Positions 1 to 64,000 of a stretch of DNA of 64,000 nt are shown here, one piece after another. The notes beneath the pieces were generated by a model. It was given only the letters and a program-made list of their open reading frames with translations. It made no database searches and had not been told where the DNA came from. The stretch's first letter is position 1; each line of letters begins with the position of its first letter. This DNA comes from Algoriphagus sanaruensis (GTDB lineage: Bacteria > Bacteroidota > Bacteroidia > Cytophagales > Cyclobacteriaceae). The position numbers and the translations under genes were made by a program. The DNA is taken from positions 2,484,501 to 2,548,500 of the forward strand of contig NZ_CP012836.1 of the NCBI RefSeq assembly GCF_001593605.1. The letters are read 5' to 3'.

Positions 1-2359
1 CTTCCTGCAATAGACTTACCTGATCGGTCAAGCCTTCAAATTCGGCTTTTTCCCCTTCCAAGTTGGGAAGGATCTCGGTGAGACTTTCTTCCAAACTCGC
101 AATTCGGTCCAAAATATCTTCCCGCTTGTTGGCATTGGAGCTAAGCAGCTCTGCGAGTTGTTCCTTTTTGGTTCGGATCGAGACAAAGCCAGAGTTCAAT
201 TCATTGATCTTAGCCTGGCTTTGCTCCAAGGCGGCTTTGTAGGACACCTCTTTGAGTTTGAGGAGGTCGCTGAGTTTTTGATCCAAATTGGAACGGGTGG
301 TGCTGACTTTTTTGCTCAGGTCCTTGATCTCCCGATCGAGCTTTTCGAGGTTTTTGGCCCGCCCGATTCGCTTTCCTTCAAATAGACCCACCGAACCTCC
401 GGAAATGGAGAATTTGCGCTTGGTGTATTTGCCTGTTTCGGAAAGGAAAATGCAATCAGGATCCTGCGGAAAATCCTTGTAATCCCCCTGCACGAGGTAG
501 ACATTGTCCAGGATAAAATTGATCAGACGGCTGTATTTTACATCGAATTCGATGATCTCCGTAGCCGCAATTGCATTGGCGAAAAGCTTGCTTTGGCTCG
601 GCTTGAATCGCTCAAAATTCTCCAGCACAAAGAAATTGGCCTTTCCTCGGGCTGCATCACTGAGCAACTGGATCGCAGCAATGGCCTCTGCCTCGGTGTC
701 GACTACATAGTAGTTCATGTAGGTTTCGAGGTAGTTTTCGATCGTGACCCGGTACTTTTCATCCGTGGTCAACAAGTCGGAAAGGAGAGGGACATCTTTG
801 CCCCAGGTGCTGTTTTTCTTAAGAAACTTGATAGCTTCTGGAAAGCCTTCCAGATTCTCCACCAAGGATTTGGTCAGGTTAAATTCATTGGTTTTCGAAT
901 CCAACTTACGAGAAGAAGTCGTCAGCTCCTCTCGGATCATTTCGATGACCCGATTGGTTTCCTCGATCTTTTGATCTTGATCTTCCTGCTTGGATTTCAG
1001 TAGCTGAAATTCCGCACTTGCCTCATCCAGTTGGCTTTTGAGCTCCACCATCTTTTCTTCAAACTCCACCAAATTGGCTTCCTGAGAAGAATCATCCGAT
1101 GAAGTTCGCTCCAATTCCTGCTTGAGCGTGCTGAGCTGAATCTGCTTGATTTCAACCTCCTTTCCGAGTTGGTACACCCGATCTTTCAATCGATCAAAGC
1201 GAAGACTTACTTCTTTAAGTGCTTGCGTCTTTTCCGAAGCGACCAACTTTTGGGCATCGTATTCTTCCCGAAGCTGGGAGACGATCACCTCTTTTTCATT
1301 GAGTATTTTCTCAGCCGATTCCCGCTCTTGTTGCAAAGAGCGAATTGAGAATCCAGCCCGATCGTTGGACTTTCTGTCCGTGTCGATTTGCTCACGGAGT
1401 TTTTGGGATCGGTCTTCTAAAAATCGAAGTCGCTCATTTTTGATTTTTTTCTCCGATTCGAAGGCACGGATTTTATTAACATGCTCATTTAAGGTCTTCT
1501 GACGAGAAGAGAGCAGCTTTTCCTTATGAATCAAATCCGCCTTCAATTGCTCCAATTGGGCTTCCTGATCCGCCATTTGAGCCTGAACCTGGAGTTTGCG
1601 ATCTGATTCGGATTGAATTTTGGCATTCGCCTCGAGGAGGGATTGTGCATATTTTTCGATGGACTTCTTGGCGAGGTTGATGCTTGCCTTTCGGTAGTCT
1701 TCCTTGATTTCGAAGTATTTGGCGGCTTGTTTCGCCTGCTTTTCCAGGGACTTGAGGTTTTTATCGATCTCGTAAAGGAGATCTTCCACCCGAGCTAAAT
1801 CCGCATCGGTGTCTTCGAGTTTGCGGAGCGTTTCTTTTTTCCGGTTTTTAAACTTGGAGATTCCGGCAGCCTCCTCAAAAAGTTCGCGGCGTGAGTTGTT
1901 CTTGTCATTGAGCAACTCATCGATCATTTTAAGTTCGATGATTGCGTAGGAATTGGAGTTGATTCCCGTGTCCATAAAGAGATTGGTAATGTCCTTGAGG
2001 CGGCAGGTAACTCCATTGATTTGGTATTCACTTTCTCCTGTGCGGTAGTAGCGACGGGTGATGGTGACGTGGGTGTATTCGGTAGGAAGGAGGTTTTTGG
2101 TGTTTTCAAAGGTGAGAGAAACCTCTGCCATATTGGTGGGTTTCCGGTTTTTGGTTCCGTTGAAGATGACGTTTTCCATCTTATCCGAGCGCAGCATTCG
2201 GGATTTTTGCTCTCCCAATACCCAACGAATAGCATCGACGACATTGGACTTACCACAACCATTAGGGCCCACCACACCGGTGATTCCTTTGTCGAAGTGG
2301 ATAACCATTTTATCCCCGAAACTCTTGAAGCCTTTGATTTCCAGTTTGCTAAGTAACAT
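1..2359 (-). CDS. smc: Chromosome segregation ATPase SMC, C-terminal part outside the window
   Basis: SMC dimers with ScpA/ScpB act as the condensin that compacts and segregates the chromosome. About 786 codons are visible of a family length near 1,180. The start is the ATG at 2359-2357, preceded by an AAGGAG ribosome-binding site, which is unusual here because few genes in the window have one. Reading from the start, the head begins MLLSKLEIKGFKSFG, followed by Walker A GPNGCGKS at residues 31-38. A long charged, heptad-like coiled coil follows from about residue 170. The hinge lies at about 500-640, and the returning coil runs off position 1. The Walker B and signature motifs lie outside the window. 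Identification is firm; only truncation by the window edge is seen, not a broken gene. Confidence 0.96.
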   Translation of the reverse strand, partial: MLLSKLEIKGFKSFGDKMVIHFDKGITGVVGPNGCGKSNVVDAIRWVLGEQKSRMLRSDKMENVIFNGTKNRKPTNMAEVSLTFENTKNLLPTEYTHVTITRRYYRTGESEYQINGVTCRLKDITNLFMDTGINSNSYAIIELKMIDELLNDKNNSRRELFEEAAGISKFKNRKKETLRKLEDTDADLARVEDLLYEIDKNLKSLEKQAKQAAKYFEIKEDYRKASINLAKKSIEKYAQSLLEANAKIQSESDRKLQVQAQMADQEAQLEQLKADLIHKEKLLSSRQKTLNEHVNKIRAFESEKKIKNERLRFLEDRSQKLREQIDTDRKSNDRAGFSIRSLQQERESAEKILNEKEVIVSQLREEYDAQKLVASEKTQALKEVSLRFDRLKDRVYQLGKEVEIKQIQLSTLKQELERTSSDDSSQEANLVEFEEKMVELKSQLDEASAEFQLLKSKQEDQDQKIEETNRVIEMIREELTTSSRKLDSKTNEFNLTKSLVENLEGFPEAIKFLKKNSTWGKDVPLLSDLLTTDEKYRVTIENYLETYMNYYVVDTEAEAIAAIQLLSDAARGKANFFVLENFERFKPSQSKLFANAIAATEIIEFDVKYSRLINFILDNVYLVQGDYKDFPQDPDCIFLSETGKYTKRKFSISGGSVGLFEGKRIGRAKNLEKLDREIKDLSKKVSTTRSNLDQKLSDLLKLKEVSYKAALEQSQAKINELNSGFVSIRTKKEQLAELLSSNANKREDILDRIASLEESLTEILPNLEGEKAEFEGLTDQVSLLQE

Positions 2360-2518
2360 CGAAAAAACTCCTTACAATTAAGCTTTCAAAATAGGGGGAA
2401 AGGATGGATTTGGCAATATTTTAATGAGATACAGGGCGTGAAATATACTTCGCTTTGCTTTGTGAGCTACACCTCCCTGCGGTCGGGGAGATATACTTCG
2501 TGAGATAAACCCTGAATT

Positions 2519-2628
2519 AGTGCAAGTCTTCAGACTTGTGCTAACCTGTATGAAGTCTTCAGACTTCCAAGTTTTAAAAGCAGTCTGAAGACTGGATCCA
2601 AAAAGGTCCAAGTCCGAAGACTTGAACC
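2519..2628 (+). repeat. Four-hairpin REP-like unit, full copy A
   Basis: The unit holds four imperfect palindromes in order. H1 (2519-2542) has arms around CAAGTCT/AGACTTG. H2 (2552-2567) is GAAGTCTTCAGACTTC. H3 (2580-2595) has the core GCAGTCTGAAGACT. H4 (2605-2628) has arms GGTCCAAGTC and GACTTGAACC with one mismatch. H1 and H2 carry the centre TCTTCAGA, while H3 and H4 carry its complement TCTGAAGA, so the unit is an inverted pair of hairpin pairs. The same unit occurs at 3063, 7543 and 8542 and, split by a RAYT gene, at 7701-8498. Confidence 0.85.
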
Positions 2629-2639
2629 AATTCACGTTG

Positions 2640-3060
2640 GTAGTTCAAATAAGCGTCGTAAATCGTAATTCAAAATTCTAACTCTTAACTCTCAAGAAAT
2701 ATCCCTTTGATCTAGCCTCTGCGTTTGGATTTCAAGCAAACCTCGTAAATCGTAGCTCATAACTCGTAACTCTCAAGAAATATCCTTTTGATCTTGCCTT
2801 TGCGTTTGGAGTTCAAATAAGCCTCGTAAATCGTAATTCGTAACTCGTAAATCAAATTGACCTCGTAAATCATAACTCGTAATTCCAAAACAGTAACTCG
2901 TAACTCTCAAGAACTATCCCTCTGATCTAGCCTTTGCGTAAGTAGTTCAAGTAAGCCTCGTAAATCGTAATTCGTAACTCGTAATTCATATAGGCCTCGT
3001 AAATCGTAATTCGTAACTCATTTTAGCTTCATAAATCATAAATCATAACTCGTAAATGCT
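2640..3060. repeat. Degenerate heptanucleotide tandem repeats (CGTAAnT family)
   Basis: Long parts can be read in steps of seven. At 2825-2852 the steps are CGTAAAT, CGTAATT, CGTAACT and CGTAAAT, and similar runs occur around 2864-2884, 2957-2980 and 2998-3055. A stop appears in every frame, so coding is excluded. The steps are interleaved with the three 64-bp blocks. This resembles the short tandemly repeated heptamers (STRR) described in cyanobacteria in its period, not its sequence; that comparison is an inference. Confidence 0.75.
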
Positions 3061-3062
3061 TC

Positions 3063-3159
3063 GACTTGTGCTAACCTGTATGAAGTCTTCAGACTTCCCA
3101 GTTTTTAAAAGCAGTCTAAAGACTGCATCCAAAAAGGTCCAAGTCCGAAGACTTGAACC
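3063..3159 (+). repeat. Four-hairpin REP-like unit, copy B with truncated H1
   Basis: Only the right arm of H1 (GACTTGTGCT) is present. H2 is at 3082-3097, H3 at 3111-3126 and H4 at 3136-3159. Spacer sequences and the downstream flank match copy A almost base for base, which points to a recent local duplication with loss of the left end. Confidence 0.85.
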
Positions 3160-3319
3160 AATTCACGTTGGTAGTTCAAATAAGCCTCGTAAATCGTAAC
3201 TCGTAAATCGTAAATCAAATTGACCTCATAAATCGTAATTCCAAAATCTTAACTCGTACTTCAAGAGTTCTCTTCGGAATTTCTTGCTATCCAACTCTTT
3301 TTTGCATTAACTTACCCTC

Positions 3320-3835
3320 ATGGACGTAGGACAGATTTTATATATCATCGCCATCGTGGCATATTTTATTTACCAGGCTACCAAAAAGAAAGCACGGCCG
3401 GGGGAAGCTGAACCAGAGTCAGGAGATGCGCCTCAGCCTCAAAAAGGGATTTCTTTTGAGGAGCTGTTGAAGGAAATCAGAAATGCCCAAAATCCACCTG
3501 CTTCTGAAATGCCTCGTCCACCCAAGCCTGAGCCAACACGTCCTACGCCGATTCCACCAAATTTTCCTGAGGCAAAAAAGCAGCGAAAGCGTGCTTACGA
3601 ACCTGTTGAGGAATTGGATGATGAAGCCAAGTATTATGAAGGAGCATTTGGGGCGAAAAAGGCATCTGCCTTATCCGCTGCGGGAAATTCTATTCCGAAT
3701 TTGTCAGAGAAGAAGATCGATTACGATGCACTCAGCAAGAAAAAGGTAAATCCCTATGCGGAAAAACTTAAAAATCCGCAGAGTGTGAAAGAAGCCATGG
3801 TCTTAGCGGAAATCCTCAAGCCTAAGCATTTTTAA
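3320..3835 (+). CDS. Conserved hypothetical protein with one N-terminal membrane anchor
   Basis: This 171-residue protein begins with a hydrophobic helix (about residues 4-20, ILYIIAIVAYFIYQ) followed by KKK, which predicts an inner-membrane anchor with the rest in the cytoplasm. Residues 24-95 are rich in proline, glutamate and lysine and look disordered. The C-terminus is the most conserved-looking part, ending in a run that reads NPQSVKEAMVLAEILKPKHF. I recognise this only as a type common in Cytophagales and cannot name a function. It stands alone behind the repeat region; the next gene starts 74 bp downstream on the same strand. Confidence 0.7.
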   Translation: MDVGQILYIIAIVAYFIYQATKKKARPGEAEPESGDAPQPQKGISFEELLKEIRNAQNPPASEMPRPPKPEPTRPTPIPPNFPEAKKQRKRAYEPVEELDDEAKYYEGAFGAKKASALSAAGNSIPNLSEKKIDYDALSKKKVNPYAEKLKNPQSVKEAMVLAEILKPKHF

Positions 3836-3909
3836 AAAAATCAAAACTTTCTTCATCCACAGTTGATTTGTATTTCGTAACTGTCAAAGTCACTGAAACA
3901 CTGTCAACT

Positions 3910-4404
3910 ATGGAAACACCTATCCTCACCAAATCTGGGAATCTTACAGAATCCCGAAGGAAATTTATCGAGAAAGCCGGAGCTAGTCTGATTATTTCCA
4001 CGCTTGGAGCAGCATTTTTTACCTCCTGCGTAAGTTCCGACGACACCAACCCAAACAATTCAAATCCTCCGGGAAATTCCAGTTCGGGAATCGTGATTTC
4101 GGGCACCACCATCACCATTGATTTAACCATCCAAACGGGTTTGAATACTTCTGGAGCATGGTTACTGATTCAAAACGCGACAACTCTAGTTGCTAATGTC
4201 AATGGATCCTTTGTCGCCTTGACTGCAGTTTGTACCCATTCAGGTTGTTCGGATAATTGGACTTTTTCTAACAGTAGATTTACCTGTACCTGTCACGGTT
4301 CTGTCTTTGATCCTTCTGGTAGGGTGTTAAATGGTCCTGCCACTTCGCCTTTGACCCAATATACCGCTCGAGTTTCCAACAATACACTGACCATCACCCG
4401 ATGA
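3910..4404 (+). CDS. Rieske [2Fe-2S] protein, predicted Tat-exported lipoprotein
   Basis: The start at 3910 (METPILTK) is chosen over the upstream ATG at 3868 because it puts a Tat-like signal in the usual place: SRRKF at residues 15-19, a hydrophobic stretch, then FTSC with C40 as the likely lipidated cysteine. After a Ser/Asn/Pro linker, residues 65-164 form a Rieske domain. CTHSGC (C108, H110, C113) and CTCHG (C126, C128, H129) give the four cluster ligands C108, H110, C126 and H129. The extra pair C113/C128 sits where bc1-type Rieske proteins have the disulfide that accompanies high redox potential. The stop overlaps the next start as ATGA, so it is co-translated with the YceI protein. 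The partner electron carrier is not evident. Confidence 0.9.
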   Translation: METPILTKSGNLTESRRKFIEKAGASLIISTLGAAFFTSCVSSDDTNPNNSNPPGNSSSGIVISGTTITIDLTIQTGLNTSGAWLLIQNATTLVANVNGSFVALTAVCTHSGCSDNWTFSNSRFTCTCHGSVFDPSGRVLNGPATSPLTQYTARVSNNTLTITR

Positions 4405-4946
4405 AATATTGGATTGGCTTGGTCTTGTTCCTGCTGTCCAGTTCAAATTACATACTTGCACAGCAGTTTACGGCTCAAGATGGCAAGGTCGAATTTCTGT
4501 CCAAAGCTCCCTTGAATGAGTTTACGGGTGTTTCAGAGCAACTCAATGGCTTGGTTGATTTGAAGGAAAATGTGCTGGACTTTTATGTGGACTTGAATAC
4601 GCTGAAAACAGGAATTGCACTCAGAGACAAGCACATGAGGGAGAATTATCTGGAAACGGAGAAATTCCCATTCGCAGAGTTTACCGGAAAATTAGATCGA
4701 ATTCCAGCGCTAAGTCAGGAGTGGACGACGGTCACTGCTACAGGTAATTTTAAAATCCATGGAATCTCCAAACCGATTTCAGTCCAAGGAAAACTTCGCA
4801 AAACTCCATCCGGAAATTTAGAATTGAGTGGCTCATTTACGGTTCGACTGAGTGATTACCAGATCGATATTCCCAAGCTTGTTTTTTATGAATTGGCGGA
4901 AGAACAGACCGTCAGTTTAAACCTTCAATTGAAGCCTAAGCGGTAA
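4401..4946 (+). CDS. YceI-family periplasmic lipid/quinone-binding protein
   Basis: This 181-residue protein has a signal peptide (residues 1 to about 20, ending LAQ) and one YceI domain, the lipocalin-like barrel that binds polyisoprenoids or ubiquinone analogues in characterised members. Recognisable family features are the RDKHMRENYLETEKFPFAEF block (residues 75-94) and the later FKIHGISKPISVQGKL strand pair. It overlaps the Rieske gene by 4 bp. A weak stem (GCCTAA/TTAGGC) spans its stop codon at about 4934-4960 but is unlikely to stop transcription fully. Pairing with a Rieske lipoprotein suggests a redox role in the periplasm. Confidence 0.9.
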   Translation: MKYWIGLVLFLLSSSNYILAQQFTAQDGKVEFLSKAPLNEFTGVSEQLNGLVDLKENVLDFYVDLNTLKTGIALRDKHMRENYLETEKFPFAEFTGKLDRIPALSQEWTTVTATGNFKIHGISKPISVQGKLRKTPSGNLELSGSFTVRLSDYQIDIPKLVFYELAEEQTVSLNLQLKPKR

Positions 4947-4990
4947 AAAGACTTTAGGCATTTATTTCTTCTCTAAATCTAATTCATCTC

Positions 4991-5866
4991 ATGAAGCGAA
5001 TTTTATTATTCCTCTTTTTGCTTTCTAGTTCAGGATTTGCCCAAGCACAACTCGAACGAAAACTCGCCAATCCCAACCAACCCGTTGATCTTACTTTTCA
5101 TGCACCAAGGCATATAAATCTGCTTACTGTAGAGCCTCTTGGACCCAAGACCATGCATTTTTCAATTATGCATACCTTTGGAACGGTGGGTTCAGGCGTG
5201 GAGAATTTTTTCGGATTGGACAATGGTGCCAATATTCAATTCAGTTTTGAATTTGGACTGAGCGAAAAACTTTCCTTGGGTGTGGCGAGAAGCAGTCAAG
5301 ATAAGGTCTACTCGACCTTTGCTCGCTATCACCTCCTTCAGCAAACTCAAAGCAATTCTATTCCAGTTTCCATCAGTGTGGCAGGCGGCGTAGGAATCAT
5401 TACCAATTCGTACAAATTCCTTCCTGTTTCCGAGCAACCTGATTTTCAAGATCGTTGGGTTTATTCAGGGCAAGTGATGTTTGCGAGGAGGTTTTCTCCA
5501 AAATTCAGTGCCCAAGCTTCTCCGATGATTGCTCTATTTGCAAATCCTTTGTCGGTGTATCAAATCCAAGGGAATCAGAATTTTTACTTGGCCTTGGGAT
5601 TGAGCGGGAAATGGAAAGTATCTGAGCGCTCTTCCTTGACCCTGCAGTATATCCCAAATTTAAATTCAAAGCTTCGAAATAATCTAGGAATCGGCTGGGA
5701 TGTAGAAGCCGGAGGACATGTGTTCCAAATGTATTTTGTGACTTCCCAAAGTTTAAATGAGGCCTATTTATTAGCCGGAGGAAATGGAGTACCTGGGGAA
5801 GGGTTTCGATTGGGATTCAATGTGAATCGGGTGTTCGCACAAGGGCAGAAAAAGGGTAAAAATTAA
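4991..5866 (+). CDS. DUF5777-type outer-membrane beta-barrel protein
   Basis: This 291-residue protein has a signal peptide (MKRILLFLFLLSSSGFAQAQ). The body is made of alternating aromatic/polar strands, and the FHAPRHINLLTVEPLGPKTM opening and HTFGTV / FGLDNGANIQFSFEFGLSE segments are characteristic of DUF5777. Function is unknown. It lies 44 bp after the YceI gene on the same strand, so the three genes probably form one unit. Its last 4 bp overlap the convergent gene ending at 5863. Confidence 0.8.
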   Translation: MKRILLFLFLLSSSGFAQAQLERKLANPNQPVDLTFHAPRHINLLTVEPLGPKTMHFSIMHTFGTVGSGVENFFGLDNGANIQFSFEFGLSEKLSLGVARSSQDKVYSTFARYHLLQQTQSNSIPVSISVAGGVGIITNSYKFLPVSEQPDFQDRWVYSGQVMFARRFSPKFSAQASPMIALFANPLSVYQIQGNQNFYLALGLSGKWKVSERSSLTLQYIPNLNSKLRNNLGIGWDVEAGGHVFQMYFVTSQSLNEAYLLAGGNGVPGEGFRLGFNVNRVFAQGQKKGKN

Positions 5867-7437
5867 TTCCTTTTTTGAAACCTTCGGGTGTTAGTCAGTC
5901 CCTCTTGTCGGACTTCTACTTGGGTGTAGTTTTCCAATAAAAATTGCTCTAAGCGATCCACATCCTCCTGTTCTTTGGGATAGGCATGCTTGTAATAATC
6001 GTATAAAAACACTCGGATTTCGGAAGGCAAATGAGATTTTAAGGAATCTAATTTTTCGATGGGAAGGAGTAATTTCTGCTTTATCGTATCCTCTAAAACC
6101 AATACTTCACGACTGAAATGAATGAAATTATGAGTAAGTATAGGAGTCTGGTTTTTAGAGTCTTCTAGATTTTTTTCTAAACTATCCATAAAACCATTGT
6201 AATCTTTGATGGTCTTTTGGTAACGGACAGCTGCAAGACTTGGAACCAGCAATAAAATTGCAATAATGGGAAGCTTCATTTGGACTTTATTCCAAAACAA
6301 AACTGTTCCGATTGCCAGTTGGAATCCCGCCATTTTCCAATCTTGCTGGAACAAGCTGATTCCAATTCCTAGTGCGAAAAGAATTAACAGGAGCTTTTTT
6401 AAGCTTTGGTTTTCTTCCCAAAAATTCCATCCAAGGGCAATCAAAAATGCGAGCCCAGGAATCAGAATAATCAAATGTCGAGGGTTTAAGTAAATGGGAT
6501 TGTAGAATGCTAAGGTGGAACTCATCAGCCAAAAACCAAGAAGTAAACAGCCACTTAATAAACTGAAAACAACTCCCTCATTTTGCCCTTTTTTCCAAGC
6601 CAAAAGTACTCCCGGAATCGACATCACCAACCAAAGCCAATAGCCTCTTTCGACAAAAGTGAGGATGGGTAGGTAGGTGATTCGACGAAGGATAGCAGTC
6701 ATTCCTTTATCAGCATACGTGTATTCAGAGATGTAATGCCCTGCATTGATGGAGGATATTCGATACAAAGGGTCTCCGTAGAACCAAGCAAAATATCCCA
6801 GATACAGCGCAAGAACCAAAACGCCAAAGCCCATAACCGATCCGTAAAATGGCATTGAAAACTGACTTTTTTTCCAATCCCACAGTGCGAGAAAGAAGGG
6901 AAAAGGCGCCAAAAATACGATGGTCTCCTTGGTCATAAAACCTATAAACAGACCAGCAATTATTCCAAAAGCTGCCCAAATCGGTTGTTTTTGACGATAA
7001 ATAGCTGAGAAACCTATCAGACTGACCCAAAGAATCAATAAGGAGTCCGGATAGACTTTGGTGAGAAAATGAAGGAAAAAAACTTGGGTACAAAACCAAA
7101 GACTAAGTAAAATTGGATTGCTTTCCTTAGGTAATATTCGAATCAAAAGTCCGAGGCTAATCACATAACTCAATCCTGAAATAAGGGAAACTCGATGAGG
7201 ATCAAAACCGACCACCATTCCTAAAAATCCAGCTGGACCATAGGCTCCCCAACGACTTGAGAAGTGATGGGAATTGATTTGCATGCTTCCTTCCCAGAAT
7301 TTCTTTCCGGCGATCAGGTAATATACATCATCTGAAAAAGTGATGCCGTCATATCCAATGACCCAGTAAACCAAAAGAAATATGGCTCCTGCAAAAAAGG
7401 CTAAGGCTTTGGATGAATAGTTCAATGAGATCGGCAT
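5863..7437 (-). CDS. GT39/ArnT-like membrane glycosyltransferase
   Basis: This 524-residue protein has about 11-12 hydrophobic helices followed by a soluble C-terminal tail of about 110 residues. The first periplasmic loop carries ITFSDDVYY (residues 31-39), matching the acidic DD pair of GT-C glycosyltransferases that use polyprenyl-phosphate sugars. The sugar and acceptor cannot be told. It converges on the DUF5777 gene with a 4-bp overlap and has no operon partner. Upstream, within 40 bp, the REP-like island begins. Family assignment is good; role is unknown. Confidence 0.8.
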   Translation of the reverse strand: MPISLNYSSKALAFFAGAIFLLVYWVIGYDGITFSDDVYYLIAGKKFWEGSMQINSHHFSSRWGAYGPAGFLGMVVGFDPHRVSLISGLSYVISLGLLIRILPKESNPILLSLWFCTQVFFLHFLTKVYPDSLLILWVSLIGFSAIYRQKQPIWAAFGIIAGLFIGFMTKETIVFLAPFPFFLALWDWKKSQFSMPFYGSVMGFGVLVLALYLGYFAWFYGDPLYRISSINAGHYISEYTYADKGMTAILRRITYLPILTFVERGYWLWLVMSIPGVLLAWKKGQNEGVVFSLLSGCLLLGFWLMSSTLAFYNPIYLNPRHLIILIPGLAFLIALGWNFWEENQSLKKLLLILFALGIGISLFQQDWKMAGFQLAIGTVLFWNKVQMKLPIIAILLLVPSLAAVRYQKTIKDYNGFMDSLEKNLEDSKNQTPILTHNFIHFSREVLVLEDTIKQKLLLPIEKLDSLKSHLPSEIRVFLYDYYKHAYPKEQEDVDRLEQFLLENYTQVEVRQEGLTNTRRFQKRN

Positions 7438-7476
7438 GTTAGGAAGTAAAAATAAGGAAGAATGAATGCGCGAACT

Positions 7477-7500
7477 AGTCCAAGTCCGAAGACTTGAACC
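7477..7500 (+). repeat. Isolated H4 hairpin of the REP-like unit
   Basis: AGTCCAAGTCCGAAGACTT followed by GAACC matches hairpin H4 of the unit. H1-H3 are absent, so this is the right end of a decayed copy. It is followed by the same AGTTCAGCGTTGGGAGTTC-type flank that follows the next unit. Confidence 0.7.
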
Positions 7501-7542
7501 AGTTCAGCGTTGGGAGTTCCATTAGACTTCGTAAACTAACCT

Positions 7543-7652
7543 AGCGCAAGTCTTCAGACTTGTGCTTATCTGTTTGAAGTCTTTGGACTTTCTAGTTTTA
7601 AAAGCAGTCTGAAGACTACATCCAATTCGGTCCAAGTCTGAAGACTTGAACC
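7543..7652 (+). repeat. Four-hairpin REP-like unit, full copy C
   Basis: Complete H1 (7543-7566), H2 (about 7575-7591, with TTTGGA in place of TTCAGA at its centre), H3 (7604-7619) and H4 (7629-7652). H1 reads AGCGCAAGTCT, TC, AGACTTGTGCT, an 11-bp stem with one G-T pair. A CCTAAAT/CCTAATT heptad pair follows at 7682-7695 before the RAYT element starts. Confidence 0.85.
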
Positions 7653-7700
7653 AGTTTAGTGTTGGGAGTTCAATTAGGCCTCCTAAATCCTAATTAACCT

Positions 7701-8498
7701 AGCGCAAGTCTTCAGACTTGTGCTTATCTGTATAAAGTCTTCAGACTTTCAAGTTTAAAATTATAAAAGCATAACCTGTTTTATAGTTTCAGAATCAATT
7801 TTTCAATAAATTCAAATACACTTTTTCCACTAATTTTTATGAGTAGAAAGTATAAAATACACAATCAGGAAAAGCTTTACTTTGTCACTTTTACTATCGT
7901 TCAATGGATTGATTTATTTTCAAGACAGGTTTACAGAGACATTTTTTTGGATTCTTTGAAATTCTGTCAAATTAAAAAAGGCCTAGACTTATGTGCCTAT
8001 TGTATTATGTCTAGCCATATTCATCTCATTTTAGGAAGAAATGGAGATCAAAAACTCGAAGACATAATTCGAGATATTAAAAAATACACCTCCGTTAAAA
8101 TCATTCAAACCATTAAAGAATCCCAAGAGGAAAGCAGAAGAATTTTTTTACTCCATCATTTTTCCAAAGCAGGTAATTCAAACCCAAACAACTCGATTTA
8201 TCAGGTTTGGCAACAGCATAATCATCCGATTGAATTAAATACAAATGAAAAAGTCCATCGATGCTTAAATTACATTCATAATAATCCTGTAGTTGCAGGA
8301 ATTGTTTTATCACCTGAAGAATACCTGTATAGCAGTGCAAAAAACTATGCACGCCATCCTGAAACGCTAATAGATGTGATTTTAATTGATTAAGGAAATT
8401 GTAATTCGTGAATTTTGAGAGCAAATTTCTAAGTGAAAAAGTTTTAAAAGCAGTCTGAAGACTGCATCCTATTCAGTCCAAGTCTAAAGACTTGAACC
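7701..8498 (+). mobile_element. RAYT element: H1-H2, transposase gene, H3-H4
   Basis: The left end is H1 (7701-7724) plus H2 (7734-7749), then AAGTTTAAAA. The right end is GTTTTAAAAG (8441-8450), then H3 (8450-8465) and H4 (8475-8498). In intact units H2 and H3 are joined by the same GTTTTAAAAG sequence, so the gene occupies precisely the H2-H3 junction. Known biology: RAYT transposases bind and cleave REP hairpins at GT-like tetranucleotides and usually sit between them. Inference: this is the autonomous form (about 0.8 kb), and the roughly 110-bp units are deletion derivatives that it can move in trans. Confidence 0.8.
7839..8393 (+). CDS. REP-associated tyrosine transposase (RAYT, TnpA_REP)
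   Basis: This 184-residue single-strand DNA transposase belongs to the IS200/Y1 HUH superfamily. It begins RKYKIHNQEKLYFVTFTIV, the first beta strand of the fold. The metal-binding HUH-type motif is in CIMSSHIHLIL (about residues 56-66, where MPNHVH is more usual). A C-terminal LNYIHNNPVVAGIV and YLYSSAKNY block (about residues 147-171) is diagnostic of RAYTs, with the catalytic tyrosine expected in the helix between these motifs. Length fits the Bacteroidota branch. No frameshift is seen, so it may be active. It is flanked on both sides by its hairpins. Confidence 0.93.
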   Translation: MSRKYKIHNQEKLYFVTFTIVQWIDLFSRQVYRDIFLDSLKFCQIKKGLDLCAYCIMSSHIHLILGRNGDQKLEDIIRDIKKYTSVKIIQTIKESQEESRRIFLLHHFSKAGNSNPNNSIYQVWQQHNHPIELNTNEKVHRCLNYIHNNPVVAGIVLSPEEYLYSSAKNYARHPETLIDVILID

Positions 8499-8517
8499 AT
8501 TCTCGTTTCGCTAATCT

Positions 8518-8535
8518 AGCGCAAGTCTTTAGACC
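8518..8535 (+). repeat. Truncated H1 hairpin
   Basis: AGCGCAAGTCTTTAGACC matches the left three quarters of H1 and stops abruptly 6 bp before a complete unit begins, as if one copy had been interrupted by the next. Confidence 0.6.
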
Positions 8536-8541
8536 TAGTCT

Positions 8542-8650
8542 AGCGCAAGTCTTCAGACTTGTGCTTATCTGTATGAAGTCTTTGGACTTTCTGGTTTTAA
8601 AAGCAGTCTGAAGACTGCATCCAATTCAGTCCAAGTTGAAGACTTGAACC
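8542..8650 (+). repeat. Four-hairpin REP-like unit, full copy D
   Basis: H1 is at 8542-8565, H2 at about 8574-8590 with the same TTTGGA centre as copy C, H3 at 8602-8617 and H4 ends at 8650. H4 has lost two bases in its left arm (CCAAGTTGAAGACTT). Sharing the TTTGGA centre with copy C suggests that C and D are closer to each other than to A and B. Confidence 0.85.
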
Positions 8651-8661
8651 AGTTCAGACTT

Positions 8662-8728
8662 CGTAATTCGTAACTCGTAAATCCCAAATCAATCAGAATT
8701 CGTAACTCGTACCTCGTCAATCGTAGCT
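8662..8728. repeat. Heptanucleotide tandem repeat, CGTAAnT family
   Basis: The stretch reads in register as CGTAATT, CGTAACT, CGTAAAT, CCCAAAT, CAATCAG, then AATT, CGTAACT, CGTACCT, CGTCAAT and CGTAGCT. It is the same family as at 2640-3060 and again directly follows a hairpin unit. Nothing else is seen up to the start at 8807 apart from a weak TACTTTTA promoter-like box at 8779-8786. Confidence 0.75.
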
Positions 8729-8806
8729 CTCTTCCGACAATATATGTCATCGAATAGGTAAAATTCTGAATAAGAAATTACTTTTAGACACTTATCGTCA
8801 ACAGCT

Positions 8807-9721
8807 ATGGCAAAATCAGGACAAATCGAGCAGCAAAAAATCCTTCGGGTTTTCAAATTGATCAACTTGCTTCAAGGAACAATCGGAAAGCCCGTTCATC
8901 GCTTGGCAGAACTTTTAGAAACGGATGAGCGGACTATTTACCGCTATTTCAAACTCTTGGAGGCCTTGGGTTTTGTTGTGGTCAAGGAATTTAATAAGTA
9001 CAAAATTCAAGAGCGACCGGATTATTTACCTTCCAGTTCGACTTACAGTACTTTTTCCCAGGAAGAAAATCTTTGGTTAAAAGGATTGATCGAAAGCCAA
9101 GGAAAGGGGAATTTGCTCAAGGATGCCGTGTTGCAAAAACTTCAATTAAAGTCAGAAGTGAAGCAAGGGGTGGAGCATTTGTTCAAAGCTAATTTGGGTC
9201 GTTTGGTCGATTTGATTAGTCAAGGAATTTCTCAGAAAAAGCGCATTTGGCTCAAAGACTATTATTCATTAAGCAGTGATACGGTGAGCGATCGATTAAT
9301 CGAACCTGTAGGATTTTCAACGGATTATGAATTGATCCATGCCTTTGAGGTGGAAAGCAAATCCATGAAAGTCTTCAAAATAGAACGAATTGGAGAGGTA
9401 GTTTTGGCAACTGAGGATTGGAAATTTGAAACAAAGCACGAATTGCCGGAGCAGACACTCTTTGGGTTCTCGGGAAAGCGAAAGTTTCATGTCAAACTCA
9501 AGCTCAGCAAAAAAGCCTATCAATTGATGCAGGAAGAATTTCCAAACGCACTGCCCTTTATGCTTATCAAAAATCGGAATCAGTACTTTTTCGAAGGAGA
9601 GGTTCCTCAACTCCCGGGATTGGCTCGTTTTATTTTAGGCTTACCAGGTGAAATCAAAGTTGAAGAAGGAGAGGAATTAAAGGCCTATTTGAAAGAACAA
9701 GTCAGCAAGTTTAACCTTTAA
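8807..9721 (+). CDS. HTH / WYL-type transcriptional regulator
   Basis: This 304-residue protein has an N-terminal winged helix (residues about 8-60; the recognition region includes LAELLETDERTIYRYFKLLE) as in DeoR/YafY regulators. The middle and C-terminal region has the WYL-domain layout (RIWLKDYYSLS, then RLIEPVGF and ELIHAFEVES, then KVFKIERIGEV). The WYL tripeptide itself is replaced by YELIHA, so ligand sensing may differ. WYL regulators usually bind nucleotides or single-stranded nucleic acid and repress or activate nearby genes. No clear target operon adjoins it: the left neighbour is the mobile island, and the right one is convergent across a terminator. Confidence 0.82.
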   Translation: MAKSGQIEQQKILRVFKLINLLQGTIGKPVHRLAELLETDERTIYRYFKLLEALGFVVVKEFNKYKIQERPDYLPSSSTYSTFSQEENLWLKGLIESQGKGNLLKDAVLQKLQLKSEVKQGVEHLFKANLGRLVDLISQGISQKKRIWLKDYYSLSSDTVSDRLIEPVGFSTDYELIHAFEVESKSMKVFKIERIGEVVLATEDWKFETKHELPEQTLFGFSGKRKFHVKLKLSKKAYQLMQEEFPNALPFMLIKNRNQYFFEGEVPQLPGLARFILGLPGEIKVEEGEELKAYLKEQVSKFNL

Positions 9722-9742
9722 TCTTTAGCTTAAACAAGAAAG

Positions 9743-9778
9743 AAAAAGCCCGATAATTTAGAATTACCGGGCTTTTTA
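9743..9778. terminator. Bidirectional intrinsic terminator
   Basis: A stem AAAAAGCCCG/CGGGCTTTTT with an AT-rich extension (TAATT/AATTA) lies between two convergent genes ending at 9721 and 9782. A-tract and T-tract on both sides allow function in both directions. Confidence 0.9.
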
Positions 9779-9781
9779 CGT

Positions 9782-10705
9782 TTACCAAACTCCTCTGGCT
9801 TTCATTTTTAGGGTATAGACCGAACCCATTGCGGTGATAAATAGCGTCCTTCGATCTAGCGCCCCAAAGGTCACATTCGCCGTCCAATTTTCAGGAACAG
9901 GAATATGGGCAATCTGCTCTCCTCGGGAATTAAAAACGGTGACTCCCTTTCCGGTCAGATACACATTTCCTCGATCATCGAGAGTCATTCCATCTGAACC
10001 CATTTCACAGAAAAGGGTCTTATTGGTTAAGTAGCCATCTTCTTGGATATCGTATTTCCAGGTCTTTTTATCTCCAATGTCCGCCACATAAAGGGTTTTT
10101 CCATCGGGAGTTCCGATGATGCCGTTGGGCTGTTTTAAGTCTTCCGCTACTCGGAAAAGTTCGGAGCGATCAGCGGAAAGAAAATAAACATGCTGACCGT
10201 CTTGTTCAGACTCTTTGCCACGAATTCCCTCCCAATAAGGTCTAGGATAAAGTGGGTCTGTAAAGTACAATCCTCCTTTAGGTCTTACCCAGATATCATT
10301 GGGACCGTTTAGTTTTTTGCTACGAAATGAAGGAACCAACACTTTTTCTTTTCCGGTAAAAGGATCGATTTCCCATAGCTCATTATTCAAGTCTGCCGCA
10401 GCAATCAACTTCCCATCCAATTGAAAATAAAGCCCATTGGATCGACCGGCTCCTTCTTTGAATAGGGTGATTTGATTGCTATTGGGGTTCCATTTATAAA
10501 TTTTATCGTTGGGCTGATCGGTAAAAAATACATCACCTTGGCGGTTGATTGCAGGACCTTCAGTAAAACTAAAGCCATCCTGAACTTTGGTCAATTCAGC
10601 TCCTTTGGCTACAATTCCTTTTTTGTCATCAATCTGGGCATGCAGGTAATTGCTTCCTAAAAGAAGGGTGGAAAATAGAATTCCGGTAAGCAGGGTTTTC
10701 TTCAT
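9782..10705 (-). CDS. Secreted SMP-30/gluconolactonase-like beta-propeller
   Basis: This 307-residue protein has a signal peptide (about residues 1-23, ending LHAQ). The rest is a six-bladed SMP-30/LRE propeller: FTEGPAINRQGDVFFTDQ holds the first metal-ligand glutamate, NGLYFQLDGKL the asparagine blade, LNGPNDIWVRPKGGLYFTDP the second asparagine, and VADIGDKKTWKYDI the aspartate region. Members hydrolyse sugar lactones using one divalent metal. It follows the next gene upstream by only 4 bp and is probably translated from the same mRNA. The substrate is unknown. Confidence 0.88.
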   Translation of the reverse strand: MKKTLLTGILFSTLLLGSNYLHAQIDDKKGIVAKGAELTKVQDGFSFTEGPAINRQGDVFFTDQPNDKIYKWNPNSNQITLFKEGAGRSNGLYFQLDGKLIAAADLNNELWEIDPFTGKEKVLVPSFRSKKLNGPNDIWVRPKGGLYFTDPLYPRPYWEGIRGKESEQDGQHVYFLSADRSELFRVAEDLKQPNGIIGTPDGKTLYVADIGDKKTWKYDIQEDGYLTNKTLFCEMGSDGMTLDDRGNVYLTGKGVTVFNSRGEQIAHIPVPENWTANVTFGALDRRTLFITAMGSVYTLKMKARGVW

Positions 10706-10709
10706 GGGT

Positions 10710-11612
10710 TTATGGTTTTTCGACGCGATTAAGTACTAAAATCAATTTATTAAGTTCAGCGCTGTAGGCCATTCTGGTAATGGTTTGATGAGTTGTAGCT
10801 GCTATTTTTCCCAAGGATTTCCAGTTTTGATCTTTGGGATTGAGGAGAAATAACTCATTTCCTAGTGCCATTAGTAGGTGGTTTTTATCGATCCAAATAA
10901 AATCTTGAGAACCGGACAAGGTAGCTCCAAGGGTTGTTGTTTTTCCATTCTTTAAATCTATACTTTTGATCGCATAGGATTTTGAATCAGAACTTGACTT
11001 AAGGTCATTTTGATCAATATAACTGACCTGATTTGTTTTAGGTCGGGTTTTAATTGTTCTTCCAATGTTGGTAGATAGCTCTTGAAGGTTACCTTTTCCA
11101 CGAGCATAAACAAATCGATTTGGCTGACCTAGGACAAACATAGCCGCTTTATTATCATACCAATCGTAATATCCCACTGGGGCGATATCATCATACAGCA
11201 ATTCGGGCGCATCCCCAGTGATGGGATAAAGCCAAAGCCGCTGAGTCCCGTCAGGTTCGACGACTACCGCTGAGATATATTGCTTACAATCTGTAAGAGA
11301 CGGTGAATATTCACTTCGATCTGCTGTTTTCGAGAAGTTGGTAAAATTTCCAGTTCGGAAACTGTACAAGATGATATCGTGGTTTCCTTTTTCATCCGCG
11401 GCAGAGAAAACCAACTCTGCATCATTGATAAAATTGGGCTGATTATCGTAAAGTGGGCGGTTGGTTAAGGGCTTTGCGGTTTCAAATTTGGGACGGAAGG
11501 AATCACCGCTACCTTCGGTATCTACTACCCAAAGATCAGTTGCGACTTGGGCTTTGATACTGAAAAAGGAAATTAAAATCAGGAGAAAAGAGAGTGATAT
11601 ACTTTTTTGCAT
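10710..11612 (-). CDS. Secreted TolB/PD40-like beta-propeller protein
   Basis: This 300-residue protein has a signal peptide ending IKAQ at about residue 21. Repeated blades such as AELVFSAADEKGNHDIILYSFRTG and SPSLTDCKQYISAVVVEPDG resemble the WD40-like PD40 repeats of TolB. No catalytic residues can be assigned. It shares a unit with the SMP-30 protein immediately downstream, which suggests a shared periplasmic role in a metabolite response, but this is inference. Confidence 0.75.
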   Translation of the reverse strand: MQKSISLSFLLILISFFSIKAQVATDLWVVDTEGSGDSFRPKFETAKPLTNRPLYDNQPNFINDAELVFSAADEKGNHDIILYSFRTGNFTNFSKTADRSEYSPSLTDCKQYISAVVVEPDGTQRLWLYPITGDAPELLYDDIAPVGYYDWYDNKAAMFVLGQPNRFVYARGKGNLQELSTNIGRTIKTRPKTNQVSYIDQNDLKSSSDSKSYAIKSIDLKNGKTTTLGATLSGSQDFIWIDKNHLLMALGNELFLLNPKDQNWKSLGKIAATTHQTITRMAYSAELNKLILVLNRVEKP

Positions 11613-11662
11613 GGATTAATCGACTTCGGGCAACCAAAATACAAAATGGTGGTTAGAATGAC

Positions 11663-12745
11663 GTGAACAAATTACAGCTTTACACGAATTCCGAATTTGA
11701 TCCCTTGAGATTACGTCAGGATCCATTGGCGGATCAAGCGGTCAAAAGTTTAATCGGAAATCCCGATTGGATTACGACCATCAATAATTGGGAGTACATT
11801 CCGACTACCTTACCCGAGGAGTTTAATGTTGAGTTGACTGAGTTTTTTACTTTTTATCTCCAAAGATTAGATCATGCACAAGAAAAAGATTTAAAGCCTG
11901 GGCAGGATTTTTTTGCTCAAAAAGGGGATTTGTATTTAGCGATGTTGGGCTTTTATTCGCTGCCCTATTGCTATGCATTTGGAGATGGAGCAGAGGTATT
12001 GGTTCGATCTCAACGGATTGTGAACCAGATAGGAGAGCGACTTGGAGAAACAGGCTCCTTCGTATTGGGACTATTTGAGCCAGGTGCATTCTATCAATTG
12101 AAATCCACGTTTTTGCTAGTGGCCAAAGTGAGACTAATTCATGCCTTTAGTCGCTATTTTATTAAGCACTATGCATCAGATTGGAAGATTGAATATGGTC
12201 AGCCAGTTAATCAGGAAGATATGCTTGGAACCAATTTGGCCTTTAGCTTTATCGTTCTCCGTGGAATGATCAAGATGGGTAAAAACCCTTCTGAAAATGA
12301 GCAACAGGCTGTTCTTCGCTATTGGAAATGGATCGGGGAGTTGATGGGAATCGACATCAGCTATTGGCCGGAATCGTCCAAAGAAGCCTTTGAACTGGAT
12401 AAATTGATTCGAAGACGACAGTTGAAGAAATCGGAAGCAGGCAAAGTACTCATCAATTCGTTGGTTCGATTTTATGAGCAAACGATTCCTGATGACCTTT
12501 TAAAATCACAACTGAATGGAATCCTGAGCTTCTTTCTTGGGAAAGAGGCCGCAGAAGCCTTGGGATTGTCTGAACGAATTGAAATTTCGGGGGATATTTT
12601 GGGTTGGATGTTTGGATACCTAGGTTGGAAAAACTATGGAGGGAAAAAAGGATTCTCTGCTATCCGCCAAAACCTCGAGCTTCAACATAAACGACAGTTT
12701 GGACGTGTGCTTGGAATTCAACTTCCAGCACTTACTCGTTCATAA
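11663..12745 (+). CDS. MpaB-like (DUF2236) oxygenase family protein
   Basis: This 360-residue protein has the helical fold signature of the MpaB/rubber-oxygenase family (DPLADQAVKSLI, then AMLGFYSLPYCYAFGDGAEVLVRSQRI and a histidine-rich helix containing RLIHAFSRYFI). Family members bind b-type haem. The start must be GTG at 11663: a TAG codon lies three codons upstream in frame and the nearby ATG at 11658 is out of frame. It is divergent from the propeller operon across 50 bp. The substrate is unknown. Confidence 0.78.
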   Translation: MNKLQLYTNSEFDPLRLRQDPLADQAVKSLIGNPDWITTINNWEYIPTTLPEEFNVELTEFFTFYLQRLDHAQEKDLKPGQDFFAQKGDLYLAMLGFYSLPYCYAFGDGAEVLVRSQRIVNQIGERLGETGSFVLGLFEPGAFYQLKSTFLLVAKVRLIHAFSRYFIKHYASDWKIEYGQPVNQEDMLGTNLAFSFIVLRGMIKMGKNPSENEQQAVLRYWKWIGELMGIDISYWPESSKEAFELDKLIRRRQLKKSEAGKVLINSLVRFYEQTIPDDLLKSQLNGILSFFLGKEAAEALGLSERIEISGDILGWMFGYLGWKNYGGKKGFSAIRQNLELQHKRQFGRVLGIQLPALTRS

Positions 12746-12853
12746 ACGGACACTTTTTTGTACGCAATTCATGCAGTTCTTTTTAATAAAGGCCTAAAAC
12801 AAGCATTTTATGGCCTATTTGTGTGCTGGCACCTTTTTCGTACTTTCCCAGTC

Positions 12854-13159
12854 ATGAAAGAAATTCGCCACTGGTTGACTCGCATTCCCTTGGAATTGAT
12901 CTTTTGGATCGCAAGCATTATCGCGATTCTGACGATCAATCCAGATGCAGGACATCACTTCAGCCTTTGCCCGCTGGATAGCTTGGGATTTGATTGGTGT
13001 CCGGGATGTGGATTGGGTAGGTCGATGAACCTCCTCGCGCGGGGAGATTTTCAGGCCTCATGGTCTATGCATCCCTTGGCCATGCTCGCCTTTGGTGTCA
13101 TCTTTCATCGAATTTGGACTTTAATCAAAAACCTAAAAACAACACACTATTATGGCTAA
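12854..13159 (+). CDS. DUF2752 small membrane protein
   Basis: This 101-residue protein from ATG 12854 has two transmembrane helices and the CPLDSLGFDWCPGCGLGRS segment, whose CPGCG motif defines DUF2752. A longer frame from TTG at 12758 exists, but its first 32 codons look non-coding and the ATG gives the normal family length. It overlaps the TM2 gene by 8 bp, a pairing common in Bacteroidota. Function is unknown; the paired cysteines could bind metal. Confidence 0.85.
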   Translation: MKEIRHWLTRIPLELIFWIASIIAILTINPDAGHHFSLCPLDSLGFDWCPGCGLGRSMNLLARGDFQASWSMHPLAMLAFGVIFHRIWTLIKNLKTTHYYG

Positions 13160-13526
13160 TGTATTGAGACATCTCCCTGAACTTGAAGGTATGGAATTGG
13201 GCTATATCCAGGGATTGATGAAAAATATGGATGAAGATCAAGCTTCTTTGTTTGCACAAGTATATCGTGCGAGACGAAAAGATGCCCAAATGATTTTGAT
13301 CTTGACTTTGCTAGGTTTCTTTGGATTTGCAGGTTTGCATAGATTCACCTTGGGTCAAGTGGGACTAGGGATCCTTTATATATTAACCTTAGGTCTTTGC
13401 TTTATTGGTACCATTGTAGACTTGGTAAACTATAAAAGTTTGGCGTATGAGTACAATGTGAAAATGGCACATGAGACACTTTCCATGCTTTCGCTTCATT
13501 TTCCAAACGGTGGATCTAACGCCTAA
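13152..13526 (+). CDS. TM2-domain membrane protein
   Basis: This 124-residue protein has a soluble helical N-terminus (1-45) followed by the TM2 module. A first helix (about 47-62) ends in FFGFAGLHRFTLGQVGLGIL, with the conserved G-x-H-R-F, and a second helix contains LTLGLCFIGTIVDLVNY with the conserved aspartate. TM2 proteins are of unknown biochemical function. It overlaps DUF2752 upstream and is followed by a possible micro-protein before a terminator, so the three look like one transcript. Confidence 0.88.
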   Translation: MANVLRHLPELEGMELGYIQGLMKNMDEDQASLFAQVYRARRKDAQMILILTLLGFFGFAGLHRFTLGQVGLGILYILTLGLCFIGTIVDLVNYKSLAYEYNVKMAHETLSMLSLHFPNGGSNA

Positions 13527-13537
13527 TCATTAAAATT

Positions 13538-13624
13538 ATGAATACGCTATTTCTATTTCTGGGTGGCTTCTTCATAGGAATGATTCTTCTTAGGCTACTC
13601 ATGAAAACCAAACAGCAGAATTAA
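13538..13624 (+). CDS. Possible 28-residue membrane micro-protein
   Basis: An ATG 11 bp after the TM2 stop opens a 28-codon frame that encodes one hydrophobic helix with two glycines (FLFLGGFFIGMILLRLL) and a basic tail ending KTKQQN. It sits before the operon terminator at 13641, and the preceding TAATCATTAAAATT lacks a Shine-Dalgarno, as usual here. The topology (short N-terminus, positive C-terminus) is that of a single-pass peptide. Supported by position and composition only. Confidence 0.45.
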   Translation: MNTLFLFLGGFFIGMILLRLLMKTKQQN

Positions 13625-13640
13625 AAAATTCGAAATAGGA

Positions 13641-13680
13641 TTTAAAGCCTTTGAGCCAATGGGTTCAAAGGCTTTTTTTA
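13641..13680 (+). terminator. Intrinsic terminator after the DUF2752-TM2 unit
   Basis: AAAGCCTTTGA pairs with TCAAAGGCTTT around a short loop and is followed by seven T residues. It separates the plus-strand unit from the convergent gene ending at 13688. Confidence 0.88.
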
Positions 13681-13687
13681 ATCCTTA

Positions 13688-14392
13688 TTACCAATTTTCG
13701 TCATCATCTTCTTCCAAGTTTACTTCCAAATCTTCATTTGTTGGCTGTTCTTGGTCAGCATAAATGGCTATGAAGGAATTTACTAGTATTCCAGCAGTTC
13801 TCAATTCTTCAAAGGAGGCTTGGGAAACATGAAAAGGAAGTTCAATTACTGGATCATTTTTTCCAGAAAATGGGGGAGGAGTTTCTGAATCAAACCAGTA
13901 CGGCCAAAGTGTCTTGGCGCAACTTACTCCCCACTTATCAATTGCATAGGTTTCGTTGTAAAAGTTTAAGCGCTGGTTGATGTCTTCAAAAAATCGCTCC
14001 GTCTCTGCTAAACGGATTCGAGATCCAGCACGTGATTTTCCTTTGGTTTTCAGATGTTTAATCTGAGATTTCCCTTGCTTTTGTCTGACCATGTAGGCTC
14101 GAAACACCCGATGGTCGATCAATTCTCCTTGATGAAAATAACCAACAGCAGCCTGACCTGCACGAATTAGACTTAAGGCAAAGTGACTATCCTCACGATC
14201 GGTGATGCCTTTGGAATTATCCCAAGAAACAGTCCAAGAAAGAAATAATTTAAAAAACCAACGATCTCCTTTTTCAAGGATAAGTTGATGCTTTTTGACC
14301 TCGTAGTGGACTGTATAGCCCTCTTTCCTTGAATATTCCAAAAGCTGAAAAGCTTCAATTTTGGACAGTTTTTTGGAATTGGGAATTTGCAT
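13688..14392 (-). CDS. Bacterial Vms1/ANKZF1-like release factor (bVLRF1)
   Basis: This 234-residue protein is read from ATG 14392, chosen because the longer frame from 14440 would overlap the divergent gene's start. The core LIDHRVFRAYMVRQKQGKSQ (residues 91-110), the basic stretch to SRAGSRIRLAETERFF (120-135) and the following helix match the VLRF1 domain. Q110 in GKSQ lies where Vms1 has its catalytic glutamine (GSQ/GGSQ). Vms1-type factors release nascent chains from stalled 50S subunits by cutting the CCA end of the peptidyl-tRNA. The N-terminal 85 residues have no zinc finger, and the C-terminus is acidic (EVNLEEDDDENW). The assignment is by motif recognition. Confidence 0.78.
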   Translation of the reverse strand: MQIPNSKKLSKIEAFQLLEYSRKEGYTVHYEVKKHQLILEKGDRWFFKLFLSWTVSWDNSKGITDREDSHFALSLIRAGQAAVGYFHQGELIDHRVFRAYMVRQKQGKSQIKHLKTKGKSRAGSRIRLAETERFFEDINQRLNFYNETYAIDKWGVSCAKTLWPYWFDSETPPPFSGKNDPVIELPFHVSQASFEELRTAGILVNSFIAIYADQEQPTNEDLEVNLEEDDDENW

Positions 14393-14412
14393 GGCGGAGT
14401 GATAATTCAGCT

Positions 14413-14420
14413 TATCTTTG
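14413..14420 (+). promoter_or_regulatory. -7 promoter box TATCTTTG
   Basis: Exact TAnnTTTG box in the 46-bp divergent space, 18 bp before the ATG at 14439. A TTTG at 14386-14389 is 23 bp further upstream, slightly longer than the usual 19-21 bp spacing. Confidence 0.55.
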
Positions 14421-14438
14421 CAAAGAAACCACAATTCC

Positions 14439-14963
14439 ATGCAAGAAGAAATTCAAAAGCTGATTGACCGTATGTTGGATCCCAAAGAGGAGGATGCCTA
14501 TTATTTTGCGGATAAACTCGGAGCAATGGCTGATGAAGCCACCAAGGATCATTTGATCGCTTTGGTAAAGGGAGACCATTGGGAGTCGGCTTTCTTGGCT
14601 TGTCGTGCGCTTTCCAAATCTACCTTTGCAGCTGAAGCATTGGAGGCCATCTTTGAGATTATTTTTGATCGAAAGAACAAATCTCATCAAGGTGAATTTG
14701 TTCAGATCTTGGAAGAATTTGATTTGAGTAACTCGTTTGTGGACCTATTTCGGGTCTTTCTTTTTGGAAATTTTAAAGCGTCCACCTTGGCGAAAGTCTA
14801 TCTGGATGAGGTAGAATTTGAAATTACTCCAAGAACCATTCGAAAGGCTGAAAAGCATTGGAATCATTACTTGCATAATCCGGAAGATGAAGGAAGTCTG
14901 GCTTTGAAAAAAGTAGAAGTGGAACCTATGCTCCAAGAAATGAGGGAGTTATTTGAAGATTAA
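14439..14963 (+). CDS. Hypothetical all-alpha (HEAT-like) protein
   Basis: This 174-residue acidic protein of amphipathic helix pairs (for example ATKDHLIALVKGDHWESAF, then ACRALSKSTFAAEALEAIFEI) resembles HEAT repeats and is probably a cytoplasmic scaffold or adaptor. The ATG at 14439 (MQEEIQKL) is preferred to one 21 bp upstream because it leaves the promoter box intact. It is divergent from the VLRF1 factor and not clearly in an operon. No catalytic motif is visible. Confidence 0.65.
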   Translation: MQEEIQKLIDRMLDPKEEDAYYFADKLGAMADEATKDHLIALVKGDHWESAFLACRALSKSTFAAEALEAIFEIIFDRKNKSHQGEFVQILEEFDLSNSFVDLFRVFLFGNFKASTLAKVYLDEVEFEITPRTIRKAEKHWNHYLHNPEDEGSLALKKVEVEPMLQEMRELFED

Positions 14964-15042
14964 TTGACCCTTCGCTTTCCAGAATTCTTAAAAATCCCAA
15001 AATAGCCCTACAACAATTTTACTTTTTCACGTTTGTATAAAC

Positions 15043-15681
15043 ATGAGAAAATTGGATGTTATTGGTCTTCACCATGGATTTTTTGCAGATTTTGGGTTTG
15101 AATTTCACTCGACCCAATTACAGTTTATCAAGGAATTTCCGCAAGGCTATCAAACTGTCTTTGTTCAGTTTACTGAATATCCGGAAGTCAATTATTTGGA
15201 ATACAACCTTGGGGTTCGGATTCATCGGGTAGAACAGATTATTCATCGTTTTTTACCCACTTTGGGGGATTATGCGGATCGATCGGTTACGCTCATTCAA
15301 TCGCCTTCCAAAATCGGGAAGCTTATTCCTGCTCGTTTCGTACTTGAAAATGATGGGCAACTAGCCGAGGCCATCATGGCAGCTGAAAAATTCTTTGTCA
15401 GCCATGGATTCCATTGGTTGGATCAAATGATTGATCCAAAGCAGCTAGAACGAGCATTCGCTGAGCGCAAGGAAAAGTCTTTTGCCTCTCACAATTTTGT
15501 GTACAACGTGTTTCGAGGGGTAACCTTAGCTCGATTGTATAATGATGCCGATTATCCAGTACTTCGGGAGATTTACTTGTCCGAAATCCAACATCGAAAC
15601 ATGACTCCATACACAATAGGGTCATTTTTACAGCTCTTAGCCTATTTGGATGAAGGAGACTTTTCTAAGTCTTCTTTTTAA
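15043..15681 (+). CDS. Conserved hypothetical protein
   Basis: This 212-residue protein is not recognised. Its mixed alpha/beta start (DVIGLHHGFFADFGFEF), central QSPSKIGKLIPARFVLEN and helical C-terminus suggest a soluble cytoplasmic protein. There is no signal peptide or membrane segment. Its last 17 bp overlap the 3' end of the convergent hrpB, so the two transcripts must be antisense over their ends. A promoter-like CACGTTTG lies 20 bp upstream of the start. Confidence 0.65.
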   Translation: MRKLDVIGLHHGFFADFGFEFHSTQLQFIKEFPQGYQTVFVQFTEYPEVNYLEYNLGVRIHRVEQIIHRFLPTLGDYADRSVTLIQSPSKIGKLIPARFVLENDGQLAEAIMAAEKFFVSHGFHWLDQMIDPKQLERAFAERKEKSFASHNFVYNVFRGVTLARLYNDADYPVLREIYLSEIQHRNMTPYTIGSFLQLLAYLDEGDFSKSSF

Positions 15682-18151
15682 CTCCTCGTACCGCCTCAGC
15701 TTGAAGCGGATTATCAGGCCACTCATGTTTGGGATATCTTCGTTTCAATTCCTTTTTAACTTCAAAATATCCATTGGTCCAAAAACTTTTTAAATCCTGA
15801 GTCAATTGGACAGGTTTAAAGCCAGGCGAAAGCATTTCGATCAAAACAGGAACTTGACCTCGATTCACTTTTGGAGTATCCAATAAGCCAAATAACTCCT
15901 GAAGGCGGACGGATAGGAGTGGATTGGCTCCCTCGGGTTTGTAGGTAATTGGAATCAAGCTTCCAGAAGGCACTGAAAGTTTACTAGGTGCTAATTCGTC
16001 TAAGGTTTGTTGCTGTTCAAATGTGAGTTGGTGCTTTAGAATTTCAACCAAATTCAGTTTTTTAAAATCTTCATTTTTGGTAACCTGAACGATGTAGGGT
16101 TCTATCCAATTCTCTACCGTTTCAAGTAATTTTTCCTGAGTCCAAACTGGCCAAGTAGCATCTTTATTCCAGATTCTAAGACTTTCTATTCGGTTCAACA
16201 GCTGCCAAACATCCTCATTCCAATCCAATAAAAACTGACCTTCTTCTTTCAAGGCTTCTAGAATCGCTTCCTTTGCTGCCGATGGGCTAAATTGAGTTAG
16301 GGGACGTGTGCCAAGAATAATGGCTCCAATTCGAACCTCGGATTGGGCGATAAGTCCTCCCTTTTTTCTATCCCAAGTGAGCACTTCCTTCGTTTTGACC
16401 ATGGGTGCCAAATCCTTGGGGTTTAACGGAGCAGCAAGCCAAATTTTCCCCATTCCTTCACGTGCATCCACATGTGCTACTGCCAGCCAGCTTTCATGCG
16501 CCAAATCATCTTTATAGCTGATTTGAGCAATCTTTCCGTTGGAAAGTTGAAACTGAGCATTGTTTCCAGGTCGAGCAGCAGCAATTCGCTCAGGATAGGC
16601 GTAAGCCAAAAGTAAACCGGTAGCCCAAGGATCAGCAGGTGAATTTTCAGGTCCGATTTCAAACATTCTTCGATATTGGGCAGCGACTTTTTCGATTTTC
16701 TTGATTCGAGACATGCTGACACCTCGATCTCGAAATCTCCGCAAAGCATCAATTCGCAAATTGATATCTACCCCAGCATCTGGGGATAGAGGATCTCGTT
16801 CCTCTACCAATGCAGCAATGTCTGTAGCCAAAGCTAGCTGCTTCATTTTCTTGGCAAAAATAAGCATGTGGGCAATTCGAGGATGGACGGGAACTTGGTG
16901 GATTTCCTTGCCATGAGGAGTGAGTTTTCCATCTTCCAATGCATCAATTGCTTCGAGGACCTTCTCGGAATGAACCAAAGAACTGGTAGGAGGTGGTGTA
17001 AGCCAAGTCATCGATCGGATATCTTCTTTGCCCCAAGCCTTCATGTCCAATACTAATCCTGTCAAATCTGCCTCCATAAGTTCAGGAGTACGATAGTCTG
17101 CGAGTTGAGCATGCGTAGCTTTACTCCAAAGCCGATATGAATGACCCGAAGTCAAACGGCCAGCTCGACCACTTCGCTGATCTGCAGAATCTTTGCTAAT
17201 TCGGTGTAAAACAAGTTTAGCCAAACCAGAGCGAGAGTCAAATCGATTGGATTTTGCAAATCCAGAATCAACCACCACTTTGATTCCTTCGATCGTTAAG
17301 GATGTTTCTGCGATATCAGTAGAAAGGACGATTTTCCTTTTTCCTAAAGGATTTGGCAGGATTGCCTTTTGTTGCTCTGAGGGTGAGAGTTGCCCGAATA
17401 AAGGGACGATCTGATCACCTGGGAGAGCTTTACGGAGAATTTCCTCTGCTTTTTTGATTTCTCCTTGACCGGGGAGAAAAACTAGAAAATCACCTGAATG
17501 AGCTTTGGCAAGCGGGATTAATTGTCTGGCGGTATCTTCTCCAATAGCAAATTCATCCACTTCTTTCAGGTAGTTGATTTCAACAGGAAATTGCCTGCCT
17601 TGACTTTGAATAATTTTCGCCCTGAGCAAACCAGACAATTCCTCCGCATCAATAGTTGCAGACATAAGCAAGATCCGAAGGTCAGGTCTTAATACCTGTT
17701 GAATTTCCCGAGCAAGTGCCAATGCTACCTCTGAAAATAGGTTCCGCTCATGAAATTCATCGAAAATGATCATTCCAACCCCTTCGAGTGCATTGTCCTG
17801 ATGCATCATCCGAGTCAAAATACCTTCTGTAATTACTTCCAGTCTTGTTTTATCCGAAATCGCAGATTCAAATCGGATTCGGTATCCTACAGTTTGTCCT
17901 ACTTTTTCTCCAAGCATGGAAGCCATTCGCTCTGCAATACTCTTGGTGGCTAATCGCCGGGGCTCGAGCATAATCACCTTTTTTCCAGCCAACCACACTT
18001 CCTCTAAAAGAGCTAGGGGAAGAAGGGTACTTTTACCTGCTCCGGGAGGAGCTGTGATAATCAGTGAATTGGAATTTGAGAGGTGGCTTTTGACTTCGGG
18101 AATGATTTCAGCAACTGGAAGGTCAAAAGAAAAAGGGTTGAATTCGGACAT
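15665..18151 (-). CDS. hrpB: ATP-dependent helicase HrpB
   Basis: This 828-residue DEAH-type helicase has, in order, Walker A PPGAGKST (about residues 35-42), a Walker B written DEFHER, motif III SATID, the GQLSPSEQQ segment, motif V STDIAETSLTIEG and motif VI QRSGRAGR. A C-terminal HrpB-specific region continues to the end, including IEMLSPGFKPVQLTQDLKSF. HrpB is widespread; its RNA substrate is not settled. It is a single gene with its own -7 box only 4 bp from the ATG and a terminator-bearing gap on its upstream side. Confidence 0.95.
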   Translation of the reverse strand: MSEFNPFSFDLPVAEIIPEVKSHLSNSNSLIITAPPGAGKSTLLPLALLEEVWLAGKKVIMLEPRRLATKSIAERMASMLGEKVGQTVGYRIRFESAISDKTRLEVITEGILTRMMHQDNALEGVGMIIFDEFHERNLFSEVALALAREIQQVLRPDLRILLMSATIDAEELSGLLRAKIIQSQGRQFPVEINYLKEVDEFAIGEDTARQLIPLAKAHSGDFLVFLPGQGEIKKAEEILRKALPGDQIVPLFGQLSPSEQQKAILPNPLGKRKIVLSTDIAETSLTIEGIKVVVDSGFAKSNRFDSRSGLAKLVLHRISKDSADQRSGRAGRLTSGHSYRLWSKATHAQLADYRTPELMEADLTGLVLDMKAWGKEDIRSMTWLTPPPTSSLVHSEKVLEAIDALEDGKLTPHGKEIHQVPVHPRIAHMLIFAKKMKQLALATDIAALVEERDPLSPDAGVDINLRIDALRRFRDRGVSMSRIKKIEKVAAQYRRMFEIGPENSPADPWATGLLLAYAYPERIAAARPGNNAQFQLSNGKIAQISYKDDLAHESWLAVAHVDAREGMGKIWLAAPLNPKDLAPMVKTKEVLTWDRKKGGLIAQSEVRIGAIILGTRPLTQFSPSAAKEAILEALKEEGQFLLDWNEDVWQLLNRIESLRIWNKDATWPVWTQEKLLETVENWIEPYIVQVTKNEDFKKLNLVEILKHQLTFEQQQTLDELAPSKLSVPSGSLIPITYKPEGANPLLSVRLQELFGLLDTPKVNRGQVPVLIEMLSPGFKPVQLTQDLKSFWTNGYFEVKKELKRRYPKHEWPDNPLQAEAVRGVKKKT

Positions 18152-18155
18152 GGCG

Positions 18156-18163
18156 CAAAGATA
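18156..18163 (-). promoter_or_regulatory. -7 promoter box TATCTTTG abutting the hrpB start
   Basis: On the minus strand TATCTTTG is followed by CGCC and then ATG. If the start of transcription is about 4 nt past the box, the mRNA would be leaderless or nearly so. No TTTG is seen at the usual -33 distance. Confidence 0.5.
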
Positions 18164-18225
18164 CTGACCAAATTCTTCTCATGTGAGTGAATCCAATATT
18201 TCACTCAAAAGCCTTAAAAACAAAA

Positions 18226-18248
18226 ATCCCGATCAGTTAGATCGGGAT
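18226..18248 (-). terminator. Intrinsic terminator of the mpl-exonuclease unit
   Basis: On the minus strand ATCCCGATC, a 5-nt loop and GATCGGGAT are followed by TTTTTGTTTTT, directly after the stop codon at 18258. Confidence 0.92.
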
Positions 18249-18257
18249 ATGGATAAG

Positions 18258-19064
18258 TTAGCGATTAGTAAATCCTCGAAGTTTGACTTGGGTAAGCTTT
18301 CGCTTGGTGTCTAGTGGAAAATCTCCCTTCATCATCCAATCATAATAGCCAGGCTCTTCTTTGAGGGCTTGCTCTATGGTCTTGCCTTTATGCTTTCCAA
18401 AATTGAAGATCTCTTCTCCTTGAGAATTGAAGATAAAACGACCCGCAAGATCAACCATTTTTTCATTGACCAAATCATGGATTTTCTTCATGTCGTTTTC
18501 AAACACACCCAGTTTATTTCCTTGAAGATCTTCGACTTCCTCTCCGGCATAGCGCTCAATTTGTGCCCGGAATACATCTACTGTGGCTAGGGTATCTGCC
18601 TCAGCACTGTGTGCGTTTTCCAGCTTTTTACCGCAATAGAATTTGTAGGCAGCACTTAAATTCCGTTTTTCCATCAAGTGGAAAATCTTTTGTGCATCCA
18701 GGAGATTTCGTTTGTCTAGGTCAAAGTCAATTCCAGAGCGGAGAAATTCCTCGACCAATAAGGGAATATCATATTTCAACACGTTGAATCCCGCCAAATC
18801 AGCCTGTCCAATAAATTGGAAAACATCCTTTGCGATGTCCTTGAAATAAGGCTCATTTTTAATGTCCTTATCGTATATCCCGTGGATTAAAGAGGCTTCC
18901 AAAGGAATGGATATCCCTGGATTAACCCTTCTTGTGAAAATTTGCTGCCCACCATCCGGAGTCAATTTAACAATGGAGATTTCGACGATTCGGTCTGTAG
19001 AAACATTGGTTCCTGTGGCTTCCAGATCAAAAAATGCCACTGGGTTTTTTAAGTTCAACTTCAT
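18258..19064 (-). CDS. DEDDh 3'-5' exonuclease with ExoX-like C-terminal domain
   Basis: This 268-residue protein has the DnaQ-type active site: FDLEATG (D13, E15), a middle aspartate in NVLKYDIPLL and HSAEADTLAT with the general-base histidine and last aspartate. A separate C-terminal module (about residues 215-262, FNFGKHKGKTIEQAL to GYYDWMMKGDFPL) is the small DUF3820/ExoX-C type domain. The likely role is DNA repair or trimming; it is not obviously the polymerase epsilon subunit. The start overlaps the mpl stop as ATGA, so it is translationally coupled to a cell-wall recycling gene. Confidence 0.9.
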   Translation of the reverse strand: MKLNLKNPVAFFDLEATGTNVSTDRIVEISIVKLTPDGGQQIFTRRVNPGISIPLEASLIHGIYDKDIKNEPYFKDIAKDVFQFIGQADLAGFNVLKYDIPLLVEEFLRSGIDFDLDKRNLLDAQKIFHLMEKRNLSAAYKFYCGKKLENAHSAEADTLATVDVFRAQIERYAGEEVEDLQGNKLGVFENDMKKIHDLVNEKMVDLAGRFIFNSQGEEIFNFGKHKGKTIEQALKEEPGYYDWMMKGDFPLDTKRKLTQVKLRGFTNR

Positions 19065-20422
19065 GTGTTTTCAATTTTTGTTTTGAGTGACTCTAGGTCC
19101 ATGTTATCATAGTTTCCAGAGCTCATCAGTAATAAATTCGTTTGATTGTAATCTTGAGCTAACAAAAATGCCTTTAACTCATCACTTGAGGTAAATAGCC
19201 TTAGATCTGCTCTTTGGAATCCTTTCCTCAAGGTGTCTTCATCCATTAATTCTAATTTTTTCAATGCAACAGCATGGGGGTTAAGATATATGATTGCCAA
19301 ATCGGCTTCATCCATGCTGTTGGCATAGTTAGGTAGAAAGTTTTTATTCAAGGAAGAATACGTATGCAATTCCTGAACGGCAATTAAGCGACGGTTTGGA
19401 AATTGATTTTTAACCGCGTGAACCGTTGCTTTTAATTTGGAAGGGGCATGCGCAAAGTCTCGATACAAAATGCTGGATTCACTTTTAGCAAGGATTTCCT
19501 GCCTTTTTGCAGCACCCTTGAAAGATTGAATTGCTCCGTAAAATTGGGATTTACTCAAGCCAAGGCTAAGACAGATTTCCAAGGCACCTTGAAGATTTTG
19601 CAAATTATGATGTCCAAATATTGGGATTTCAATTTCTCCAAACTCAGTCTTCAAATAAGTTACTCCATCTTGAATTCGAGATGGATGAGCTTGATATGGA
19701 ATTTTTTGACCTAAGGTTGAACTTTGTTCAGCAGCTTCCACCACTAATGGATCGAGTTGACAATAAATGATTTTTCCCTCTTGAGGGGTTTTATCCAGCA
19801 ATTGAGAGAACTGTTTTTTATAATCTTCAAAATCTGGAAATACATTAAAGTGATCCCAAGCGATCCCGCTAAGTAGGACCGTGTCGTGATGGTAATGGAA
19901 AAATTTAGGCGTTCGATCTATGGGAGACGTCAGGTATTCATCTCCTTCGATTACAATGATTGGTGCATCAGAAAGACGAACCATCAAGTTAAACCCTTCA
20001 ATCTGCGCACCTACCAAATAATCAAAATCGACTTGATTGGCTTTTAGCACATGAAGAATCATCGAGGTGATGGAGGTTTTTCCATGCGAGCCTGCGATCA
20101 CCACTCGCTTTTTATCCTGACTTTGGTTGTAGATAAATTCTGGAAACGAATAAACTGGAATTCCGAGCTCTTGGGCTTTGATCAATTCGGGATTATCAAT
20201 ACGGGCATGCATGCCTAAAATGATGCCATCCAAGCCTGAATGGATTTTCTCTGGAAACCATCCCAATTCTGCAGGAAGGATTCCGGCACGATCCAAGCGC
20301 GTTCGAGAAGGCTCATAAATTTCATCATCACTGCCTGTGACTCGATAGCCCTTTTCGACTAGAGCGAGCGCCAAATTGTGCATAACTGCACCTCCAATTG
20401 CGATGAAGTGGTACTGTTTCAT
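19061..20422 (-). CDS. mpl: UDP-N-acetylmuramate:tripeptide ligase Mpl
   Basis: This Mur ligase joins recycled L-Ala-gamma-D-Glu-meso-DAP to UDP-MurNAc, returning turnover peptide to peptidoglycan synthesis. There are 453 residues from ATG 20422 (MKQYHFIAIGG); the longer frame from 20533 adds 37 residues with no family resemblance. The N-terminal Rossmann motif is IAIGGAVMHNLA, the ATP loop AGSHGKTS (about residues 110-117), with IEGDEYLTSPID and the AWDHFNVFPDFEDYKKQF central block. The C-terminal RFAHAP segment is written YRDFAHAPSKLKATV. This is typical of Mpl rather than MurC. Confidence 0.93.
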   Translation of the reverse strand: MKQYHFIAIGGAVMHNLALALVEKGYRVTGSDDEIYEPSRTRLDRAGILPAELGWFPEKIHSGLDGIILGMHARIDNPELIKAQELGIPVYSFPEFIYNQSQDKKRVVIAGSHGKTSITSMILHVLKANQVDFDYLVGAQIEGFNLMVRLSDAPIIVIEGDEYLTSPIDRTPKFFHYHHDTVLLSGIAWDHFNVFPDFEDYKKQFSQLLDKTPQEGKIIYCQLDPLVVEAAEQSSTLGQKIPYQAHPSRIQDGVTYLKTEFGEIEIPIFGHHNLQNLQGALEICLSLGLSKSQFYGAIQSFKGAAKRQEILAKSESSILYRDFAHAPSKLKATVHAVKNQFPNRRLIAVQELHTYSSLNKNFLPNYANSMDEADLAIIYLNPHAVALKKLELMDEDTLRKGFQRADLRLFTSSDELKAFLLAQDYNQTNLLLMSSGNYDNMDLESLKTKIENT

Positions 20423-20638
20423 TTTTTGTAAGCTGATCCTAAAAGAGCTGAAATCGAACTGTTTTTGAATTAATCCCTGAGATTTTTTCGGTAAATTCTG
20501 ACATCCACTAAAAATGATCTGGGAAATTTGCATTCAAACTTAACCATAAAAGCGGGGAACGTAGGCTTAAACAAATTCAAATTTGAGATTTTTTGCCCCT
20601 TAATTGAATTCCCTATTTTCGTTCAAAATTTTTAAGTC

Positions 20639-21346
20639 ATGCTGCCAGATAAGTTTGCCTATTTAACCATGTCTTTGCTCTACCTAGCCGCATGGTTTGT
20701 AGTTTTTTTAAAAAGCCCTTGGAAGCGAGGGATGATAAAAGTCGGTTTAGTGGGAGGATTGATGGGGATCATTGCTGAGGTTTGGTACTTTCATGATTAT
20801 TGGAAACCTCCGATGATTTGGAAAACAGGTTGGCCGGGGATCGAAGATTTCATCATTGGATTTGCCATGTTTGGAGTAGGAGGATATATCCATAGTGCAT
20901 TTACCAAACGAGAAATTGATTATGAAAAACAGTCCCCTGCACAGAATAAGAGCCTTTTTTTTCTGTGGCTTTTGGGATGTTTCAGTTTGACTTTTTTCAG
21001 TTTTATCTTAAAAATCCACTCCGGATATGTCACCTTTTTTACGTTTATGGCATTGGCAGTTTATATCTGGATCCAGCGTCCCGATTTAATCGGTATTTCC
21101 TTGATCTCTGGGTTTTCAACACTTTTTATAGTGATGGTCATTTATTATCTGACCTTCGGAATTTTATTTCCGGACTTTTGGGATCGGTATGGGATGCTCA
21201 ACGATGAACCGATTTTGGGGTATAAAATTTTCCAAATTCCTGTTTCCGAGATGCTTTGGCACTTTAGCTGGGCAATTCTCTGCTCCATGTTTAGAGGTTA
21301 TCGAAATGGAGTGTATTACAAAGTCAAATTCCAATCCGAGGTCTGA
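20639..21346 (+). CDS. Polytopic membrane protein, possibly lycopene-cyclase-like
   Basis: This 235-residue protein has 6-7 transmembrane helices. Two internal segments look related: GWPGIEDFIIGFAMFGVGG (about residues 63-81) and IFQIPVSEMLWHFSWAIL (about 199-216). Each places an acidic residue after a Gly/Pro-rich loop at the start of a helix, as in the PxEE motif of heterodimeric-type lycopene cyclases, though the second acid of the pair is not kept. The cyclase reading is tentative. A TATTTTCG box lies 24 bp upstream of the ATG. No carotenoid gene adjoins it. Confidence 0.6.
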   Translation: MLPDKFAYLTMSLLYLAAWFVVFLKSPWKRGMIKVGLVGGLMGIIAEVWYFHDYWKPPMIWKTGWPGIEDFIIGFAMFGVGGYIHSAFTKREIDYEKQSPAQNKSLFFLWLLGCFSLTFFSFILKIHSGYVTFFTFMALAVYIWIQRPDLIGISLISGFSTLFIVMVIYYLTFGILFPDFWDRYGMLNDEPILGYKIFQIPVSEMLWHFSWAILCSMFRGYRNGVYYKVKFQSEV

Positions 21347-21413
21347 TTTTTGCGGATCTTAACCTGTTGATAAGTTTTGGAAAAATTGTTCAAAACTCTT
21401 CACGCATTGCGAA

Positions 21414-21421
21414 TACATTTG
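21414..21421 (+). promoter_or_regulatory. -7 promoter box TACATTTG abutting the dnaB start
   Basis: Exact TAnnTTTG box, then TCAT, then the dnaB ATG at 21426. The predicted start of transcription is within 1-2 nt of the initiation codon. The nearest TTG upstream (21386) is 25 bp away, longer than usual. Confidence 0.55.
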
Positions 21422-21425
21422 TCAT

Positions 21426-23012
21426 ATGTCTGAAAATACGAATCCCTCTCGAATCACCCGAAAAAAGCCAACCTACGAAAATCCAACCCAATTGATGGGG
21501 AAAGTTCCACCTCAAGCGGTCGACTTGGAAGAAGCCGTATTGGGAGCTTTAATGCTGGAAAAAGATGCTTTGACCAATGTCATCGACATCCTGAAGGTGG
21601 AGAGCTTTTATAAAGATGCCCATAAAGTTATTTTTCAGGCTATTCTAGACTTGTTTGGAGAAAGCCAACCTATTGATCTCCTTACTGTAACTACTCAGTT
21701 AAGACGAAATCGAACGCTAGAAATCGCCGGTGGTGCATTTTATGTCACGGAATTAACTTCCAAAGTAGCTTCTGCTGCCAATATTGAGTTTCACGCCAGA
21801 ATTATTACGGAGCAAGCCATCAAACGAGACTTGATTCGTATTTCATCCGATATTCAAAAGGATGCCTTCGAGGAAACCACCGATGTCTTTGAGCTTTTGG
21901 ATAAAATGGAGCAAAGCCTATTTGAAATTTCCGAGAAAAATATCCGAAAGAATTATTCCGATATGCGCTCCATCATGCGTGAGGCTATCTTGGAATTGGA
22001 AGAACGGAAAAATCAAAAAGATGGATTGACCGGGGTGCCTTCTGGTTTTACGGCCTTGGATCGAGTGACATCCGGTTGGCAAAAATCAGATTTGGTCATT
22101 ATTGCGGCTCGACCTGCGATGGGTAAGACGGCTTTCGTTTTGTCCGTTCTTCGAAATGCAGCAGTTGACCATACCCGTCCAGTGGCTATTTTTTCTTTGG
22201 AAATGTCCGCTGTTCAGTTGGTGAATCGTTTGATTTCATCAGAAGCGGAATTGGATTCAGAAAAAATCAAGAAGGGTTCTTTGGCAGACCATGAATGGGC
22301 TCAATTAGTCCATAAGACTGCTAAGCTTTCCAAGGCTCCGCTTTTTGTGGACGATACGCCGGCGCTATCCATTTTGGAATTGCGTGCGAAATGCCGAAAA
22401 CTCAAAGCCCAGCATGATATCCAGATGGTCGTGATTGACTACTTGCAGTTGATGTCTGGTGATACCAAAGGTGGCGGAGGCGGCGGGAACCGTGAACAAG
22501 AAATCGCGAGTATTTCCCGAGCCTTAAAAAAGATTGCCAAGGAATTGAATATTCCAGTTATCGCCTTGTCGCAGCTTTCTCGAGCTGTAGAAACTAGAGG
22601 AGGAGATAAGCGGCCTCAACTTTCGGATTTGAGGGAATCTGGAGCGATCGAGCAAGATGCGGATATGGTGATGTTCCTATACCGTCCTGAGTATTATGGG
22701 ATTACTGAAGATGAAGGAGGAGCTTCCACGGCAGGTGTAGGAGAGGTAATCATCGCAAAGCACCGAAATGGTTCTTTGGAAAATGTCAAACTTCGGTTTA
22801 TTGGTCGATACACGAAGTTTACAGACTTGGATTCAGGAATTTCGTATCCACCCAACCAAGCAGGAGAAATTGGATATTCGCACAAGTTTACCTCCAGTGC
22901 TTCTGGCGTTTCTTCTTTTGAGTCTGGAAATATGATCAAACTATCCAGCAAAGCCAATGAGGATAATATTGAAGATGCTTTCCGAGGCGGCGATGGTCCA
23001 GCTCCATTCTAA
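21426..23012 (+). CDS. dnaB: Replicative DNA helicase DnaB
   Basis: Hexameric helicase that unwinds the fork and recruits primase. There are 528 residues: an N-terminal domain from about 25 (PPQAVDLEEAVLGALMLEKDAL) to 130, a linker, then a RecA-like domain with Walker A ARPAMGKT (about residues 225-232), IFSLEMSAVQLVNRL, VVIDYLQLM (Walker B) and DLRESGAIEQDADMVMFLYR. A glycine-rich loop (KGGGGGGNREQE) and a C-terminal tail of about 60 extra residues are typical of Bacteroidota. No intein is present. It is followed after 6 bp by an oxidoreductase gene on the same strand. Confidence 0.97.
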   Translation: MSENTNPSRITRKKPTYENPTQLMGKVPPQAVDLEEAVLGALMLEKDALTNVIDILKVESFYKDAHKVIFQAILDLFGESQPIDLLTVTTQLRRNRTLEIAGGAFYVTELTSKVASAANIEFHARIITEQAIKRDLIRISSDIQKDAFEETTDVFELLDKMEQSLFEISEKNIRKNYSDMRSIMREAILELEERKNQKDGLTGVPSGFTALDRVTSGWQKSDLVIIAARPAMGKTAFVLSVLRNAAVDHTRPVAIFSLEMSAVQLVNRLISSEAELDSEKIKKGSLADHEWAQLVHKTAKLSKAPLFVDDTPALSILELRAKCRKLKAQHDIQMVVIDYLQLMSGDTKGGGGGGNREQEIASISRALKKIAKELNIPVIALSQLSRAVETRGGDKRPQLSDLRESGAIEQDADMVMFLYRPEYYGITEDEGGASTAGVGEVIIAKHRNGSLENVKLRFIGRYTKFTDLDSGISYPPNQAGEIGYSHKFTSSASGVSSFESGNMIKLSSKANEDNIEDAFRGGDGPAPF

Positions 23013-23018
23013 TTTGTC

Positions 23019-24017
23019 ATGAAAGGAATTGTACTCAATAGAACCTTAGCGGATAAAATCGCTCTAGAGGAAGTCATTTTACCAGACTTGAAAAAAGATG
23101 AAGTACTGGTGAAAATAAAAGCAGCCGCACTTAATCACCGGGACGAATGGTGCAGGGTTGGGCTTTATCCAAATCTAAAAGATGGAGTCGTTTTGGGCTC
23201 GGATGGTTCAGGCATAGTTGAATCGGTGGGTTCAGAAGTAGACATAGAATGGAAAGGAAAAGAAGTCATAATTAATCCTGCTCTTTATTGGGGACCAAAT
23301 CAGGCAGTTCAAAGTAAGGAGTTTGAAATTTTAGGTATGCCAAGGAATGGAACCTTGGCGGAGTTTGTAATTGTACCTGCGGATCGTCTCTTCGAAAAGC
23401 CATCCCATCTTTCTTTTGAACAGGCTGCAGCTCTTCCCTTAGCAGGATTGACTGCGTTTAGAGCCTTAGTATATCAGGGTGAGATTAAATCAGGAAGAAA
23501 AGTTTTGATCACCGGAATAGGAGGAGGGGTTGCGCAATTTGCCTTTCAGTTTGCTTTAGCCTTTGGTGCAGAAGTTTATGTATCGAGCAGTAAACCTGAA
23601 AAGATTCATCGTGCGATGGAACAAGGGGCTCTCGGAGGATATAATTACCTAGAAGCTACTTGGACAGAAAATGCATTAGCTGAAACTGGCGGATTCGATT
23701 TAATTATTGATGGTGCTGCTGGTTCTGGATTGAATGATTTGGTTGCAGTTACCAAACCGGGAGGTAGAATAGTTTTTTACGGTGCCACACAAGGAAATCC
23801 AGGAAAAATTGAGGCAAGAAGGATATTCTGGAACCAGCTCAAAGTCATCGGAACCACGATGGGATCCGATGAGGATTTTAGACAAATGATTGCTTTTGTT
23901 AAGGATAAAAAAATCGTTCCCGTTGTTGATTCTGTTTTTTCTTTTGAGGATGCAGTAAAGGCTTTTGATCGGATGAGGGTGGGCGCTCAGTCGGGTAAAA
24001 TTGTGCTTACTCCTTGA
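23019..24017 (+). CDS. MDR-family (quinone-oxidoreductase-like) dehydrogenase
   Basis: This 332-residue protein has a GroES-like N-terminal domain (NHRDEWCRVGLYP, GSDGSGIVESVG) and a Rossmann domain with the nucleotide loop VLITGIGGGVAQFAFQFA (residues about 160-177). The gene name zinc-binding dehydrogenase is often applied, but the usual structural-zinc cysteine cluster is absent, so this is likely a zinc-free NADPH reductase of the QOR/acryloyl-CoA reductase kind. It lies 6 bp after dnaB and may be read through from it. Its end overlaps the convergent PGDYG gene by 11 bp. Confidence 0.88.
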   Translation: MKGIVLNRTLADKIALEEVILPDLKKDEVLVKIKAAALNHRDEWCRVGLYPNLKDGVVLGSDGSGIVESVGSEVDIEWKGKEVIINPALYWGPNQAVQSKEFEILGMPRNGTLAEFVIVPADRLFEKPSHLSFEQAAALPLAGLTAFRALVYQGEIKSGRKVLITGIGGGVAQFAFQFALAFGAEVYVSSSKPEKIHRAMEQGALGGYNYLEATWTENALAETGGFDLIIDGAAGSGLNDLVAVTKPGGRIVFYGATQGNPGKIEARRIFWNQLKVIGTTMGSDEDFRQMIAFVKDKKIVPVVDSVFSFEDAVKAFDRMRVGAQSGKIVLTP

Positions 24018-24495
24018 CCTCTTCATAAGTCTCACCAAACTCCTTTTTGGCGATTCGATAGATTTCAATGGCATCGGTGGGAATTACCAAAAAATCTCCT
24101 GGCTTGATAATCATCGTTTCTTTCCAAGGAGCCTGAAATTCCAAAAAGTCATTAAGCTTCAATTCGTGAAGAAATCTTTCTGAAAATGGAATAGCAAACA
24201 CTTTTCCAATAGGCTGATAACAACCCCAACCATCTCCTAAGGAATTTTTTAGGCTGTATTTTCGCTCAAAAGTGGAAGCATTTACCAAGTAGTTTTCCTT
24301 TACTGAAGTTTGATTTTCTACCAGCCAATCGCCGGATTGTGCTGTATTCCGGGTTTCTTCCCCATCACTTGTATGGGTAAGCACGACTTGACCCTCAACC
24401 GCTTTTTTTGCTTTTACCAAGGTCTTTTTTCGGTAGATCTTTCCCTCTTCTTTCAGAATTGGGAGAAAAAAATCAAGCATTTCACGTTGAGTCAT
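24007..24495 (-). CDS. PGDYG-domain hypothetical protein
   Basis: This 162-residue soluble protein contains TAQSGDWLVENQ (about residues 51-62) and later KPGDFLVIPTDAIEIYRI, which together with the spaced F-x3-Y pattern resemble the PGDYG domain of unknown function. There is no signal peptide. It converges on the dehydrogenase with an 11-bp overlap. A TATTTTCT promoter-like box lies about 35 bp upstream. Confidence 0.7.
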   Translation of the reverse strand: MTQREMLDFFLPILKEEGKIYRKKTLVKAKKAVEGQVVLTHTSDGEETRNTAQSGDWLVENQTSVKENYLVNASTFERKYSLKNSLGDGWGCYQPIGKVFAIPFSERFLHELKLNDFLEFQAPWKETMIIKPGDFLVIPTDAIEIYRIAKKEFGETYEEVKE

Positions 24496-24605
24496 GAGAT
24501 CATGGATGGTTTCAGTGAATTCTAAATTAGAAAATAGAATCTAATCTCAGAGAAAAAATTTGGGAGCTGAAATAGGATGTCCAACATTTAATCCATCGGA
24601 AACTT

Positions 24606-24938
24606 TTAATCCATGTCGGTTTCAAAAAGAAAATTTTGAAAGGCATTTTGAAGTTCTTTCAAAGCCTTACTTTCATTCTGTGTTTTTGCCAACTCAATTC
24701 CTTTTTCATAGGTGGATTTAGCCTTTTCCAATTGATTTTCCTCAAAAAACAACTGAGCAGCAGGAAAGTATGTAGGGAGATAATCGGGGAATTTCTCCAA
24801 TACAAAATCGAATATTTCAATAGCTTGTATAGGATCTTTCTCCCTGATTTCCAATGCTAAAGCATAATGATTGAATGGGTTATCGGGCTCCTCCTGAATA
24901 AACGATTTTAATAGCTCTTGTCGGTCCAATTTGCCCAT
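24606..24938 (-). CDS. Small tetratricopeptide-repeat protein
   Basis: This 110-residue protein has two to three TPR-like helix pairs (NPFNHYALALEIREKDPIQA, then YLPTYFPAAQLFFEENQLEKA, then TYEKGIELAKTQNESKAL). It is probably a cytoplasmic protein-protein adaptor. It is divergent from etfB across 74 bp. Confidence 0.8.
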   Translation of the reverse strand: MGKLDRQELLKSFIQEEPDNPFNHYALALEIREKDPIQAIEIFDFVLEKFPDYLPTYFPAAQLFFEENQLEKAKSTYEKGIELAKTQNESKALKELQNAFQNFLFETDMD

Positions 24939-25012
24939 GTTTTATTTTTTTAAATACCGCATGACTGTTATTTTCACGCGAAATAAATCTAAAATAATCT
25001 AACTCTAAACCA

Positions 25013-25750
25013 ATGAAGATTCTTGTTTGTATCACTCACGTACCGGATACGACGTCCAAGATTCAATTTGCTGCCAACAATACCAAATTAGATACCACGG
25101 GGGTTCAGTTCATTATTGGCCCTTATGATGACTATGCTTTGGCAAGAGCAGTGGAATTAAGAGACCAAACCGGAGGTAAATTGACCGTACTAAACGTAGG
25201 AGAAGCTGAAACTGAGCCTACCTTACGGAAAGCATTGGCCATCGGAGCAGATGATGCCATTCGGGTAAATGCTTTTCCTAAGGATTCCTTCTTTGTAGCA
25301 ATTCAGATTGCGCATTATGCCAAAGAGGGCCAATATGATCTTATTCTAATGGGCCGTGAATCCATCGATTTCAATGGAGGGATGGTTCATGGAATGGTCG
25401 GTGAGCTTTTGGGCATGCCTTCTTTTTCGCCTGTGATGAAATTGGATTTGGAAGGTTCTACGGTGAAAATGGCCCGAGAAATTGAGGGAGGAAAGGAAAT
25501 GATTGAAGCTCAGCTTCCATTGATTGCTGGATGTCAAGAGCCAATTGCAGAATGGAAAATCCCAAATATGCGAGGCATTATGTCAGCTCGTACGAAGCCA
25601 TTGAATGTGGTTGAACCTGTATCTCAAGAGACCCAAGCTGAAGCCACATCGTATCAGCTACCTCCAGCTAAAGGAGCAGTAAAATTGATCGATAAGGATC
25701 AAGTAGGTGAGTTGGTGAAATTGTTGAAAAACGAGGCCAAAGTGCTTTAA
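25013..25750 (+). CDS. etfB: Electron transfer flavoprotein, beta subunit
   Basis: This 245-residue AMP-binding partner of the FAD-carrying alpha subunit opens MKILVCITHVPDTTSKIQF, with PYDDYALARAVELRD and the ILMGRESIDFNGGMVHGMVGELLGMP adenine-loop region typical of EtfB. EtfAB passes electrons from acyl-CoA dehydrogenases (one lies at 49104) to the quinone pool. A TATTTTCA box about 36 bp upstream is a possible -7 element. etfA follows after 35 bp. Confidence 0.96.
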   Translation: MKILVCITHVPDTTSKIQFAANNTKLDTTGVQFIIGPYDDYALARAVELRDQTGGKLTVLNVGEAETEPTLRKALAIGADDAIRVNAFPKDSFFVAIQIAHYAKEGQYDLILMGRESIDFNGGMVHGMVGELLGMPSFSPVMKLDLEGSTVKMAREIEGGKEMIEAQLPLIAGCQEPIAEWKIPNMRGIMSARTKPLNVVEPVSQETQAEATSYQLPPAKGAVKLIDKDQVGELVKLLKNEAKVL

Positions 25751-25785
25751 TCTATTTTTAATAAACCCATTTAAATCAGGAATTT

Positions 25786-26754
25786 ATGTCTATTCTAGTA
25801 TATATCGAACACGCAGAAGGAAAGGTAAAAAAGACCAGTCTTGAAGCAGTTTCTTTTGCAAATGCACTTGCTGCTCAAACAGGAGAGGGAGAAGTGGTAG
25901 CTGTCGCATTGGGTACAGTAGATCAAGCCGAACTTGCTTCAGTAGGAAAAGCAGGTGCGGCGAAAGTACTTCACGGTGCAGACGCAAGATTAGATGCAGG
26001 GGTCATTCAAGCCCATGCAAGTGCAGTTGCCCAAGCTTTTCAAAAAGTAGGAGCAAAGACTTTGGTATTAGCCAAGTCATCTTTGGGAGATGCGGTGGCA
26101 GCTCGCTTGGCAATTAAGCTTCAGGCAGGTTTGGTTTCAAACGTTGTTGAATTGCCTAACACTTCTGGTGGATATACGGTTAAACGAAGTATTTACACTG
26201 GAAAAGCATTCGCAGAAACAGCTGTAACCACTGAAAATAAAATTCTAGCAATCAAGAAAAATGCAATAGACCTCAGAACGGATGGGGCTGATGCCTCAGT
26301 TGAAAACTTTGATGTTCAACTTTCCGACGCGGATTTTGCAGGTAAAATCACAGCTACTGAGCGCGCAACTGGAGAAATTCTTCTTCCTGAAGCAGACATT
26401 GTTGTATCTGGCGGTCGAGGCATGAAGGGACCTGAAAATTGGGGAATGATCGAGGATCTTGCCAAAGTTTTAGGAGCAGCTACAGGTTGTTCAAAACCGG
26501 TATCTGATATTGGTTGGAGACCTCATCATGAGCACGTGGGTCAAACAGGGGTAAAAGTTGCGCCTAGTTTATACGTTGCAGTAGGAATTTCAGGAGCGAT
26601 TCAACATCTTGCAGGGGTAAATTCTTCGAAGTGCATAGTGGTCATAAATAAAGATCCAGAGGCGCCATTTTTCAAAGCTGCGGATTATGGAATTGTTGGA
26701 GATGCATTCGAGGTTGTACCAAAATTAACCGAAGCACTAAAAGCAGAACTTTAA
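25786..26754 (+). CDS. etfA: Electron transfer flavoprotein, alpha subunit
   Basis: This 322-residue subunit has an N-terminal Rossmann-like half and the C-terminal FAD domain. The FAD domain shows VVSGGRGMKGPENWGMIEDLA (about residues 205-225), GCSKPVSDIGWRPHHEHVGQTG and YVAVGISGAIQHLAGV, all contacting FAD in known structures. It is co-transcribed with etfB. The following gene begins 6 bp after its stop. Confidence 0.96.
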   Translation: MSILVYIEHAEGKVKKTSLEAVSFANALAAQTGEGEVVAVALGTVDQAELASVGKAGAAKVLHGADARLDAGVIQAHASAVAQAFQKVGAKTLVLAKSSLGDAVAARLAIKLQAGLVSNVVELPNTSGGYTVKRSIYTGKAFAETAVTTENKILAIKKNAIDLRTDGADASVENFDVQLSDADFAGKITATERATGEILLPEADIVVSGGRGMKGPENWGMIEDLAKVLGAATGCSKPVSDIGWRPHHEHVGQTGVKVAPSLYVAVGISGAIQHLAGVNSSKCIVVINKDPEAPFFKAADYGIVGDAFEVVPKLTEALKAEL

Positions 26755-26760
26755 ATTTTT

Positions 26761-27354
26761 GTGGAAAAACTCGTAGAACTTGAAATTCTTGGATTATCAT
26801 CCAACCATTCTCAATCAGGGTCATTTACTCTGGTGATGGGTGAAAACGAGGGTACAAGAAGATTACCTATTGTCATTGGGATGTTTGAAGCTCAGGCTAT
26901 TGCAATTGAGATTGAGAAAATTATTCCCAACCGGCCAATGACTCATGATCTTTTCAAATCATTCGCCGACAGCTTTCAGTACGAAATCGAGAAAATTGTG
27001 ATTTCGGATATGAAAGAAGGAGTGTTCTACGCTAAGATTTTCTGCAAGTCAAGCCTTCTAGCTGTTGAGGTAGATAGCAGGCCTTCAGATGCAATTGCAA
27101 TTGCAGTTCGCTTCGGAGCTCCAATCTTTTGTTCCGAAAAAGTGATGTCAGAAGCGGCCATCGAGTTTACTGAAGAGGACAAAAAAGAAGAGACAAAAGC
27201 TCAGAAGGAGGCTGTTAAGCCAGTTCCTCAAAAAGAGTCCTCTCTAAAGGATTATAGTTTGGATAAGCTATACCAGCTTTTAGAAAAAGCAATCAACAAC
27301 GAGGATTACGAAAAAGCAGCCCGAATACGGGATGAAATTAATAAGAGAAACTAA
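26761..27354 (+). CDS. Bifunctional nuclease (BFN/DUF151) with C-terminal UVR motif
   Basis: This 197-residue protein begins with GTG at 26761. The BFN domain covers about residues 5-135 (GSFTLVMGENEGTRRLPIVIG and VDSRPSDAIAIAVRFGAPIF, the most conserved family motif). A charged linker leads to a UVR motif at about 162-197 (LYQLLEKAINNEDYEKAARIRDEINKR), as found in UvrB/UvrC and ClpC regulators. BFN proteins have reported RNase/DNase activity in plants; the bacterial role is open. Its position in the etf transcript, just before the terminator, is notable. Confidence 0.9.
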   Translation: MEKLVELEILGLSSNHSQSGSFTLVMGENEGTRRLPIVIGMFEAQAIAIEIEKIIPNRPMTHDLFKSFADSFQYEIEKIVISDMKEGVFYAKIFCKSSLLAVEVDSRPSDAIAIAVRFGAPIFCSEKVMSEAAIEFTEEDKKEETKAQKEAVKPVPQKESSLKDYSLDKLYQLLEKAINNEDYEKAARIRDEINKRN

Positions 27355-27361
27355 AATTAAG

Positions 27362-27389
27362 GCCCTGAAGAGATTTCAGGGCTTTTTTC
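27362..27389 (+). terminator. Intrinsic terminator of the etfBA-bfn operon
   Basis: GCCCTGAA, GAGA and TTTCAGGGC are followed by six T residues immediately after the stop at 27354. Confidence 0.93.
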
Positions 27390-27435
27390 TTGCTTCTTAT
27401 CTCCCTATTTTAGCCCCTCGTTTTAAAATTTATCC

Positions 27436-28719
27436 ATGGATTATATCAGAGGAGTCATTGGTCTCGCCGTAATCGTTTTAGTTGCATTCATTTTTTCATC
27501 AGATCGAAAAAAAATTGATTGGAGGCTGGTTGCAATTGGTATTGCCCTTCAATTGTCTTTTGGGTTTTTGATTACCAAGGTTGAATTTGTCAAAGAAGGC
27601 TTCCAATTGCTTTCCCAAGGGTTTGTTAAATTTTTGAGCTTTAGCGAAGCAGGGGCTTCCTTTATTTTCGGGGACTTAGCAGGAGATAGTTTCGGATTTA
27701 TTTTCGCATTTAAGGTATTGCCAACTATCATTTTTTTCTCAACGGTTTCTGCTGGCTTGTACTATTTGGGTATTCTTCAAAAGGTGGTCTATGGCATTGC
27801 TTGGGTTATGGCTAGAACAATGAGACTCTCTGGCCCAGAATCACTTTCTGCCGCAGGAAATATTTTCCTTGGTCAAACTGAGGCCCCGCTATTGGTTCGT
27901 CCATTTATCCCCCAAATGAGTAAATCTGAGCTTATGTGTTTGATGACGGGAGGCATGGCTACGATTGCTGGAGGGGTTTTGGCCGGTTATGTCTCATTTT
28001 TGGGAGGGGATAGCCTAGAGGAGCAGAGTAAATTTGCTGCATACTTATTGGGTGCTTCGATCATGAATGCGCCAGCAGCAATCGTATTATCCAAAATATT
28101 TATTCCTGAGACTGAAAAGGAAATCAAACAAGACAAGTTGGAAGTCAACAAAGAGGCCATGGGCGTTAATTTGATTGATTCCATGTCTATTGGGGCAGCG
28201 GAGGGTTTAAAGTTAGCCTTGAATGTAGGAGGGATGCTTTTGGCATTTATTGCTGTTATCGCTGCAGTAAATTATGGATTAAGTGGCTTGATCGGAGAAT
28301 TTACCGGATTGAATGCATGGGTTGAAAGAAGTACGGGTGGACAGTTTACTGGATTTTCTTTGGAATATATATTCGGTCAAATTTTCCGGGGATTTGCTTG
28401 GATCATAGGCGTGGAATGGGCAGACACCCTGCAAATCGGTAGTTTGCTCGGACAAAAAACAGTAATCAATGAATTTGTGGCCTACCTTAGTCTTTCTGAA
28501 ATGAAGGAAGCTGGATCCATTAGCCCAAAGTCAATTGTTATCGCCACCTATGCCCTTTGTGGATTTTCAAACTTCAGCTCCATCGCTATTCAACTGGGAG
28601 GGATTTCAATCATAGCCCCAAATCAACAAGGAAATCTAAGTCGTCTTGGTCTCCGCTCCTTAATGGCAGCTTCTTTGGCTTGTTTGATGACCGCCACGAT
28701 TGCAGGAATGCTATTTTAA
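27436..28719 (+). CDS. NupC/CNT-family nucleoside transporter
   Basis: This 427-residue inner-membrane cation-coupled nucleoside importer has about 10 helices. Diagnostic motifs are GQTEAPLLVRPFIPQMSKSEL (about residues 155-175) and the GFSNFSSIAIQLGGI loop (about 375-389), which carry nucleoside-binding residues in the Vibrio cholerae CNT structure. It stands alone between two terminators, with a TATTTTAG box about 30 bp upstream. Confidence 0.93.
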   Translation: MDYIRGVIGLAVIVLVAFIFSSDRKKIDWRLVAIGIALQLSFGFLITKVEFVKEGFQLLSQGFVKFLSFSEAGASFIFGDLAGDSFGFIFAFKVLPTIIFFSTVSAGLYYLGILQKVVYGIAWVMARTMRLSGPESLSAAGNIFLGQTEAPLLVRPFIPQMSKSELMCLMTGGMATIAGGVLAGYVSFLGGDSLEEQSKFAAYLLGASIMNAPAAIVLSKIFIPETEKEIKQDKLEVNKEAMGVNLIDSMSIGAAEGLKLALNVGGMLLAFIAVIAAVNYGLSGLIGEFTGLNAWVERSTGGQFTGFSLEYIFGQIFRGFAWIIGVEWADTLQIGSLLGQKTVINEFVAYLSLSEMKEAGSISPKSIVIATYALCGFSNFSSIAIQLGGISIIAPNQQGNLSRLGLRSLMAASLACLMTATIAGMLF

Positions 28720-28723
28720 GATT

Positions 28724-28765
28724 CAAGACGCAAGACAATAGACATAAGATATCAGATATAGGATT
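28724..28765. repeat. Heptanucleotide degenerate repeat, AAGACnn type
   Basis: Read in sevens: CAAGACG, CAAGACA, ATAGACA, TAAGATA, TCAGATA, TAGGATT. Six consecutive steps keep a purine-rich AGA core. The sequence differs from the CGTAAnT heptads at 2640 and 8662 but the period is the same. Confidence 0.6.
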
Positions 28766-28861
28766 TGAGAGAATTGACCCAATCTTAAAAAAATGAGAAA
28801 TTGGGTGAGTTGATTGGAATGAGTTGAATCTGATTTTGACTAAAAATTGATATCGGAGAAT

Positions 28862-28903
28862 AAAAAAAGAAAGCTGGAAGTAATTTTCCAGCTTTCTTTT
28901 TTA
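28862..28903. terminator. Bidirectional intrinsic terminator
   Basis: A near-perfect stem AAAGCTGGAA/TTCCAGCTTT with A- and T-tracts on both sides, between the transporter gene (plus) and the M28 peptidase gene (minus). The rest of the 238-bp space holds only the heptad repeat. Confidence 0.92.
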
Positions 28904-28957
28904 TTCCAAGAGGTTCTAGATTTTATCTCTTTATGCTAAAGTCTAAGATCTTAACGC

Positions 28958-30418
28958 TTAATTTCCATAAAGCTGTTTGCTCACTTCTTCATACTTATCA
29001 CCTGCTTGCCATACAGGACGTTGGTTCCAATTGGCAATTTTTTGGGCTGTCAAAATATACGCTTTCCAATAGATTTGGGCATATTCTAAATCAAAGTTAG
29101 AAACTTCATCAGCAGCCTTGTGGTAATACTTTTGAATTTCGTCATCAAAGGCTGTAAAGCCTAGCGAAAAGGTTGGTGCAGGAATACCTCTTCTTGCAAA
29201 GTTGACATTATCTGATCGATCGTATAAGCCTTGTTCAGGAGAAGGGTCTGAAACAGCTTTCACACCAAATTCATTTACAGCTTCCTCAATCAGGAAATCA
29301 GCACTTGTTCTTCCTAATCCAATAACAGTGATGATGGAAGTGTCATTATAGCCACCATTGTCAATATTCAAATTATAGATGATTTGATTGAGTGGGACGA
29401 GAGGATTATTTGCAAAATAGGCGCTACCCAAGAGTCCTTTTTCCTCAGCCGTCCAAAGTGCAATCAATATCGAACGTTTCGGAGGATTTTGAGCAAAATA
29501 CTTTGCTGCATTTAAGACAGCAACTGTTCCAACCGCATTGTCTCTGGCTCCATTATAAATCGAATCCCCTTGAGCATCGGGAGCACCAACACCCACATGA
29601 TCGTAGTGTGCTGAAAGAAGGAGGTATTCATTTTTTAGATTAGCATCAGTTCCTTCGATCCATGCAAGTACATTTTTTCCTTCAATCGTACGATTCATTT
29701 TACCCAAAATTGAAAGATTAGCAGGTTGAAGTTGCTCTCCTTTCATTTGATTTTTAAGGTCTTCGATCCAGATGTAAGGCAATTTGCTTGCGTTTCCTTG
29801 ATCGAGGGTCATTTGGGTACGGTTCAAAAAATTGGATACCAACTGCCAAGGAACAGACGGAGCATTGAATCGCTCAATTAAGGCAACTGCTCCAGCTGCT
29901 TCAGCATGCTTGATTTTTTCTCCACCCAAGGAGAAAAGATCTGAAGGACTCAATCGGTTTGGAGCACCTACATTAGCTACAGCAATTTTTCCTTTCAAAT
30001 CCAATCCAGCAAAATCTTCCTCCATTCCAAATCCTACGTCCACCAATTGAAATTCTCCAGAAAGGGAATTACCATCTAAAACCAATAGATTCTTTCCTTG
30101 GGTAAATTCCGAAGAACCAATGGTCATCGATCCAGACATTGGAGGTGAAGAAAGCCGAAATGGGATGTTTTGATAATATCCATCCGCTCCAGGAAGTGGC
30201 TTTGCTCCAAAGCTCTCCAGCTCTTTGGCTATAAATGTATAAGCTAACTTCATTTCTGTTCGAGCAGGATCGCGTCCCATAAGCTCGTCAGATGCGAGAT
30301 AAGTAAACTGGGAGATGGCTTGCTTGGCATCAAACTTTTGTTCAATGTCTTGCTTTTGGGCTTGGACCAAAGAGCTGGTCATTGCTAACAGCCCAAGGGT
30401 AATTAAGGTCTTTTGCAT
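28958..30418 (-). CDS. Secreted M28-family zinc aminopeptidase
   Basis: This 486-residue protein has a signal peptide (ending VQAQ at about residue 21), then a PA-like insert (about 130-215) within the M28 fold. Two-zinc ligands are recognisable: LSAHYDHVG (H), NGARDNAVG (bridging D), TAEEKGLLG (catalytic and ligand E), NIDNGG (D) and KYYHKAADE (H). Length and order match the PA-domain-containing aminopeptidases that degrade peptides in the periplasm. It is a single gene with a TACTTTAG box about 30 bp upstream. Confidence 0.94.
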   Translation of the reverse strand: MQKTLITLGLLAMTSSLVQAQKQDIEQKFDAKQAISQFTYLASDELMGRDPARTEMKLAYTFIAKELESFGAKPLPGADGYYQNIPFRLSSPPMSGSMTIGSSEFTQGKNLLVLDGNSLSGEFQLVDVGFGMEEDFAGLDLKGKIAVANVGAPNRLSPSDLFSLGGEKIKHAEAAGAVALIERFNAPSVPWQLVSNFLNRTQMTLDQGNASKLPYIWIEDLKNQMKGEQLQPANLSILGKMNRTIEGKNVLAWIEGTDANLKNEYLLLSAHYDHVGVGAPDAQGDSIYNGARDNAVGTVAVLNAAKYFAQNPPKRSILIALWTAEEKGLLGSAYFANNPLVPLNQIIYNLNIDNGGYNDTSIITVIGLGRTSADFLIEEAVNEFGVKAVSDPSPEQGLYDRSDNVNFARRGIPAPTFSLGFTAFDDEIQKYYHKAADEVSNFDLEYAQIYWKAYILTAQKIANWNQRPVWQAGDKYEEVSKQLYGN

Positions 30419-30475
30419 GGGTTGGTAATTTGTAAAGTTCTAAAGTAATCGAAAAAACAGATTGTGATATTTTAC

Positions 30476-31180
30476 TCATTCAAATTCCCCTAATTCCCAG
30501 CCTAAATGCTGCATAATTGTTCGAAAATGGGCGGGAGGAGGACAAGTAATGGAGATTTGGGTATTTGTCAACGGGTGTGTAAAGCTAAGTTTCCATGCAT
30601 GGAGCAAGAGATTTTGAAGTCCAAATTGACGTTCAAAAAAGATGTTTTGCTTATTGTCTCCATGTTTTTTGTCGCCTATGATGTAATGGCGAATATGAGC
30701 TAAATGCCTCCGGATTTGATGCGTTCTACCAGTTAGTAGATCTACTTCCAATAGAGAATATCGGCTGGTTGGATATCGTCCGGTGGAATTATAGGGGATT
30801 TCTGACTCAGCAATTACAGCATACTTTGTTTGTGCCTCTTGTAGCTTTTTTGAGCGTTCACTCTGAAGTGGATGATCGATCAATCCTTGTTTTTCTTGAG
30901 GGATTCCCCTTGCAATGGTGAGGTAAGTCTTTCTAACCTCTCGATCCATGAATTTGGCTTTAAGTGCAGGTAGAATGGATTCATTTTTAGCAAAAAGCAC
31001 AATTCCACTTGTTGCTCGATCCAATCGATGTACTGGAGATACCCAAGATCCAATTTGATCTCGAAGCTGAATTAACGCATTTTTATCCTCACCATAGGCT
31101 TGGCGTGTTCGGTGTACCAAAAGTCCTGCAGGCTTATTGATAAGGATTAGATCTTCATCTTCGAAGAGGATTTCAAGCAT
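30476..31180 (-). CDS. RluA-family pseudouridine synthase, TruC-like
   Basis: This 234-residue enzyme is read from ATG 31180 (MLEILFEDEDLILINKPAG); the longer frame from 31249 adds a stretch overlapping a repeat. The catalytic aspartate is in VHRLDRATSG (about residue 53), and LTGRTHQIRRHLAHIRHYIIGD is the usual C-terminal motif. The LVHRT opening, lack of an S4 domain and length favour TruC (uridine 65 of tRNA), but RNA target cannot be proven from sequence. A promoter-like TATTTCAC is about 20 bp upstream. Confidence 0.88.
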   Translation of the reverse strand: MLEILFEDEDLILINKPAGLLVHRTRQAYGEDKNALIQLRDQIGSWVSPVHRLDRATSGIVLFAKNESILPALKAKFMDREVRKTYLTIARGIPQEKQGLIDHPLQSERSKKLQEAQTKYAVIAESEIPYNSTGRYPTSRYSLLEVDLLTGRTHQIRRHLAHIRHYIIGDKKHGDNKQNIFFERQFGLQNLLLHAWKLSFTHPLTNTQISITCPPPAHFRTIMQHLGWELGEFE

Positions 31181-31233
31181 GTAGTGTAAATAGGTGAAAT
31201 ACTTAAGAGAGAAACCAAAATCTATTTTTTTGA

Positions 31234-31294
31234 AACCACATAGGTACATAGATTCTATTTGGTGATAAAGTATTTTCTATGTGTCTAGGTGGTT
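31234..31294. repeat. Inverted repeat, CCACATAGGTACATAG / CTATGTGTCTAGGTGG
   Basis: Two 18-bp arms (31234-31251 and 31277-31294) with about four mismatches surround a 25-bp AT-rich centre. It lies between mnmA and the pseudouridine synthase gene. Similar AACCACATAGA-type inverted repeats are familiar to me from other Bacteroidota genomes as short palindromic elements; that recollection is not checked here. Confidence 0.6.
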
Positions 31295-31330
31295 ATAAAA
31301 ATTGGTTTTATTCAATTTGTTGTAGTCGAT

Positions 31331-32542
31331 TTAGAATATTGTTCCGGACCCAATACATTCATCCTCTTGGTACCAAGCCACAAATTGCCCGGAAGCGACA
31401 CCTTTTTGAGCGTTTTCGAAAATGACGTACAATCCATTTTCCTTCATTACCAAAGTTGCTTTGGATAAAGGTTGACGGTATCGGATACGGGCTATGTATT
31501 CTGCAGATTCTCCTGGAAGCAAAGCCAGATCCTCTCGAATCCAATGAACTTGATCTTTTTTTACAAACAAACCTATTCGATTTAGTCCAGGATGATCTTC
31601 GCCCAATCCAGTATATATTACATTCTGGACCGTATTTGTTTCTAATACAAAAAGAGGCTTTCCAGTTCCACCAACCTGAAGGCCTTTACGCTGTCCAACT
31701 GTAAAGTAATGTGCGCCATTGTGTTCACCTAAGACTTTTCCTTGGTCTGGTGTATAATGGATCGGCAAACAGAGGGCATCTAAAATTTCCTGATCCCAAT
31801 CTCGAGGTTCAATTCCTGCTGGAACTTTTATTTGTTCATAGACAGGAAGATTTTCAGGAATTTGAATGATTCTTCCCTTTTTAGGTTTGAGTTGTTGTTG
31901 AAGAAAATCAGGCAACCTAACTTTTCCAATAAAGCAAAGACCCTGAGAGTCTTTCTTTTCTGCAGTGATCAAATCTGCCTCCTTGGCGATTTTTCGAACT
32001 TCAGGCTTTTGCAAATGCCCAATCGGAAATAGGGCTTTGGAAAGCTGTTCTTGTGAAAGCTGACATAGAAAATAGCTTTGATCCTTATTTGGATCTGCTC
32101 CCGCAATCAACTGGTAAACAGGCTTTCCGTCTACCAAAATCTCTTTTTTCTGGCAATAATGACCCGTAGCGACAAAGTCAGCTTTAAGCTTTTGCGCAGC
32201 TTTTAAAAATATATCAAACTTGATTTCACGGTTGCAGAGGATATCCGGATTAGGAGTGCGGCCGGCTTCATATTCCGAAAACATGTAGTCGACAATTCGC
32301 TCTCGATATTCTTCGCTCAGGTCAATGGCTTGAAAGGGAATACCAAGTTTTTCAGCCACCAGCATGGCGTCGGTGGAGTCTTCCATCCAAGGGCATTCAT
32401 TGGAAATGGTAACAGATTCATCGTGCCAGTTTTTCATAAACATGCCGATGACTTCATAGCCTTGGTCCAAAAGTAATTTGGCGGCAACACTGCTATCGAC
32501 ACCTCCAGAAAGGCCGACAACAACTCGAGTTTTTTCTTTCAT
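31331..32542 (-). CDS. mnmA: tRNA-specific 2-thiouridylase MnmA
   Basis: It inserts sulfur at C2 of wobble uridine 34 in tRNAs for Lys, Glu and Gln. There are 403 residues: PP-loop GLSGGVDSS (residues 10-18), catalytic cysteine in [12 protein letters not shown] (about residue 102), KDQSYFL and the second cysteine in SQGLCFIG (about 204), then the C-terminal beta domain from TVGQRKGL. The order and length are normal, although the family is usually nearer 360-370, so the loops are somewhat long. It is a single gene. Confidence 0.96.
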
Positions 32543-32640
32543 AGGTAATAAGTAATGGATTCAAGGTCCATTAGGTTACGCATTGTAGAACTCAATTCCG
32601 AGTGGAATAAGTTCGTAAAGGTAAATTAAAAGAGTTGTAA

Positions 32641-32695
32641 GGTTGCAATGTGGTAAAGTTGAAAAGTTGTTACCTAACTTTACCACTTTACAACC
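32641..32695. repeat. Long imperfect inverted repeat with 8-bp stepping
   Basis: Arms GGTTGCAATGTGGTAAAGTT (32641-32660) and AACTTTACCACTTTACAACC (32676-32695) pair with about three mismatches around a 15-bp loop. The right arm continues as ACTTTACC, ACTTTACA, ACCTTTTA, ACTTTAGA, an 8-bp stepping. It lies between the divergent mnmA and arfB genes, so it could influence both promoters. Confidence 0.65.
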
Positions 32696-32713
32696 TTTTA
32701 ACTTTAGAACTTA

Positions 32714-33133
32714 GTGCTTTCTCTAATCCAACGAATTACTTCCGGGGCTTTTTTACCTGAACTTCAATTTCAAACTGCCAGAAGTGGGGGACCTGGAGGG
32801 CAAAACGTCAACAAGGTAGAAACTAAGGTTCAATTGAGGTTTGATGTCCAAAACTCTGGGGTTTTAACCGAGGAGGAAAAGTTGACCTTGCTTCAAAAGG
32901 CAAAAAATAAGGTAGATCAGGAAGGTTTTCTTCAATTGATGTCCCAGGAAAAGCGCTCACAAATCCAGAACAAGGAGCTAGTGGTCAAGAAGTTTTATGA
33001 TCTTCTGAAAACTGCTTTTGAAAAGAAAAAAATCAGAAAAGCCAGTAAACCTAGCAAAGGAGCAATCGAAGACCGACTAAAAAAGAAAAAGGCCCTCTCT
33101 GAAAAGAAGGCCAATCGTAATTGGAAGCCTTAA
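32714..33133 (+). CDS. arfB: Alternative ribosome-rescue factor ArfB
   Basis: This 139-residue peptidyl-tRNA hydrolase frees ribosomes stalled on mRNAs without stop codons. The GGQ motif that triggers hydrolysis is at residues 28-30 in GPGGQNVNK. The basic tail after residue 105 (with KKKK and KANRNWKP) enters the empty mRNA channel in known structures. The start is GTG at 32714; a TAG lies three codons upstream and no in-frame ATG precedes the GGQ. It overlaps the convergent PepSY gene by 4 bp. With the VLRF1 factor at 13688 the window encodes two different rescue hydrolases. Confidence 0.93.
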   Translation: MLSLIQRITSGAFLPELQFQTARSGGPGGQNVNKVETKVQLRFDVQNSGVLTEEEKLTLLQKAKNKVDQEGFLQLMSQEKRSQIQNKELVVKKFYDLLKTAFEKKKIRKASKPSKGAIEDRLKKKKALSEKKANRNWKP

Positions 33134-33819
33134 ACTTTCCTTTTTTTCTTCATGGTCATAAAGAAGAGCGTAAAGCCGGAAATAATGGTAGCCATCCCAA
33201 AAAGGGAAAATGTCCTCAAAAGTAGATTATTGAAGTTATCTCGGCCTGCATAATCCATAGTGTGGAACATCCATAGGAAGTCAAACACTCGCCAGCTACT
33301 ATGTCTGACCCGCTCAAAGCTTCCACTTTTGGCATCGATATAGGCCGTTAAATTCTCTGGATGATCGTAATGTACTGCCCATGCCGGAAGAGCTCGACCC
33401 CGATATTCATGGTGGGAACCTGTCTCTGTCAGATATTCTACCTTTTTGATTCCATAATCACCTTTGATGTAGATTTTGGCGATTTCTTTGGCTTGTTCTT
33501 CTGTGATTTCTCCCTGAAGTTCTCCAGTTTGGGCATTGTAGAGCTTTTCCCCATTTACCCAATAATGGGGCTGATGACGAACAAATCGAAGTTCCAAAGA
33601 GGAAATCTCTAGGGTTGAATCCAAAGAACCCGGTTCCACCAGATTGGACGCATTCATATGCATCATGTGCTCATTGTGAAAATGATCGCCATGAATCTCA
33701 TCGATATCAGTCCAGGAGAAATAGAGTCCAGATAGCGTCCAAAAGAAGAATTGAATCCCGATGAAAACACCAAGGAATCGGTGAATTTTACGGGTGTAAT
33801 ATTGATTGTTTTTTCTCAT
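33130..33819 (-). CDS. PepSY-domain membrane protein, end of the copper operon
   Basis: This 229-residue protein begins with a transmembrane helix (about 15-33, containing FLGVFIGIQFFFWTLSGLYFS), which is the PepSY-associated TM motif. A periplasmic part follows with the histidine/methionine-rich DEIHGDHFHNEHMMHMNAS (residues 40-58) and a PepSY unit with EITEEQAKEIAKIYIKGDYG. A second helix at about 203-220 is followed by MKKKRKV. PepSY_TM proteins often act as ferric/cupric reductases or metal-handling factors. The His/Met run fits copper binding. It is the last gene of the operon. Confidence 0.85.
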   Translation of the reverse strand: MRKNNQYYTRKIHRFLGVFIGIQFFFWTLSGLYFSWTDIDEIHGDHFHNEHMMHMNASNLVEPGSLDSTLEISSLELRFVRHQPHYWVNGEKLYNAQTGELQGEITEEQAKEIAKIYIKGDYGIKKVEYLTETGSHHEYRGRALPAWAVHYDHPENLTAYIDAKSGSFERVRHSSWRVFDFLWMFHTMDYAGRDNFNNLLLRTFSLFGMATIISGFTLFFMTMKKKRKV

Positions 33820-33839
33820 GCTGGGTGGGGAAGGAGAAA

Positions 33840-34274
33840 TTACTTTTTAGGTTCTTTTTCGAAATACAAATGGTAATGTTTGCTGCAACCTGGGTTGAAA
33901 CTGGATTTGCAATGCGGGCAGGTATTGTTGGAATCCATGTATTCCTGTATTCCCAACTCATTTCCACAAACTCCGCAGAGAATCGCCTTTTGGTCAAATT
34001 CTACCTTTGGCCAAACTTGATGCTCATGATCGGCTTCTTCCTCATGGCAGGAAAAACAAGGGTAGTACTTGTCGCAGCATTTGAATTTGATGGCTATGAT
34101 ATCTAGATCTGAATGCCAATGCACGCAGCGAGTCTGATTATCTATTGGCTTGCCAAAGACATTGATTCCACGGATTTGGGAGACTTTGAGCGGTTCCAAA
34201 ACCTTTTCTTGAGCAAAGGAAGATCCTAAAAACAGGAAAAGGAGTGCAGCCAAAAGGAAAATTCTAAGTGTCAT
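33840..34274 (-). CDS. CHY zinc-finger protein with a signal peptide
   Basis: This 144-residue protein has a hydrophobic signal sequence in frame (residues 1-22, ending SFAQ). The rest is a CHY zinc finger: C50, H52, H54, then C66/C67, C73, C76/H77, H83, H85, and C100/C103, C119/C122, C130, H133, H135, enough to bind about three metals. CHY fingers such as yeast Hot13 act in the mitochondrial intermembrane space, the topological match of the periplasm. Bacterial members I know of are usually cytoplasmic, so export is unusual. Its place in the operon suggests metal buffering or thiol chemistry in the periplasm. Confidence 0.85.
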   Translation of the reverse strand: MTLRIFLLAALLFLFLGSSFAQEKVLEPLKVSQIRGINVFGKPIDNQTRCVHWHSDLDIIAIKFKCCDKYYPCFSCHEEEADHEHQVWPKVEFDQKAILCGVCGNELGIQEYMDSNNTCPHCKSSFNPGCSKHYHLYFEKEPKK

Positions 34275-34329
34275 TGCGTAAGAAATTAGGAAAGCAAAGC
34301 CAAAAATAAGCTTCGCCTTCCAGTTCCAA

Positions 34330-34887
34330 TCAATTCATTGCGATGGTTTCTTCCACTTTTCCGCAAGTCAACATGGAACTTCCGAAAAGTGGGTTTTTGA
34401 TGTCCTCAGACGCACTAAGCCAGATGCCACCAGTGTTGTTTTTGTACATCGGGCAATATTGCTGGTAAAGCGTACGATCAGTTCCAACCATTTTCACCAA
34501 TTCCTTCATGGAAACGCTCAATGCCTGGAAGCTTTCTCTTTGTGCAGCGATATCACCAGAGGCTAATTTTTGTGCCTCAGCAAGCAATTTTCCTTTAAGT
34601 TCTTCCGCAGTGGATGTCGCTTCAAATCCTTGAATAGCTGTTACCAATGCTTGGCTTTTGGAAGCGGCAGTAGCTTGATCATCCGCCACCAGCGCATCTT
34701 TCACCGCCAGATATACATCAATCATGGCAGACGTAGAATTGTTGACTGAGGTGGCGGTTGGAGTTGCTTCTGACTCATGGCCAGAGGAATGCTCCATGTT
34801 ATGACCTTCGTGATTTTCCTCGGTTTTTCCACCGCAAGAGAAAATGGCAATAGAGAGTGCTAGTAAAAATACAAGTGTCTTTTTCAT
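34330..34887 (-). CDS. DUF3347 lipoprotein
   Basis: This 185-residue protein has lipobox AIFSC (C18), then a His-rich linker (HEGHNMEHSSGHES) and a DUF3347 helical domain (about residues 50-185), with the closing YCPMYKNNTGG and SSMLTCGKVEE. The same domain forms the C-terminus of the adaptor encoded just upstream, where the match includes YCPM and ASMLSCG. The conserved Cys and Met residues suggest metal binding. It is probably a periplasmic metallochaperone for the pump, by context. Confidence 0.85.
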   Translation of the reverse strand: MKKTLVFLLALSIAIFSCGGKTEENHEGHNMEHSSGHESEATPTATSVNNSTSAMIDVYLAVKDALVADDQATAASKSQALVTAIQGFEATSTAEELKGKLLAEAQKLASGDIAAQRESFQALSVSMKELVKMVGTDRTLYQQYCPMYKNNTGGIWLSASEDIKNPLFGSSMLTCGKVEETIAMN

Positions 34888-34912
34888 TCGATATAATTTA
34901 GGTTTAGTTTAT

Positions 34913-36676
34913 TTAATGTTGGTGTACAGAGGCTTGACTTGGGGTGGATTTGCTTAGGTTCATCACAGGCTTTCCTTTTAGATAAGTCTGCTTTATTTCC
35001 CCACAGCTTAGCATAGATGCTCCAAAATAAGGATTGGTAATATCTTTCTTCTCTGAAAGCCAATAAGCGCCCTGATCTCCAAAAGCCATTGGGCAATAGT
35101 CTTTATAGACGACCTCTTTGTTGATTCCAAAAGTTTCGGTCATTTCAAGAATATGAAATGAAAGCGAAGAAAAATGCTTTCTGGCATCCTCAAGATTTGA
35201 TGCGATAGCAATTTTTGATGAAGCTTCCTTCAAACCAGCCAATTGAGCCATCCAAGAATCGTGAGCCTGATCCTTGACCAGAGTCATATTGACCTGTCCA
35301 AGGCTTTGAGAGATGGAAGCAACCTTTTTCTTAGAGCCTTCAAGGTCATCCTTTACCAAAGCGTTTTTAACTTCGAAATAAGCATCCGCAACTTTGGTGA
35401 TCTGGGATTTGAATTCTGGAGAAACCTCCATTGATTTCGTTTCAGGACGGTTCATCATGCTGAATTGTCCGGAAAGTTGAGCTGCTGCATCGATGGCAAA
35501 GACTCCGTTAGTGACAATTTCCTCACCAGCTTGGAGTCCTGATTCGATTTGGTACTGATCGCCCATTCTACTTCCTAGCATAATCTCTCTCATTTCGAAG
35601 GAAGGCATTTCTCCGGGTACTTTCACATATACAATGGAACGCTTTCCTGACCACAGAATGGCAGTTCGAGGAATCGAAATACTAGCTCTAGTTCCTTTTG
35701 ACTGAGTTTTAAGCTGAGCTGTGACAAACATTTCAGGTTTTAGTTTTTGACCTGAATTAATTACTTCTGCTCGGATGGATGCAGCTCGGGTATTTGGATC
35801 TAAAAGTGGATCAATAAATGAGACTTTGGCTGTGAATGATTCTCCGGGAAGGCCAGCTACCTTAAAACTAATTGGATCACCTAGTTTAATTGAATTAAGA
35901 TCAGATTCGTAGGCATCAAGCAAAACCCAAAGTTTGTCAAGGTTGACCACCTGAAAAAGAATCTGACCTGTGCTTACATAATCGCCGACGGAAATGTTTC
36001 GTTGCGTGACTACACCACTTTGGTCAGCCAGAATATCAATTTGTTCGATTATGTTTCCATTTTCCTCAATTGCTTTGATTTGAGCGTCGGTCAATTTCCA
36101 AAGTTTCAGTTTTTCTTTTGCAGCTTGATAAAGTTCCGGAAAAGTGGATTTGGAGGATTTAGCTTCAAGGAGTTCACGCTGCGCTGAAAGTAATTCCGGT
36201 GAGTAAATGGTCGCTAATTTTTGCCCAGCTTGAATTTTTTCACCCGTAAATGTGATGTAAAGCTTTTCGATTCTTCCAGGTATTTTGGCAGTAACGGAAG
36301 CATTTTCTCGTTCATCAGTTTGAATTTTTCCAGTTAAGAAAAGTTCTCCTTCTTGACTACTTCCACCAACTCGAGTAGTATGAATTTGAGCCATAGCCAC
36401 AGCCTCAGGAGTCATTTCATAGACAAGTGGATTTCCTGAATTCGAAGGCGTTTGTGATGCCGGAATTAAATCCATCCCACAAATGGGACAAGAACCGGGT
36501 TCTCCAAGTTTGATTTGAGGATGCATCGAACAAGTCCATAAAGACACCAAACCAGATTCATGATCATGGTTTTCTTCCAAATCGGAAGTGGATGGACTAA
36601 TAATTCGACCTATTCCAATCCCAATTACAAGCGTAACCAGGATTATTGTCCATTTCTTGATTATAGTATTTTTCAT
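34913..36676 (-). CDS. CusB-like RND periplasmic adaptor with HMBD and DUF3347 domains
   Basis: This 587-residue membrane-fusion protein has an N-terminal anchor (about 9-27) and a heavy-metal-binding domain at about 48-73 (TCSMHPQI and GSCPICGMDL). The lipoyl/hairpin/beta-barrel core covers about 75-400, including AKIPGRIEKLYITFTGEKI. A C-terminal DUF3347 domain starts at about 415 and has YCPM and ASMLSCG. Ending VHQH adds two histidines. It connects the pump to the outer-membrane channel and delivers metal. The extra C-terminal domain is longer than E. coli CusB, which has none. Genes on both sides are spaced 9-25 bp. Confidence 0.93.
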   Translation of the reverse strand: MKNTIIKKWTIILVTLVIGIGIGRIISPSTSDLEENHDHESGLVSLWTCSMHPQIKLGEPGSCPICGMDLIPASQTPSNSGNPLVYEMTPEAVAMAQIHTTRVGGSSQEGELFLTGKIQTDERENASVTAKIPGRIEKLYITFTGEKIQAGQKLATIYSPELLSAQRELLEAKSSKSTFPELYQAAKEKLKLWKLTDAQIKAIEENGNIIEQIDILADQSGVVTQRNISVGDYVSTGQILFQVVNLDKLWVLLDAYESDLNSIKLGDPISFKVAGLPGESFTAKVSFIDPLLDPNTRAASIRAEVINSGQKLKPEMFVTAQLKTQSKGTRASISIPRTAILWSGKRSIVYVKVPGEMPSFEMREIMLGSRMGDQYQIESGLQAGEEIVTNGVFAIDAAAQLSGQFSMMNRPETKSMEVSPEFKSQITKVADAYFEVKNALVKDDLEGSKKKVASISQSLGQVNMTLVKDQAHDSWMAQLAGLKEASSKIAIASNLEDARKHFSSLSFHILEMTETFGINKEVVYKDYCPMAFGDQGAYWLSEKKDITNPYFGASMLSCGEIKQTYLKGKPVMNLSKSTPSQASVHQH

Positions 36677-36685
36677 CGCTTTGAT

Positions 36686-38164
36686 TTACTTAGAAAGTGA
36701 AATTCCAGCTAAAGCTTCCAATTGAGCTAGGCTTTGATGTTGAATGGTTAGAGCAGATAGGCGCTTTATTTCGTAGGATAGAATTCGCTGTTTTGCTCTT
36801 AGAATATCTGAATAAGAACTTGTTCCTGCTTGGAAAGCAGTAGTCAAAAGATTAACCTGTTGCTTGACAAGATCGATTTGCTGATTGTATAAGGCTAGAT
36901 TTTTTGAAGCTTCCTGCCAGTCTCGATAGGCATTTGCCCATTCCATGGCTAGTAAATTCTCCGTTTGTTTTTTGTTGTAAAGAGCTGATTCTTGAAGGAA
37001 ATTGGCCTCTTTAATTTTTGCCTCAGTTTTGTTTCTAAAAATTGGAAGAGTCATCGTAAACATAGGCATTAACATATCCATGGAGTGTTCGGAATGGTCT
37101 ATACCGTCATTTTCTCTAGGAAGAAAAGGAACATAATTCACTCCTAAACCGAACATTGGATTTCCATCCAACTTGGCCATTCTAGCTTTCTGCTCGTAGG
37201 CGAGTGCCTCTTGCTCATACATGGCCAGCATAGGATTGTTTCTTTGAATGCTATCCAAAATGGCTTTGATTTCCCAATCTAGGGTGACAGGAGTTAGTTT
37301 TGTCTCGATAGAAATAGGGGAATCTTTTTCTCTGCTTAAAATCTGATTGAATTTGATCTGAAACGCAGTTTCATTCGCTTCCAAAATTTCGAGCTGATTT
37401 TCCAACTCCTTGATTTCAAGTCTAATTTCTAATACATCCACCATTCCAGGTGAAGCACTTCCCATAGAGCTTAAATTAGAGGGACTCATCGAAGATGTGG
37501 GGGTTTTAGAGGTGGAAGTGGCATTCATTCCTCCCATCACATTTCCTGAACTAACCCCCTCAGTTGTAGATATTATTGATTCCATGGGTTGGTTTGTTCC
37601 AGAAGAATTGGAAGGATTGGCAGCACCCTGAAACCTGACAAGACTTAATTCTTCAAGTTTTTTAAGGTATTCCAAATTAGAACGCATCAATTCTTTCTCT
37701 TCTCTGAGTCTGGCTAATTCATACCAAGTGACTTTTACTTGATAGAATAACTGATTTTTATTCTCTTCGAAGAGTTGATATTGAGCTTGAGCCATGTATT
37801 TTGCCTCCTCTTTTTGGGTTTTGATACTTCCAAACCAAGGAAACATTTGCATGATTCTATAATCTGCAGTTTGATTTCCCATGTATCGCTCCATAGGCTG
37901 GAGGAAAACACCAATTTGCATCTCGGGATCTGGTAATCCAGGTTGGCTTATTCTCGCATCTGCTGCTTGAAAGCGAGCATAAGAGGCTTTTAGCCCAGGA
38001 TTGTTTTCTGCAGCAATGATCAAATAGTCCTCTAAGGTCTGTGACATTGCTACCTCTGAAAAAACACCAAATAGAATCAGTAGTGTGAGAATTTTGAAGT
38101 CAAAAACCTGAAATCCGAACCCTGATTTTCTAAATCTTCGATTGAATACGATTTTTATTTTCAT
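36686..38164 (-). CDS. TolC-family outer-membrane channel with a Met/Ser-rich insert
   Basis: There are 492 residues from ATG 38164; an earlier ATG at 38176 overlaps cusA. Signal peptide-like region up to residue 41 (AMSQ), then two OEP halves: helices rich in alanine and glutamine, with GLPDPEMQIG (about 76-85) and the repeat half from about 290. Residues 181-241 are an insert rich in serine, threonine, asparagine and methionine (MGGM, SSM, ASPGM; six Met in all), placed in the loop that faces the periplasm or outside. Such Met-rich segments can bind Cu(I). The partner is the adjoining adaptor and pump. Confidence 0.9.
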   Translation of the reverse strand: MKIKIVFNRRFRKSGFGFQVFDFKILTLLILFGVFSEVAMSQTLEDYLIIAAENNPGLKASYARFQAADARISQPGLPDPEMQIGVFLQPMERYMGNQTADYRIMQMFPWFGSIKTQKEEAKYMAQAQYQLFEENKNQLFYQVKVTWYELARLREEKELMRSNLEYLKKLEELSLVRFQGAANPSNSSGTNQPMESIISTTEGVSSGNVMGGMNATSTSKTPTSSMSPSNLSSMGSASPGMVDVLEIRLEIKELENQLEILEANETAFQIKFNQILSREKDSPISIETKLTPVTLDWEIKAILDSIQRNNPMLAMYEQEALAYEQKARMAKLDGNPMFGLGVNYVPFLPRENDGIDHSEHSMDMLMPMFTMTLPIFRNKTEAKIKEANFLQESALYNKKQTENLLAMEWANAYRDWQEASKNLALYNQQIDLVKQQVNLLTTAFQAGTSSYSDILRAKQRILSYEIKRLSALTIQHQSLAQLEALAGISLSK

Positions 38165-38168
38165 GACT

Positions 38169-41100
38169 TTAGGCATTGGATTCCTCGGTGAAAACTTTGG
38201 AATTGTTTTTCAATTTTCGTTCTGCCCACCAGCAATACAGGGTAGGGACAATAAATACTGTAGTTACTTCTAGGATCATTCCTCCCAAAGAAGGAATTGC
38301 CATCGGGATCATGATATCGGAGCCACGTCCTGTGGAAGTAAGTACAGGAACCAAGGCAAGTAAGGTAGTGGCTGTAGTCATCATACATGGGAGGACCCTT
38401 CGCTTACCAGCTTCCAAAACTGCAGAGCGTATTTCCTGGATAGATCGAGGTTGATTTTCCTTGAAGCTTTGATCCAAGTAAGAAGCTACGACCACCCCAT
38501 CATCCGTTCCGATGCCGAATAGGGCAATAAACCCAACCCAAACTGCCACGCTCAAATTGTAGACTTTCATCTGGAATAGATCCCTCAGATTAGTTCCAAA
38601 GAAAGTGACATCCATAAACCAATCCTGTCCATACAGCCAAAGCATCAGGAAAGCCCCGGAAAAAGCCATTCCAATTCCCAAGAAAACAAAGAGGGAAGTG
38701 GAGACTGCACGGAATTGGAAGTAGAGAATCAAAAAGATTAGGATCAAACAAAGTGGGACAACAATTCCCAATCTCTTTTCTGCTCTGACTTGGTTTTCAT
38801 AGGAGCCAGAAAACACATAGCGAACTCCATTCGGTACTTTTAACTCACCCGAATCGATCTTTTCCTGCAGGTATTTTTGGGCCTGTTCCACTACAGTCAC
38901 TTCTGAAAAACCTTCCATTTTATCCAAGAGAACATAGCCCACCAAGAAGCTGTTTTCTCCTCGGATCATATCTGGACCAGGTCTGTAGGAAATATCCGCC
39001 ACTTGGCTCAATGGAATGTAATTTCCAAGAGGAGTTGGGATTTGGAGATTTTCGATGGCATAGGGATCATCTCGGAATTCTCGGGCATAGCGAACACGGA
39101 TTGGGAAACGTTCTCGGCCTTCCACCGTGGTGCTGAGTTTCATCCCGCCGATTGCAGTTTCAATAAAGTCCTGGACATCCACCACATTCATTCCATAGCG
39201 GGAAATTTCATCCCGATTGATGTCCAGCTCGAGGTAGGGTTTACCTACAATTCGATCTGCAAAAACAGCTTCCTTTTTCACAGAAGGAACTTCCTTCAGG
39301 TACTTTTCCAACTCTAAGCCAAAGCTTTCAATGGTCAGTAGATCTGGTCCATATACTTTGATGCCCATCGGGGCACGCATGCCTGTCTGAAGCATCACCA
39401 ATCGAGTTTCAATTGGTTGAAGTTTTGGAGAAGAGGTAACTCCAGGGATTTGGATTACACCTACGATTTCTTCCCAGATGTCGTCGGGGGAAAGAATATG
39501 CTTTCTCCATTGACGGAAGTATTCTCCGTCCTCATCTTCCACCAGATCCTGAACTCGAATCTGATTCGGAGTCATGGTTGCAGGATCGAAGAGGGAACCA
39601 TCCTTCAATTCGTATTTTCCATCAGTTACCTTAAAGCGAAGGCGATTTCCATTGTGGTCGGTCGCGTATTCGCTTTTGTAATTGATAGTGTTTTCAAACA
39701 TGTTGATCGGAGCAGGGTCAATGGCGGTCTCTGCGCGACCTGCTTTCCCAACTACAATGTCCACTTCTGGAATGGCCGTAACCAGCATATCCAGTTGCTG
39801 CAGGACTTCCTTGTTTTCCTGAATTCCAGCATGAGGCATGGTCGTCGGCATCAACAGGAAGGAGCCTTCATTTAGCGATGGCATAAATTCCTTGCCCATT
39901 CCCGGAAAAGAATGACTCATGCTTGACCACAGGGAAGTAGTTCGGATATTGACTCCGATGAGATCAAAAGTCCTAGGCACGATTCCAAAAACGGTATTGA
40001 AACCCAACCAAACGCTGGCTCCCATCATAATTACGATCATAGGGAATAGGAGGAATTTGCCCTTGTTGGCCAGACACCACAGCAGGATTCGTGGATAGAT
40101 GCGGATAAATCCAGAAAATCCTCCCAAGACCAAAGCCAAAAGAATGGCGATAAATCCGAAGTTGACCAGCTTGCTGACAGAAACGCCTAATGGCATCCAG
40201 AGCCCAGTTAAAAGCCAAGTCACAAACAAGAGCGTGATGGTGATGGTCACCAAATTCCTATGGGGCTCGACTTTTTCAGGAAATTGGAATACCGCTACAT
40301 TGAGCGCACCAAAGGCAAATAGCAACCATCCACCCCAAGACCAAACGGTAAAAGCGATAATTGGACCTAAAATAAGCAGGGAGATATTGAGTGCCTTACC
40401 TAGTTTTCCTTTGACTTCTTTTATGGAAAAAGCCCAATGGGAAAATGCCGGCATGATCAGCAGGGTAAAGATTACCGCTGAAACCAAGGCAAAGGTTTTG
40501 GTATAGGCCAAAGGTCCAAAGAGCTTGCCTTCTGCTGCCTGAAGTGTAAATACCGGGAAGAAACTGATTATGGTCGTACTGACAGCGGTTATAATTGCAC
40601 CTGAAACTTCCGCAGTCGCCAAATAGACGGTTTTCAGTTTGGATTGGCCTGCCGGCGCGGTTTCTAAATGACGCAGGATATTTTCATTCAGAATAATCCC
40701 CAGATCGACCATGGTTCCGATTGCAATTGCAATCCCCGAGAGCGCCACGATATTGGCATCTACGCCAAAGTATTTCATAAAGATGAAACACATCAACACT
40801 GCCAGAGGAAGCAAGGCGGAAATCAGGAGGGAAGCCCGGAGGTTGTACACCATCACGATGATAACCAAGATGGTAACCAGAATCTGGAGATTGATCGCTT
40901 CGTAAAGCGTTCCCAAAGTTTCGTAAATCAATCCTGTACGATCGTAGAAAGGAACCAGGGTAACTTTGGAAATAGTTCCGTCTGACAATGTTTTGGTAGG
41001 TAGGCCTTGGGAAAGCTTTTCGATTTCAGCTTTGACTCCTTCGATGACCTTCAGGGGATTGTCTCCGTAGCGTGCAATGACCACACCACCGACAGCTTCA

Positions 41101-41999
41101 GCCCCACTTTTGTCCAAAATCCCGCCCATATTTCGAGGCTGAGGGCCGATATTCACCCGGGCCACATCCTGGATTCGGATTGGAACATTGTTGGTGACCT
41201 TGACGACAGCTTTGTCCAAATCTTCCAATTCCTCTACATAGCCCAAGCCACGAATGAAGTAATCTACCTTATTGACTTCGATGGTATTGGCAGAGACATC
41301 CAAATTAGATTTTCTCACGGCTTCCATCACATCCATTAAGGAAACACCATTGGCCTTCAAGGCTGCTGGATCGACATCGACCTGATATTCTTTGACATAG
41401 CCACCAACCGAAGCTACTTCGGCAACGCCTTCGACCGCGGTCAATGCATAGCGAACGTAGTAGTCCTGGACAGTTCGGAGCTCGTGGAGATCCCAACCTC
41501 CCGTAGGATTTCCGTTTTCATCCCGGCCTTCCAAAGTGTACCAAAATACCTGGCCCAAAGCTGTAGCATCTGGACCTAGTTTGGGTTGGACGCCATCTGG
41601 CAATAGGCCAGCAGGGAGGGAATTGAGTTTTTCTAAAACCCGGGATCGGCTCCAATAAAATTCAATATCCTCATCGAAAATGATGTAGATACTAGAAAAG
41701 CCAAATGCTGAACTGGAACGCACACTTTTCACTCCGGGAAGACCCAAGAGGGAAGTGGTCAACGGATAGGTGATTTGGTCCTCAACATCTTGAGGAGAGC
41801 GTCCCATCCATTCGGTAAAGACGATTTGTTGGTTTTCACCAATATCTGGAATGGCATCCACGGGCACCGGATCTCTGGGTAAGAAATCCACTTGCCAATT
41901 AAACGGGGCCGTTACAATTCCCCATCCAATGATCAATACTAGAAAAAGGACAGTAACGAGTTTGTTATCTAAGAAATACTTAATGATTCGATTGAGCAT
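38169..41999 (-). CDS. CusA/CzcA-type heavy-metal RND pump with extra membrane segment
   Basis: This 1,276-residue inner-membrane proton-driven efflux pump is much longer than E. coli CusA (1,047). The conserved start is MLNRIIKYFLDNKLVTVLF. The proton-relay helix reads IAIGTMVDLGIILNEN. A methionine triad suits Cu(I)/Ag(I): LLMPTTM, MLQTGM and GGMKLSTTVEG correspond to CusA M573, M623 and M672. The extra length is mainly between about residues 525 and 700, where about three additional hydrophobic segments precede the usual seventh helix. A second insert rich in acids follows INMFENTINYK. Copper or silver is the likely substrate, from the triad and neighbours. Confidence 0.94.
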   Translation of the reverse strand: MLNRIIKYFLDNKLVTVLFLVLIIGWGIVTAPFNWQVDFLPRDPVPVDAIPDIGENQQIVFTEWMGRSPQDVEDQITYPLTTSLLGLPGVKSVRSSSAFGFSSIYIIFDEDIEFYWSRSRVLEKLNSLPAGLLPDGVQPKLGPDATALGQVFWYTLEGRDENGNPTGGWDLHELRTVQDYYVRYALTAVEGVAEVASVGGYVKEYQVDVDPAALKANGVSLMDVMEAVRKSNLDVSANTIEVNKVDYFIRGLGYVEELEDLDKAVVKVTNNVPIRIQDVARVNIGPQPRNMGGILDKSGAEAVGGVVIARYGDNPLKVIEGVKAEIEKLSQGLPTKTLSDGTISKVTLVPFYDRTGLIYETLGTLYEAINLQILVTILVIIVMVYNLRASLLISALLPLAVLMCFIFMKYFGVDANIVALSGIAIAIGTMVDLGIILNENILRHLETAPAGQSKLKTVYLATAEVSGAIITAVSTTIISFFPVFTLQAAEGKLFGPLAYTKTFALVSAVIFTLLIMPAFSHWAFSIKEVKGKLGKALNISLLILGPIIAFTVWSWGGWLLFAFGALNVAVFQFPEKVEPHRNLVTITITLLFVTWLLTGLWMPLGVSVSKLVNFGFIAILLALVLGGFSGFIRIYPRILLWCLANKGKFLLFPMIVIMMGASVWLGFNTVFGIVPRTFDLIGVNIRTTSLWSSMSHSFPGMGKEFMPSLNEGSFLLMPTTMPHAGIQENKEVLQQLDMLVTAIPEVDIVVGKAGRAETAIDPAPINMFENTINYKSEYATDHNGNRLRFKVTDGKYELKDGSLFDPATMTPNQIRVQDLVEDEDGEYFRQWRKHILSPDDIWEEIVGVIQIPGVTSSPKLQPIETRLVMLQTGMRAPMGIKVYGPDLLTIESFGLELEKYLKEVPSVKKEAVFADRIVGKPYLELDINRDEISRYGMNVVDVQDFIETAIGGMKLSTTVEGRERFPIRVRYAREFRDDPYAIENLQIPTPLGNYIPLSQVADISYRPGPDMIRGENSFLVGYVLLDKMEGFSEVTVVEQAQKYLQEKIDSGELKVPNGVRYVFSGSYENQVRAEKRLGIVVPLCLILIFLILYFQFRAVSTSLFVFLGIGMAFSGAFLMLWLYGQDWFMDVTFFGTNLRDLFQMKVYNLSVAVWVGFIALFGIGTDDGVVVASYLDQSFKENQPRSIQEIRSAVLEAGKRRVLPCMMTTATTLLALVPVLTSTGRGSDIMIPMAIPSLGGMILEVTTVFIVPTLYCWWAERKLKNNSKVFTEESNA

Positions 42000-42088
42000 A
42001 AATCAAAGGTTTAAAAGAATAAATCAGCAAATCACCATTGGTGAAAAGCAAACCATTCAGCAGGATCATTCCTGCCAAAACCTTTGGT

Positions 42089-42496
42089 TTAGATCAAGAA
42101 TGTGTCGTAGAGAATATGAAGATCATCCGGAGGGGTAGGTGATAAATAGGGGATGACTTCCGATTCGAAAGAAAGTAAATAATTTATTCCAAAGAAAACG
42201 ACTTTAAAAAAGGCAAAAGTGAAATCAAGGTTCAGTTTGATTTCAAAATGCTTCAACTGAATATCTTCATCTACTTGGATATGCTCAGTTATGTTTTTGC
42301 AACAAGAATTAGGGTCTGTGGATTGATTTTCGTCCTTATTTTCTGCTGAACTATCCATTCCACAGTTGAGGTGTTTTTCCCCAAAACCAATCTCCGACAT
42401 CATTTCATGCCCCATGCAATAATGCGTTGTCTTCGCAACTCCAACAGTCGAGAAGAGCATCAAAATGGCTAGCGATATGGAAATGATAGATTTCAA
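42089..42496 (-). CDS. HYC_CC_PP family small exported protein
   Basis: This 135-residue protein is the first gene of the copper operon. It carries the three landmarks of the family: THYC at residues 24-27, CC at 65-66 and PTPP near 120-123, with a signal peptide at 1-22 and one hydrophobic segment at about 92-110. The start has to be TTG at 42496 to keep the MKSIISISLA signal sequence; an ATG exists only at residue 13. Cysteine and histidine residues imply metal binding. These proteins are commonly found next to heavy-metal pumps in Bacteroidota; function is otherwise unknown. Confidence 0.82.
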   Translation of the reverse strand: MKSIISISLAILMLFSTVGVAKTTHYCMGHEMMSEIGFGEKHLNCGMDSSAENKDENQSTDPNSCCKNITEHIQVDEDIQLKHFEIKLNLDFTFAFFKVVFFGINYLLSFESEVIPYLSPTPPDDLHILYDTFLI

Positions 42497-42501
42497 CAGG
42501 T

Positions 42502-42534
42502 CAAAAGTACGGAAATTTGAAGGAGAAGTTCAAA
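42502..42534 (-). promoter_or_regulatory. Promoter of the copper operon
   Basis: On the minus strand: TTTG (42534-42531), 21 bp, then TACTTTTG (42509-42502), matching the Bacteroidota -33 TTTG / -7 TAnnTTTG consensus. The initiation codon TTG is only 5 bp further, so the transcript is predicted to be nearly leaderless. No operator palindrome was recognised. Confidence 0.65.
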
Positions 42535-42551
42535 TTGCTCAAAATAGATAT

Positions 42552-42585
42552 GGACTTTGGCTATAATCAGGAATAGCCAAAGTCC
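42552..42585. terminator. Strong hairpin downstream of hppD
   Basis: A 13-bp stem GGACTTTGGCTAT/ATAGCCAAAGTCC with a short loop. The T-rich side (AATTTTTTAATTT) is on the plus strand; on the minus strand, which carries hppD, only TATCTATTTT follows. It probably ends hppD transcription and so insulates the copper promoter. Confidence 0.7.
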
Positions 42586-42596
42586 AATTTTTTAAT

Positions 42597-43691
42597 TTAT
42601 AAATTACCTCTGAGCTCCTGCTCGCGTTCAATCGCTTCAAAAAGAGCCTTGAAATTTCCTTTGCCAAATGAGGTAGCACCTTTTCGTTGGATAATCTCAA
42701 AGAACAAGGTAGGTCGGTCTTGAACTGGTTTGGTGAAAATCTGAAGCAAATAACCTTCATCATCTCTATCCACCAAAATATTCAACTCTTTTAAAGGTTG
42801 AAGATCTTCATCAATCGTTCCAACACGGTCTAACAAATCATCATAATAGGTGGACGGAACTTCCAAAAATTCGACTCCACGTCTTCTTAATTCACTGACC
42901 GTATGGATGATGTCGTCTGTGGCAATAGCCATATGTTGAACTCCAGCTCCTCCATAAAAATCAAGATACTCTTCAATTTGAGACTTTTTCTTTCCTTCAG
43001 CTGGCTCATTGATTGGGAATTTGATGTAGCCGTTTCCATTTGAAACAACCTTAGACATCAATGCTGAATATTCGGTGGAAATGTCTTTGTCGTCAAACGT
43101 TATGAGCAATTTGAATCCCATGACTTTTTCATAAAAATCAACCCAGCGATTCATTTCTCCCAATTCGACATTACCTACACAGTGATCGATGTATTTCAAT
43201 CCAATTGATTCTGCCTGATAAGTGCTTTTTCTAGCTTTATATCCGGGAAGAAAAATTCCCTTGTAATTATTTCGTTCAACAAAAGTATGGATTGTATCGC
43301 CGTAGGTTTTGATTGATGCGACTTTCACTTGTCCAAATTCATCCTGAATAACTTTCGGAGCCTCAGCAGATTCGGCGCATCTTGAAGTAGTTTCAAGCCA
43401 AGATTTTTCGGCATCATCTACCCAAAGAGCAAGGACTTTTACCCCATCTCCATGTTTGGAAATATGCGAAGCGATTGGTCCTGAGGAATTTAATGGAGAA
43501 GTGAGCACTAATCGGATTTTACCCTGCTGGAGGACATAGGAAGCGCGATCTTTGATTCCTGTCTCTGGACCTGCATAAGCAATCAATTCAAAGCCAAACG
43601 CATATTGGTAAAAAAGTGCACTTTGTTTGGCGTTTCCAACGTAGAGCTCTACGTGATCTGTCCCATTAATGGGAAGAAAATCATGGTTCAT
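42597..43691 (-). CDS. hppD: 4-hydroxyphenylpyruvate dioxygenase
   Basis: It converts 4-hydroxyphenylpyruvate to homogentisate in tyrosine breakdown. There are 364 residues. The C-terminal catalytic half carries the Fe(II) triad: H in YIDHCVGNV, H in VQHMAIATDDI and E in LFFEIIQRKGATSFGKGNF. The last motif, with GxGNFxALF, is specific to HPPD. Length is normal. No homogentisate dioxygenase lies beside it. Two TAnnTTTG-like boxes (TAACTTTG at 43722-43729 and TATATTTG at 43741-43748, minus strand) precede the start. Confidence 0.96.
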   Translation of the reverse strand: MNHDFLPINGTDHVELYVGNAKQSALFYQYAFGFELIAYAGPETGIKDRASYVLQQGKIRLVLTSPLNSSGPIASHISKHGDGVKVLALWVDDAEKSWLETTSRCAESAEAPKVIQDEFGQVKVASIKTYGDTIHTFVERNNYKGIFLPGYKARKSTYQAESIGLKYIDHCVGNVELGEMNRWVDFYEKVMGFKLLITFDDKDISTEYSALMSKVVSNGNGYIKFPINEPAEGKKKSQIEEYLDFYGGAGVQHMAIATDDIIHTVSELRRRGVEFLEVPSTYYDDLLDRVGTIDEDLQPLKELNILVDRDDEGYLLQIFTKPVQDRPTLFFEIIQRKGATSFGKGNFKALFEAIEREQELRGNL

Positions 43692-43764
43692 ATTCAGTTA
43701 CATTTGGGTTAAATTCTTGAACAAAGTTAAGAAACTAAACCAAATATAATTTGGTCACCCAAAC

Positions 43765-44763
43765 TTATTCTTGCGGACTTTTATTCCAAAAAATGGAGAA
43801 AATCCCAAGAATCATCCAAGTCAAAAACCATGAAGGTTCCGAACTATATAAGACTCCCAAGATCAATAACAAATAGAATATAGGGCCAAGTGAAAACCCA
43901 ATAAGAAACTTAAAAGTCGATTCAAATACTCTGTCCTCGATCTTAGGACTAATTGCTAGCCAAATTAGGAAAAGTGGAAAATGGACAAGATTCATTACTT
44001 TTTTCCTCATTCCAGAGTAGAAAGGAAGTTTTGATTTGGCTTCTCCATAAGTTAAAAAATCGCTAACAGCCATTCGATCTGTAAGATCAATTCCATTTTC
44101 AATCAATCGCTTAAGATCCTTCTCATACGAATCATCTGGAATAGTCACCAGCATTGCTCCCAAGTTCTGTTGAACTTGTCTAGTCAGTTTTCCTGGATGG
44201 GTATCTGCCAATACCGAAATAGTAGGACCAAATGTGATTTTAACATGGCTGCCAGGATGTTTATGAGCGCTGTATTCGATAGCAACGGGGAGAATTACAG
44301 GTTCTTTTTTAGGGAATTTTTCCAATAATCCCAAAGCCATACGGGTAAATCCTTTACTTAAAGGTCGGAGGTTCCGATTCAAAGAATGATTTCCTTCTGC
44401 AAAAATGATGACGGAACCATTTTGAGCTAAAATAGAGATGGTCTGGGCAAAGATTTGTTCATTTTGAGCAATGGAGGAAAATCCATCACGAATTCGATAG
44501 ACAGGAAGCATTCGAATTAGATTCAAAAGCTTACTTACAAAGGAGTTTTTAAAAGCCGAAGCTCTGGTGAGAAACCAAGGTTTTAATTGGGTATGAGTCG
44601 CTAATAAAAGAGGATCAATGAGGGCATTTTGATGGTTAGCTACCAAAATAACCGGTTTGCCTTTGGGAATATTTTCCTTACCGACAACGGTGATTTTTCT
44701 AAAATATAAATGGAGGGCAATTTTTACCCAAATCCTTAAAAAGGAATTCAATAGGTTTTTCAT
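43765..44763 (-). CDS. PlsC-type glycerolipid acyltransferase
   Basis: There are 332 residues from ATG 44763. The acyltransferase block reads ANHQNALIDPLL, a His-x5-Asp spacing in place of the usual His-x4-Asp, followed by FAEGNHSLNRNLRPLSKGFTRMA where FPEGTRS is more common. This variant (NHxNxxxDPLL) belongs to the glycerol-phosphate/dihydroxyacetone-phosphate acyltransferase-like branch rather than classical PlsC. Two hydrophobic helices at the C-terminus anchor it. The start overlaps the upstream transporter's stop as ATGA, so the pair is co-translated. Confidence 0.85.
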   Translation of the reverse strand: MKNLLNSFLRIWVKIALHLYFRKITVVGKENIPKGKPVILVANHQNALIDPLLLATHTQLKPWFLTRASAFKNSFVSKLLNLIRMLPVYRIRDGFSSIAQNEQIFAQTISILAQNGSVIIFAEGNHSLNRNLRPLSKGFTRMALGLLEKFPKKEPVILPVAIEYSAHKHPGSHVKITFGPTISVLADTHPGKLTRQVQQNLGAMLVTIPDDSYEKDLKRLIENGIDLTDRMAVSDFLTYGEAKSKLPFYSGMRKKVMNLVHFPLFLIWLAISPKIEDRVFESTFKFLIGFSLGPIFYLLLILGVLYSSEPSWFLTWMILGIFSIFWNKSPQE

Positions 44764-45662
44764 GCAGTTCTTCTCCAAAATGAAGCTAATGATAATCCGG
44801 AAATCAAATGCCAAATTCCCCACCAAGCAGCAATGATTGCCATTCCTCCAATTCCCTCAAAATAGGTGAAAATCAAGGCTAGGCCAAGACCTGAATTTTG
44901 TATTCCAGTTTCGATACTTAAAGTCTTTCGATCTTTTTGGGGTAATCCGCCTAGATATCCAGTCAGATATCCGATGCTAAGCGCCAGAAGATTATGCGCT
45001 AAAACCCATCCAAAAATTCTTGAAATATTAGCAGTAAAAAGGTCAAAGTTGGCCTTGAAAGCCATCAAGACAAATACAACAAATATTAAGATGCTTAAAG
45101 GTCTTAGGATTTTGGAAGCTTGAAGCGAGAATTTTGGAAAAAATCGATTGACAAGAATCCCTACCAAAAGTGGTAACCCTAAAATCAAGGTTACGGTGAC
45201 TATGACATCTGAAATTTCCAGATTGATTTGACGAATCAAATCCAATCCAGGAGGATAAAGGCTTGACCAAAAGGCAAAATTCAAGGGTGTCAACACTACT
45301 GCAAACGTGGTGGAAAAGGCAGTTAAACTAATCGAAAGTGCAGTATTGGCTTTGGATAGATGGCTAAGGAAATTAGAGACATTTCCTCCGGGACATGAAG
45401 CTACCAAGATCATTCCCAAAGCCACTGATGGAGGAGGGGAGATTAAATACACCAATCCAAATGTAAATGCAGGCAAAAAAATGAACTGGGAAATCACCCC
45501 AAGAAAAAAGGATTTAGGAAAGCGAATTACTTGTTTGAAATCCTCGACTTTTAAATCCAGGGCAATGCCAAACATGATTAAAGCCAAGGCAAAATTGAGC
45601 AATAGCAAATCGCCTCCGGAGAAATTCAGCTGGATTGAGTCAAGGGAATCGGGTGATGACAT
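44760..45662 (-). CDS. BASS-family (bile acid:sodium symporter-like) transporter
   Basis: This 300-residue protein has about nine to ten helices. The family signature is VASCPGGNVSNFLSHL (about residues 83-98), forming part of the sodium sites; the C-terminal GIQNSGLGLALIFTYF is the crossover motif of the second repeat. Substrate is probably an organic acid. It is coupled to the acyltransferase gene by a 4-bp overlap. Confidence 0.9.
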   Translation of the reverse strand: MSSPDSLDSIQLNFSGGDLLLLNFALALIMFGIALDLKVEDFKQVIRFPKSFFLGVISQFIFLPAFTFGLVYLISPPPSVALGMILVASCPGGNVSNFLSHLSKANTALSISLTAFSTTFAVVLTPLNFAFWSSLYPPGLDLIRQINLEISDVIVTVTLILGLPLLVGILVNRFFPKFSLQASKILRPLSILIFVVFVLMAFKANFDLFTANISRIFGWVLAHNLLALSIGYLTGYLGGLPQKDRKTLSIETGIQNSGLGLALIFTYFEGIGGMAIIAAWWGIWHLISGLSLASFWRRTA

Positions 45663-45714
45663 GCACTAAAATCCAAGGAAACATCGGATTATCCAAACTG
45701 CTTACTTTAGAAAA

Positions 45715-46104
45715 TTACCTTTTCGCCAAAATCGCATATTTCCAAGGATCAGGAAGGTATTCCCAGCCAAAAGACCCCAACTTTTCAACTTTCAGGGATT
45801 CAATGGATTCTTCTAAAAGAGGCTTAATACTGACTTTGTGGAGCGCGTAATCTGTGGCATCATCGTAAATTCTGACTAAAAAGTTTAACCCTTCGTAATT
45901 CAAAACCACCAAACCCATATTGTTCAATTCTTGATTAAAAGACTCCTGCTCTTTATCAGCTTGATTTTCTACCGCGTAGATTTCAAAGATTTCTGGATAA
46001 AGGATCAATGAAATAGGATTGGGTTTGATCGTTGAAATCTCTTGTGCCGAGATTTGAAATGAGATTACGGACAAGAACATCGAGGTGACAAGCAGCTTTT
46101 TCAT
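45715..46104 (-). CDS. Small secreted protein of unknown function
   Basis: This 129-residue protein has a clear signal peptide (residues 1-20, ending ISAQ). The mature part is alpha/beta with no cysteine and no motif that I recognise; it ends LPDPWKYAILAKR. It lies 60 bp upstream of the corA gene's end in map order and 53 bp from the BASS transporter gene, without overlap. Confidence 0.65.
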   Translation of the reverse strand: MKKLLVTSMFLSVISFQISAQEISTIKPNPISLILYPEIFEIYAVENQADKEQESFNQELNNMGLVVLNYEGLNFLVRIYDDATDYALHKVSIKPLLEESIESLKVEKLGSFGWEYLPDPWKYAILAKR

Positions 46105-46164
46105 GGTGTGTTCTGGTTTTGGGTTAGTATTGATTTTTAGTATATCATGAGTAATCGATAAATG

Positions 46165-47046
46165 TCAAATGAATTTTTTTCGCTTAAACCACACCCAAAT
46201 CATAACAGAAATTAACAGCATGATGCCCCAAGCGAAATAATAACCCTTTTGCCAATGGAGCTCCGGGATATGGTCGAAGTTCATTCCATACACTCCAACA
46301 ATAAACGTCAGCGGTAAAAAGAAGGCTGAAAAAATGGTCAAAAGCTTCATGACTTCATTACTCTTTTGCGCGGATAAAGACATATGAGTTTGCATCAGAG
46401 AATGCGCGTCTTCTACCACTTCGTCGAAGTGAAGCAAATAACTTTGGGTAGTTTCTTTCAGATCTTGTAGGGCCGATTGATGGGCTGCATTAACCTCAAG
46501 TTGATTGAGGACATTTTGAGAAAGTTGGAGCACTTTCCGACAAATTCTGGCTTTAGCTTTTTGGAAATATAAAGATTTAAGGGAAGTCTTTTGCTGATTT
46601 TGAACGAATAGTTCCTGCTCGCTTTCATCCATTTTTTCAGCCAGCCACTGCAAGGGTCGTTCATAGGTATCTAACATCAATCCAAAAATTTTCAACATCA
46701 AGTCTTCGGCTGAGTCAAAAGATTGTTCTTCCAATGATCCCAAAAAGTCAAAAGGCTTTTGATGAATCGTTACCAAATAGTTTTCATATAGAAGAAAGGC
46801 GATTTTATTAGTAAGTTTTGCTAAATCGGTCGAACTGGCTTTTGGTTCTGCTGAAAATGCACGCAGTATAATAAATCGATGTGTTCCTTGATGTTCAATT
46901 TTTGGAAGGTGACCATGCTCTAGGGCATCTTCCAGCAAGTTAAATTCAACCGGAAAGGGTAAAGAGGAAGGGGTAAAAAACTCTTTTTTGGGCTTTTGAA
47001 TATCCAGCCATTCGAAGTTTTTGAATTTTTTAAGTTGTGTACTCAT
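46165..47046 (-). CDS. corA: CorA-family magnesium/divalent-cation channel
   Basis: This 293-residue protein has a long cytoplasmic helix bundle (about 1-230) followed by two transmembrane helices. The selectivity loop YGMNF is at about residue 258, followed by DHIPE and the second helix. Length is at the short end for CorA. The final KRKK faces the cytoplasm. Ion preference (Mg, Co, Ni or Zn export) cannot be settled. Confidence 0.92.
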   Translation of the reverse strand: MSTQLKKFKNFEWLDIQKPKKEFFTPSSLPFPVEFNLLEDALEHGHLPKIEHQGTHRFIILRAFSAEPKASSTDLAKLTNKIAFLLYENYLVTIHQKPFDFLGSLEEQSFDSAEDLMLKIFGLMLDTYERPLQWLAEKMDESEQELFVQNQQKTSLKSLYFQKAKARICRKVLQLSQNVLNQLEVNAAHQSALQDLKETTQSYLLHFDEVVEDAHSLMQTHMSLSAQKSNEVMKLLTIFSAFFLPLTFIVGVYGMNFDHIPELHWQKGYYFAWGIMLLISVMIWVWFKRKKFI

Positions 47047-47125
47047 CAGAAATTAGAAAAATGTTCCTTTCCAATAAGCTAACAAAAAATAAGCAGAAGA
47101 CCTGAAAAGTAGGAGAATAGCTTAC

Positions 47126-48142
47126 TCAGATGACATGCTCCAAACTCTTTCGGAGGATTTCGCCCATGTTTTTACACTCTACAAATCCACGATCCCCATA
47201 GTGAATAGCCAATGCTTCTCGGAGCTGAATCACATTTTCAGGTTTAGAAATCCGGTCGTGCTCCATCGCTCGCAGGACATCTTCGATTTCTTTATGAGCT
47301 GTTTTGACTCGCTTTGCGATCAGAGCTCGTTCTTCTCGCTGATATTGTCGCATCGATTCCGGCGTGATATACTTCATGCCTAGCTCGATTAGGACATTAT
47401 TTTCTTTAAAATATTGAGGGAGATATATGGATTTTTTCCCCTCATAAGACTGCTGATCGAAATCAATTGCCCGAATTCGGTAATGAGTCTCCTCAAAATC
47501 AGGCGTCACATCAATGACAAAATTGGCCGAATGCATATCCCCCAAAAGCCGGACAAAGCAACGCTCATTGAATTTGACAAACTCTTTAGCTAATCGAATC
47601 GGATTTAGATGAGGGTCAGACATATGCTGACGCATAAAAATATCTCCTGGAATTCCAGCAATATGCTCCTCAATTAGGGTGTTTTGGTGAACAAGGTATG
47701 AGATTCGATTGGGAGAAAGTAGGTGTTCAAGTTCTAGACCGTAAACTCGAGAAGCATCCGCCTGTTTGATGTAGAAATAGTCAAAATTATCGTTGATCCG
47801 ATTTACAATCCGGATTCTGAACGGTTGTGTATTCCCATAAATACAGAGATCAATTCGGTCCACATACAAGTGCTCCATGACACTCATGTCTCCACCAGCC
47901 TTCAATAGGGCATAGATTTTCTTGACGTTTAAGTGGATCTCTTCTCGATCACTTTGATCATAAAATACCGTTTCCCAAAGTGTATCCTGATCCTTGGAAT
48001 CATACAATGCGATGGAATTCGAATAACGGAGCAATTCATGATAGTGAATGGGAATGTCAACCTCCCGAGAATACTTGATCAGGTAGCGTCTCAATCCAGA
48101 GCTGATCGGAAAAATGATCTTTTTCTTACTGATCAGCGCCAT
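47126..48142 (-). CDS. Unrecognised protein with kinase/APH-like motifs
   Basis: This 338-residue protein is not one I know by name, but it carries the ordered landmarks of a protein-kinase/aminoglycoside-phosphotransferase fold. There is a candidate beta3 lysine in YFYIKQADA (K126), a hinge-like LIEEHIAGIPGD (157-168), a catalytic-loop-like LLGDMHSANFVID (D202, N207) and a metal motif AIDFDQ (D227, D229). The first 105 residues are extra. Substrate could be a small molecule, lipid or protein. It is the last of three closely spaced genes (49053 to 47126). Confidence 0.65.
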   Translation of the reverse strand: MALISKKKIIFPISSGLRRYLIKYSREVDIPIHYHELLRYSNSIALYDSKDQDTLWETVFYDQSDREEIHLNVKKIYALLKAGGDMSVMEHLYVDRIDLCIYGNTQPFRIRIVNRINDNFDYFYIKQADASRVYGLELEHLLSPNRISYLVHQNTLIEEHIAGIPGDIFMRQHMSDPHLNPIRLAKEFVKFNERCFVRLLGDMHSANFVIDVTPDFEETHYRIRAIDFDQQSYEGKKSIYLPQYFKENNVLIELGMKYITPESMRQYQREERALIAKRVKTAHKEIEDVLRAMEHDRISKPENVIQLREALAIHYGDRGFVECKNMGEILRKSLEHVI

Positions 48143-48145
48143 GAA

Positions 48146-48457
48146 TCAAAATTTAACGTGTTGGTTTTTTCTCAAATTCCGGTCAAAAATAAATGGACCA
48201 AAAGGCAGAACCGAAGCGACTAATGCAAAAAAGGTTCTTCCAAATTCCCATTTTAATTTGCTAGCCGTTGGAAATACAGTGTAGATATACACGATGAATA
48301 ATATCCCATGCACCCAACCTACATAGGTCACTGCCAAGGGAATATCGAGTACATACTTCATAGGCATCGCTATAAATAGGAGAACAAGAAAGGAGAGTCC
48401 CTCAATTAGACTGATCCACTTGAAGCGTCTTGCCCATTTGATTTGGTCGGAATTCAT
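48146..48457 (-). CDS. DUF3817 membrane protein
   Basis: This 103-residue protein has three transmembrane helices with family motifs SLIEGLSFLVLLFIAMPMKY and YVGWVHGILFIVYIY. Function is unknown. It overlaps the preceding gene by 4 bp and is 3 bp from the kinase-like gene, so all three are probably translated together. Confidence 0.85.
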   Translation of the reverse strand: MNSDQIKWARRFKWISLIEGLSFLVLLFIAMPMKYVLDIPLAVTYVGWVHGILFIVYIYTVFPTASKLKWEFGRTFFALVASVLPFGPFIFDRNLRKNQHVKF

Positions 48458-49053
48458 TTTTTAGGAGTGCTTAGGTTGAAGAGAATTTTTAGGGAGGACC
48501 AAAGTTTTTTCTTTAATTCTTGATCCTCTGAAATGACGGTTAATGAATCTGCAAATAGATACTCCGTCTCATTTTCTGAAAATACTTGATAAGGTGGAGC
48601 TGGAAGGGCATTGATTGGATGTTTGATTCTCCCAAATCGAAGGACAATATGCGCATTCAAACTTTGAAATTCCTCCATGGTCCTTCCGGCTAAATTATCT
48701 GAAGAAACCAATCCCACCTCACTCATCGAATGACCAACAGCATTGACCAGTTTAGAAAGCATATCCATAGGCCCCTCTATGAGTTCGGCTTCTTCGTGAA
48801 GGATCAAAATTCCTTTAGTGAATCCTCCTTTAACAGGAATAGGCGGTGCCTCTTCCTTTTGAATTTCATATATTTCTGGATTTGCCGCGGCTGCCCCGTG
48901 TGAATCTGCTTTAACAACTTCTACCTTGGTTTCAGTTGGAGTGCTAGGAATCGTTTGGATTAACTTTTCGGCATACAGCGTTTTTTCTTCCGAAATCAGA
49001 TAAATCTCTTCAGGAATAAATAAGCTGATTGACTCTAAAGATTCGTTTTCCAT
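48454..49053 (-). CDS. Hypothetical protein; weak resemblance to DNA polymerase III psi-type proteins
   Basis: This 199-residue soluble protein has a disordered, Pro/Glu-rich stretch (about 50-75) and a C-terminal alpha/beta region with GILILHEEAELIEGPMDMLSKLVNAVG and ADSLTVISEDQELKKKLWSSLK. The last motif resembles the C-terminus of polymerase III psi (HolD-like) proteins, but the match is short and untested. First gene of the three-gene unit. Confidence 0.55.
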   Translation of the reverse strand: MENESLESISLFIPEEIYLISEEKTLYAEKLIQTIPSTPTETKVEVVKADSHGAAAANPEIYEIQKEEAPPIPVKGGFTKGILILHEEAELIEGPMDMLSKLVNAVGHSMSEVGLVSSDNLAGRTMEEFQSLNAHIVLRFGRIKHPINALPAPPYQVFSENETEYLFADSLTVISEDQELKKKLWSSLKILFNLSTPKK

Positions 49054-49103
49054 GCGATGTATAGTAAGGATTGAAGGGCTAACAGATTAATCTGATTCAG
49101 CAA

Positions 49104-50303
49104 TTATTTAAAAGCTTGAATTCCTGTGATTTCATTTCCGAGAATCAACAAATGAATATCGTGAGTACCCTCATAGGTGATCACCGATTCCAAATTCATC
49201 ATGTGACGCATAATTGGATATTCACCAGTGATACCCATTCCTCCGTGAATTTGTCTGGCTTCTCTAGCGATGTTTAATGCCATTTCGACATTGTTACGCT
49301 TGGCCATGGAAATGTGAACGGTCTTGGCTTTTCCTTCATTTAGCATTTTACCCACTTTCCAAGCCAGCAATTGCGCTTTGGTAATTTCGGTAAGCATCTC
49401 GGCTAATTTTTTCTGAACCAACTGGAAGCTTGCAATTGGTTTTCCAAATTGAATGCGTTCTAACGCATATTTTCTTGCTGATTCATAACAATCCATCGCA
49501 GCTCCAATAGCTCCCCATGCAATTCCAAATCTTGCAGAGTCCAAGCACATTAAGGGAGCTCCTAAACCTGATTTTCCAGGAAGCAGATTTTCTTTAGGAA
49601 CCTTTACGTTGTCAAACACAAGCTCACCGGTGCAGGAAGCACGAAGGGACCATTTGTTATGGGTTTCGGGAGTGGTAAATCCTTCCATTCCGCGCTCAAC
49701 AATCAATCCATGAATTCTTCCTTCTTCATTTTTAGCCCAAACGACTGCAATATCTGCTTGTGGGGAATTAGAAATCCACATCTTAGCTCCATTGAGCAAA
49801 TAGTGGTCACCCATATCCTTGAAGTTGGTGACCATGCCACTTGGATTGGAACCATGGTCAGGCTCAGTCAGACCAAAGCATCCCAGCATTTCACCTGAAG
49901 CTAACTTAGGAAGGTATTTCATTCTTTGCTCTTCGGATCCAAACTTATAGATTGGATACATCACCAAGGAACCCTGAACAGACGCAGTAGAGCGCATCCC
50001 AGAATCTCCTCGTTCGATTTCTTGCATAATCAACCCATAAGCGATGTAATCCAAGCCACCACCTCCATAGGCTTCAGGAATCTGAGGGCCAAAAGCACCT
50101 ACTTCTCCAAATTTCTTCACAATATCGGATGGGAAATAGGCCCGTTGAGCCCAATCTTCGATGTAAGGAGAGATCTCTTTTTTAACGAAATCTCGAATAC
50201 TTGCTCGTATTAATTTATGCTCCTCGGTCAGTAGATCATCAATGTCCAAGAAATCTACCCCATCAAAAAGATCTTGTTTTAGGGATTTTGGTGAAGAATT
50301 CAT
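49104..50303 (-). CDS. Acyl-CoA dehydrogenase, glutaryl-CoA dehydrogenase type
   Basis: This 399-residue FAD enzyme has DWAQRAYFPSDIVKKFGEVGAFG, CFGLTEPDHGSNPSGMVT (flavin/substrate site), WISNSPQADIAVVWAK and the catalytic glutamate in TYEGTHDIHLLILGNEITG. The GxxTEPDHGSNPxxM and YEGTxDIHxLILG signatures point to glutaryl-CoA dehydrogenase, of lysine and tryptophan breakdown, rather than a fatty-acid enzyme. It feeds electrons to EtfAB. It is divergent from tryptophan 2,3-dioxygenase. Confidence 0.9.
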   Translation of the reverse strand: MNSSPKSLKQDLFDGVDFLDIDDLLTEEHKLIRASIRDFVKKEISPYIEDWAQRAYFPSDIVKKFGEVGAFGPQIPEAYGGGGLDYIAYGLIMQEIERGDSGMRSTASVQGSLVMYPIYKFGSEEQRMKYLPKLASGEMLGCFGLTEPDHGSNPSGMVTNFKDMGDHYLLNGAKMWISNSPQADIAVVWAKNEEGRIHGLIVERGMEGFTTPETHNKWSLRASCTGELVFDNVKVPKENLLPGKSGLGAPLMCLDSARFGIAWGAIGAAMDCYESARKYALERIQFGKPIASFQLVQKKLAEMLTEITKAQLLAWKVGKMLNEGKAKTVHISMAKRNNVEMALNIAREARQIHGGMGITGEYPIMRHMMNLESVITYEGTHDIHLLILGNEITGIQAFK

Positions 50304-50425
50304 CTCTTTAGTCTATTTGGTTTATCGTTGGGAATGCGTCATTTTTGCCTCGGAAATAGTCCGGTTGCCGCCTCCGAAATTAAGGAGAAAGCCTCTGAAA
50401 AAACCATCTTTTTTAAAAAATACAC

Positions 50426-51397
50426 ATGCAAAATCCCCAATTTGACCCAAAAATTTTAGAGAAAATCCAGCAACTTCAAGATAAGTTTAAAGCTTCCGGC
50501 CAAGATATGCTTTCCTATTTGGAAGGTTTATTGTACGCAGATTATCTGACCTATTGGGAATACATTAATCTAGACACTTTACTTTCTCTTCAACAGCCAA
50601 AGACTAGTTTTAAAGACGAAAAGATTTTCATCATCTACCATCAGATCACGGAATTATACTTCAAATTAATTCTGTCTGAAATGGAACAAATTTCTGATCA
50701 ACAACCACTTCAAGAAGATTTTTTCAAAAATAGGCTAGAGCGAATCCTGATGTATTTTAATCATTTGATCAGCTCTTTTGCAATGATGTGGAAAGGAATG
50801 GAGCGTGAGCAGTTTCTTAAATTTCGAATGTCCTTACTTCCTTCTTCTGGTTTTCAAAGCGCGCAGTTTCGGGAAATTGAATTGATGGCCACTGATGCTT
50901 TTCACCTTGTTACCCTCAGTAAGCGTGCTGAATTTGATTACCACAGCCCTGCAGATGATTTGTTTGCGCATTTATATTGGCAACAGGGGGCGATTGAATT
51001 AGCGACTAGTGAAAAGACGTTGACCTTGAAGAATTTTGAGTTGAAATACGGCAAAAAGCTCAAAGAATTAATTGATTCTTATCGGAGAAAAAATCTCTGG
51101 CAGAAATACATGGAGTTTGTTACTCCTTCAAAGGAGTTAAAAGAATTAATGCGTCAATTTGATTTGAAAGCAAATGTATTTTGGCCATTGGCGCATTATA
51201 AATCTGCTGTGCGCTATCTGCAGCGTGACCCCGTAGATATTGCTGCGACAGGCGGCACCAATTGGCAGAAATACCTTCCTCCTCGTTTTCAAAAAGTGAT
51301 CTTTTTTCCTGAGTTATGGTCAGAACAAGAGCGAGAGGAGTGGGGCAAAGGTTGGGTTGTGAAAGAAATATTTGGAAACGAGGTCCAAGAGGGGTGA
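50426..51397 (+). CDS. Tryptophan 2,3-dioxygenase family protein
   Basis: This 323-residue haem enzyme opens the indole ring of tryptophan, the first step of the kynurenine pathway. It contains YWEYINLDTLLSLQQPKTSF, FIIYHQITELYFKLILSEM with the active-site histidine/tyrosine, and the C-terminal LAHYKSAVRYL (proximal haem histidine) followed by ATGGTNWQKYLPPRFQ. It is somewhat longer than bacterial KynA (about 280-290). Divergent transcription from glutaryl-CoA dehydrogenase supports tryptophan use. Confidence 0.9.
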   Translation: MQNPQFDPKILEKIQQLQDKFKASGQDMLSYLEGLLYADYLTYWEYINLDTLLSLQQPKTSFKDEKIFIIYHQITELYFKLILSEMEQISDQQPLQEDFFKNRLERILMYFNHLISSFAMMWKGMEREQFLKFRMSLLPSSGFQSAQFREIELMATDAFHLVTLSKRAEFDYHSPADDLFAHLYWQQGAIELATSEKTLTLKNFELKYGKKLKELIDSYRRKNLWQKYMEFVTPSKELKELMRQFDLKANVFWPLAHYKSAVRYLQRDPVDIAATGGTNWQKYLPPRFQKVIFFPELWSEQEREEWGKGWVVKEIFGNEVQEG

Positions 51398-51415
51398 GGC
51401 AAATCACCCCTTTTC

Positions 51416-53032
51416 TTATCCAGGATAATTTTCTTTTAGAAACGATTCCGCATTGTAGTAACAGAAGTCATCCACCCAGGCACTAACTTCATCTTGATTT
51501 TTAAAATGATGTAAATGGTGAGCAGTTGATTCTTTTCTAGCCAGATCAATTACTTCCACCAAATCATTGGCCATGAATTCAAAGCTAAGGGCCGTTGGGT
51601 ATGGGTTGACGGGATCAATTAATCCTTCGAAATCTGTTCCTATGGTTAAGCATTTCCAGATATTGGATTTTTCCGATTCAGTTAGATTCGAATTTTGATA
51701 GGCACTTTTTACAAAGCCTTCGATATTTTCCCAGATTAATTGAATGCTATTTCTCTTATTCTGTCTGGTTTTATCCTCCTTAATATCAGTTGAGGTAATT
51801 CCTAGAATTCGCTGGTCAAAAGAGAGTCCAATCAATCCCCTCGTTTTGATGATGAGTTCCACATCTTCGTCGCATAGATTAATATTCCATGCGTTAAACT
51901 TGCCAGAAGGATCGGTATAATCATCTTTTTCAAGCTTTTCTAAATCAATGTGATCTTGCAAAGATTTGATTCCTGAGTACCCACAATGAGAACCTATAAC
52001 AGGAATTCGATCCCCTTTAGTCAAACAACTTTTCACGAGTTCATAATATTCTTTTCGGGATCTAGCTGCCATATGTTTGACATCGATGAGAATTCGATAT
52101 CCTAAGGATTCATCACGATCCCCTTTGCTATTTAATCCCAAAATTTCGCGAATAATTCGATGACCATTTCGTCGAAATCCTTCATTCATGTGAGGTCTTT
52201 GTTTCATCAGCACTTTTCCCATTCCAGGGATAGAGTGGGCATGACCACACAAGTGATTGTCAAAATGATGCGCAAACGTGAGAAAGAAGACCGGAAACTC
52301 CCACATATTTTTGATGTATTGGACACGGTCAGAAATATCCTGAACAGACTTTACACGATCAGTTCCCAAAGCATGTGCTCCTTCGATCGTGATGACCATG
52401 GTAATTTCTTGGTCATTGGATAGGGACTGCTCGAGTTCTTGACGATCTTTTGGAATTCGATAACATGCATTTTCGGCGATGTATGATTTCGGATCTTCCT
52501 TAGCTCGTTTTTCTGCTGCTTTTTTATCACCCAGCTTAGCGCTGGACACATGGATTTCATTTTTAGCTATTCTTTTTCCTGAATCAAGCCACACAAAATC
52601 CTTCTCTCGATTGAGGGATTGCCAATAATCGTAATCCGAAGATTGAAAATAGTCCACCAGTTTGTCTGGGATTCGCATGTAGGCACTTTGCAACAAATCT
52701 CTTCGAAGGCCCGATTTTCCAAGGATTATTCTTGCTAAAAAATGATACCATTTGTCTTCAGTAATTTTTGGATCCATTCCCAAGACAAATTGCCTTTCAA
52801 GCGGATAAAGGGAATTGAATGTCAATCGAAGATTTGAGTTCCAACATTTCACAAGGTCAATTTGACTATAGCTGGCTCCCATTTTTCCGTCTTCAACTGC
52901 TTTTGAATTAGAGGCAATTACGGTCCAAGGGCTAAATTCTCCTTTTCGGAGAAATTTCTTTTTCTTTTCCTGCATTTGGAAATGAGCCCTCATGTGGTTG
53001 TGGCAATGCAGATCTGAAAATTTCCGTTTCAT
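51416..53032 (-). CDS. M19-like (renal dipeptidase superfamily) hydrolase
   Basis: This 538-residue amidohydrolase-fold protein has metal motifs in the M19 order: DLHCHNH (residues 7-13), EGAHAL (about 219-224), a histidine in AHHFDNH, IDVKHMA, GSHCGYSG and TDFEGLIDP. The first motif is HCH rather than the usual DTHND. Roughly 150 extra residues are spread as insertions compared with classical dipeptidases. No signal peptide is present, so it is cytoplasmic. Substrate is unknown, probably a dipeptide or a related amide. Confidence 0.78.
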   Translation of the reverse strand: MKRKFSDLHCHNHMRAHFQMQEKKKKFLRKGEFSPWTVIASNSKAVEDGKMGASYSQIDLVKCWNSNLRLTFNSLYPLERQFVLGMDPKITEDKWYHFLARIILGKSGLRRDLLQSAYMRIPDKLVDYFQSSDYDYWQSLNREKDFVWLDSGKRIAKNEIHVSSAKLGDKKAAEKRAKEDPKSYIAENACYRIPKDRQELEQSLSNDQEITMVITIEGAHALGTDRVKSVQDISDRVQYIKNMWEFPVFFLTFAHHFDNHLCGHAHSIPGMGKVLMKQRPHMNEGFRRNGHRIIREILGLNSKGDRDESLGYRILIDVKHMAARSRKEYYELVKSCLTKGDRIPVIGSHCGYSGIKSLQDHIDLEKLEKDDYTDPSGKFNAWNINLCDEDVELIIKTRGLIGLSFDQRILGITSTDIKEDKTRQNKRNSIQLIWENIEGFVKSAYQNSNLTESEKSNIWKCLTIGTDFEGLIDPVNPYPTALSFEFMANDLVEVIDLARKESTAHHLHHFKNQDEVSAWVDDFCYYNAESFLKENYPG

Positions 53033-53167
53033 AAAAATCAGATTTAATTAAAAAGACATCCAAAACTTTTGATTAGATCTCTAAATCAAAAGTTTATGAA
53101 TTTCAGGAAATTGATCGAAAATACCAATCTGAGGATTTTATCTCAAAGCTGGATTTTCCGATTTATC

Positions 53168-53200
53168 AAAAAAAAGCTAGAAGTGAAACCTCTAGCTCTT
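53168..53200 (-). terminator. Intrinsic terminator of metY-metX
   Basis: On the minus strand AGCTAGAGG, TTTCA and CTTCTAGCT are followed by eight T residues, directly after the metX stop at 53222. The remaining part of the 188-bp gap to 53032 shows nothing notable. Confidence 0.9.
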
Positions 53201-53221
53201 TGGTAATTGATGTTTTAGCTT

Positions 53222-54274
53222 TTACGAATGCTCTAATTCAAAAGACTTCAGAATATAGGTCAGCTGCTCAAACTCAATCAAAAAGGCATCATGACCTGCT
53301 GTGGATTGAATTTCCTTGTAAGTTCCTCTTTTTACCAATTGGCTAATTTGCTGCGATTCACTAGGCAAAAATAAAATGTCTGAATTTACGCCTATGGCTA
53401 GCACTCTAGCTTCTATGGATTTCAGAGCAGCCTCAATTCCTCCTCGATTTCGACCTAAATCGTGGCTATCCATGGCTTTGGTCAAAGTCCAATACGATAG
53501 CGCGTTAAATCGCTTTGCAAGCTTTTGACCTTGGTACCTTAAATAGGAAGAAGAACGAAATCCATCCAGTTTTTCTTCCTTATCAGACTGTTTTATTTTC
53601 AAATCTTCCGGGTGACGATAACTAAGCATCGCTATCGCTCTCGCAGTTTCCAAACCTTTCAAGCCAGCATCTTCTTGAGCTTGTCCCCAAGTACAATCGG
53701 ATTCAATAGCCATTCGCTGGGCTTCATTAAATCCAATCACCCAAGGAGAGGTCTTTGGAGTGGAAGCAAGAATGACCGCATTTTCCAATTTTTGACCCAA
53801 GGTCACAGCCCATTCAAGAGCAACTTGTCCTCCCAAAGATCCACCTATCAGCGTATTGATCTTATCTAACCCAAGGTGTTTTCTTAAGCGTTCCAGACTT
53901 TCGGCTAGATCTCTCGGAGTGACCTGAGGGAAATTGTAGAAATAAGGATTCCCCGTTTCCGGATGAATACTCAAAGGGTTAGTAGAGCCGTAATTGCTTC
54001 CTAGAAGATTGGCACAAATGATAAAGTGGTCTGCTGGATCATAATATTTATCTTCTCCAATTAATCCACTCCACCATTCTGCCGCTTTGGAATCTCCTGT
54101 GAGAGCATGAACGACCCAAATCACATTGGATTTTTCCGAATTGAGCTGACCATAAGTGGTATAGGCCAGATGAAACTTTGAAAATGATTCACCTGATTCT
54201 AATCCTAAGGGCTCTGAAGAATGGAAAACGTCCTGCGTCATAGTTAAGTCTGCAAATTCGCTGATTAGGTTCAT
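53222..54274 (-). CDS. metX: Homoserine O-acetyltransferase
   Basis: It acetylates homoserine for methionine synthesis. There are 350 residues from ATG 54274; the longer start at 54295 overlaps metY, and ATG 54241 is also possible. The alpha/beta-hydrolase triad is seen in LIGGSLGGQVALEW (Ser), INSDILF-type segment GVNSDILFLPSES (Asp) and STAGHDAFL (His). The HALTGDSKAAEWW loop is specific to MetX. It follows metY by 7 bp, and both are below a SAM riboswitch. Confidence 0.95.
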   Translation of the reverse strand: MNLISEFADLTMTQDVFHSSEPLGLESGESFSKFHLAYTTYGQLNSEKSNVIWVVHALTGDSKAAEWWSGLIGEDKYYDPADHFIICANLLGSNYGSTNPLSIHPETGNPYFYNFPQVTPRDLAESLERLRKHLGLDKINTLIGGSLGGQVALEWAVTLGQKLENAVILASTPKTSPWVIGFNEAQRMAIESDCTWGQAQEDAGLKGLETARAIAMLSYRHPEDLKIKQSDKEEKLDGFRSSSYLRYQGQKLAKRFNALSYWTLTKAMDSHDLGRNRGGIEAALKSIEARVLAIGVNSDILFLPSESQQISQLVKRGTYKEIQSTAGHDAFLIEFEQLTYILKSFELEHS

Positions 54275-54281
54275 TCGGGAA

Positions 54282-55619
<1,338 letters not shown>

Positions 55620-55655
55620 TTAAAATGAATGAGGATAAAATTTAAAAACCATAAA

Positions 55656-55696
55656 AACTTGCATTCGCTTTGAAATGAAGCGACGTAATTCAAGTT
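55656..55696 (-). terminator. Candidate riboswitch-controlled terminator
   Basis: On the minus strand AACTTG and CGCTT pair with AAGCG and CAAGTT around an internal loop, followed by TTTTTATGGTTTTT. It is 70 nt downstream of the riboswitch and 70 nt upstream of the metY ATG, where a SAM-controlled stop would be expected. An anti-terminator partner was not identified. Confidence 0.45.
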
Positions 55697-55765
55697 CAGA
55701 AAGGATGGTGAAGAAGAGCTTAATGCCCGTGCGTACTAAAGAGTGTAGGTACCTATTCATCATAC

Positions 55766-55881
55766 GAGGAATTTATAGTTCCAAATGAGACCTTCTCATT
55801 TGGCAGGAATTGGCACCTTGGACTTTCCAGGTTGCCAGAGGGTCATAGAGCCTGTCTCTCGCCTCTTCTTTATAAATCCTC
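55766..55881 (-). promoter_or_regulatory. SAM-I (S-box) riboswitch
   Basis: Read on the minus strand. P1 pairs GAGGATTTATA (55881-55871) with TATAAATTCCTC (55777-55766). The invariant S-box core is visible: GCTCTATGA, then TGGCAACC, a P3 stem ACCTGG/CCAAGGT, AAGGTGCCAATTCCTGCC, and P4 with arms CCAAATGAG/CTCATTTGG. It sits 180 nt upstream of metY, so high SAM should lower methionine-gene expression. Assigned by motif recognition; all key tetranucleotides are present. Confidence 0.93.
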
Positions 55882-55906
55882 ACACCAAAAAAGTGAAAGG
55901 ATGCCA

Positions 55907-55938
55907 CAAAGAAATAGCCCCGATCTCGAAATTCAAAA
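55907..55938 (-). promoter_or_regulatory. Promoter of metY-metX
   Basis: On the minus strand TTTTG (55938-55934), exactly 19 bp, then TTTCTTTG (55914-55907), one mismatch from TAnnTTTG. The predicted start near 55902 lies 20 nt before riboswitch helix P1. Confidence 0.6.
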
Positions 55939-56062
55939 CGAAGGGCATTTTTTCTTTTTACAGTTGCTATAAAGCAATTAAAAATTCAACCCTCTAAATG
56001 GACTCTTTTAAAAAGCTTTGCTTGATTGAAATTTGCAATTCCTTTGTTTTCAAAATCTTGTG

Positions 56063-57586
56063 TTAAATCTTCAATCCTTCAGTCTTCACTTTCAAGTTTC
56101 TACCATTAGAAGTTTGAATAAAGCCATTTATTGTCTCGTAAATATCAAAATCGATAGACACTCCATCTTTCACCTTCAGAAGAACTTGACTTCCTGCAGG
56201 TATCTTCTCCAGTTTTTTTCGTAAGAAAGCCTTGTTTAAAAAGGTAGTCTTGTTTTCAAAAATGAATTGATAAGTCTCATCCTCTTTCGAAAAGTTAATT
56301 GCTTTCTTGTAATGTGGTCGGTAGGCCAAAATCAATCCTACCGTCATCCCAATTCCAATCCCAATCAATAAATCAGTCAATACCACTACAATTACTGTGA
56401 TTAAAAAAGGCAGAAATTGAGGAATCCCTTTTTGAAATTCTTCATTGAACATGGCAGGTTTTGCGAGTTTATAGCCAACAGAAAGAAGGATCGCCGCCAA
56501 AGAGCTCAGCGGAATTTTATTTAAAAGATCTGGAATAGTTAAAGTAAATACGACCAATAGCAAACCATGTAAAATTGTGGATGCTTTGGTTTGAGCTCCT
56601 GAATTTATATTCGCGGAAGTCCTCACAATTACAGCAGTTATCGGTAATCCACCTACTAAACCAGAAACCGTATTACCAATTCCTTGAGCGACCAATTCCC
56701 GATTAGGTGAGGTGATTCGATTGGAAGGATCCATTTTATCTCCTGCCTCAATCGAAAGCAAAGTTTCTATACTTCCTATTAGGGCCAAAGAAAAAGCCAC
56801 TAGCCAAAAATTGGAATTCCAGACCCCCCAAAAATCAGGAAAAGATAAAAATCCTGAAAAATCTCCTATCGTGTTTAAAATTGGTATTGAAACCAAATTT
56901 TCACCTGAAAGGTACCATTCGGGAATAAAATGAAAGTAAAGTACATTGATCCCAACTCCCGAAACTACTGCCAACAGCGCTCCAGGAATCATTCTAAAAA
57001 GTTGATTTGCCTTTATTATAGGATGCTCAAAAATCAAAAGAAAAAGAAGCGAGATTAAAGTTGCCAACAAAGCCCCAGGATTAAATGAAAGTAGGGCATA
57101 GTAGATTTCAGAAAATGAGGTGTGTTGATCGAGTTGCTGAAAAGAAAGGTCCCCCATGTAATCTTTATCATACCCCAAAGCATGTGGGATTTGTTTTAAG
57201 ATTAAAATTAGGCCGATCGCTGTAAGCATCCCTTTGATTACTGCATGGGGAATATAATCACCGATAATTCCTGCTTTGATTACCCCCATGAATAATTGAA
57301 TCAAACCGGCAACAACCAAGGCTGCAAGAAAAATTTCGAATGATCCTAAAGTAGAAATTGAATCAAGGACAATGACAGTCAAGCCCGCAGCTGGACCACT
57401 TACAGAGACTTGGGAATTTGAAAGGATTCCAATAACAATTCCACCAATAACGCCAGCTATCAAACCTGAAATAGGAGGTGCTCCACTGGCCATCGCAATC
57501 CCTAAACACAGCGGTAAACCGACTAAAAAAACGACAAAACTGGATTTAATATCACCGGTAAGGGAAGAGCCAAAAATGGGTTTCAT
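56063..57586 (-). CDS. SulP-family anion transporter
   Basis: This 507-residue protein has about 12 helices with the SulP repeat motifs (VGLPLCLGIAMASGAPPISGLIAG at residues about 21-44; SVSGPAAGLTVIVLDS; SLALIGSIETLLSIEAGDKMDPS). A shortened STAS-like tail (about residues 440-507, LRKKLEKIPAGSQVLLKVKDGVSIDFDIYETINGF) follows. Sulfate, bicarbonate or another anion may be carried; proximity to methionine genes hints at sulfate but there is no shared transcript. It starts 102 bp after argH ends, in the same direction. Confidence 0.9.
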   Translation of the reverse strand: MKPIFGSSLTGDIKSSFVVFLVGLPLCLGIAMASGAPPISGLIAGVIGGIVIGILSNSQVSVSGPAAGLTVIVLDSISTLGSFEIFLAALVVAGLIQLFMGVIKAGIIGDYIPHAVIKGMLTAIGLILILKQIPHALGYDKDYMGDLSFQQLDQHTSFSEIYYALLSFNPGALLATLISLLFLLIFEHPIIKANQLFRMIPGALLAVVSGVGINVLYFHFIPEWYLSGENLVSIPILNTIGDFSGFLSFPDFWGVWNSNFWLVAFSLALIGSIETLLSIEAGDKMDPSNRITSPNRELVAQGIGNTVSGLVGGLPITAVIVRTSANINSGAQTKASTILHGLLLVVFTLTIPDLLNKIPLSSLAAILLSVGYKLAKPAMFNEEFQKGIPQFLPFLITVIVVVLTDLLIGIGIGMTVGLILAYRPHYKKAINFSKEDETYQFIFENKTTFLNKAFLRKKLEKIPAGSQVLLKVKDGVSIDFDIYETINGFIQTSNGRNLKVKTEGLKI

Positions 57587-57688
57587 AGGAAATAGAATCC
57601 CATTTTTAACTTGGAAATATCGCTCCGGGTTTAAGAATTTTGAATCAAATCTTAGGAATTTGAAAGTTCAGGAAGATTCTTCTTTTTT

Positions 57689-59023
57689 TTACTTTAAAAG
57701 CTTCGCAAAGGCTTGATCGATTTTTTCAAACTTGAATTGCGTTAATTGCGCAGTCATTTTTACTTTGATTTGATCCATGCAAAGATTTCCTATGCTGCCT
57801 TCGTGGGAATGATTTACTTGGGATTGGTCTGGGGTAAACTGATCTGCTTCGATATCCAAGCCTACTTTTTTGTAAGCATCACGGAATGGAACTCCTTGAA
57901 GAACGAGATCATTCACCACTTCCACTGAGAAAAGATGTTTATAAAATGGGTTTTGAAGAATATCCTGTTTTACCCTGATTTCCTTAAGCATAAACGTATT
58001 CATGCTTAGGCAAGCTTTCAGGGTTTCAAAAGCTGGAAAAATTTCTTCTTTTAACAACTGCATATCCCGATGATAACCGGTGCTCATATTTGTTAATAGA
58101 AATCCTACTGAAGTGGGCACCGCCTGAATTTGATTGGTTTTGGCACGAATCAGTTCAAACACGTCTGGATTCTTCTTGTGGGGCATGATGCTACTTCCAG
58201 TGGTTAATTCATCTGGAAAAGAAATAAAAGCAAAATGCTGATTCATAAAAAGACAAACGTCCGTGGCAAGTTTGTTCAACGTACCAGCAATACCAGCTAG
58301 AGCGAAAGCGATGGTGCGTTCTGTTTTTCCTCTACTATTTTGGGCATTGATCACATTATGGTGAAGATCTGCAAATCCCAAAAGTTCGGTCGTTAAGGTT
58401 CGATTTAAAGGAAAGCTTGATCCATACCCAGCAGCAGAGCCTAAAGGGTTTTTATTGCTTAGATCAAAGGCTGCCTTGAGGAGACCCAAATCTTCGGTCA
58501 AGCCTTCCGCAAAGGAACTAAACCAAAGTCCAAAAGAAGACGGCATGGCTAATTGGGTATGGGTATAGCCAGGCATCAAATCATGCTGATGCTTTTCTGC
58601 CAATTGAGAAAGCAAGTCAAACAAAACTTGAGTTTCTTCCATGATTTCCCGAATCGCTGCTCGATAATAAAGCTTCAGGTCAACCAAAACTTGGTCATTT
58701 CTACTTCGCCCACTGTGGAGTTTTTTTCCCACTTCACCATACCGCTCAGTCAATAAAAACTCTACCTGAGAATGTACATCCTCAACCCCAGAGGCAATCT
58801 GAAATTGACCTTTTTCAATTTCAAAATAGATTTCCTTTAATCCTTTTTGAAGGGTTTGATTTTCCTCATCCGTTAGCAAACCGATTTCTGATAGCATTGC
58901 AGCATGGGCCATCGAACCCAATACATCGAATGGGGCTAAAATCAAATCAAATTCCGGGTCACGACCGATGGTAAATTGTTCAACTTCTTTTTTGCTATCG
59001 GTAGCTTTTTGCCAGATTTTCAT
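57689..59023 (-). CDS. argH: Argininosuccinate lyase
   Basis: There are 444 residues. Splits argininosuccinate to arginine and fumarate. The fumarase/aspartase signature is GSSIMPHKKNPDVFEL (residues about 262-277), with the catalytic serine in the loop before it, and HSGRSRNDQV at about 103-112. The stop codon region of the upstream gene overlaps its start by 4 bp. It is the last arg gene in the window's operon. Confidence 0.95.
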   Translation of the reverse strand: MKIWQKATDSKKEVEQFTIGRDPEFDLILAPFDVLGSMAHAAMLSEIGLLTDEENQTLQKGLKEIYFEIEKGQFQIASGVEDVHSQVEFLLTERYGEVGKKLHSGRSRNDQVLVDLKLYYRAAIREIMEETQVLFDLLSQLAEKHQHDLMPGYTHTQLAMPSSFGLWFSSFAEGLTEDLGLLKAAFDLSNKNPLGSAAGYGSSFPLNRTLTTELLGFADLHHNVINAQNSRGKTERTIAFALAGIAGTLNKLATDVCLFMNQHFAFISFPDELTTGSSIMPHKKNPDVFELIRAKTNQIQAVPTSVGFLLTNMSTGYHRDMQLLKEEIFPAFETLKACLSMNTFMLKEIRVKQDILQNPFYKHLFSVEVVNDLVLQGVPFRDAYKKVGLDIEADQFTPDQSQVNHSHEGSIGNLCMDQIKVKMTAQLTQFKFEKIDQAFAKLLK

Positions 59024-60105
59024 AGGTCTATTTTTTTGCTGAAAGCAGCGTATTGATTTAAAATTGCAATATATCCTTGGATTCCAGCCTGAATTTCATC
59101 CAAATAGATGTATTCATCTGCAGTATGGGAACGTGCAGAATCCCCAGGCCCAATCTTGACCGAAGGATATGGAATCAAGGCTTGATCGGATAGGGTAGGA
59201 CTGCCAAAAGTATCTAAATCCAAGGCCTTTGCCACTCGATACATCAGATGATTTTCAGGTAAATGGGAAGACTGCAGACGAAGTGATCTTGGATTTAATT
59301 CTGCCTTCAAAGATTCCTGGAGTTCAGCCAAAGCTTCTTCCAAGGTGTAGGCATCAGTCACCCGTACATCCAAAACATATTCACAGAGATCAGGAACCAC
59401 ATTATGCTGTTGGCCTGACTTGATCACCGTACAGGAAACTTTGGTAGCCCCAAGGAAAGCTGACGTTTTTTTAAACTTAAAACTGCGGATGGTTTCCAGA
59501 TCATCCAAAGCTTGGTAAATCGCATTGACACCTTCCTCACGTGCGGCATGCCCGGCTTTCCCATGAACTTTTGCATCTATAACCATCAGTCCTTTTTCAG
59601 CAACAGCCAAGCGCATTTGAGTAGGCTCACCGACAATTGCTAAGTCAGCTTTAGGAAGGTGAGAAATTAGGGAAGCAATGCCATTTGGCCCAGAAATTTC
59701 CTCTTCCGCTGAGGCAATCAATAGCAAGTTAAATGGAAGATCCTTTCCAATAAAATGGCAAAATGTAGCTATCAATGAAACCAAAGGCCCTCCGGCATCA
59801 TTTGACCCGAGGCCAAATAACTTTCCTTCGTCTATGATTGGAGTAAATGGATCTTTGGTATAGCCTAAGTTTGGTTTGACCGTATCATGGTGGGAATTCA
59901 ACCACACCGTTGGAAGGCTGGGGTTATAAATTGAAGAAAAAGCCCAAATGTTATTTCCTGATCGATGGATTTCCACTTGCTTTCCTTCTAAAAATTGTTG
60001 GATAAGATCAGCAGTTTTAACCTCCTCCTTGGAAAAGGAAGGAGTGGAAATCAGCTTTTTAAGGAGCTCAACGGCCTCAGGAAATAGTTCTTTGGTTTCT
60101 CCCAT
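59020..60105 (-). CDS. argE': M20 deacetylase, acylcitrulline/acylornithine type
   Basis: There are 361 residues with metal ligands in NSHHDTVKP (H, D), NDAGGP, EEISGPNG (catalytic E pair), VGEPTQMRLAVAEKG, and a C-terminal histidine in DSARSHTADEYIY. In the Bacteroidota pathway the carbamoyl transfer is done on an acylated ornithine, so this enzyme is expected to deacylate N-acetyl- or N-succinyl-citrulline rather than acetylornithine. That role is from pathway logic. Its start overlaps the argB stop by one base (TGATG). Confidence 0.9.
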   Translation of the reverse strand: MGETKELFPEAVELLKKLISTPSFSKEEVKTADLIQQFLEGKQVEIHRSGNNIWAFSSIYNPSLPTVWLNSHHDTVKPNLGYTKDPFTPIIDEGKLFGLGSNDAGGPLVSLIATFCHFIGKDLPFNLLLIASAEEEISGPNGIASLISHLPKADLAIVGEPTQMRLAVAEKGLMVIDAKVHGKAGHAAREEGVNAIYQALDDLETIRSFKFKKTSAFLGATKVSCTVIKSGQQHNVVPDLCEYVLDVRVTDAYTLEEALAELQESLKAELNPRSLRLQSSHLPENHLMYRVAKALDLDTFGSPTLSDQALIPYPSVKIGPGDSARSHTADEYIYLDEIQAGIQGYIAILNQYAAFSKKIDL

Positions 60106-60905
60106 CAGTATAAGTCGTATCGTTGACGCTCAATGGTAGTTCCTGAGGTTTTTCCTTTGGCTGCCAAAAGGAGATTTTCAGCTTTGCCGATCCAGACGTG
60201 CTGAACTCCTTTCTTTAACGCATCAAAGGCATTGTCCAACTTAGGAATCATTCCTGAATGGATGACATTCTCTTTTCGTAGTTCGGAATAAATGTCCTCG
60301 TTGATTAAAGGAATGATAGAACTTTCGTTTTTTTCATCTATTAAAACCCCTGCTTTATTAAAGCAAAAATAAAGGTTGACATGATGATCTTTTGCCAAAC
60401 CCGTTGCCAAGGCAGAAGCAATAGAATCTGCATTGGTATTCAATAATTGGCCCTTTTTATCATGGGTAATGGCATTGACTACCGGCTGAAGACCTGCGCT
60501 CAGCAAGGTATTAAGTAGTTCGATGTTCACCTCCTGAATATCTCCAACGAACCCGTAATCGATACCTTTTACGGGACGTTTTACCGAGCGAATCAAATTT
60601 CCATCTGCACCTGTCATGCCAATGGCGTCCACTTTTAAGGCTTGCAGTTTGGCCACCATATTTTTATTGATGAGACCGGCATACACCATGGTAACTATAT
60701 CTAAGGTGTCTTTGTCAGTAATTCTCCGACCATCTACCATTTCGGGCATTACGCCCATACTTTCTCCAAATCTGGAAGCCAATATACCGCCTCCATGAAC
60801 CAGTATTTTATGTCCGGGAAATTTGGCAAACAGGGCTAAAAACTCATCCAACTTCTCCGGAAAGTCGATGACGTTTCCGCCGATTTTGATAATAGAGATC
60901 TTCAT
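60105..60905 (-). CDS. argB: Acetylglutamate kinase-like protein
   Basis: There are 266 residues from ATG 60905 (MKISIIKIGGNVIDFPEKL); the longer frame from 60935 overlaps argF' and is not needed. Amino-acid-kinase motifs are KIGGNVID, LVHGGG, the GRRITDKDTLDIVTMVYAG segment and VNAITHDKKGQLLNTNADSIAS. The substrate may be N-acetyl- or N-succinyl-glutamate; the sequence does not decide. It starts 22 bp after argF'. Confidence 0.93.
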   Translation of the reverse strand: MKISIIKIGGNVIDFPEKLDEFLALFAKFPGHKILVHGGGILASRFGESMGVMPEMVDGRRITDKDTLDIVTMVYAGLINKNMVAKLQALKVDAIGMTGADGNLIRSVKRPVKGIDYGFVGDIQEVNIELLNTLLSAGLQPVVNAITHDKKGQLLNTNADSIASALATGLAKDHHVNLYFCFNKAGVLIDEKNESSIIPLINEDIYSELRKENVIHSGMIPKLDNAFDALKKGVQHVWIGKAENLLLAAKGKTSGTTIERQRYDLY

Positions 60906-60927
60906 AGGTTTGAGAGTTAAAAAAAGA

Positions 60928-61872
60928 TTATCCAAGTATTTTGCTCAATACTGCCTGAGCAGCATAGATTCTATTTTCAGCTTGCTTTTGAACCAAAGAT
61001 CGAGAACCATCGAGAATTTCATCCGATAACTCCAAGTTTCTTCGTACAGGCAGGCAATGCATTACTTTTCCTTCAGGAGCATTTCTGAAATGATTTTCAG
61101 TCAACATCCAACGATCATCGGTGCATAGAATTTTCCCATAGTCAATGAATGCCGACCAGTTTTTAACATACACAAAATCAGCATCCTGAAGGGCTTTGGC
61201 TTGATCATATTCAATAGTAGCCCCTTTGGTAAATGACTCATGTAGCTCGTAGCCTTCCGGGTGAGTGATTGTAAGGTCATGTCCCATACCCAAAGACCAC
61301 TCTGCAAAACTATTCGCAACCGCATGAGGAATTGATTTAATATGAGGTCCCCAAGTAAGTACAACTTTTGGTTTTCTTTTGCCTGACAGATGTTCTTGAA
61401 TTGTGATTTGGTCAGCTAAACTCTGAAGAGGATGTCGGGTAGCAGATTCCAAACTGACCACTGGGATTCCACTGTATTTGATAAACTGACCAAAAATAAA
61501 ATCAGTCATATCTTCTTCTTTGTTGGTCAGTGAAGGAAAAGCGCGTATCGCCAGAATGTCGAAATAGGAACCCAAAACACCGGCAGCGTCTTTGATATGT
61601 TCCACTGTACCTTTGTTCATAATAGCTCCTTCCTGCATTTCCAAAGCCCATCCTTCTTTATCCATATTGAGGACAATCGCCTCCATACCCAAATTTTGGG
61701 CGGCGATTTGGGTTGAAACTCGGGTGCGAAGAGAAGGATTGAGGAAAATACATCCCACACGTTTGCCTTGACCTTTTAACTGATCAAGTAGGGGATTGGC
61801 TTTATAGACTAAAGCGAGGTCGATTAATTCTTGACCAAGTTCTTTTGATTCAAACTGTGTAAAATACTTCAT
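60928..61872 (-). CDS. argF': N-acylornithine carbamoyltransferase (ArgF')
   Basis: There are 314 residues. Transfers a carbamoyl group to the acylated ornithine. Landmarks: SLRTRVSTQ (carbamoyl-phosphate site), ATRHPLQSLADQ, VLTWGPH, and HCLPVRRN near the end. Residue 90 lies in GTVEHI; in work on Bacteroides fragilis and Xanthomonas enzymes, Pro90 gives N-succinyl specificity and Glu92 N-acetyl specificity. Here this position is Val90, which matches neither. The HCLPVRRN and GAIM loops are intact, so activity is expected, but the acyl group cannot be predicted. Confidence 0.94.
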   Translation of the reverse strand: MKYFTQFESKELGQELIDLALVYKANPLLDQLKGQGKRVGCIFLNPSLRTRVSTQIAAQNLGMEAIVLNMDKEGWALEMQEGAIMNKGTVEHIKDAAGVLGSYFDILAIRAFPSLTNKEEDMTDFIFGQFIKYSGIPVVSLESATRHPLQSLADQITIQEHLSGKRKPKVVLTWGPHIKSIPHAVANSFAEWSLGMGHDLTITHPEGYELHESFTKGATIEYDQAKALQDADFVYVKNWSAFIDYGKILCTDDRWMLTENHFRNAPEGKVMHCLPVRRNLELSDEILDGSRSLVQKQAENRIYAAQAVLSKILG

Positions 61873-61899
61873 GGGATGGGGTGGAAAAGTCTAAAAACC

Positions 61900-63033
61900 T
61901 TAATTACTAAGGATTTCCTTCAAAGCGACCAAGAACGAATTTAATTGATTCCATTCGACAGACAAAGGTGGAAGAAGACGGATTGTCTGTTTTCCAGCTG
62001 CCGAACCGGTGAACATGTGGTATTTTTTCACCAATTCACTACGAACTGGGCCTGCATCTCGGTCTAAATCTATTCCGATCATTAATCCTTTTCCTCGGAT
62101 ATCAGTAATACCAGGGATATTTTTCAATTCCTCGATCAATCGATCTCCTAGTTCTAAGGCTTTGGCTTGAAGTTTCTCTTGCTCCAAAACCTCTAAAACT
62201 GCTAATCCAGCAGCACATGCCAGATGATTCCCACCAAAAGTGGTTCCCAACAAGCCATAACTCGCTTTAAACTCAGGCGAGATTAAAAGACCACCAATCG
62301 GAAATCCATTACCCATACCCTTGGCCATAGTGATCAGGTCAGGCATAATGCCATCCACCCATTGATGTGCGAAAAAACGTCCTGTACGTCCATAGCCGGA
62401 TTGAACTTCATCTAGGATTAATTTGGCTTCGTATTTCTTAGCCAAGGAGGAAATGCCACGGAGAAAATCAGGTTCAGGCACTTGAATTCCGCCCACACCT
62501 TGGATTCCCTCAATGATAATTCCTGCAATGGTATTTGATTTCAGAGCCTCTTCAACAGCATCCAAATCACCCCAAGGTAGAATATGGAAATCATCCCGAG
62601 CATTACATGGAGCCACGATTTTGGGATTATCTGTCAATGCAACGGCTCCCGAAGTACGGCCATGAAAAGCACCGGAGAAGGCAATAAAACCAGACTTTCC
62701 TGTTACAAACGAGGCCATTTTGATTGCATTCTCATTGGCTTCAGCCCCTGAATTAACCAAGAAAAGTTGGTAGTCATGTAGGCAAGAGAGATGTCCGAGT
62801 TTCTCAGCAAGTTGTTGCTGAATAGGGATTTCTACAGAATTGGAGTAAAAGGCGATTTTGTCCAATTGGTCTTTGATCCGCTTCACATAGTGAGGATGGG
62901 TATGACCGATTGAAATTACCGCATGACCTCCGTAAAGGTCTAAATATTCTTGCCCCTGATCGTCCCAAAGCCGGCAACCTTCTGCACGGTCAATGGTAAC
63001 AGGAATGAGAGGATATACGTCGAAAAGATTCAT
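61900..63033 (-). CDS. argD: Acetylornithine aminotransferase
   Basis: There are 377 residues. Class-III PLP aminotransferase that makes acylornithine from acylglutamate semialdehyde. Cofactor residues are seen in LILDEVQSGYGRTGRFFAHQ (aspartate) and ITMAKGMGNGFPIGG (lysine, about residue 236). GAEANENAIKMA and FHGRTSGAVALT are also present. The gene lies between argC and argF' with a 27-bp space to argF' and an 87-bp hairpin-bearing space from argC. Confidence 0.95.
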   Translation of the reverse strand: MNLFDVYPLIPVTIDRAEGCRLWDDQGQEYLDLYGGHAVISIGHTHPHYVKRIKDQLDKIAFYSNSVEIPIQQQLAEKLGHLSCLHDYQLFLVNSGAEANENAIKMASFVTGKSGFIAFSGAFHGRTSGAVALTDNPKIVAPCNARDDFHILPWGDLDAVEEALKSNTIAGIIIEGIQGVGGIQVPEPDFLRGISSLAKKYEAKLILDEVQSGYGRTGRFFAHQWVDGIMPDLITMAKGMGNGFPIGGLLISPEFKASYGLLGTTFGGNHLACAAGLAVLEVLEQEKLQAKALELGDRLIEELKNIPGITDIRGKGLMIGIDLDRDAGPVRSELVKKYHMFTGSAAGKQTIRLLPPLSVEWNQLNSFLVALKEILSN

Positions 63034-63060
63034 GGAGGATTAAGATTTACTGCTCGATTT

Positions 63061-63107
63061 ATTTCGGATTTCGGATGTATGATTTCGCTTGGTCCGAAAT
63101 CCGAAAT
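63061..63107. repeat. Palindrome with heptad stepping between argC and argD
   Basis: ATTTCGGATTTCGGA (63061-63075) is matched by its exact reverse complement at 63093-63107, loop 17 bp. Both arms read in sevens (TTTCGGA; CCGAAAT), and a further CCGAAAT follows. In the operon mRNA it would form a stable stem just upstream of argD, but no T-tract follows. Confidence 0.7.
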
Positions 63108-63120
63108 CCCATTTCCGAAA

Positions 63121-64000
63121 TCAGAAAGCTATTGATTTAAGATTGAGTCCCAACTTCTCTTCCAGCCCGAAAGCCAAATTGAAATTTTGCACAGCTTGAC
63201 CGGAAGCACCTTTAAGAAGGTTATCTATTGCTGAATAAATCACCAATTGTCCTTCTTCTTTTTGAACATAGAGGAGGCACTTGTTGGTATTAACAGCTTG
63301 CTTCAGATCAATATCTTGGGTAGAAACGAATGTGAAAGCTGCGTCCTTGTAGAATTCTTGGTAGGCTGAAATCGCTTCTGCTTCTGAACCCGCGAAAGGG
63401 AAATAAGCCGTTACCCAGATACCTCGAGAGAAATTTCCCCGATAAGGCACGAAAAGCAATTCTGAATTAAAGTCAGTATTAATTTGCTTGAAGGTTTGTT
63501 TGATTTCTTTGAGGTGCTGATGAGTGAAAAGCTTATATACCGACATGTTTCCTGTTCGGTAGCTAAAATGAGAGGTTTCGGCAAGCTTTTTACCTGCTCC
63601 AGTCGAACCCGTAATCCCACTAATATGCACTTGATCCTTAATCCATCCTTTGGCTATGGCCGGAGCCAAAGCCAATTGAATTCCTGTGGCAAAGCAACCT
63701 GGATTGGCAATGCGCTTGGCGGATTTGATTTTTGCTGAGTTTACTTCAGGCAGTCCGTAGATAAATCCATGAGATTCATCTCTGAAATCCGTGGATAGAT
63801 CAATGATTATTGTCTCTGGAGAAAAAGTATGGGCTTCCAAAAAACCTTTGGTTTCTCCATGAGGCAATCCTAAAAACACAGCATCTACTTCGCTTGGAAC
63901 TTCATCAGTAAATATCAAATCACAATCACCGATCAAATCCGGATGTGACTTGATTACTTTTTTACCTTTTTGGCTATTGGAATGAACGCATACCAGTTCA
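63121..64000 (-). CDS. argC: N-acetyl-gamma-glutamyl-phosphate reductase, N-terminus outside the window
   Basis: The frame is open to position 64000, so about 25-30 N-terminal residues are missing. The visible part begins in a strand reading ELVCVHSN, followed by SHPDLIGDCDLIF, VFLGLPHGETK, and the active-site cysteine in ANPGCFATGIQLAL. The C-terminal region holds FVPYRGNFSRGIWVTAYF. It is the first arg gene in the window; argG or other genes may precede it. An apparent internal start at 63936 is only an in-frame TTG. Confidence 0.95.
   Translation of the reverse strand, partial: ELVCVHSNSQKGKKVIKSHPDLIGDCDLIFTDEVPSEVDAVFLGLPHGETKGFLEAHTFSPETIIIDLSTDFRDESHGFIYGLPEVNSAKIKSAKRIANPGCFATGIQLALAPAIAKGWIKDQVHISGITGSTGAGKKLAETSHFSYRTGNMSVYKLFTHQHLKEIKQTFKQINTDFNSELLFVPYRGNFSRGIWVTAYFPFAGSEAEAISAYQEFYKDAAFTFVSTQDIDLKQAVNTNKCLLYVQKEEGQLVIYSAIDNLLKGASGQAVQNFNLAFGLEEKLGLNLKSIAF

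What the first reader, a model, noticed from the sequence alone, without database searches (positions are those of the whole stretch)
7701..8498. RAYT transposase nested exactly at the hairpin-2/hairpin-3 junction of its own repeat unit
Seen: the gene is bounded by H1-H2 on the left and H3-H4 on the right, and the interrupted junction sequence (GTTTTAAAAG) is what joins H2 to H3 in intact units. Known: RAYTs are normally flanked by REP hairpins that they process. Inference: the autonomous form is H1-H2-RAYT-H3-H4, and the approximately 110-bp units are non-autonomous internal-deletion derivatives, more like MITEs than simple REPs. I do not know of a description of a four-hairpin architecture of this kind.
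Basis: partly seen in the sequence, partly recalled or inferred. Interest (0 to 1): 0.78.

Follow-up and report, generated by a model that had tools for sequence, protein, structure and literature searches.

The report
Two-hairpin REP repeats flanking their transposase
A known kind of domesticated bacterial transposase sits here between two mirror-image copies of an unusual repeat made of two hairpins, and the same two-hairpin design, with other sequences, recurs beside related transposases in other bacteria, which gives a testable picture of how this poorly described group may recognise its DNA.

Summary
A RAYT (REP-associated tyrosine transposase; 7839-8393) lies between hairpins H1-H2 (7702-7749) and H3-H4 (8450-8498). 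The 110-bp units are inverted dimers of one ~52-nt two-hairpin module, so the four-hairpin unit is an inverted REP doublet (REPIN/BIME), a known kind of repeat. The inferred origin (RAYT element first, dimers by internal deletion) is not supported beyond this genome: at the same locus in two relatives the RAYT stands without the adjoining dimers, junctions differ between species, and 14 of 57 genus genomes without a cognate RAYT still carry modules.

New, as far as the held literature shows, is the module: a long outer and a short inner hairpin with the same apex, centres 28-31 nt apart, no GTAG tag, often a CT at the outer 5' foot and, in a second family, an almost invariant TAT(C/T) between the hairpins. 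The layout flanks many RAYTs in the genus, a good part of those sampled in family and order, few beyond. Dimers pair two foot types in 21 of 22 cases. Best reading: the REP form of Bacteroidetes RAYTs described so far as flanked by "atypical secondary structures"; the mechanism is inferred.

The parts
7699..7700 (+). CT dinucleotide at the outer 5' foot of H1; candidate cleavage site (inferred)
   Evidence: Sequence; CT at this foot in 17 of 30 modules of this family and, one base nearer the centre, 57 of 73 modules of other families
7702..7723 (+). H1 = outer long hairpin (B'), foot type 2 (GCGC/GTGC with a G.T wobble), left of the RAYT
7734..7749 (+). H2 = inner short hairpin (A'), same apex TCTTCAGA as H1
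7752..7769 (+). Degenerate copy of the dimer junction (AGTTTAAAATTATAAAAG)
7839..8393 (+). RAYT gene, 184 aa, motifs SHIH, WQ, YIHNNP
   Evidence: NCBIfam NF047646 98.9 bits over cut-off 80; Pfam Y1_Tnp 29.9 over 23; H60, H62, Y145 invariant in 19 aligned sequences; weak profile match to the solved TnpArep 4er8, E 1.1e-4 for the whole chain
8441..8450 (+). Intact junction string GTTTTAAAAG
8450..8465 (+). H3 = inner short hairpin (A), right of the RAYT
8476..8498 (+). H4 = outer long hairpin (B), foot type 1 (GTCC/GAAC)
7480..7500 (+). Lone outer hairpin B left of the array
7544..7652 (+). Complete RAYT-less dimer H1-H2-junction-H3-H4 (foot types 2/1)
8519..8535 (+). Partial outer hairpin between the RAYT element and the next dimer
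8543..8650 (+). RAYT-less dimer, H4 damaged by loss of one base
2520..2628 (+). Complete RAYT-less dimer 5 kb away
3066..3159 (+). Dimer with truncated H1 (start approximate)

Best explanation
This is a REPtron: a domesticated Y1 (HuH) transposase of the RAYT family, of the Bacteroidetes type, with its cognate repeats. The repeat unit is a two-hairpin REP of about 52 nt: on one strand it reads 5'-CT-[long hairpin B']-spacer-[short hairpin A']-3'. Both hairpins have the same apex, so the same protein probably grips both, one RAYT molecule on each. Two modules in mirror image form the mobile or amplifiable doublet (REPIN/BIME), and the RAYT gene is often itself framed by such a pair. Shown here: module anatomy, fixed spacing, shared apices, covarying stems, strand asymmetry, the CT at the outer foot, recurrence beside related RAYTs with other sequences, heterotypic dimers, and association with the cognate RAYT. 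Inferred: that the RAYT binds the B'A' strand as ssDNA, cuts at the outer CT and joins ends, so spreading modules and doublets in trans (in this genome 8 of 14 modules lie within 6 kb of the gene); and that the gene itself moves little as a unit. In this genome the doublets directly beside the RAYT are best explained as later additions around an older RAYT locus, followed by exchange between doublets and the RAYT's left end.
For: RAYT identity. Spacing: in 118 RAYT loci (best-scoring matches of four searches, not a random draw) a hairpin pair with centres 27-32 nt apart occurs on 19/30 (orthologues), 20/32 (other genus RAYTs), 24/60 (family), 18/56 (order), 5/57 (phylum) usable flanks; control distances 19-24: 0, 1, 1, 2, 2; 35-40: 6, 5, 1, 0, 4; shuffled flanks expect 0.4, 0.2, 0, 0 for the first four sets. 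Gap between the two apices in the 15 orthologous loci: 15 nt in 33 of the 41 pairs with a gap of 10-24; 102 of 112 matches in eight genomes, by eye, where 13-17 was allowed. Shared apex: 6.6 identical of the central 8-9 nt against 4.25 (sd 0.19) when partners are permuted, 86 flanks. Covariation: 97.4% of cells paired against 93.0% shuffled, score 0.160 against 0.077, 70 double changes against 25, each 0 of 500 shuffles as high. Strand asymmetry: position 29/46 of B is a C.A or A.C mismatch in 78 of 86 modules, hence a G.T wobble on the B'A' strand; that strand folds better in 4 of 4 half-units. CT at the foot: 57 of 73 modules of other families at one offset, 0-15 at the other 20 offsets, 9 at the mirror position. 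Second family: 112 matches in 38 of 72 genomes, reversed control 0; of the 102 unique ones 93 have TAT(C/T) at one place of the spacer, which the pattern left free. Heterotypic dimers 21 of 22, chance 0.46 each. Modules and cognate RAYT: present in 12 of 15 genomes with, 14 of 57 without (Fisher 1.4e-4; 12/15 against 14/37 in genomes at least 90% complete, p 0.013). Same locus in G004 and G032 has the RAYT but about 85 bp instead of 286 bp left of it.
Against: No movement was seen: no clean empty site was found, the long aligned blocks of the nearest held species being mostly 64-81% alike. No pair on either flank by this test in 3 of 15 orthologues, 4 of 16 other genus RAYTs, 16 of 30 family, 15 of 28 order and 25 of 29 phylum loci; one RAYT clade in the genus seems to use single hairpins (L061, L062, L065, L067, by eye). 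On the RAYT tree the trait needs 18 changes (shuffled 35): clustered, but not one clade. Two of the five covariation measures do not exceed shuffles (pairs with double changes 4 against 3.3; further pair types 6 against 7.4). The CT rule is weaker in the window's own family (17 of 30) and TAT(C/T) is not fixed there. One search saw only held loci; read by eye in the strict matches, doublets are 13 unlike, 1 alike (G042) and 3 unreadable of 17. G032 has a doublet in an intergenic stretch where this genome has two and G004 none, so not all doublets are recent here. That CT is a cleavage site rests on other enzymes (PMC8266576), not on this protein.
Confidence: 0.7

Rival explanations
1. One reading: H1-H2-RAYT-H3-H4 is the autonomous transposon and the 110-bp dimers are its internal-deletion derivatives, like MITEs.
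For: In this genome a full and a degenerate copy of the junction stand at the two inner ends of the RAYT segment, so a deletion between these direct repeats would give the dimer. The RAYT locus is older than the dimers directly beside it.
Against: In five other genomes the dimer junctions (16-49 nt) do not resemble the RAYT ends by eye. Dimers are heterotypic in 21 of 22 cases but clean RAYT elements in 4 of 8. All 15 genomes with this RAYT subgroup have one copy except G021, which has a second, broken one, so the element is not seen to multiply whole.
Confidence: 0.15
2. The RAYT gene was inserted into a pre-existing dimer at its junction (junction repeat = target duplication).
For: A complete and a degenerate copy of the junction flank the gene.
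Against: At the same locus in G004 and G032 the gene is present without a dimer beside it and with other inner ends; Y1 transposases are not known to make target duplications (recalled).
Confidence: 0.07
3. The hairpins are host sequences (bidirectional terminators, mRNA stabilisers) and their tie to the RAYT is incidental.
For: Modules seem to lie between genes in the stretches looked at (by eye, mechanical ORFs); 14 of 57 genomes carry modules without the cognate RAYT.
Against: Enrichment with the cognate RAYT, inverted framing of the gene at 8 of 15 orthologous loci, and other hairpin apices beside other RAYT subfamilies. A host role gained later is not excluded.
Confidence: 0.08

Closest known systems
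RAYT/TnpAREP with REP, subclass 2.6 of Quentin 2018 (Bertels group 5)
   Same: Y1 transposase, about 180 aa, WQ and YIH[QN]NP motifs, Bacteroidetes, flanked by atypical secondary structures that recur elsewhere in the genome (PMC6006769: sections 12, 25 and part 1 of 15 read, passages of the rest)
   Different: The text read gives no two-hairpin anatomy; figures and supplement could not be seen. HuH here is SHIH, not NH[LIV]H; the subclass models were not available to test membership.
REPIN / BIME (Pseudomonas, E. coli)
   Same: Inverted pair of REPs as the unit; near the RAYT; two REP types combined in one dimer, as y with z in E. coli (PMC8266576 and PMC3116915, passages)
   Different: Each half holds two hairpins with one apex, and no GT[AG]G tag (12 and 6 of 226 hairpin feet on the two strands against 9 and 10 shuffled)
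TIRtrons / TIRYT of Di Nocera 2013
   Same: Y1 transposases flanked by inverted repeats, some called double palindromic (PMC3733652, section 16 read)
   Different: 20 of their 26 examples belong to subclass 2.1 with helix-turn-helix-like tails (so Quentin 2018) and many share a GGGGWSAS motif; no fixed spacing or shared apex is described in the text read
IS200/IS605 insertion sequences
   Same: HuH/Tyr transposases that recognise hairpins on one strand (PMC8266576, passages)
   Different: Scores below the IS200 model's cut-off (21.6 of 55 bits); no second copy of the whole element in this genome

Membership tests
RAYT / TnpAREP | HuH and catalytic Tyr with Y...NP motif | tested here: met
   NF047646 over cut-off; H60, H62, Y145, N149, P150 invariant in 19 sequences
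RAYT / TnpAREP | Gene flanked by inverted palindromic repeats | tested here: met
   Met in the window; of 15 orthologous loci 8 clean, 3 with outer hairpins only, 4 in other orders
RAYT / TnpAREP | Single-strand cleavage of the REP | not testable with these tools
   needs biochemistry
Canonical REP | GT[AG]G at the 5' foot of the hairpin | tested here: not met
   12 and 6 of 226 feet, shuffled 9 and 10
REPIN / BIME | Inverted doublet as recurring unit | tested here: met
   22 doublets in 12 genomes (held loci only)
REPIN / BIME | Doublet as the moving unit | tested here: inconclusive
   doublets beside the RAYT absent in two relatives; no clean empty site
Quentin subclass 2.6 | Motifs NH[LIV]H, WQ, YIH[QN]NP | tested here: inconclusive
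   WQ and YIHNNP met, HuH is SHIH; subclass model not available
IS200/IS605 | Over the curated cut-off of the IS200 model | tested here: not met
   21.6 of 55 bits
MITE by internal deletion | Ends and inner edges shared with the autonomous element | tested here: inconclusive
   shared in this genome; not in five others, by eye only

The most novel reading that the evidence does not exclude
A second mode of REP recognition: two RAYT molecules (or a dimer) bind two hairpins with one apex at a fixed distance of about 28-31 nt, the outer 5' CT is cut, and a TAT(C/T)-type element between the hairpins replaces the GTAG guide; mobile doublets must join two foot types, so that two unlike ends are needed for synapsis.
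Probability: 0.35. Interest if true: 0.68.

Novelty: new variant of a known kind. Interest (0 to 1): 0.5.

Why it matters
Bacteroidetes RAYTs of subclass 2.6 are described in the text I could read only as flanked by atypical structures. A defined substrate (strand, spacing, apex, candidate cut site and tag) lets their biochemistry be tested directly and compared with the GTAG enzymes, and asks why doublets are nearly always heterotypic.

Tried and rejected
A strict empty site for a single module: tried with a 13.9-kb stretch around the 1.85-Mb cluster in six genomes and a 3-kb stretch of G038 in ten genomes; intergenic DNA is too diverged for a base-exact boundary. Chromosomal-integron attC sites: considered from the look of the clusters, not tested. 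Rfam: 0 matches in L087, L033 and L001. Literature: searches gave no held paper on two-hairpin REPs of Cytophagales; most subscription papers, figures and supplements were not seen, so this is not proof of absence. No structure prediction was run.

Limits of the counts. One search's list was cut and its free gap also caught back-to-back B hairpins (17 of G038's 42 matches drop out with the tighter gap), so only presence and absence is used from it here; the mean counts are inflated and not used. The first module set (108 rows) held modules read on both strands and was replaced by 86. The covariation alignment (A1) used 76 of these 86; ten were left out by hand to shorten the list, not for their fit. 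Thirteen of 118 RAYT proteins (broken, cut or overlong) were dropped from the tree. Shuffles keep dinucleotides, or fall back to simple shuffles where that failed; for the phylum set none were obtained because the script stopped, and one search repeated the counts without shuffles. A broken second copy in G021 is not among the 15 orthologous loci. One search's script names seven loci as B'A'-RAYT-AB; I took L050 out (another module lies between, by eye) and added L043 and L046 (hairpin with an insert in its loop, by eye).

Full report
What is there. The window lies in a one-contig genome of 3.88 Mb, in the genus that holds Algoriphagus aquaeductus: the nearest named RAYT, 86% identical and at the same locus, is in that species (it is the genome behind G004 by its coordinates). 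The ORF at 7839-8393 is a RAYT. It stands between H1-H2 and H3-H4 as reported. H1-H2 is close to the reverse complement of H3-H4 (53-nt arms, 75%), so the 'four-hairpin unit' is an inverted pair of one two-hairpin module. I call the outer long hairpin B and the inner short one A: the dimer is B'A'-junction-AB, and the RAYT element is B'A'-RAYT-AB.

The module as a unit. In the 15 orthologous loci 33 of the 41 A-B pairs with a gap of 10-24 nt have exactly 15; in eight genomes searched with a gap of 13-17 allowed, 102 of 112 have 15 (counted by eye). A wider pattern matches in 26 of 72 genus genomes, its reversed control in none. In this genome 8 of 14 modules lie within 6 kb of the RAYT; the others are at 1.708, 1.855-1.863 and 3.136 Mb, with a few more degenerate ones from 1.853 Mb on. 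Across 86 unique modules from held loci the stems covary (two of five measures do not exceed shuffles) and B has two foot types, GGTCC/GAACC and AGCAC/GCGCT. One position keeps a C.A or A.C mismatch in 78 of 86, which is a G.T wobble on the other strand, and that strand folds better in all four half-units tested.

Dimers. Of 22 doublets in held loci of 12 genomes 21 join one foot of each type, the exception being in G018; the types occur 71:41, so 0.46 is expected by chance (doublets of one array are not independent). In the strict matches, read by eye, 13 are unlike, 1 alike (G042) and 3 unreadable. Neighbouring modules back to back are also unlike, 10 of 10. E. coli BIMEs combine y with z REPs in a comparable way (PMC8266576, passages).

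The RAYT locus. In 15 orthologous loci (67% identity or more to the window's protein) the gene is framed B'A'-RAYT-AB in 8 (two of them with another palindrome in the loop of B'), by outer hairpins with decayed inner ones in 3, and lies in arrays with other orders in 4 (six of the eight by script, the rest judged by eye). The locus is shared with G004 and G032, between the same two genes (the other 12 do not show these neighbours within 1.5 kb). There the dimers directly beside the RAYT in our genome are missing: left of the RAYT element about 85 bp against 286 bp. As G004 is the sister and G032 next on the RAYT tree, one gain in our lineage is the shorter account. Farther off, where our genome has two doublets (2520-3159), G032 has one and G004 none. 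Only in our genome do the inner ends of the RAYT segment carry the dimer junction; in five other genomes junctions are other sequences, some alike between species by eye. I therefore take the exact nesting as a local outcome of array growth and exchange, not as the ancestral form of a transposon.

Generality. In 118 RAYT loci the distance between flanking hairpins peaks sharply at 28-31 nt between centres, in families with quite different sequences (apices TCTTCAGA, GTTTGNAAC/ATTTGNAAT, GCTCNAGC and others); within a module both hairpins tend to share the apex. The longer hairpin is the outer one in 17/19, 19/20, 17/24, 10/18 and 3/5 cases, and both flanks carry a pair in 7/15, 8/16, 10/30, 5/28 and 1/29 loci (orthologues, other genus, family, order, phylum). 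The loci are the best-scoring matches of each search, not a random sample. So the form is common in the genus, present in family and order, and rare in the phylum sample. A search with the apices of the second family found 112 matches in 38 of 72 genomes; of 102 unique ones 93 hold TAT(C/T) at one place of the spacer. In modules of all non-orthologous families together, TATC or GATA occurs in 50 of 85 spacers against 12 in shuffles. A CT stands at the outer 5' foot of B' in 57 of 73 modules of other families and 17 of 30 of this one. The GT[AG]G tag of classical REPs is absent.

Mechanism, and what is inferred. TnpAREP enzymes studied so far cut ssDNA REPs commonly at CT, probably selected through the GTAG 5' of the hairpin (PMC8266576, section 28 and passages). 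By analogy the strand 5'-CT-B'-A' is the substrate: it has the CT, in this family the better folding B', and in the second family the TAT(C/T) before A'. The shared apex suggests two copies of one protein. None of this was tested on the protein.

Prior art. RAYT framed by inverted REPs and BIMEs as non-autonomous elements: Nunvar 2010 (PMC2817692, abstract and section 8). REPINs and their possible origin from REPs of an IS200-like ancestor: Bertels and Rainey 2011 (PMC3116915, passages). Bacteroidetes subclass 2.6 with atypical structures: Quentin 2018 (PMC6006769, abstract, sections 12 and 25, part 1 of section 15, passages). Some double palindromic TIRs: Di Nocera 2013 (PMC3733652, section 16 and passages). 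I found no held paper that describes the fixed two-hairpin module.

Verdict.

Noticed in passing
L043, L046, L050 (G053, G035, G021), beside the RAYT: A palindrome of about 20 nt of the form CCTGCC...GGCAGG (a similar one in L050) sits inside the loop of an outer hairpin, as if another small palindromic repeat had inserted at the apex (by eye).
   Followed up: no
L087 about 510-662 (G038): A dispersed repeat of about 150 bp: a 3-kb query holding it has 21 or more matches in 7 of 10 genus genomes, most of those listed being this stretch (scored candidates capped at 30 each); no Rfam match.
   Followed up: partly
L033 about 12201-12325: A 125-bp intergenic stretch recurs at 80-95% identity in G070, G032, G053 and G015, and more weakly (73%) in G011; no Rfam match.
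   Followed up: partly
window 8665-8722 and 2990-3250: Degenerate short repeats of the form AATTCGTAACTCGTAAATC next to the REP arrays.
   Followed up: no
G056, one-contig genome: 28 matches to the tight module pattern (two of them one back-to-back B pair) but no RAYT of the cognate subgroup: an orphan population.
   Followed up: no
G000 C1:1700993-1701517 (L002): Second RAYT, 44% identical, with GTTTGNAAC-type hairpins; its 5' flank hairpin is damaged.
   Followed up: partly
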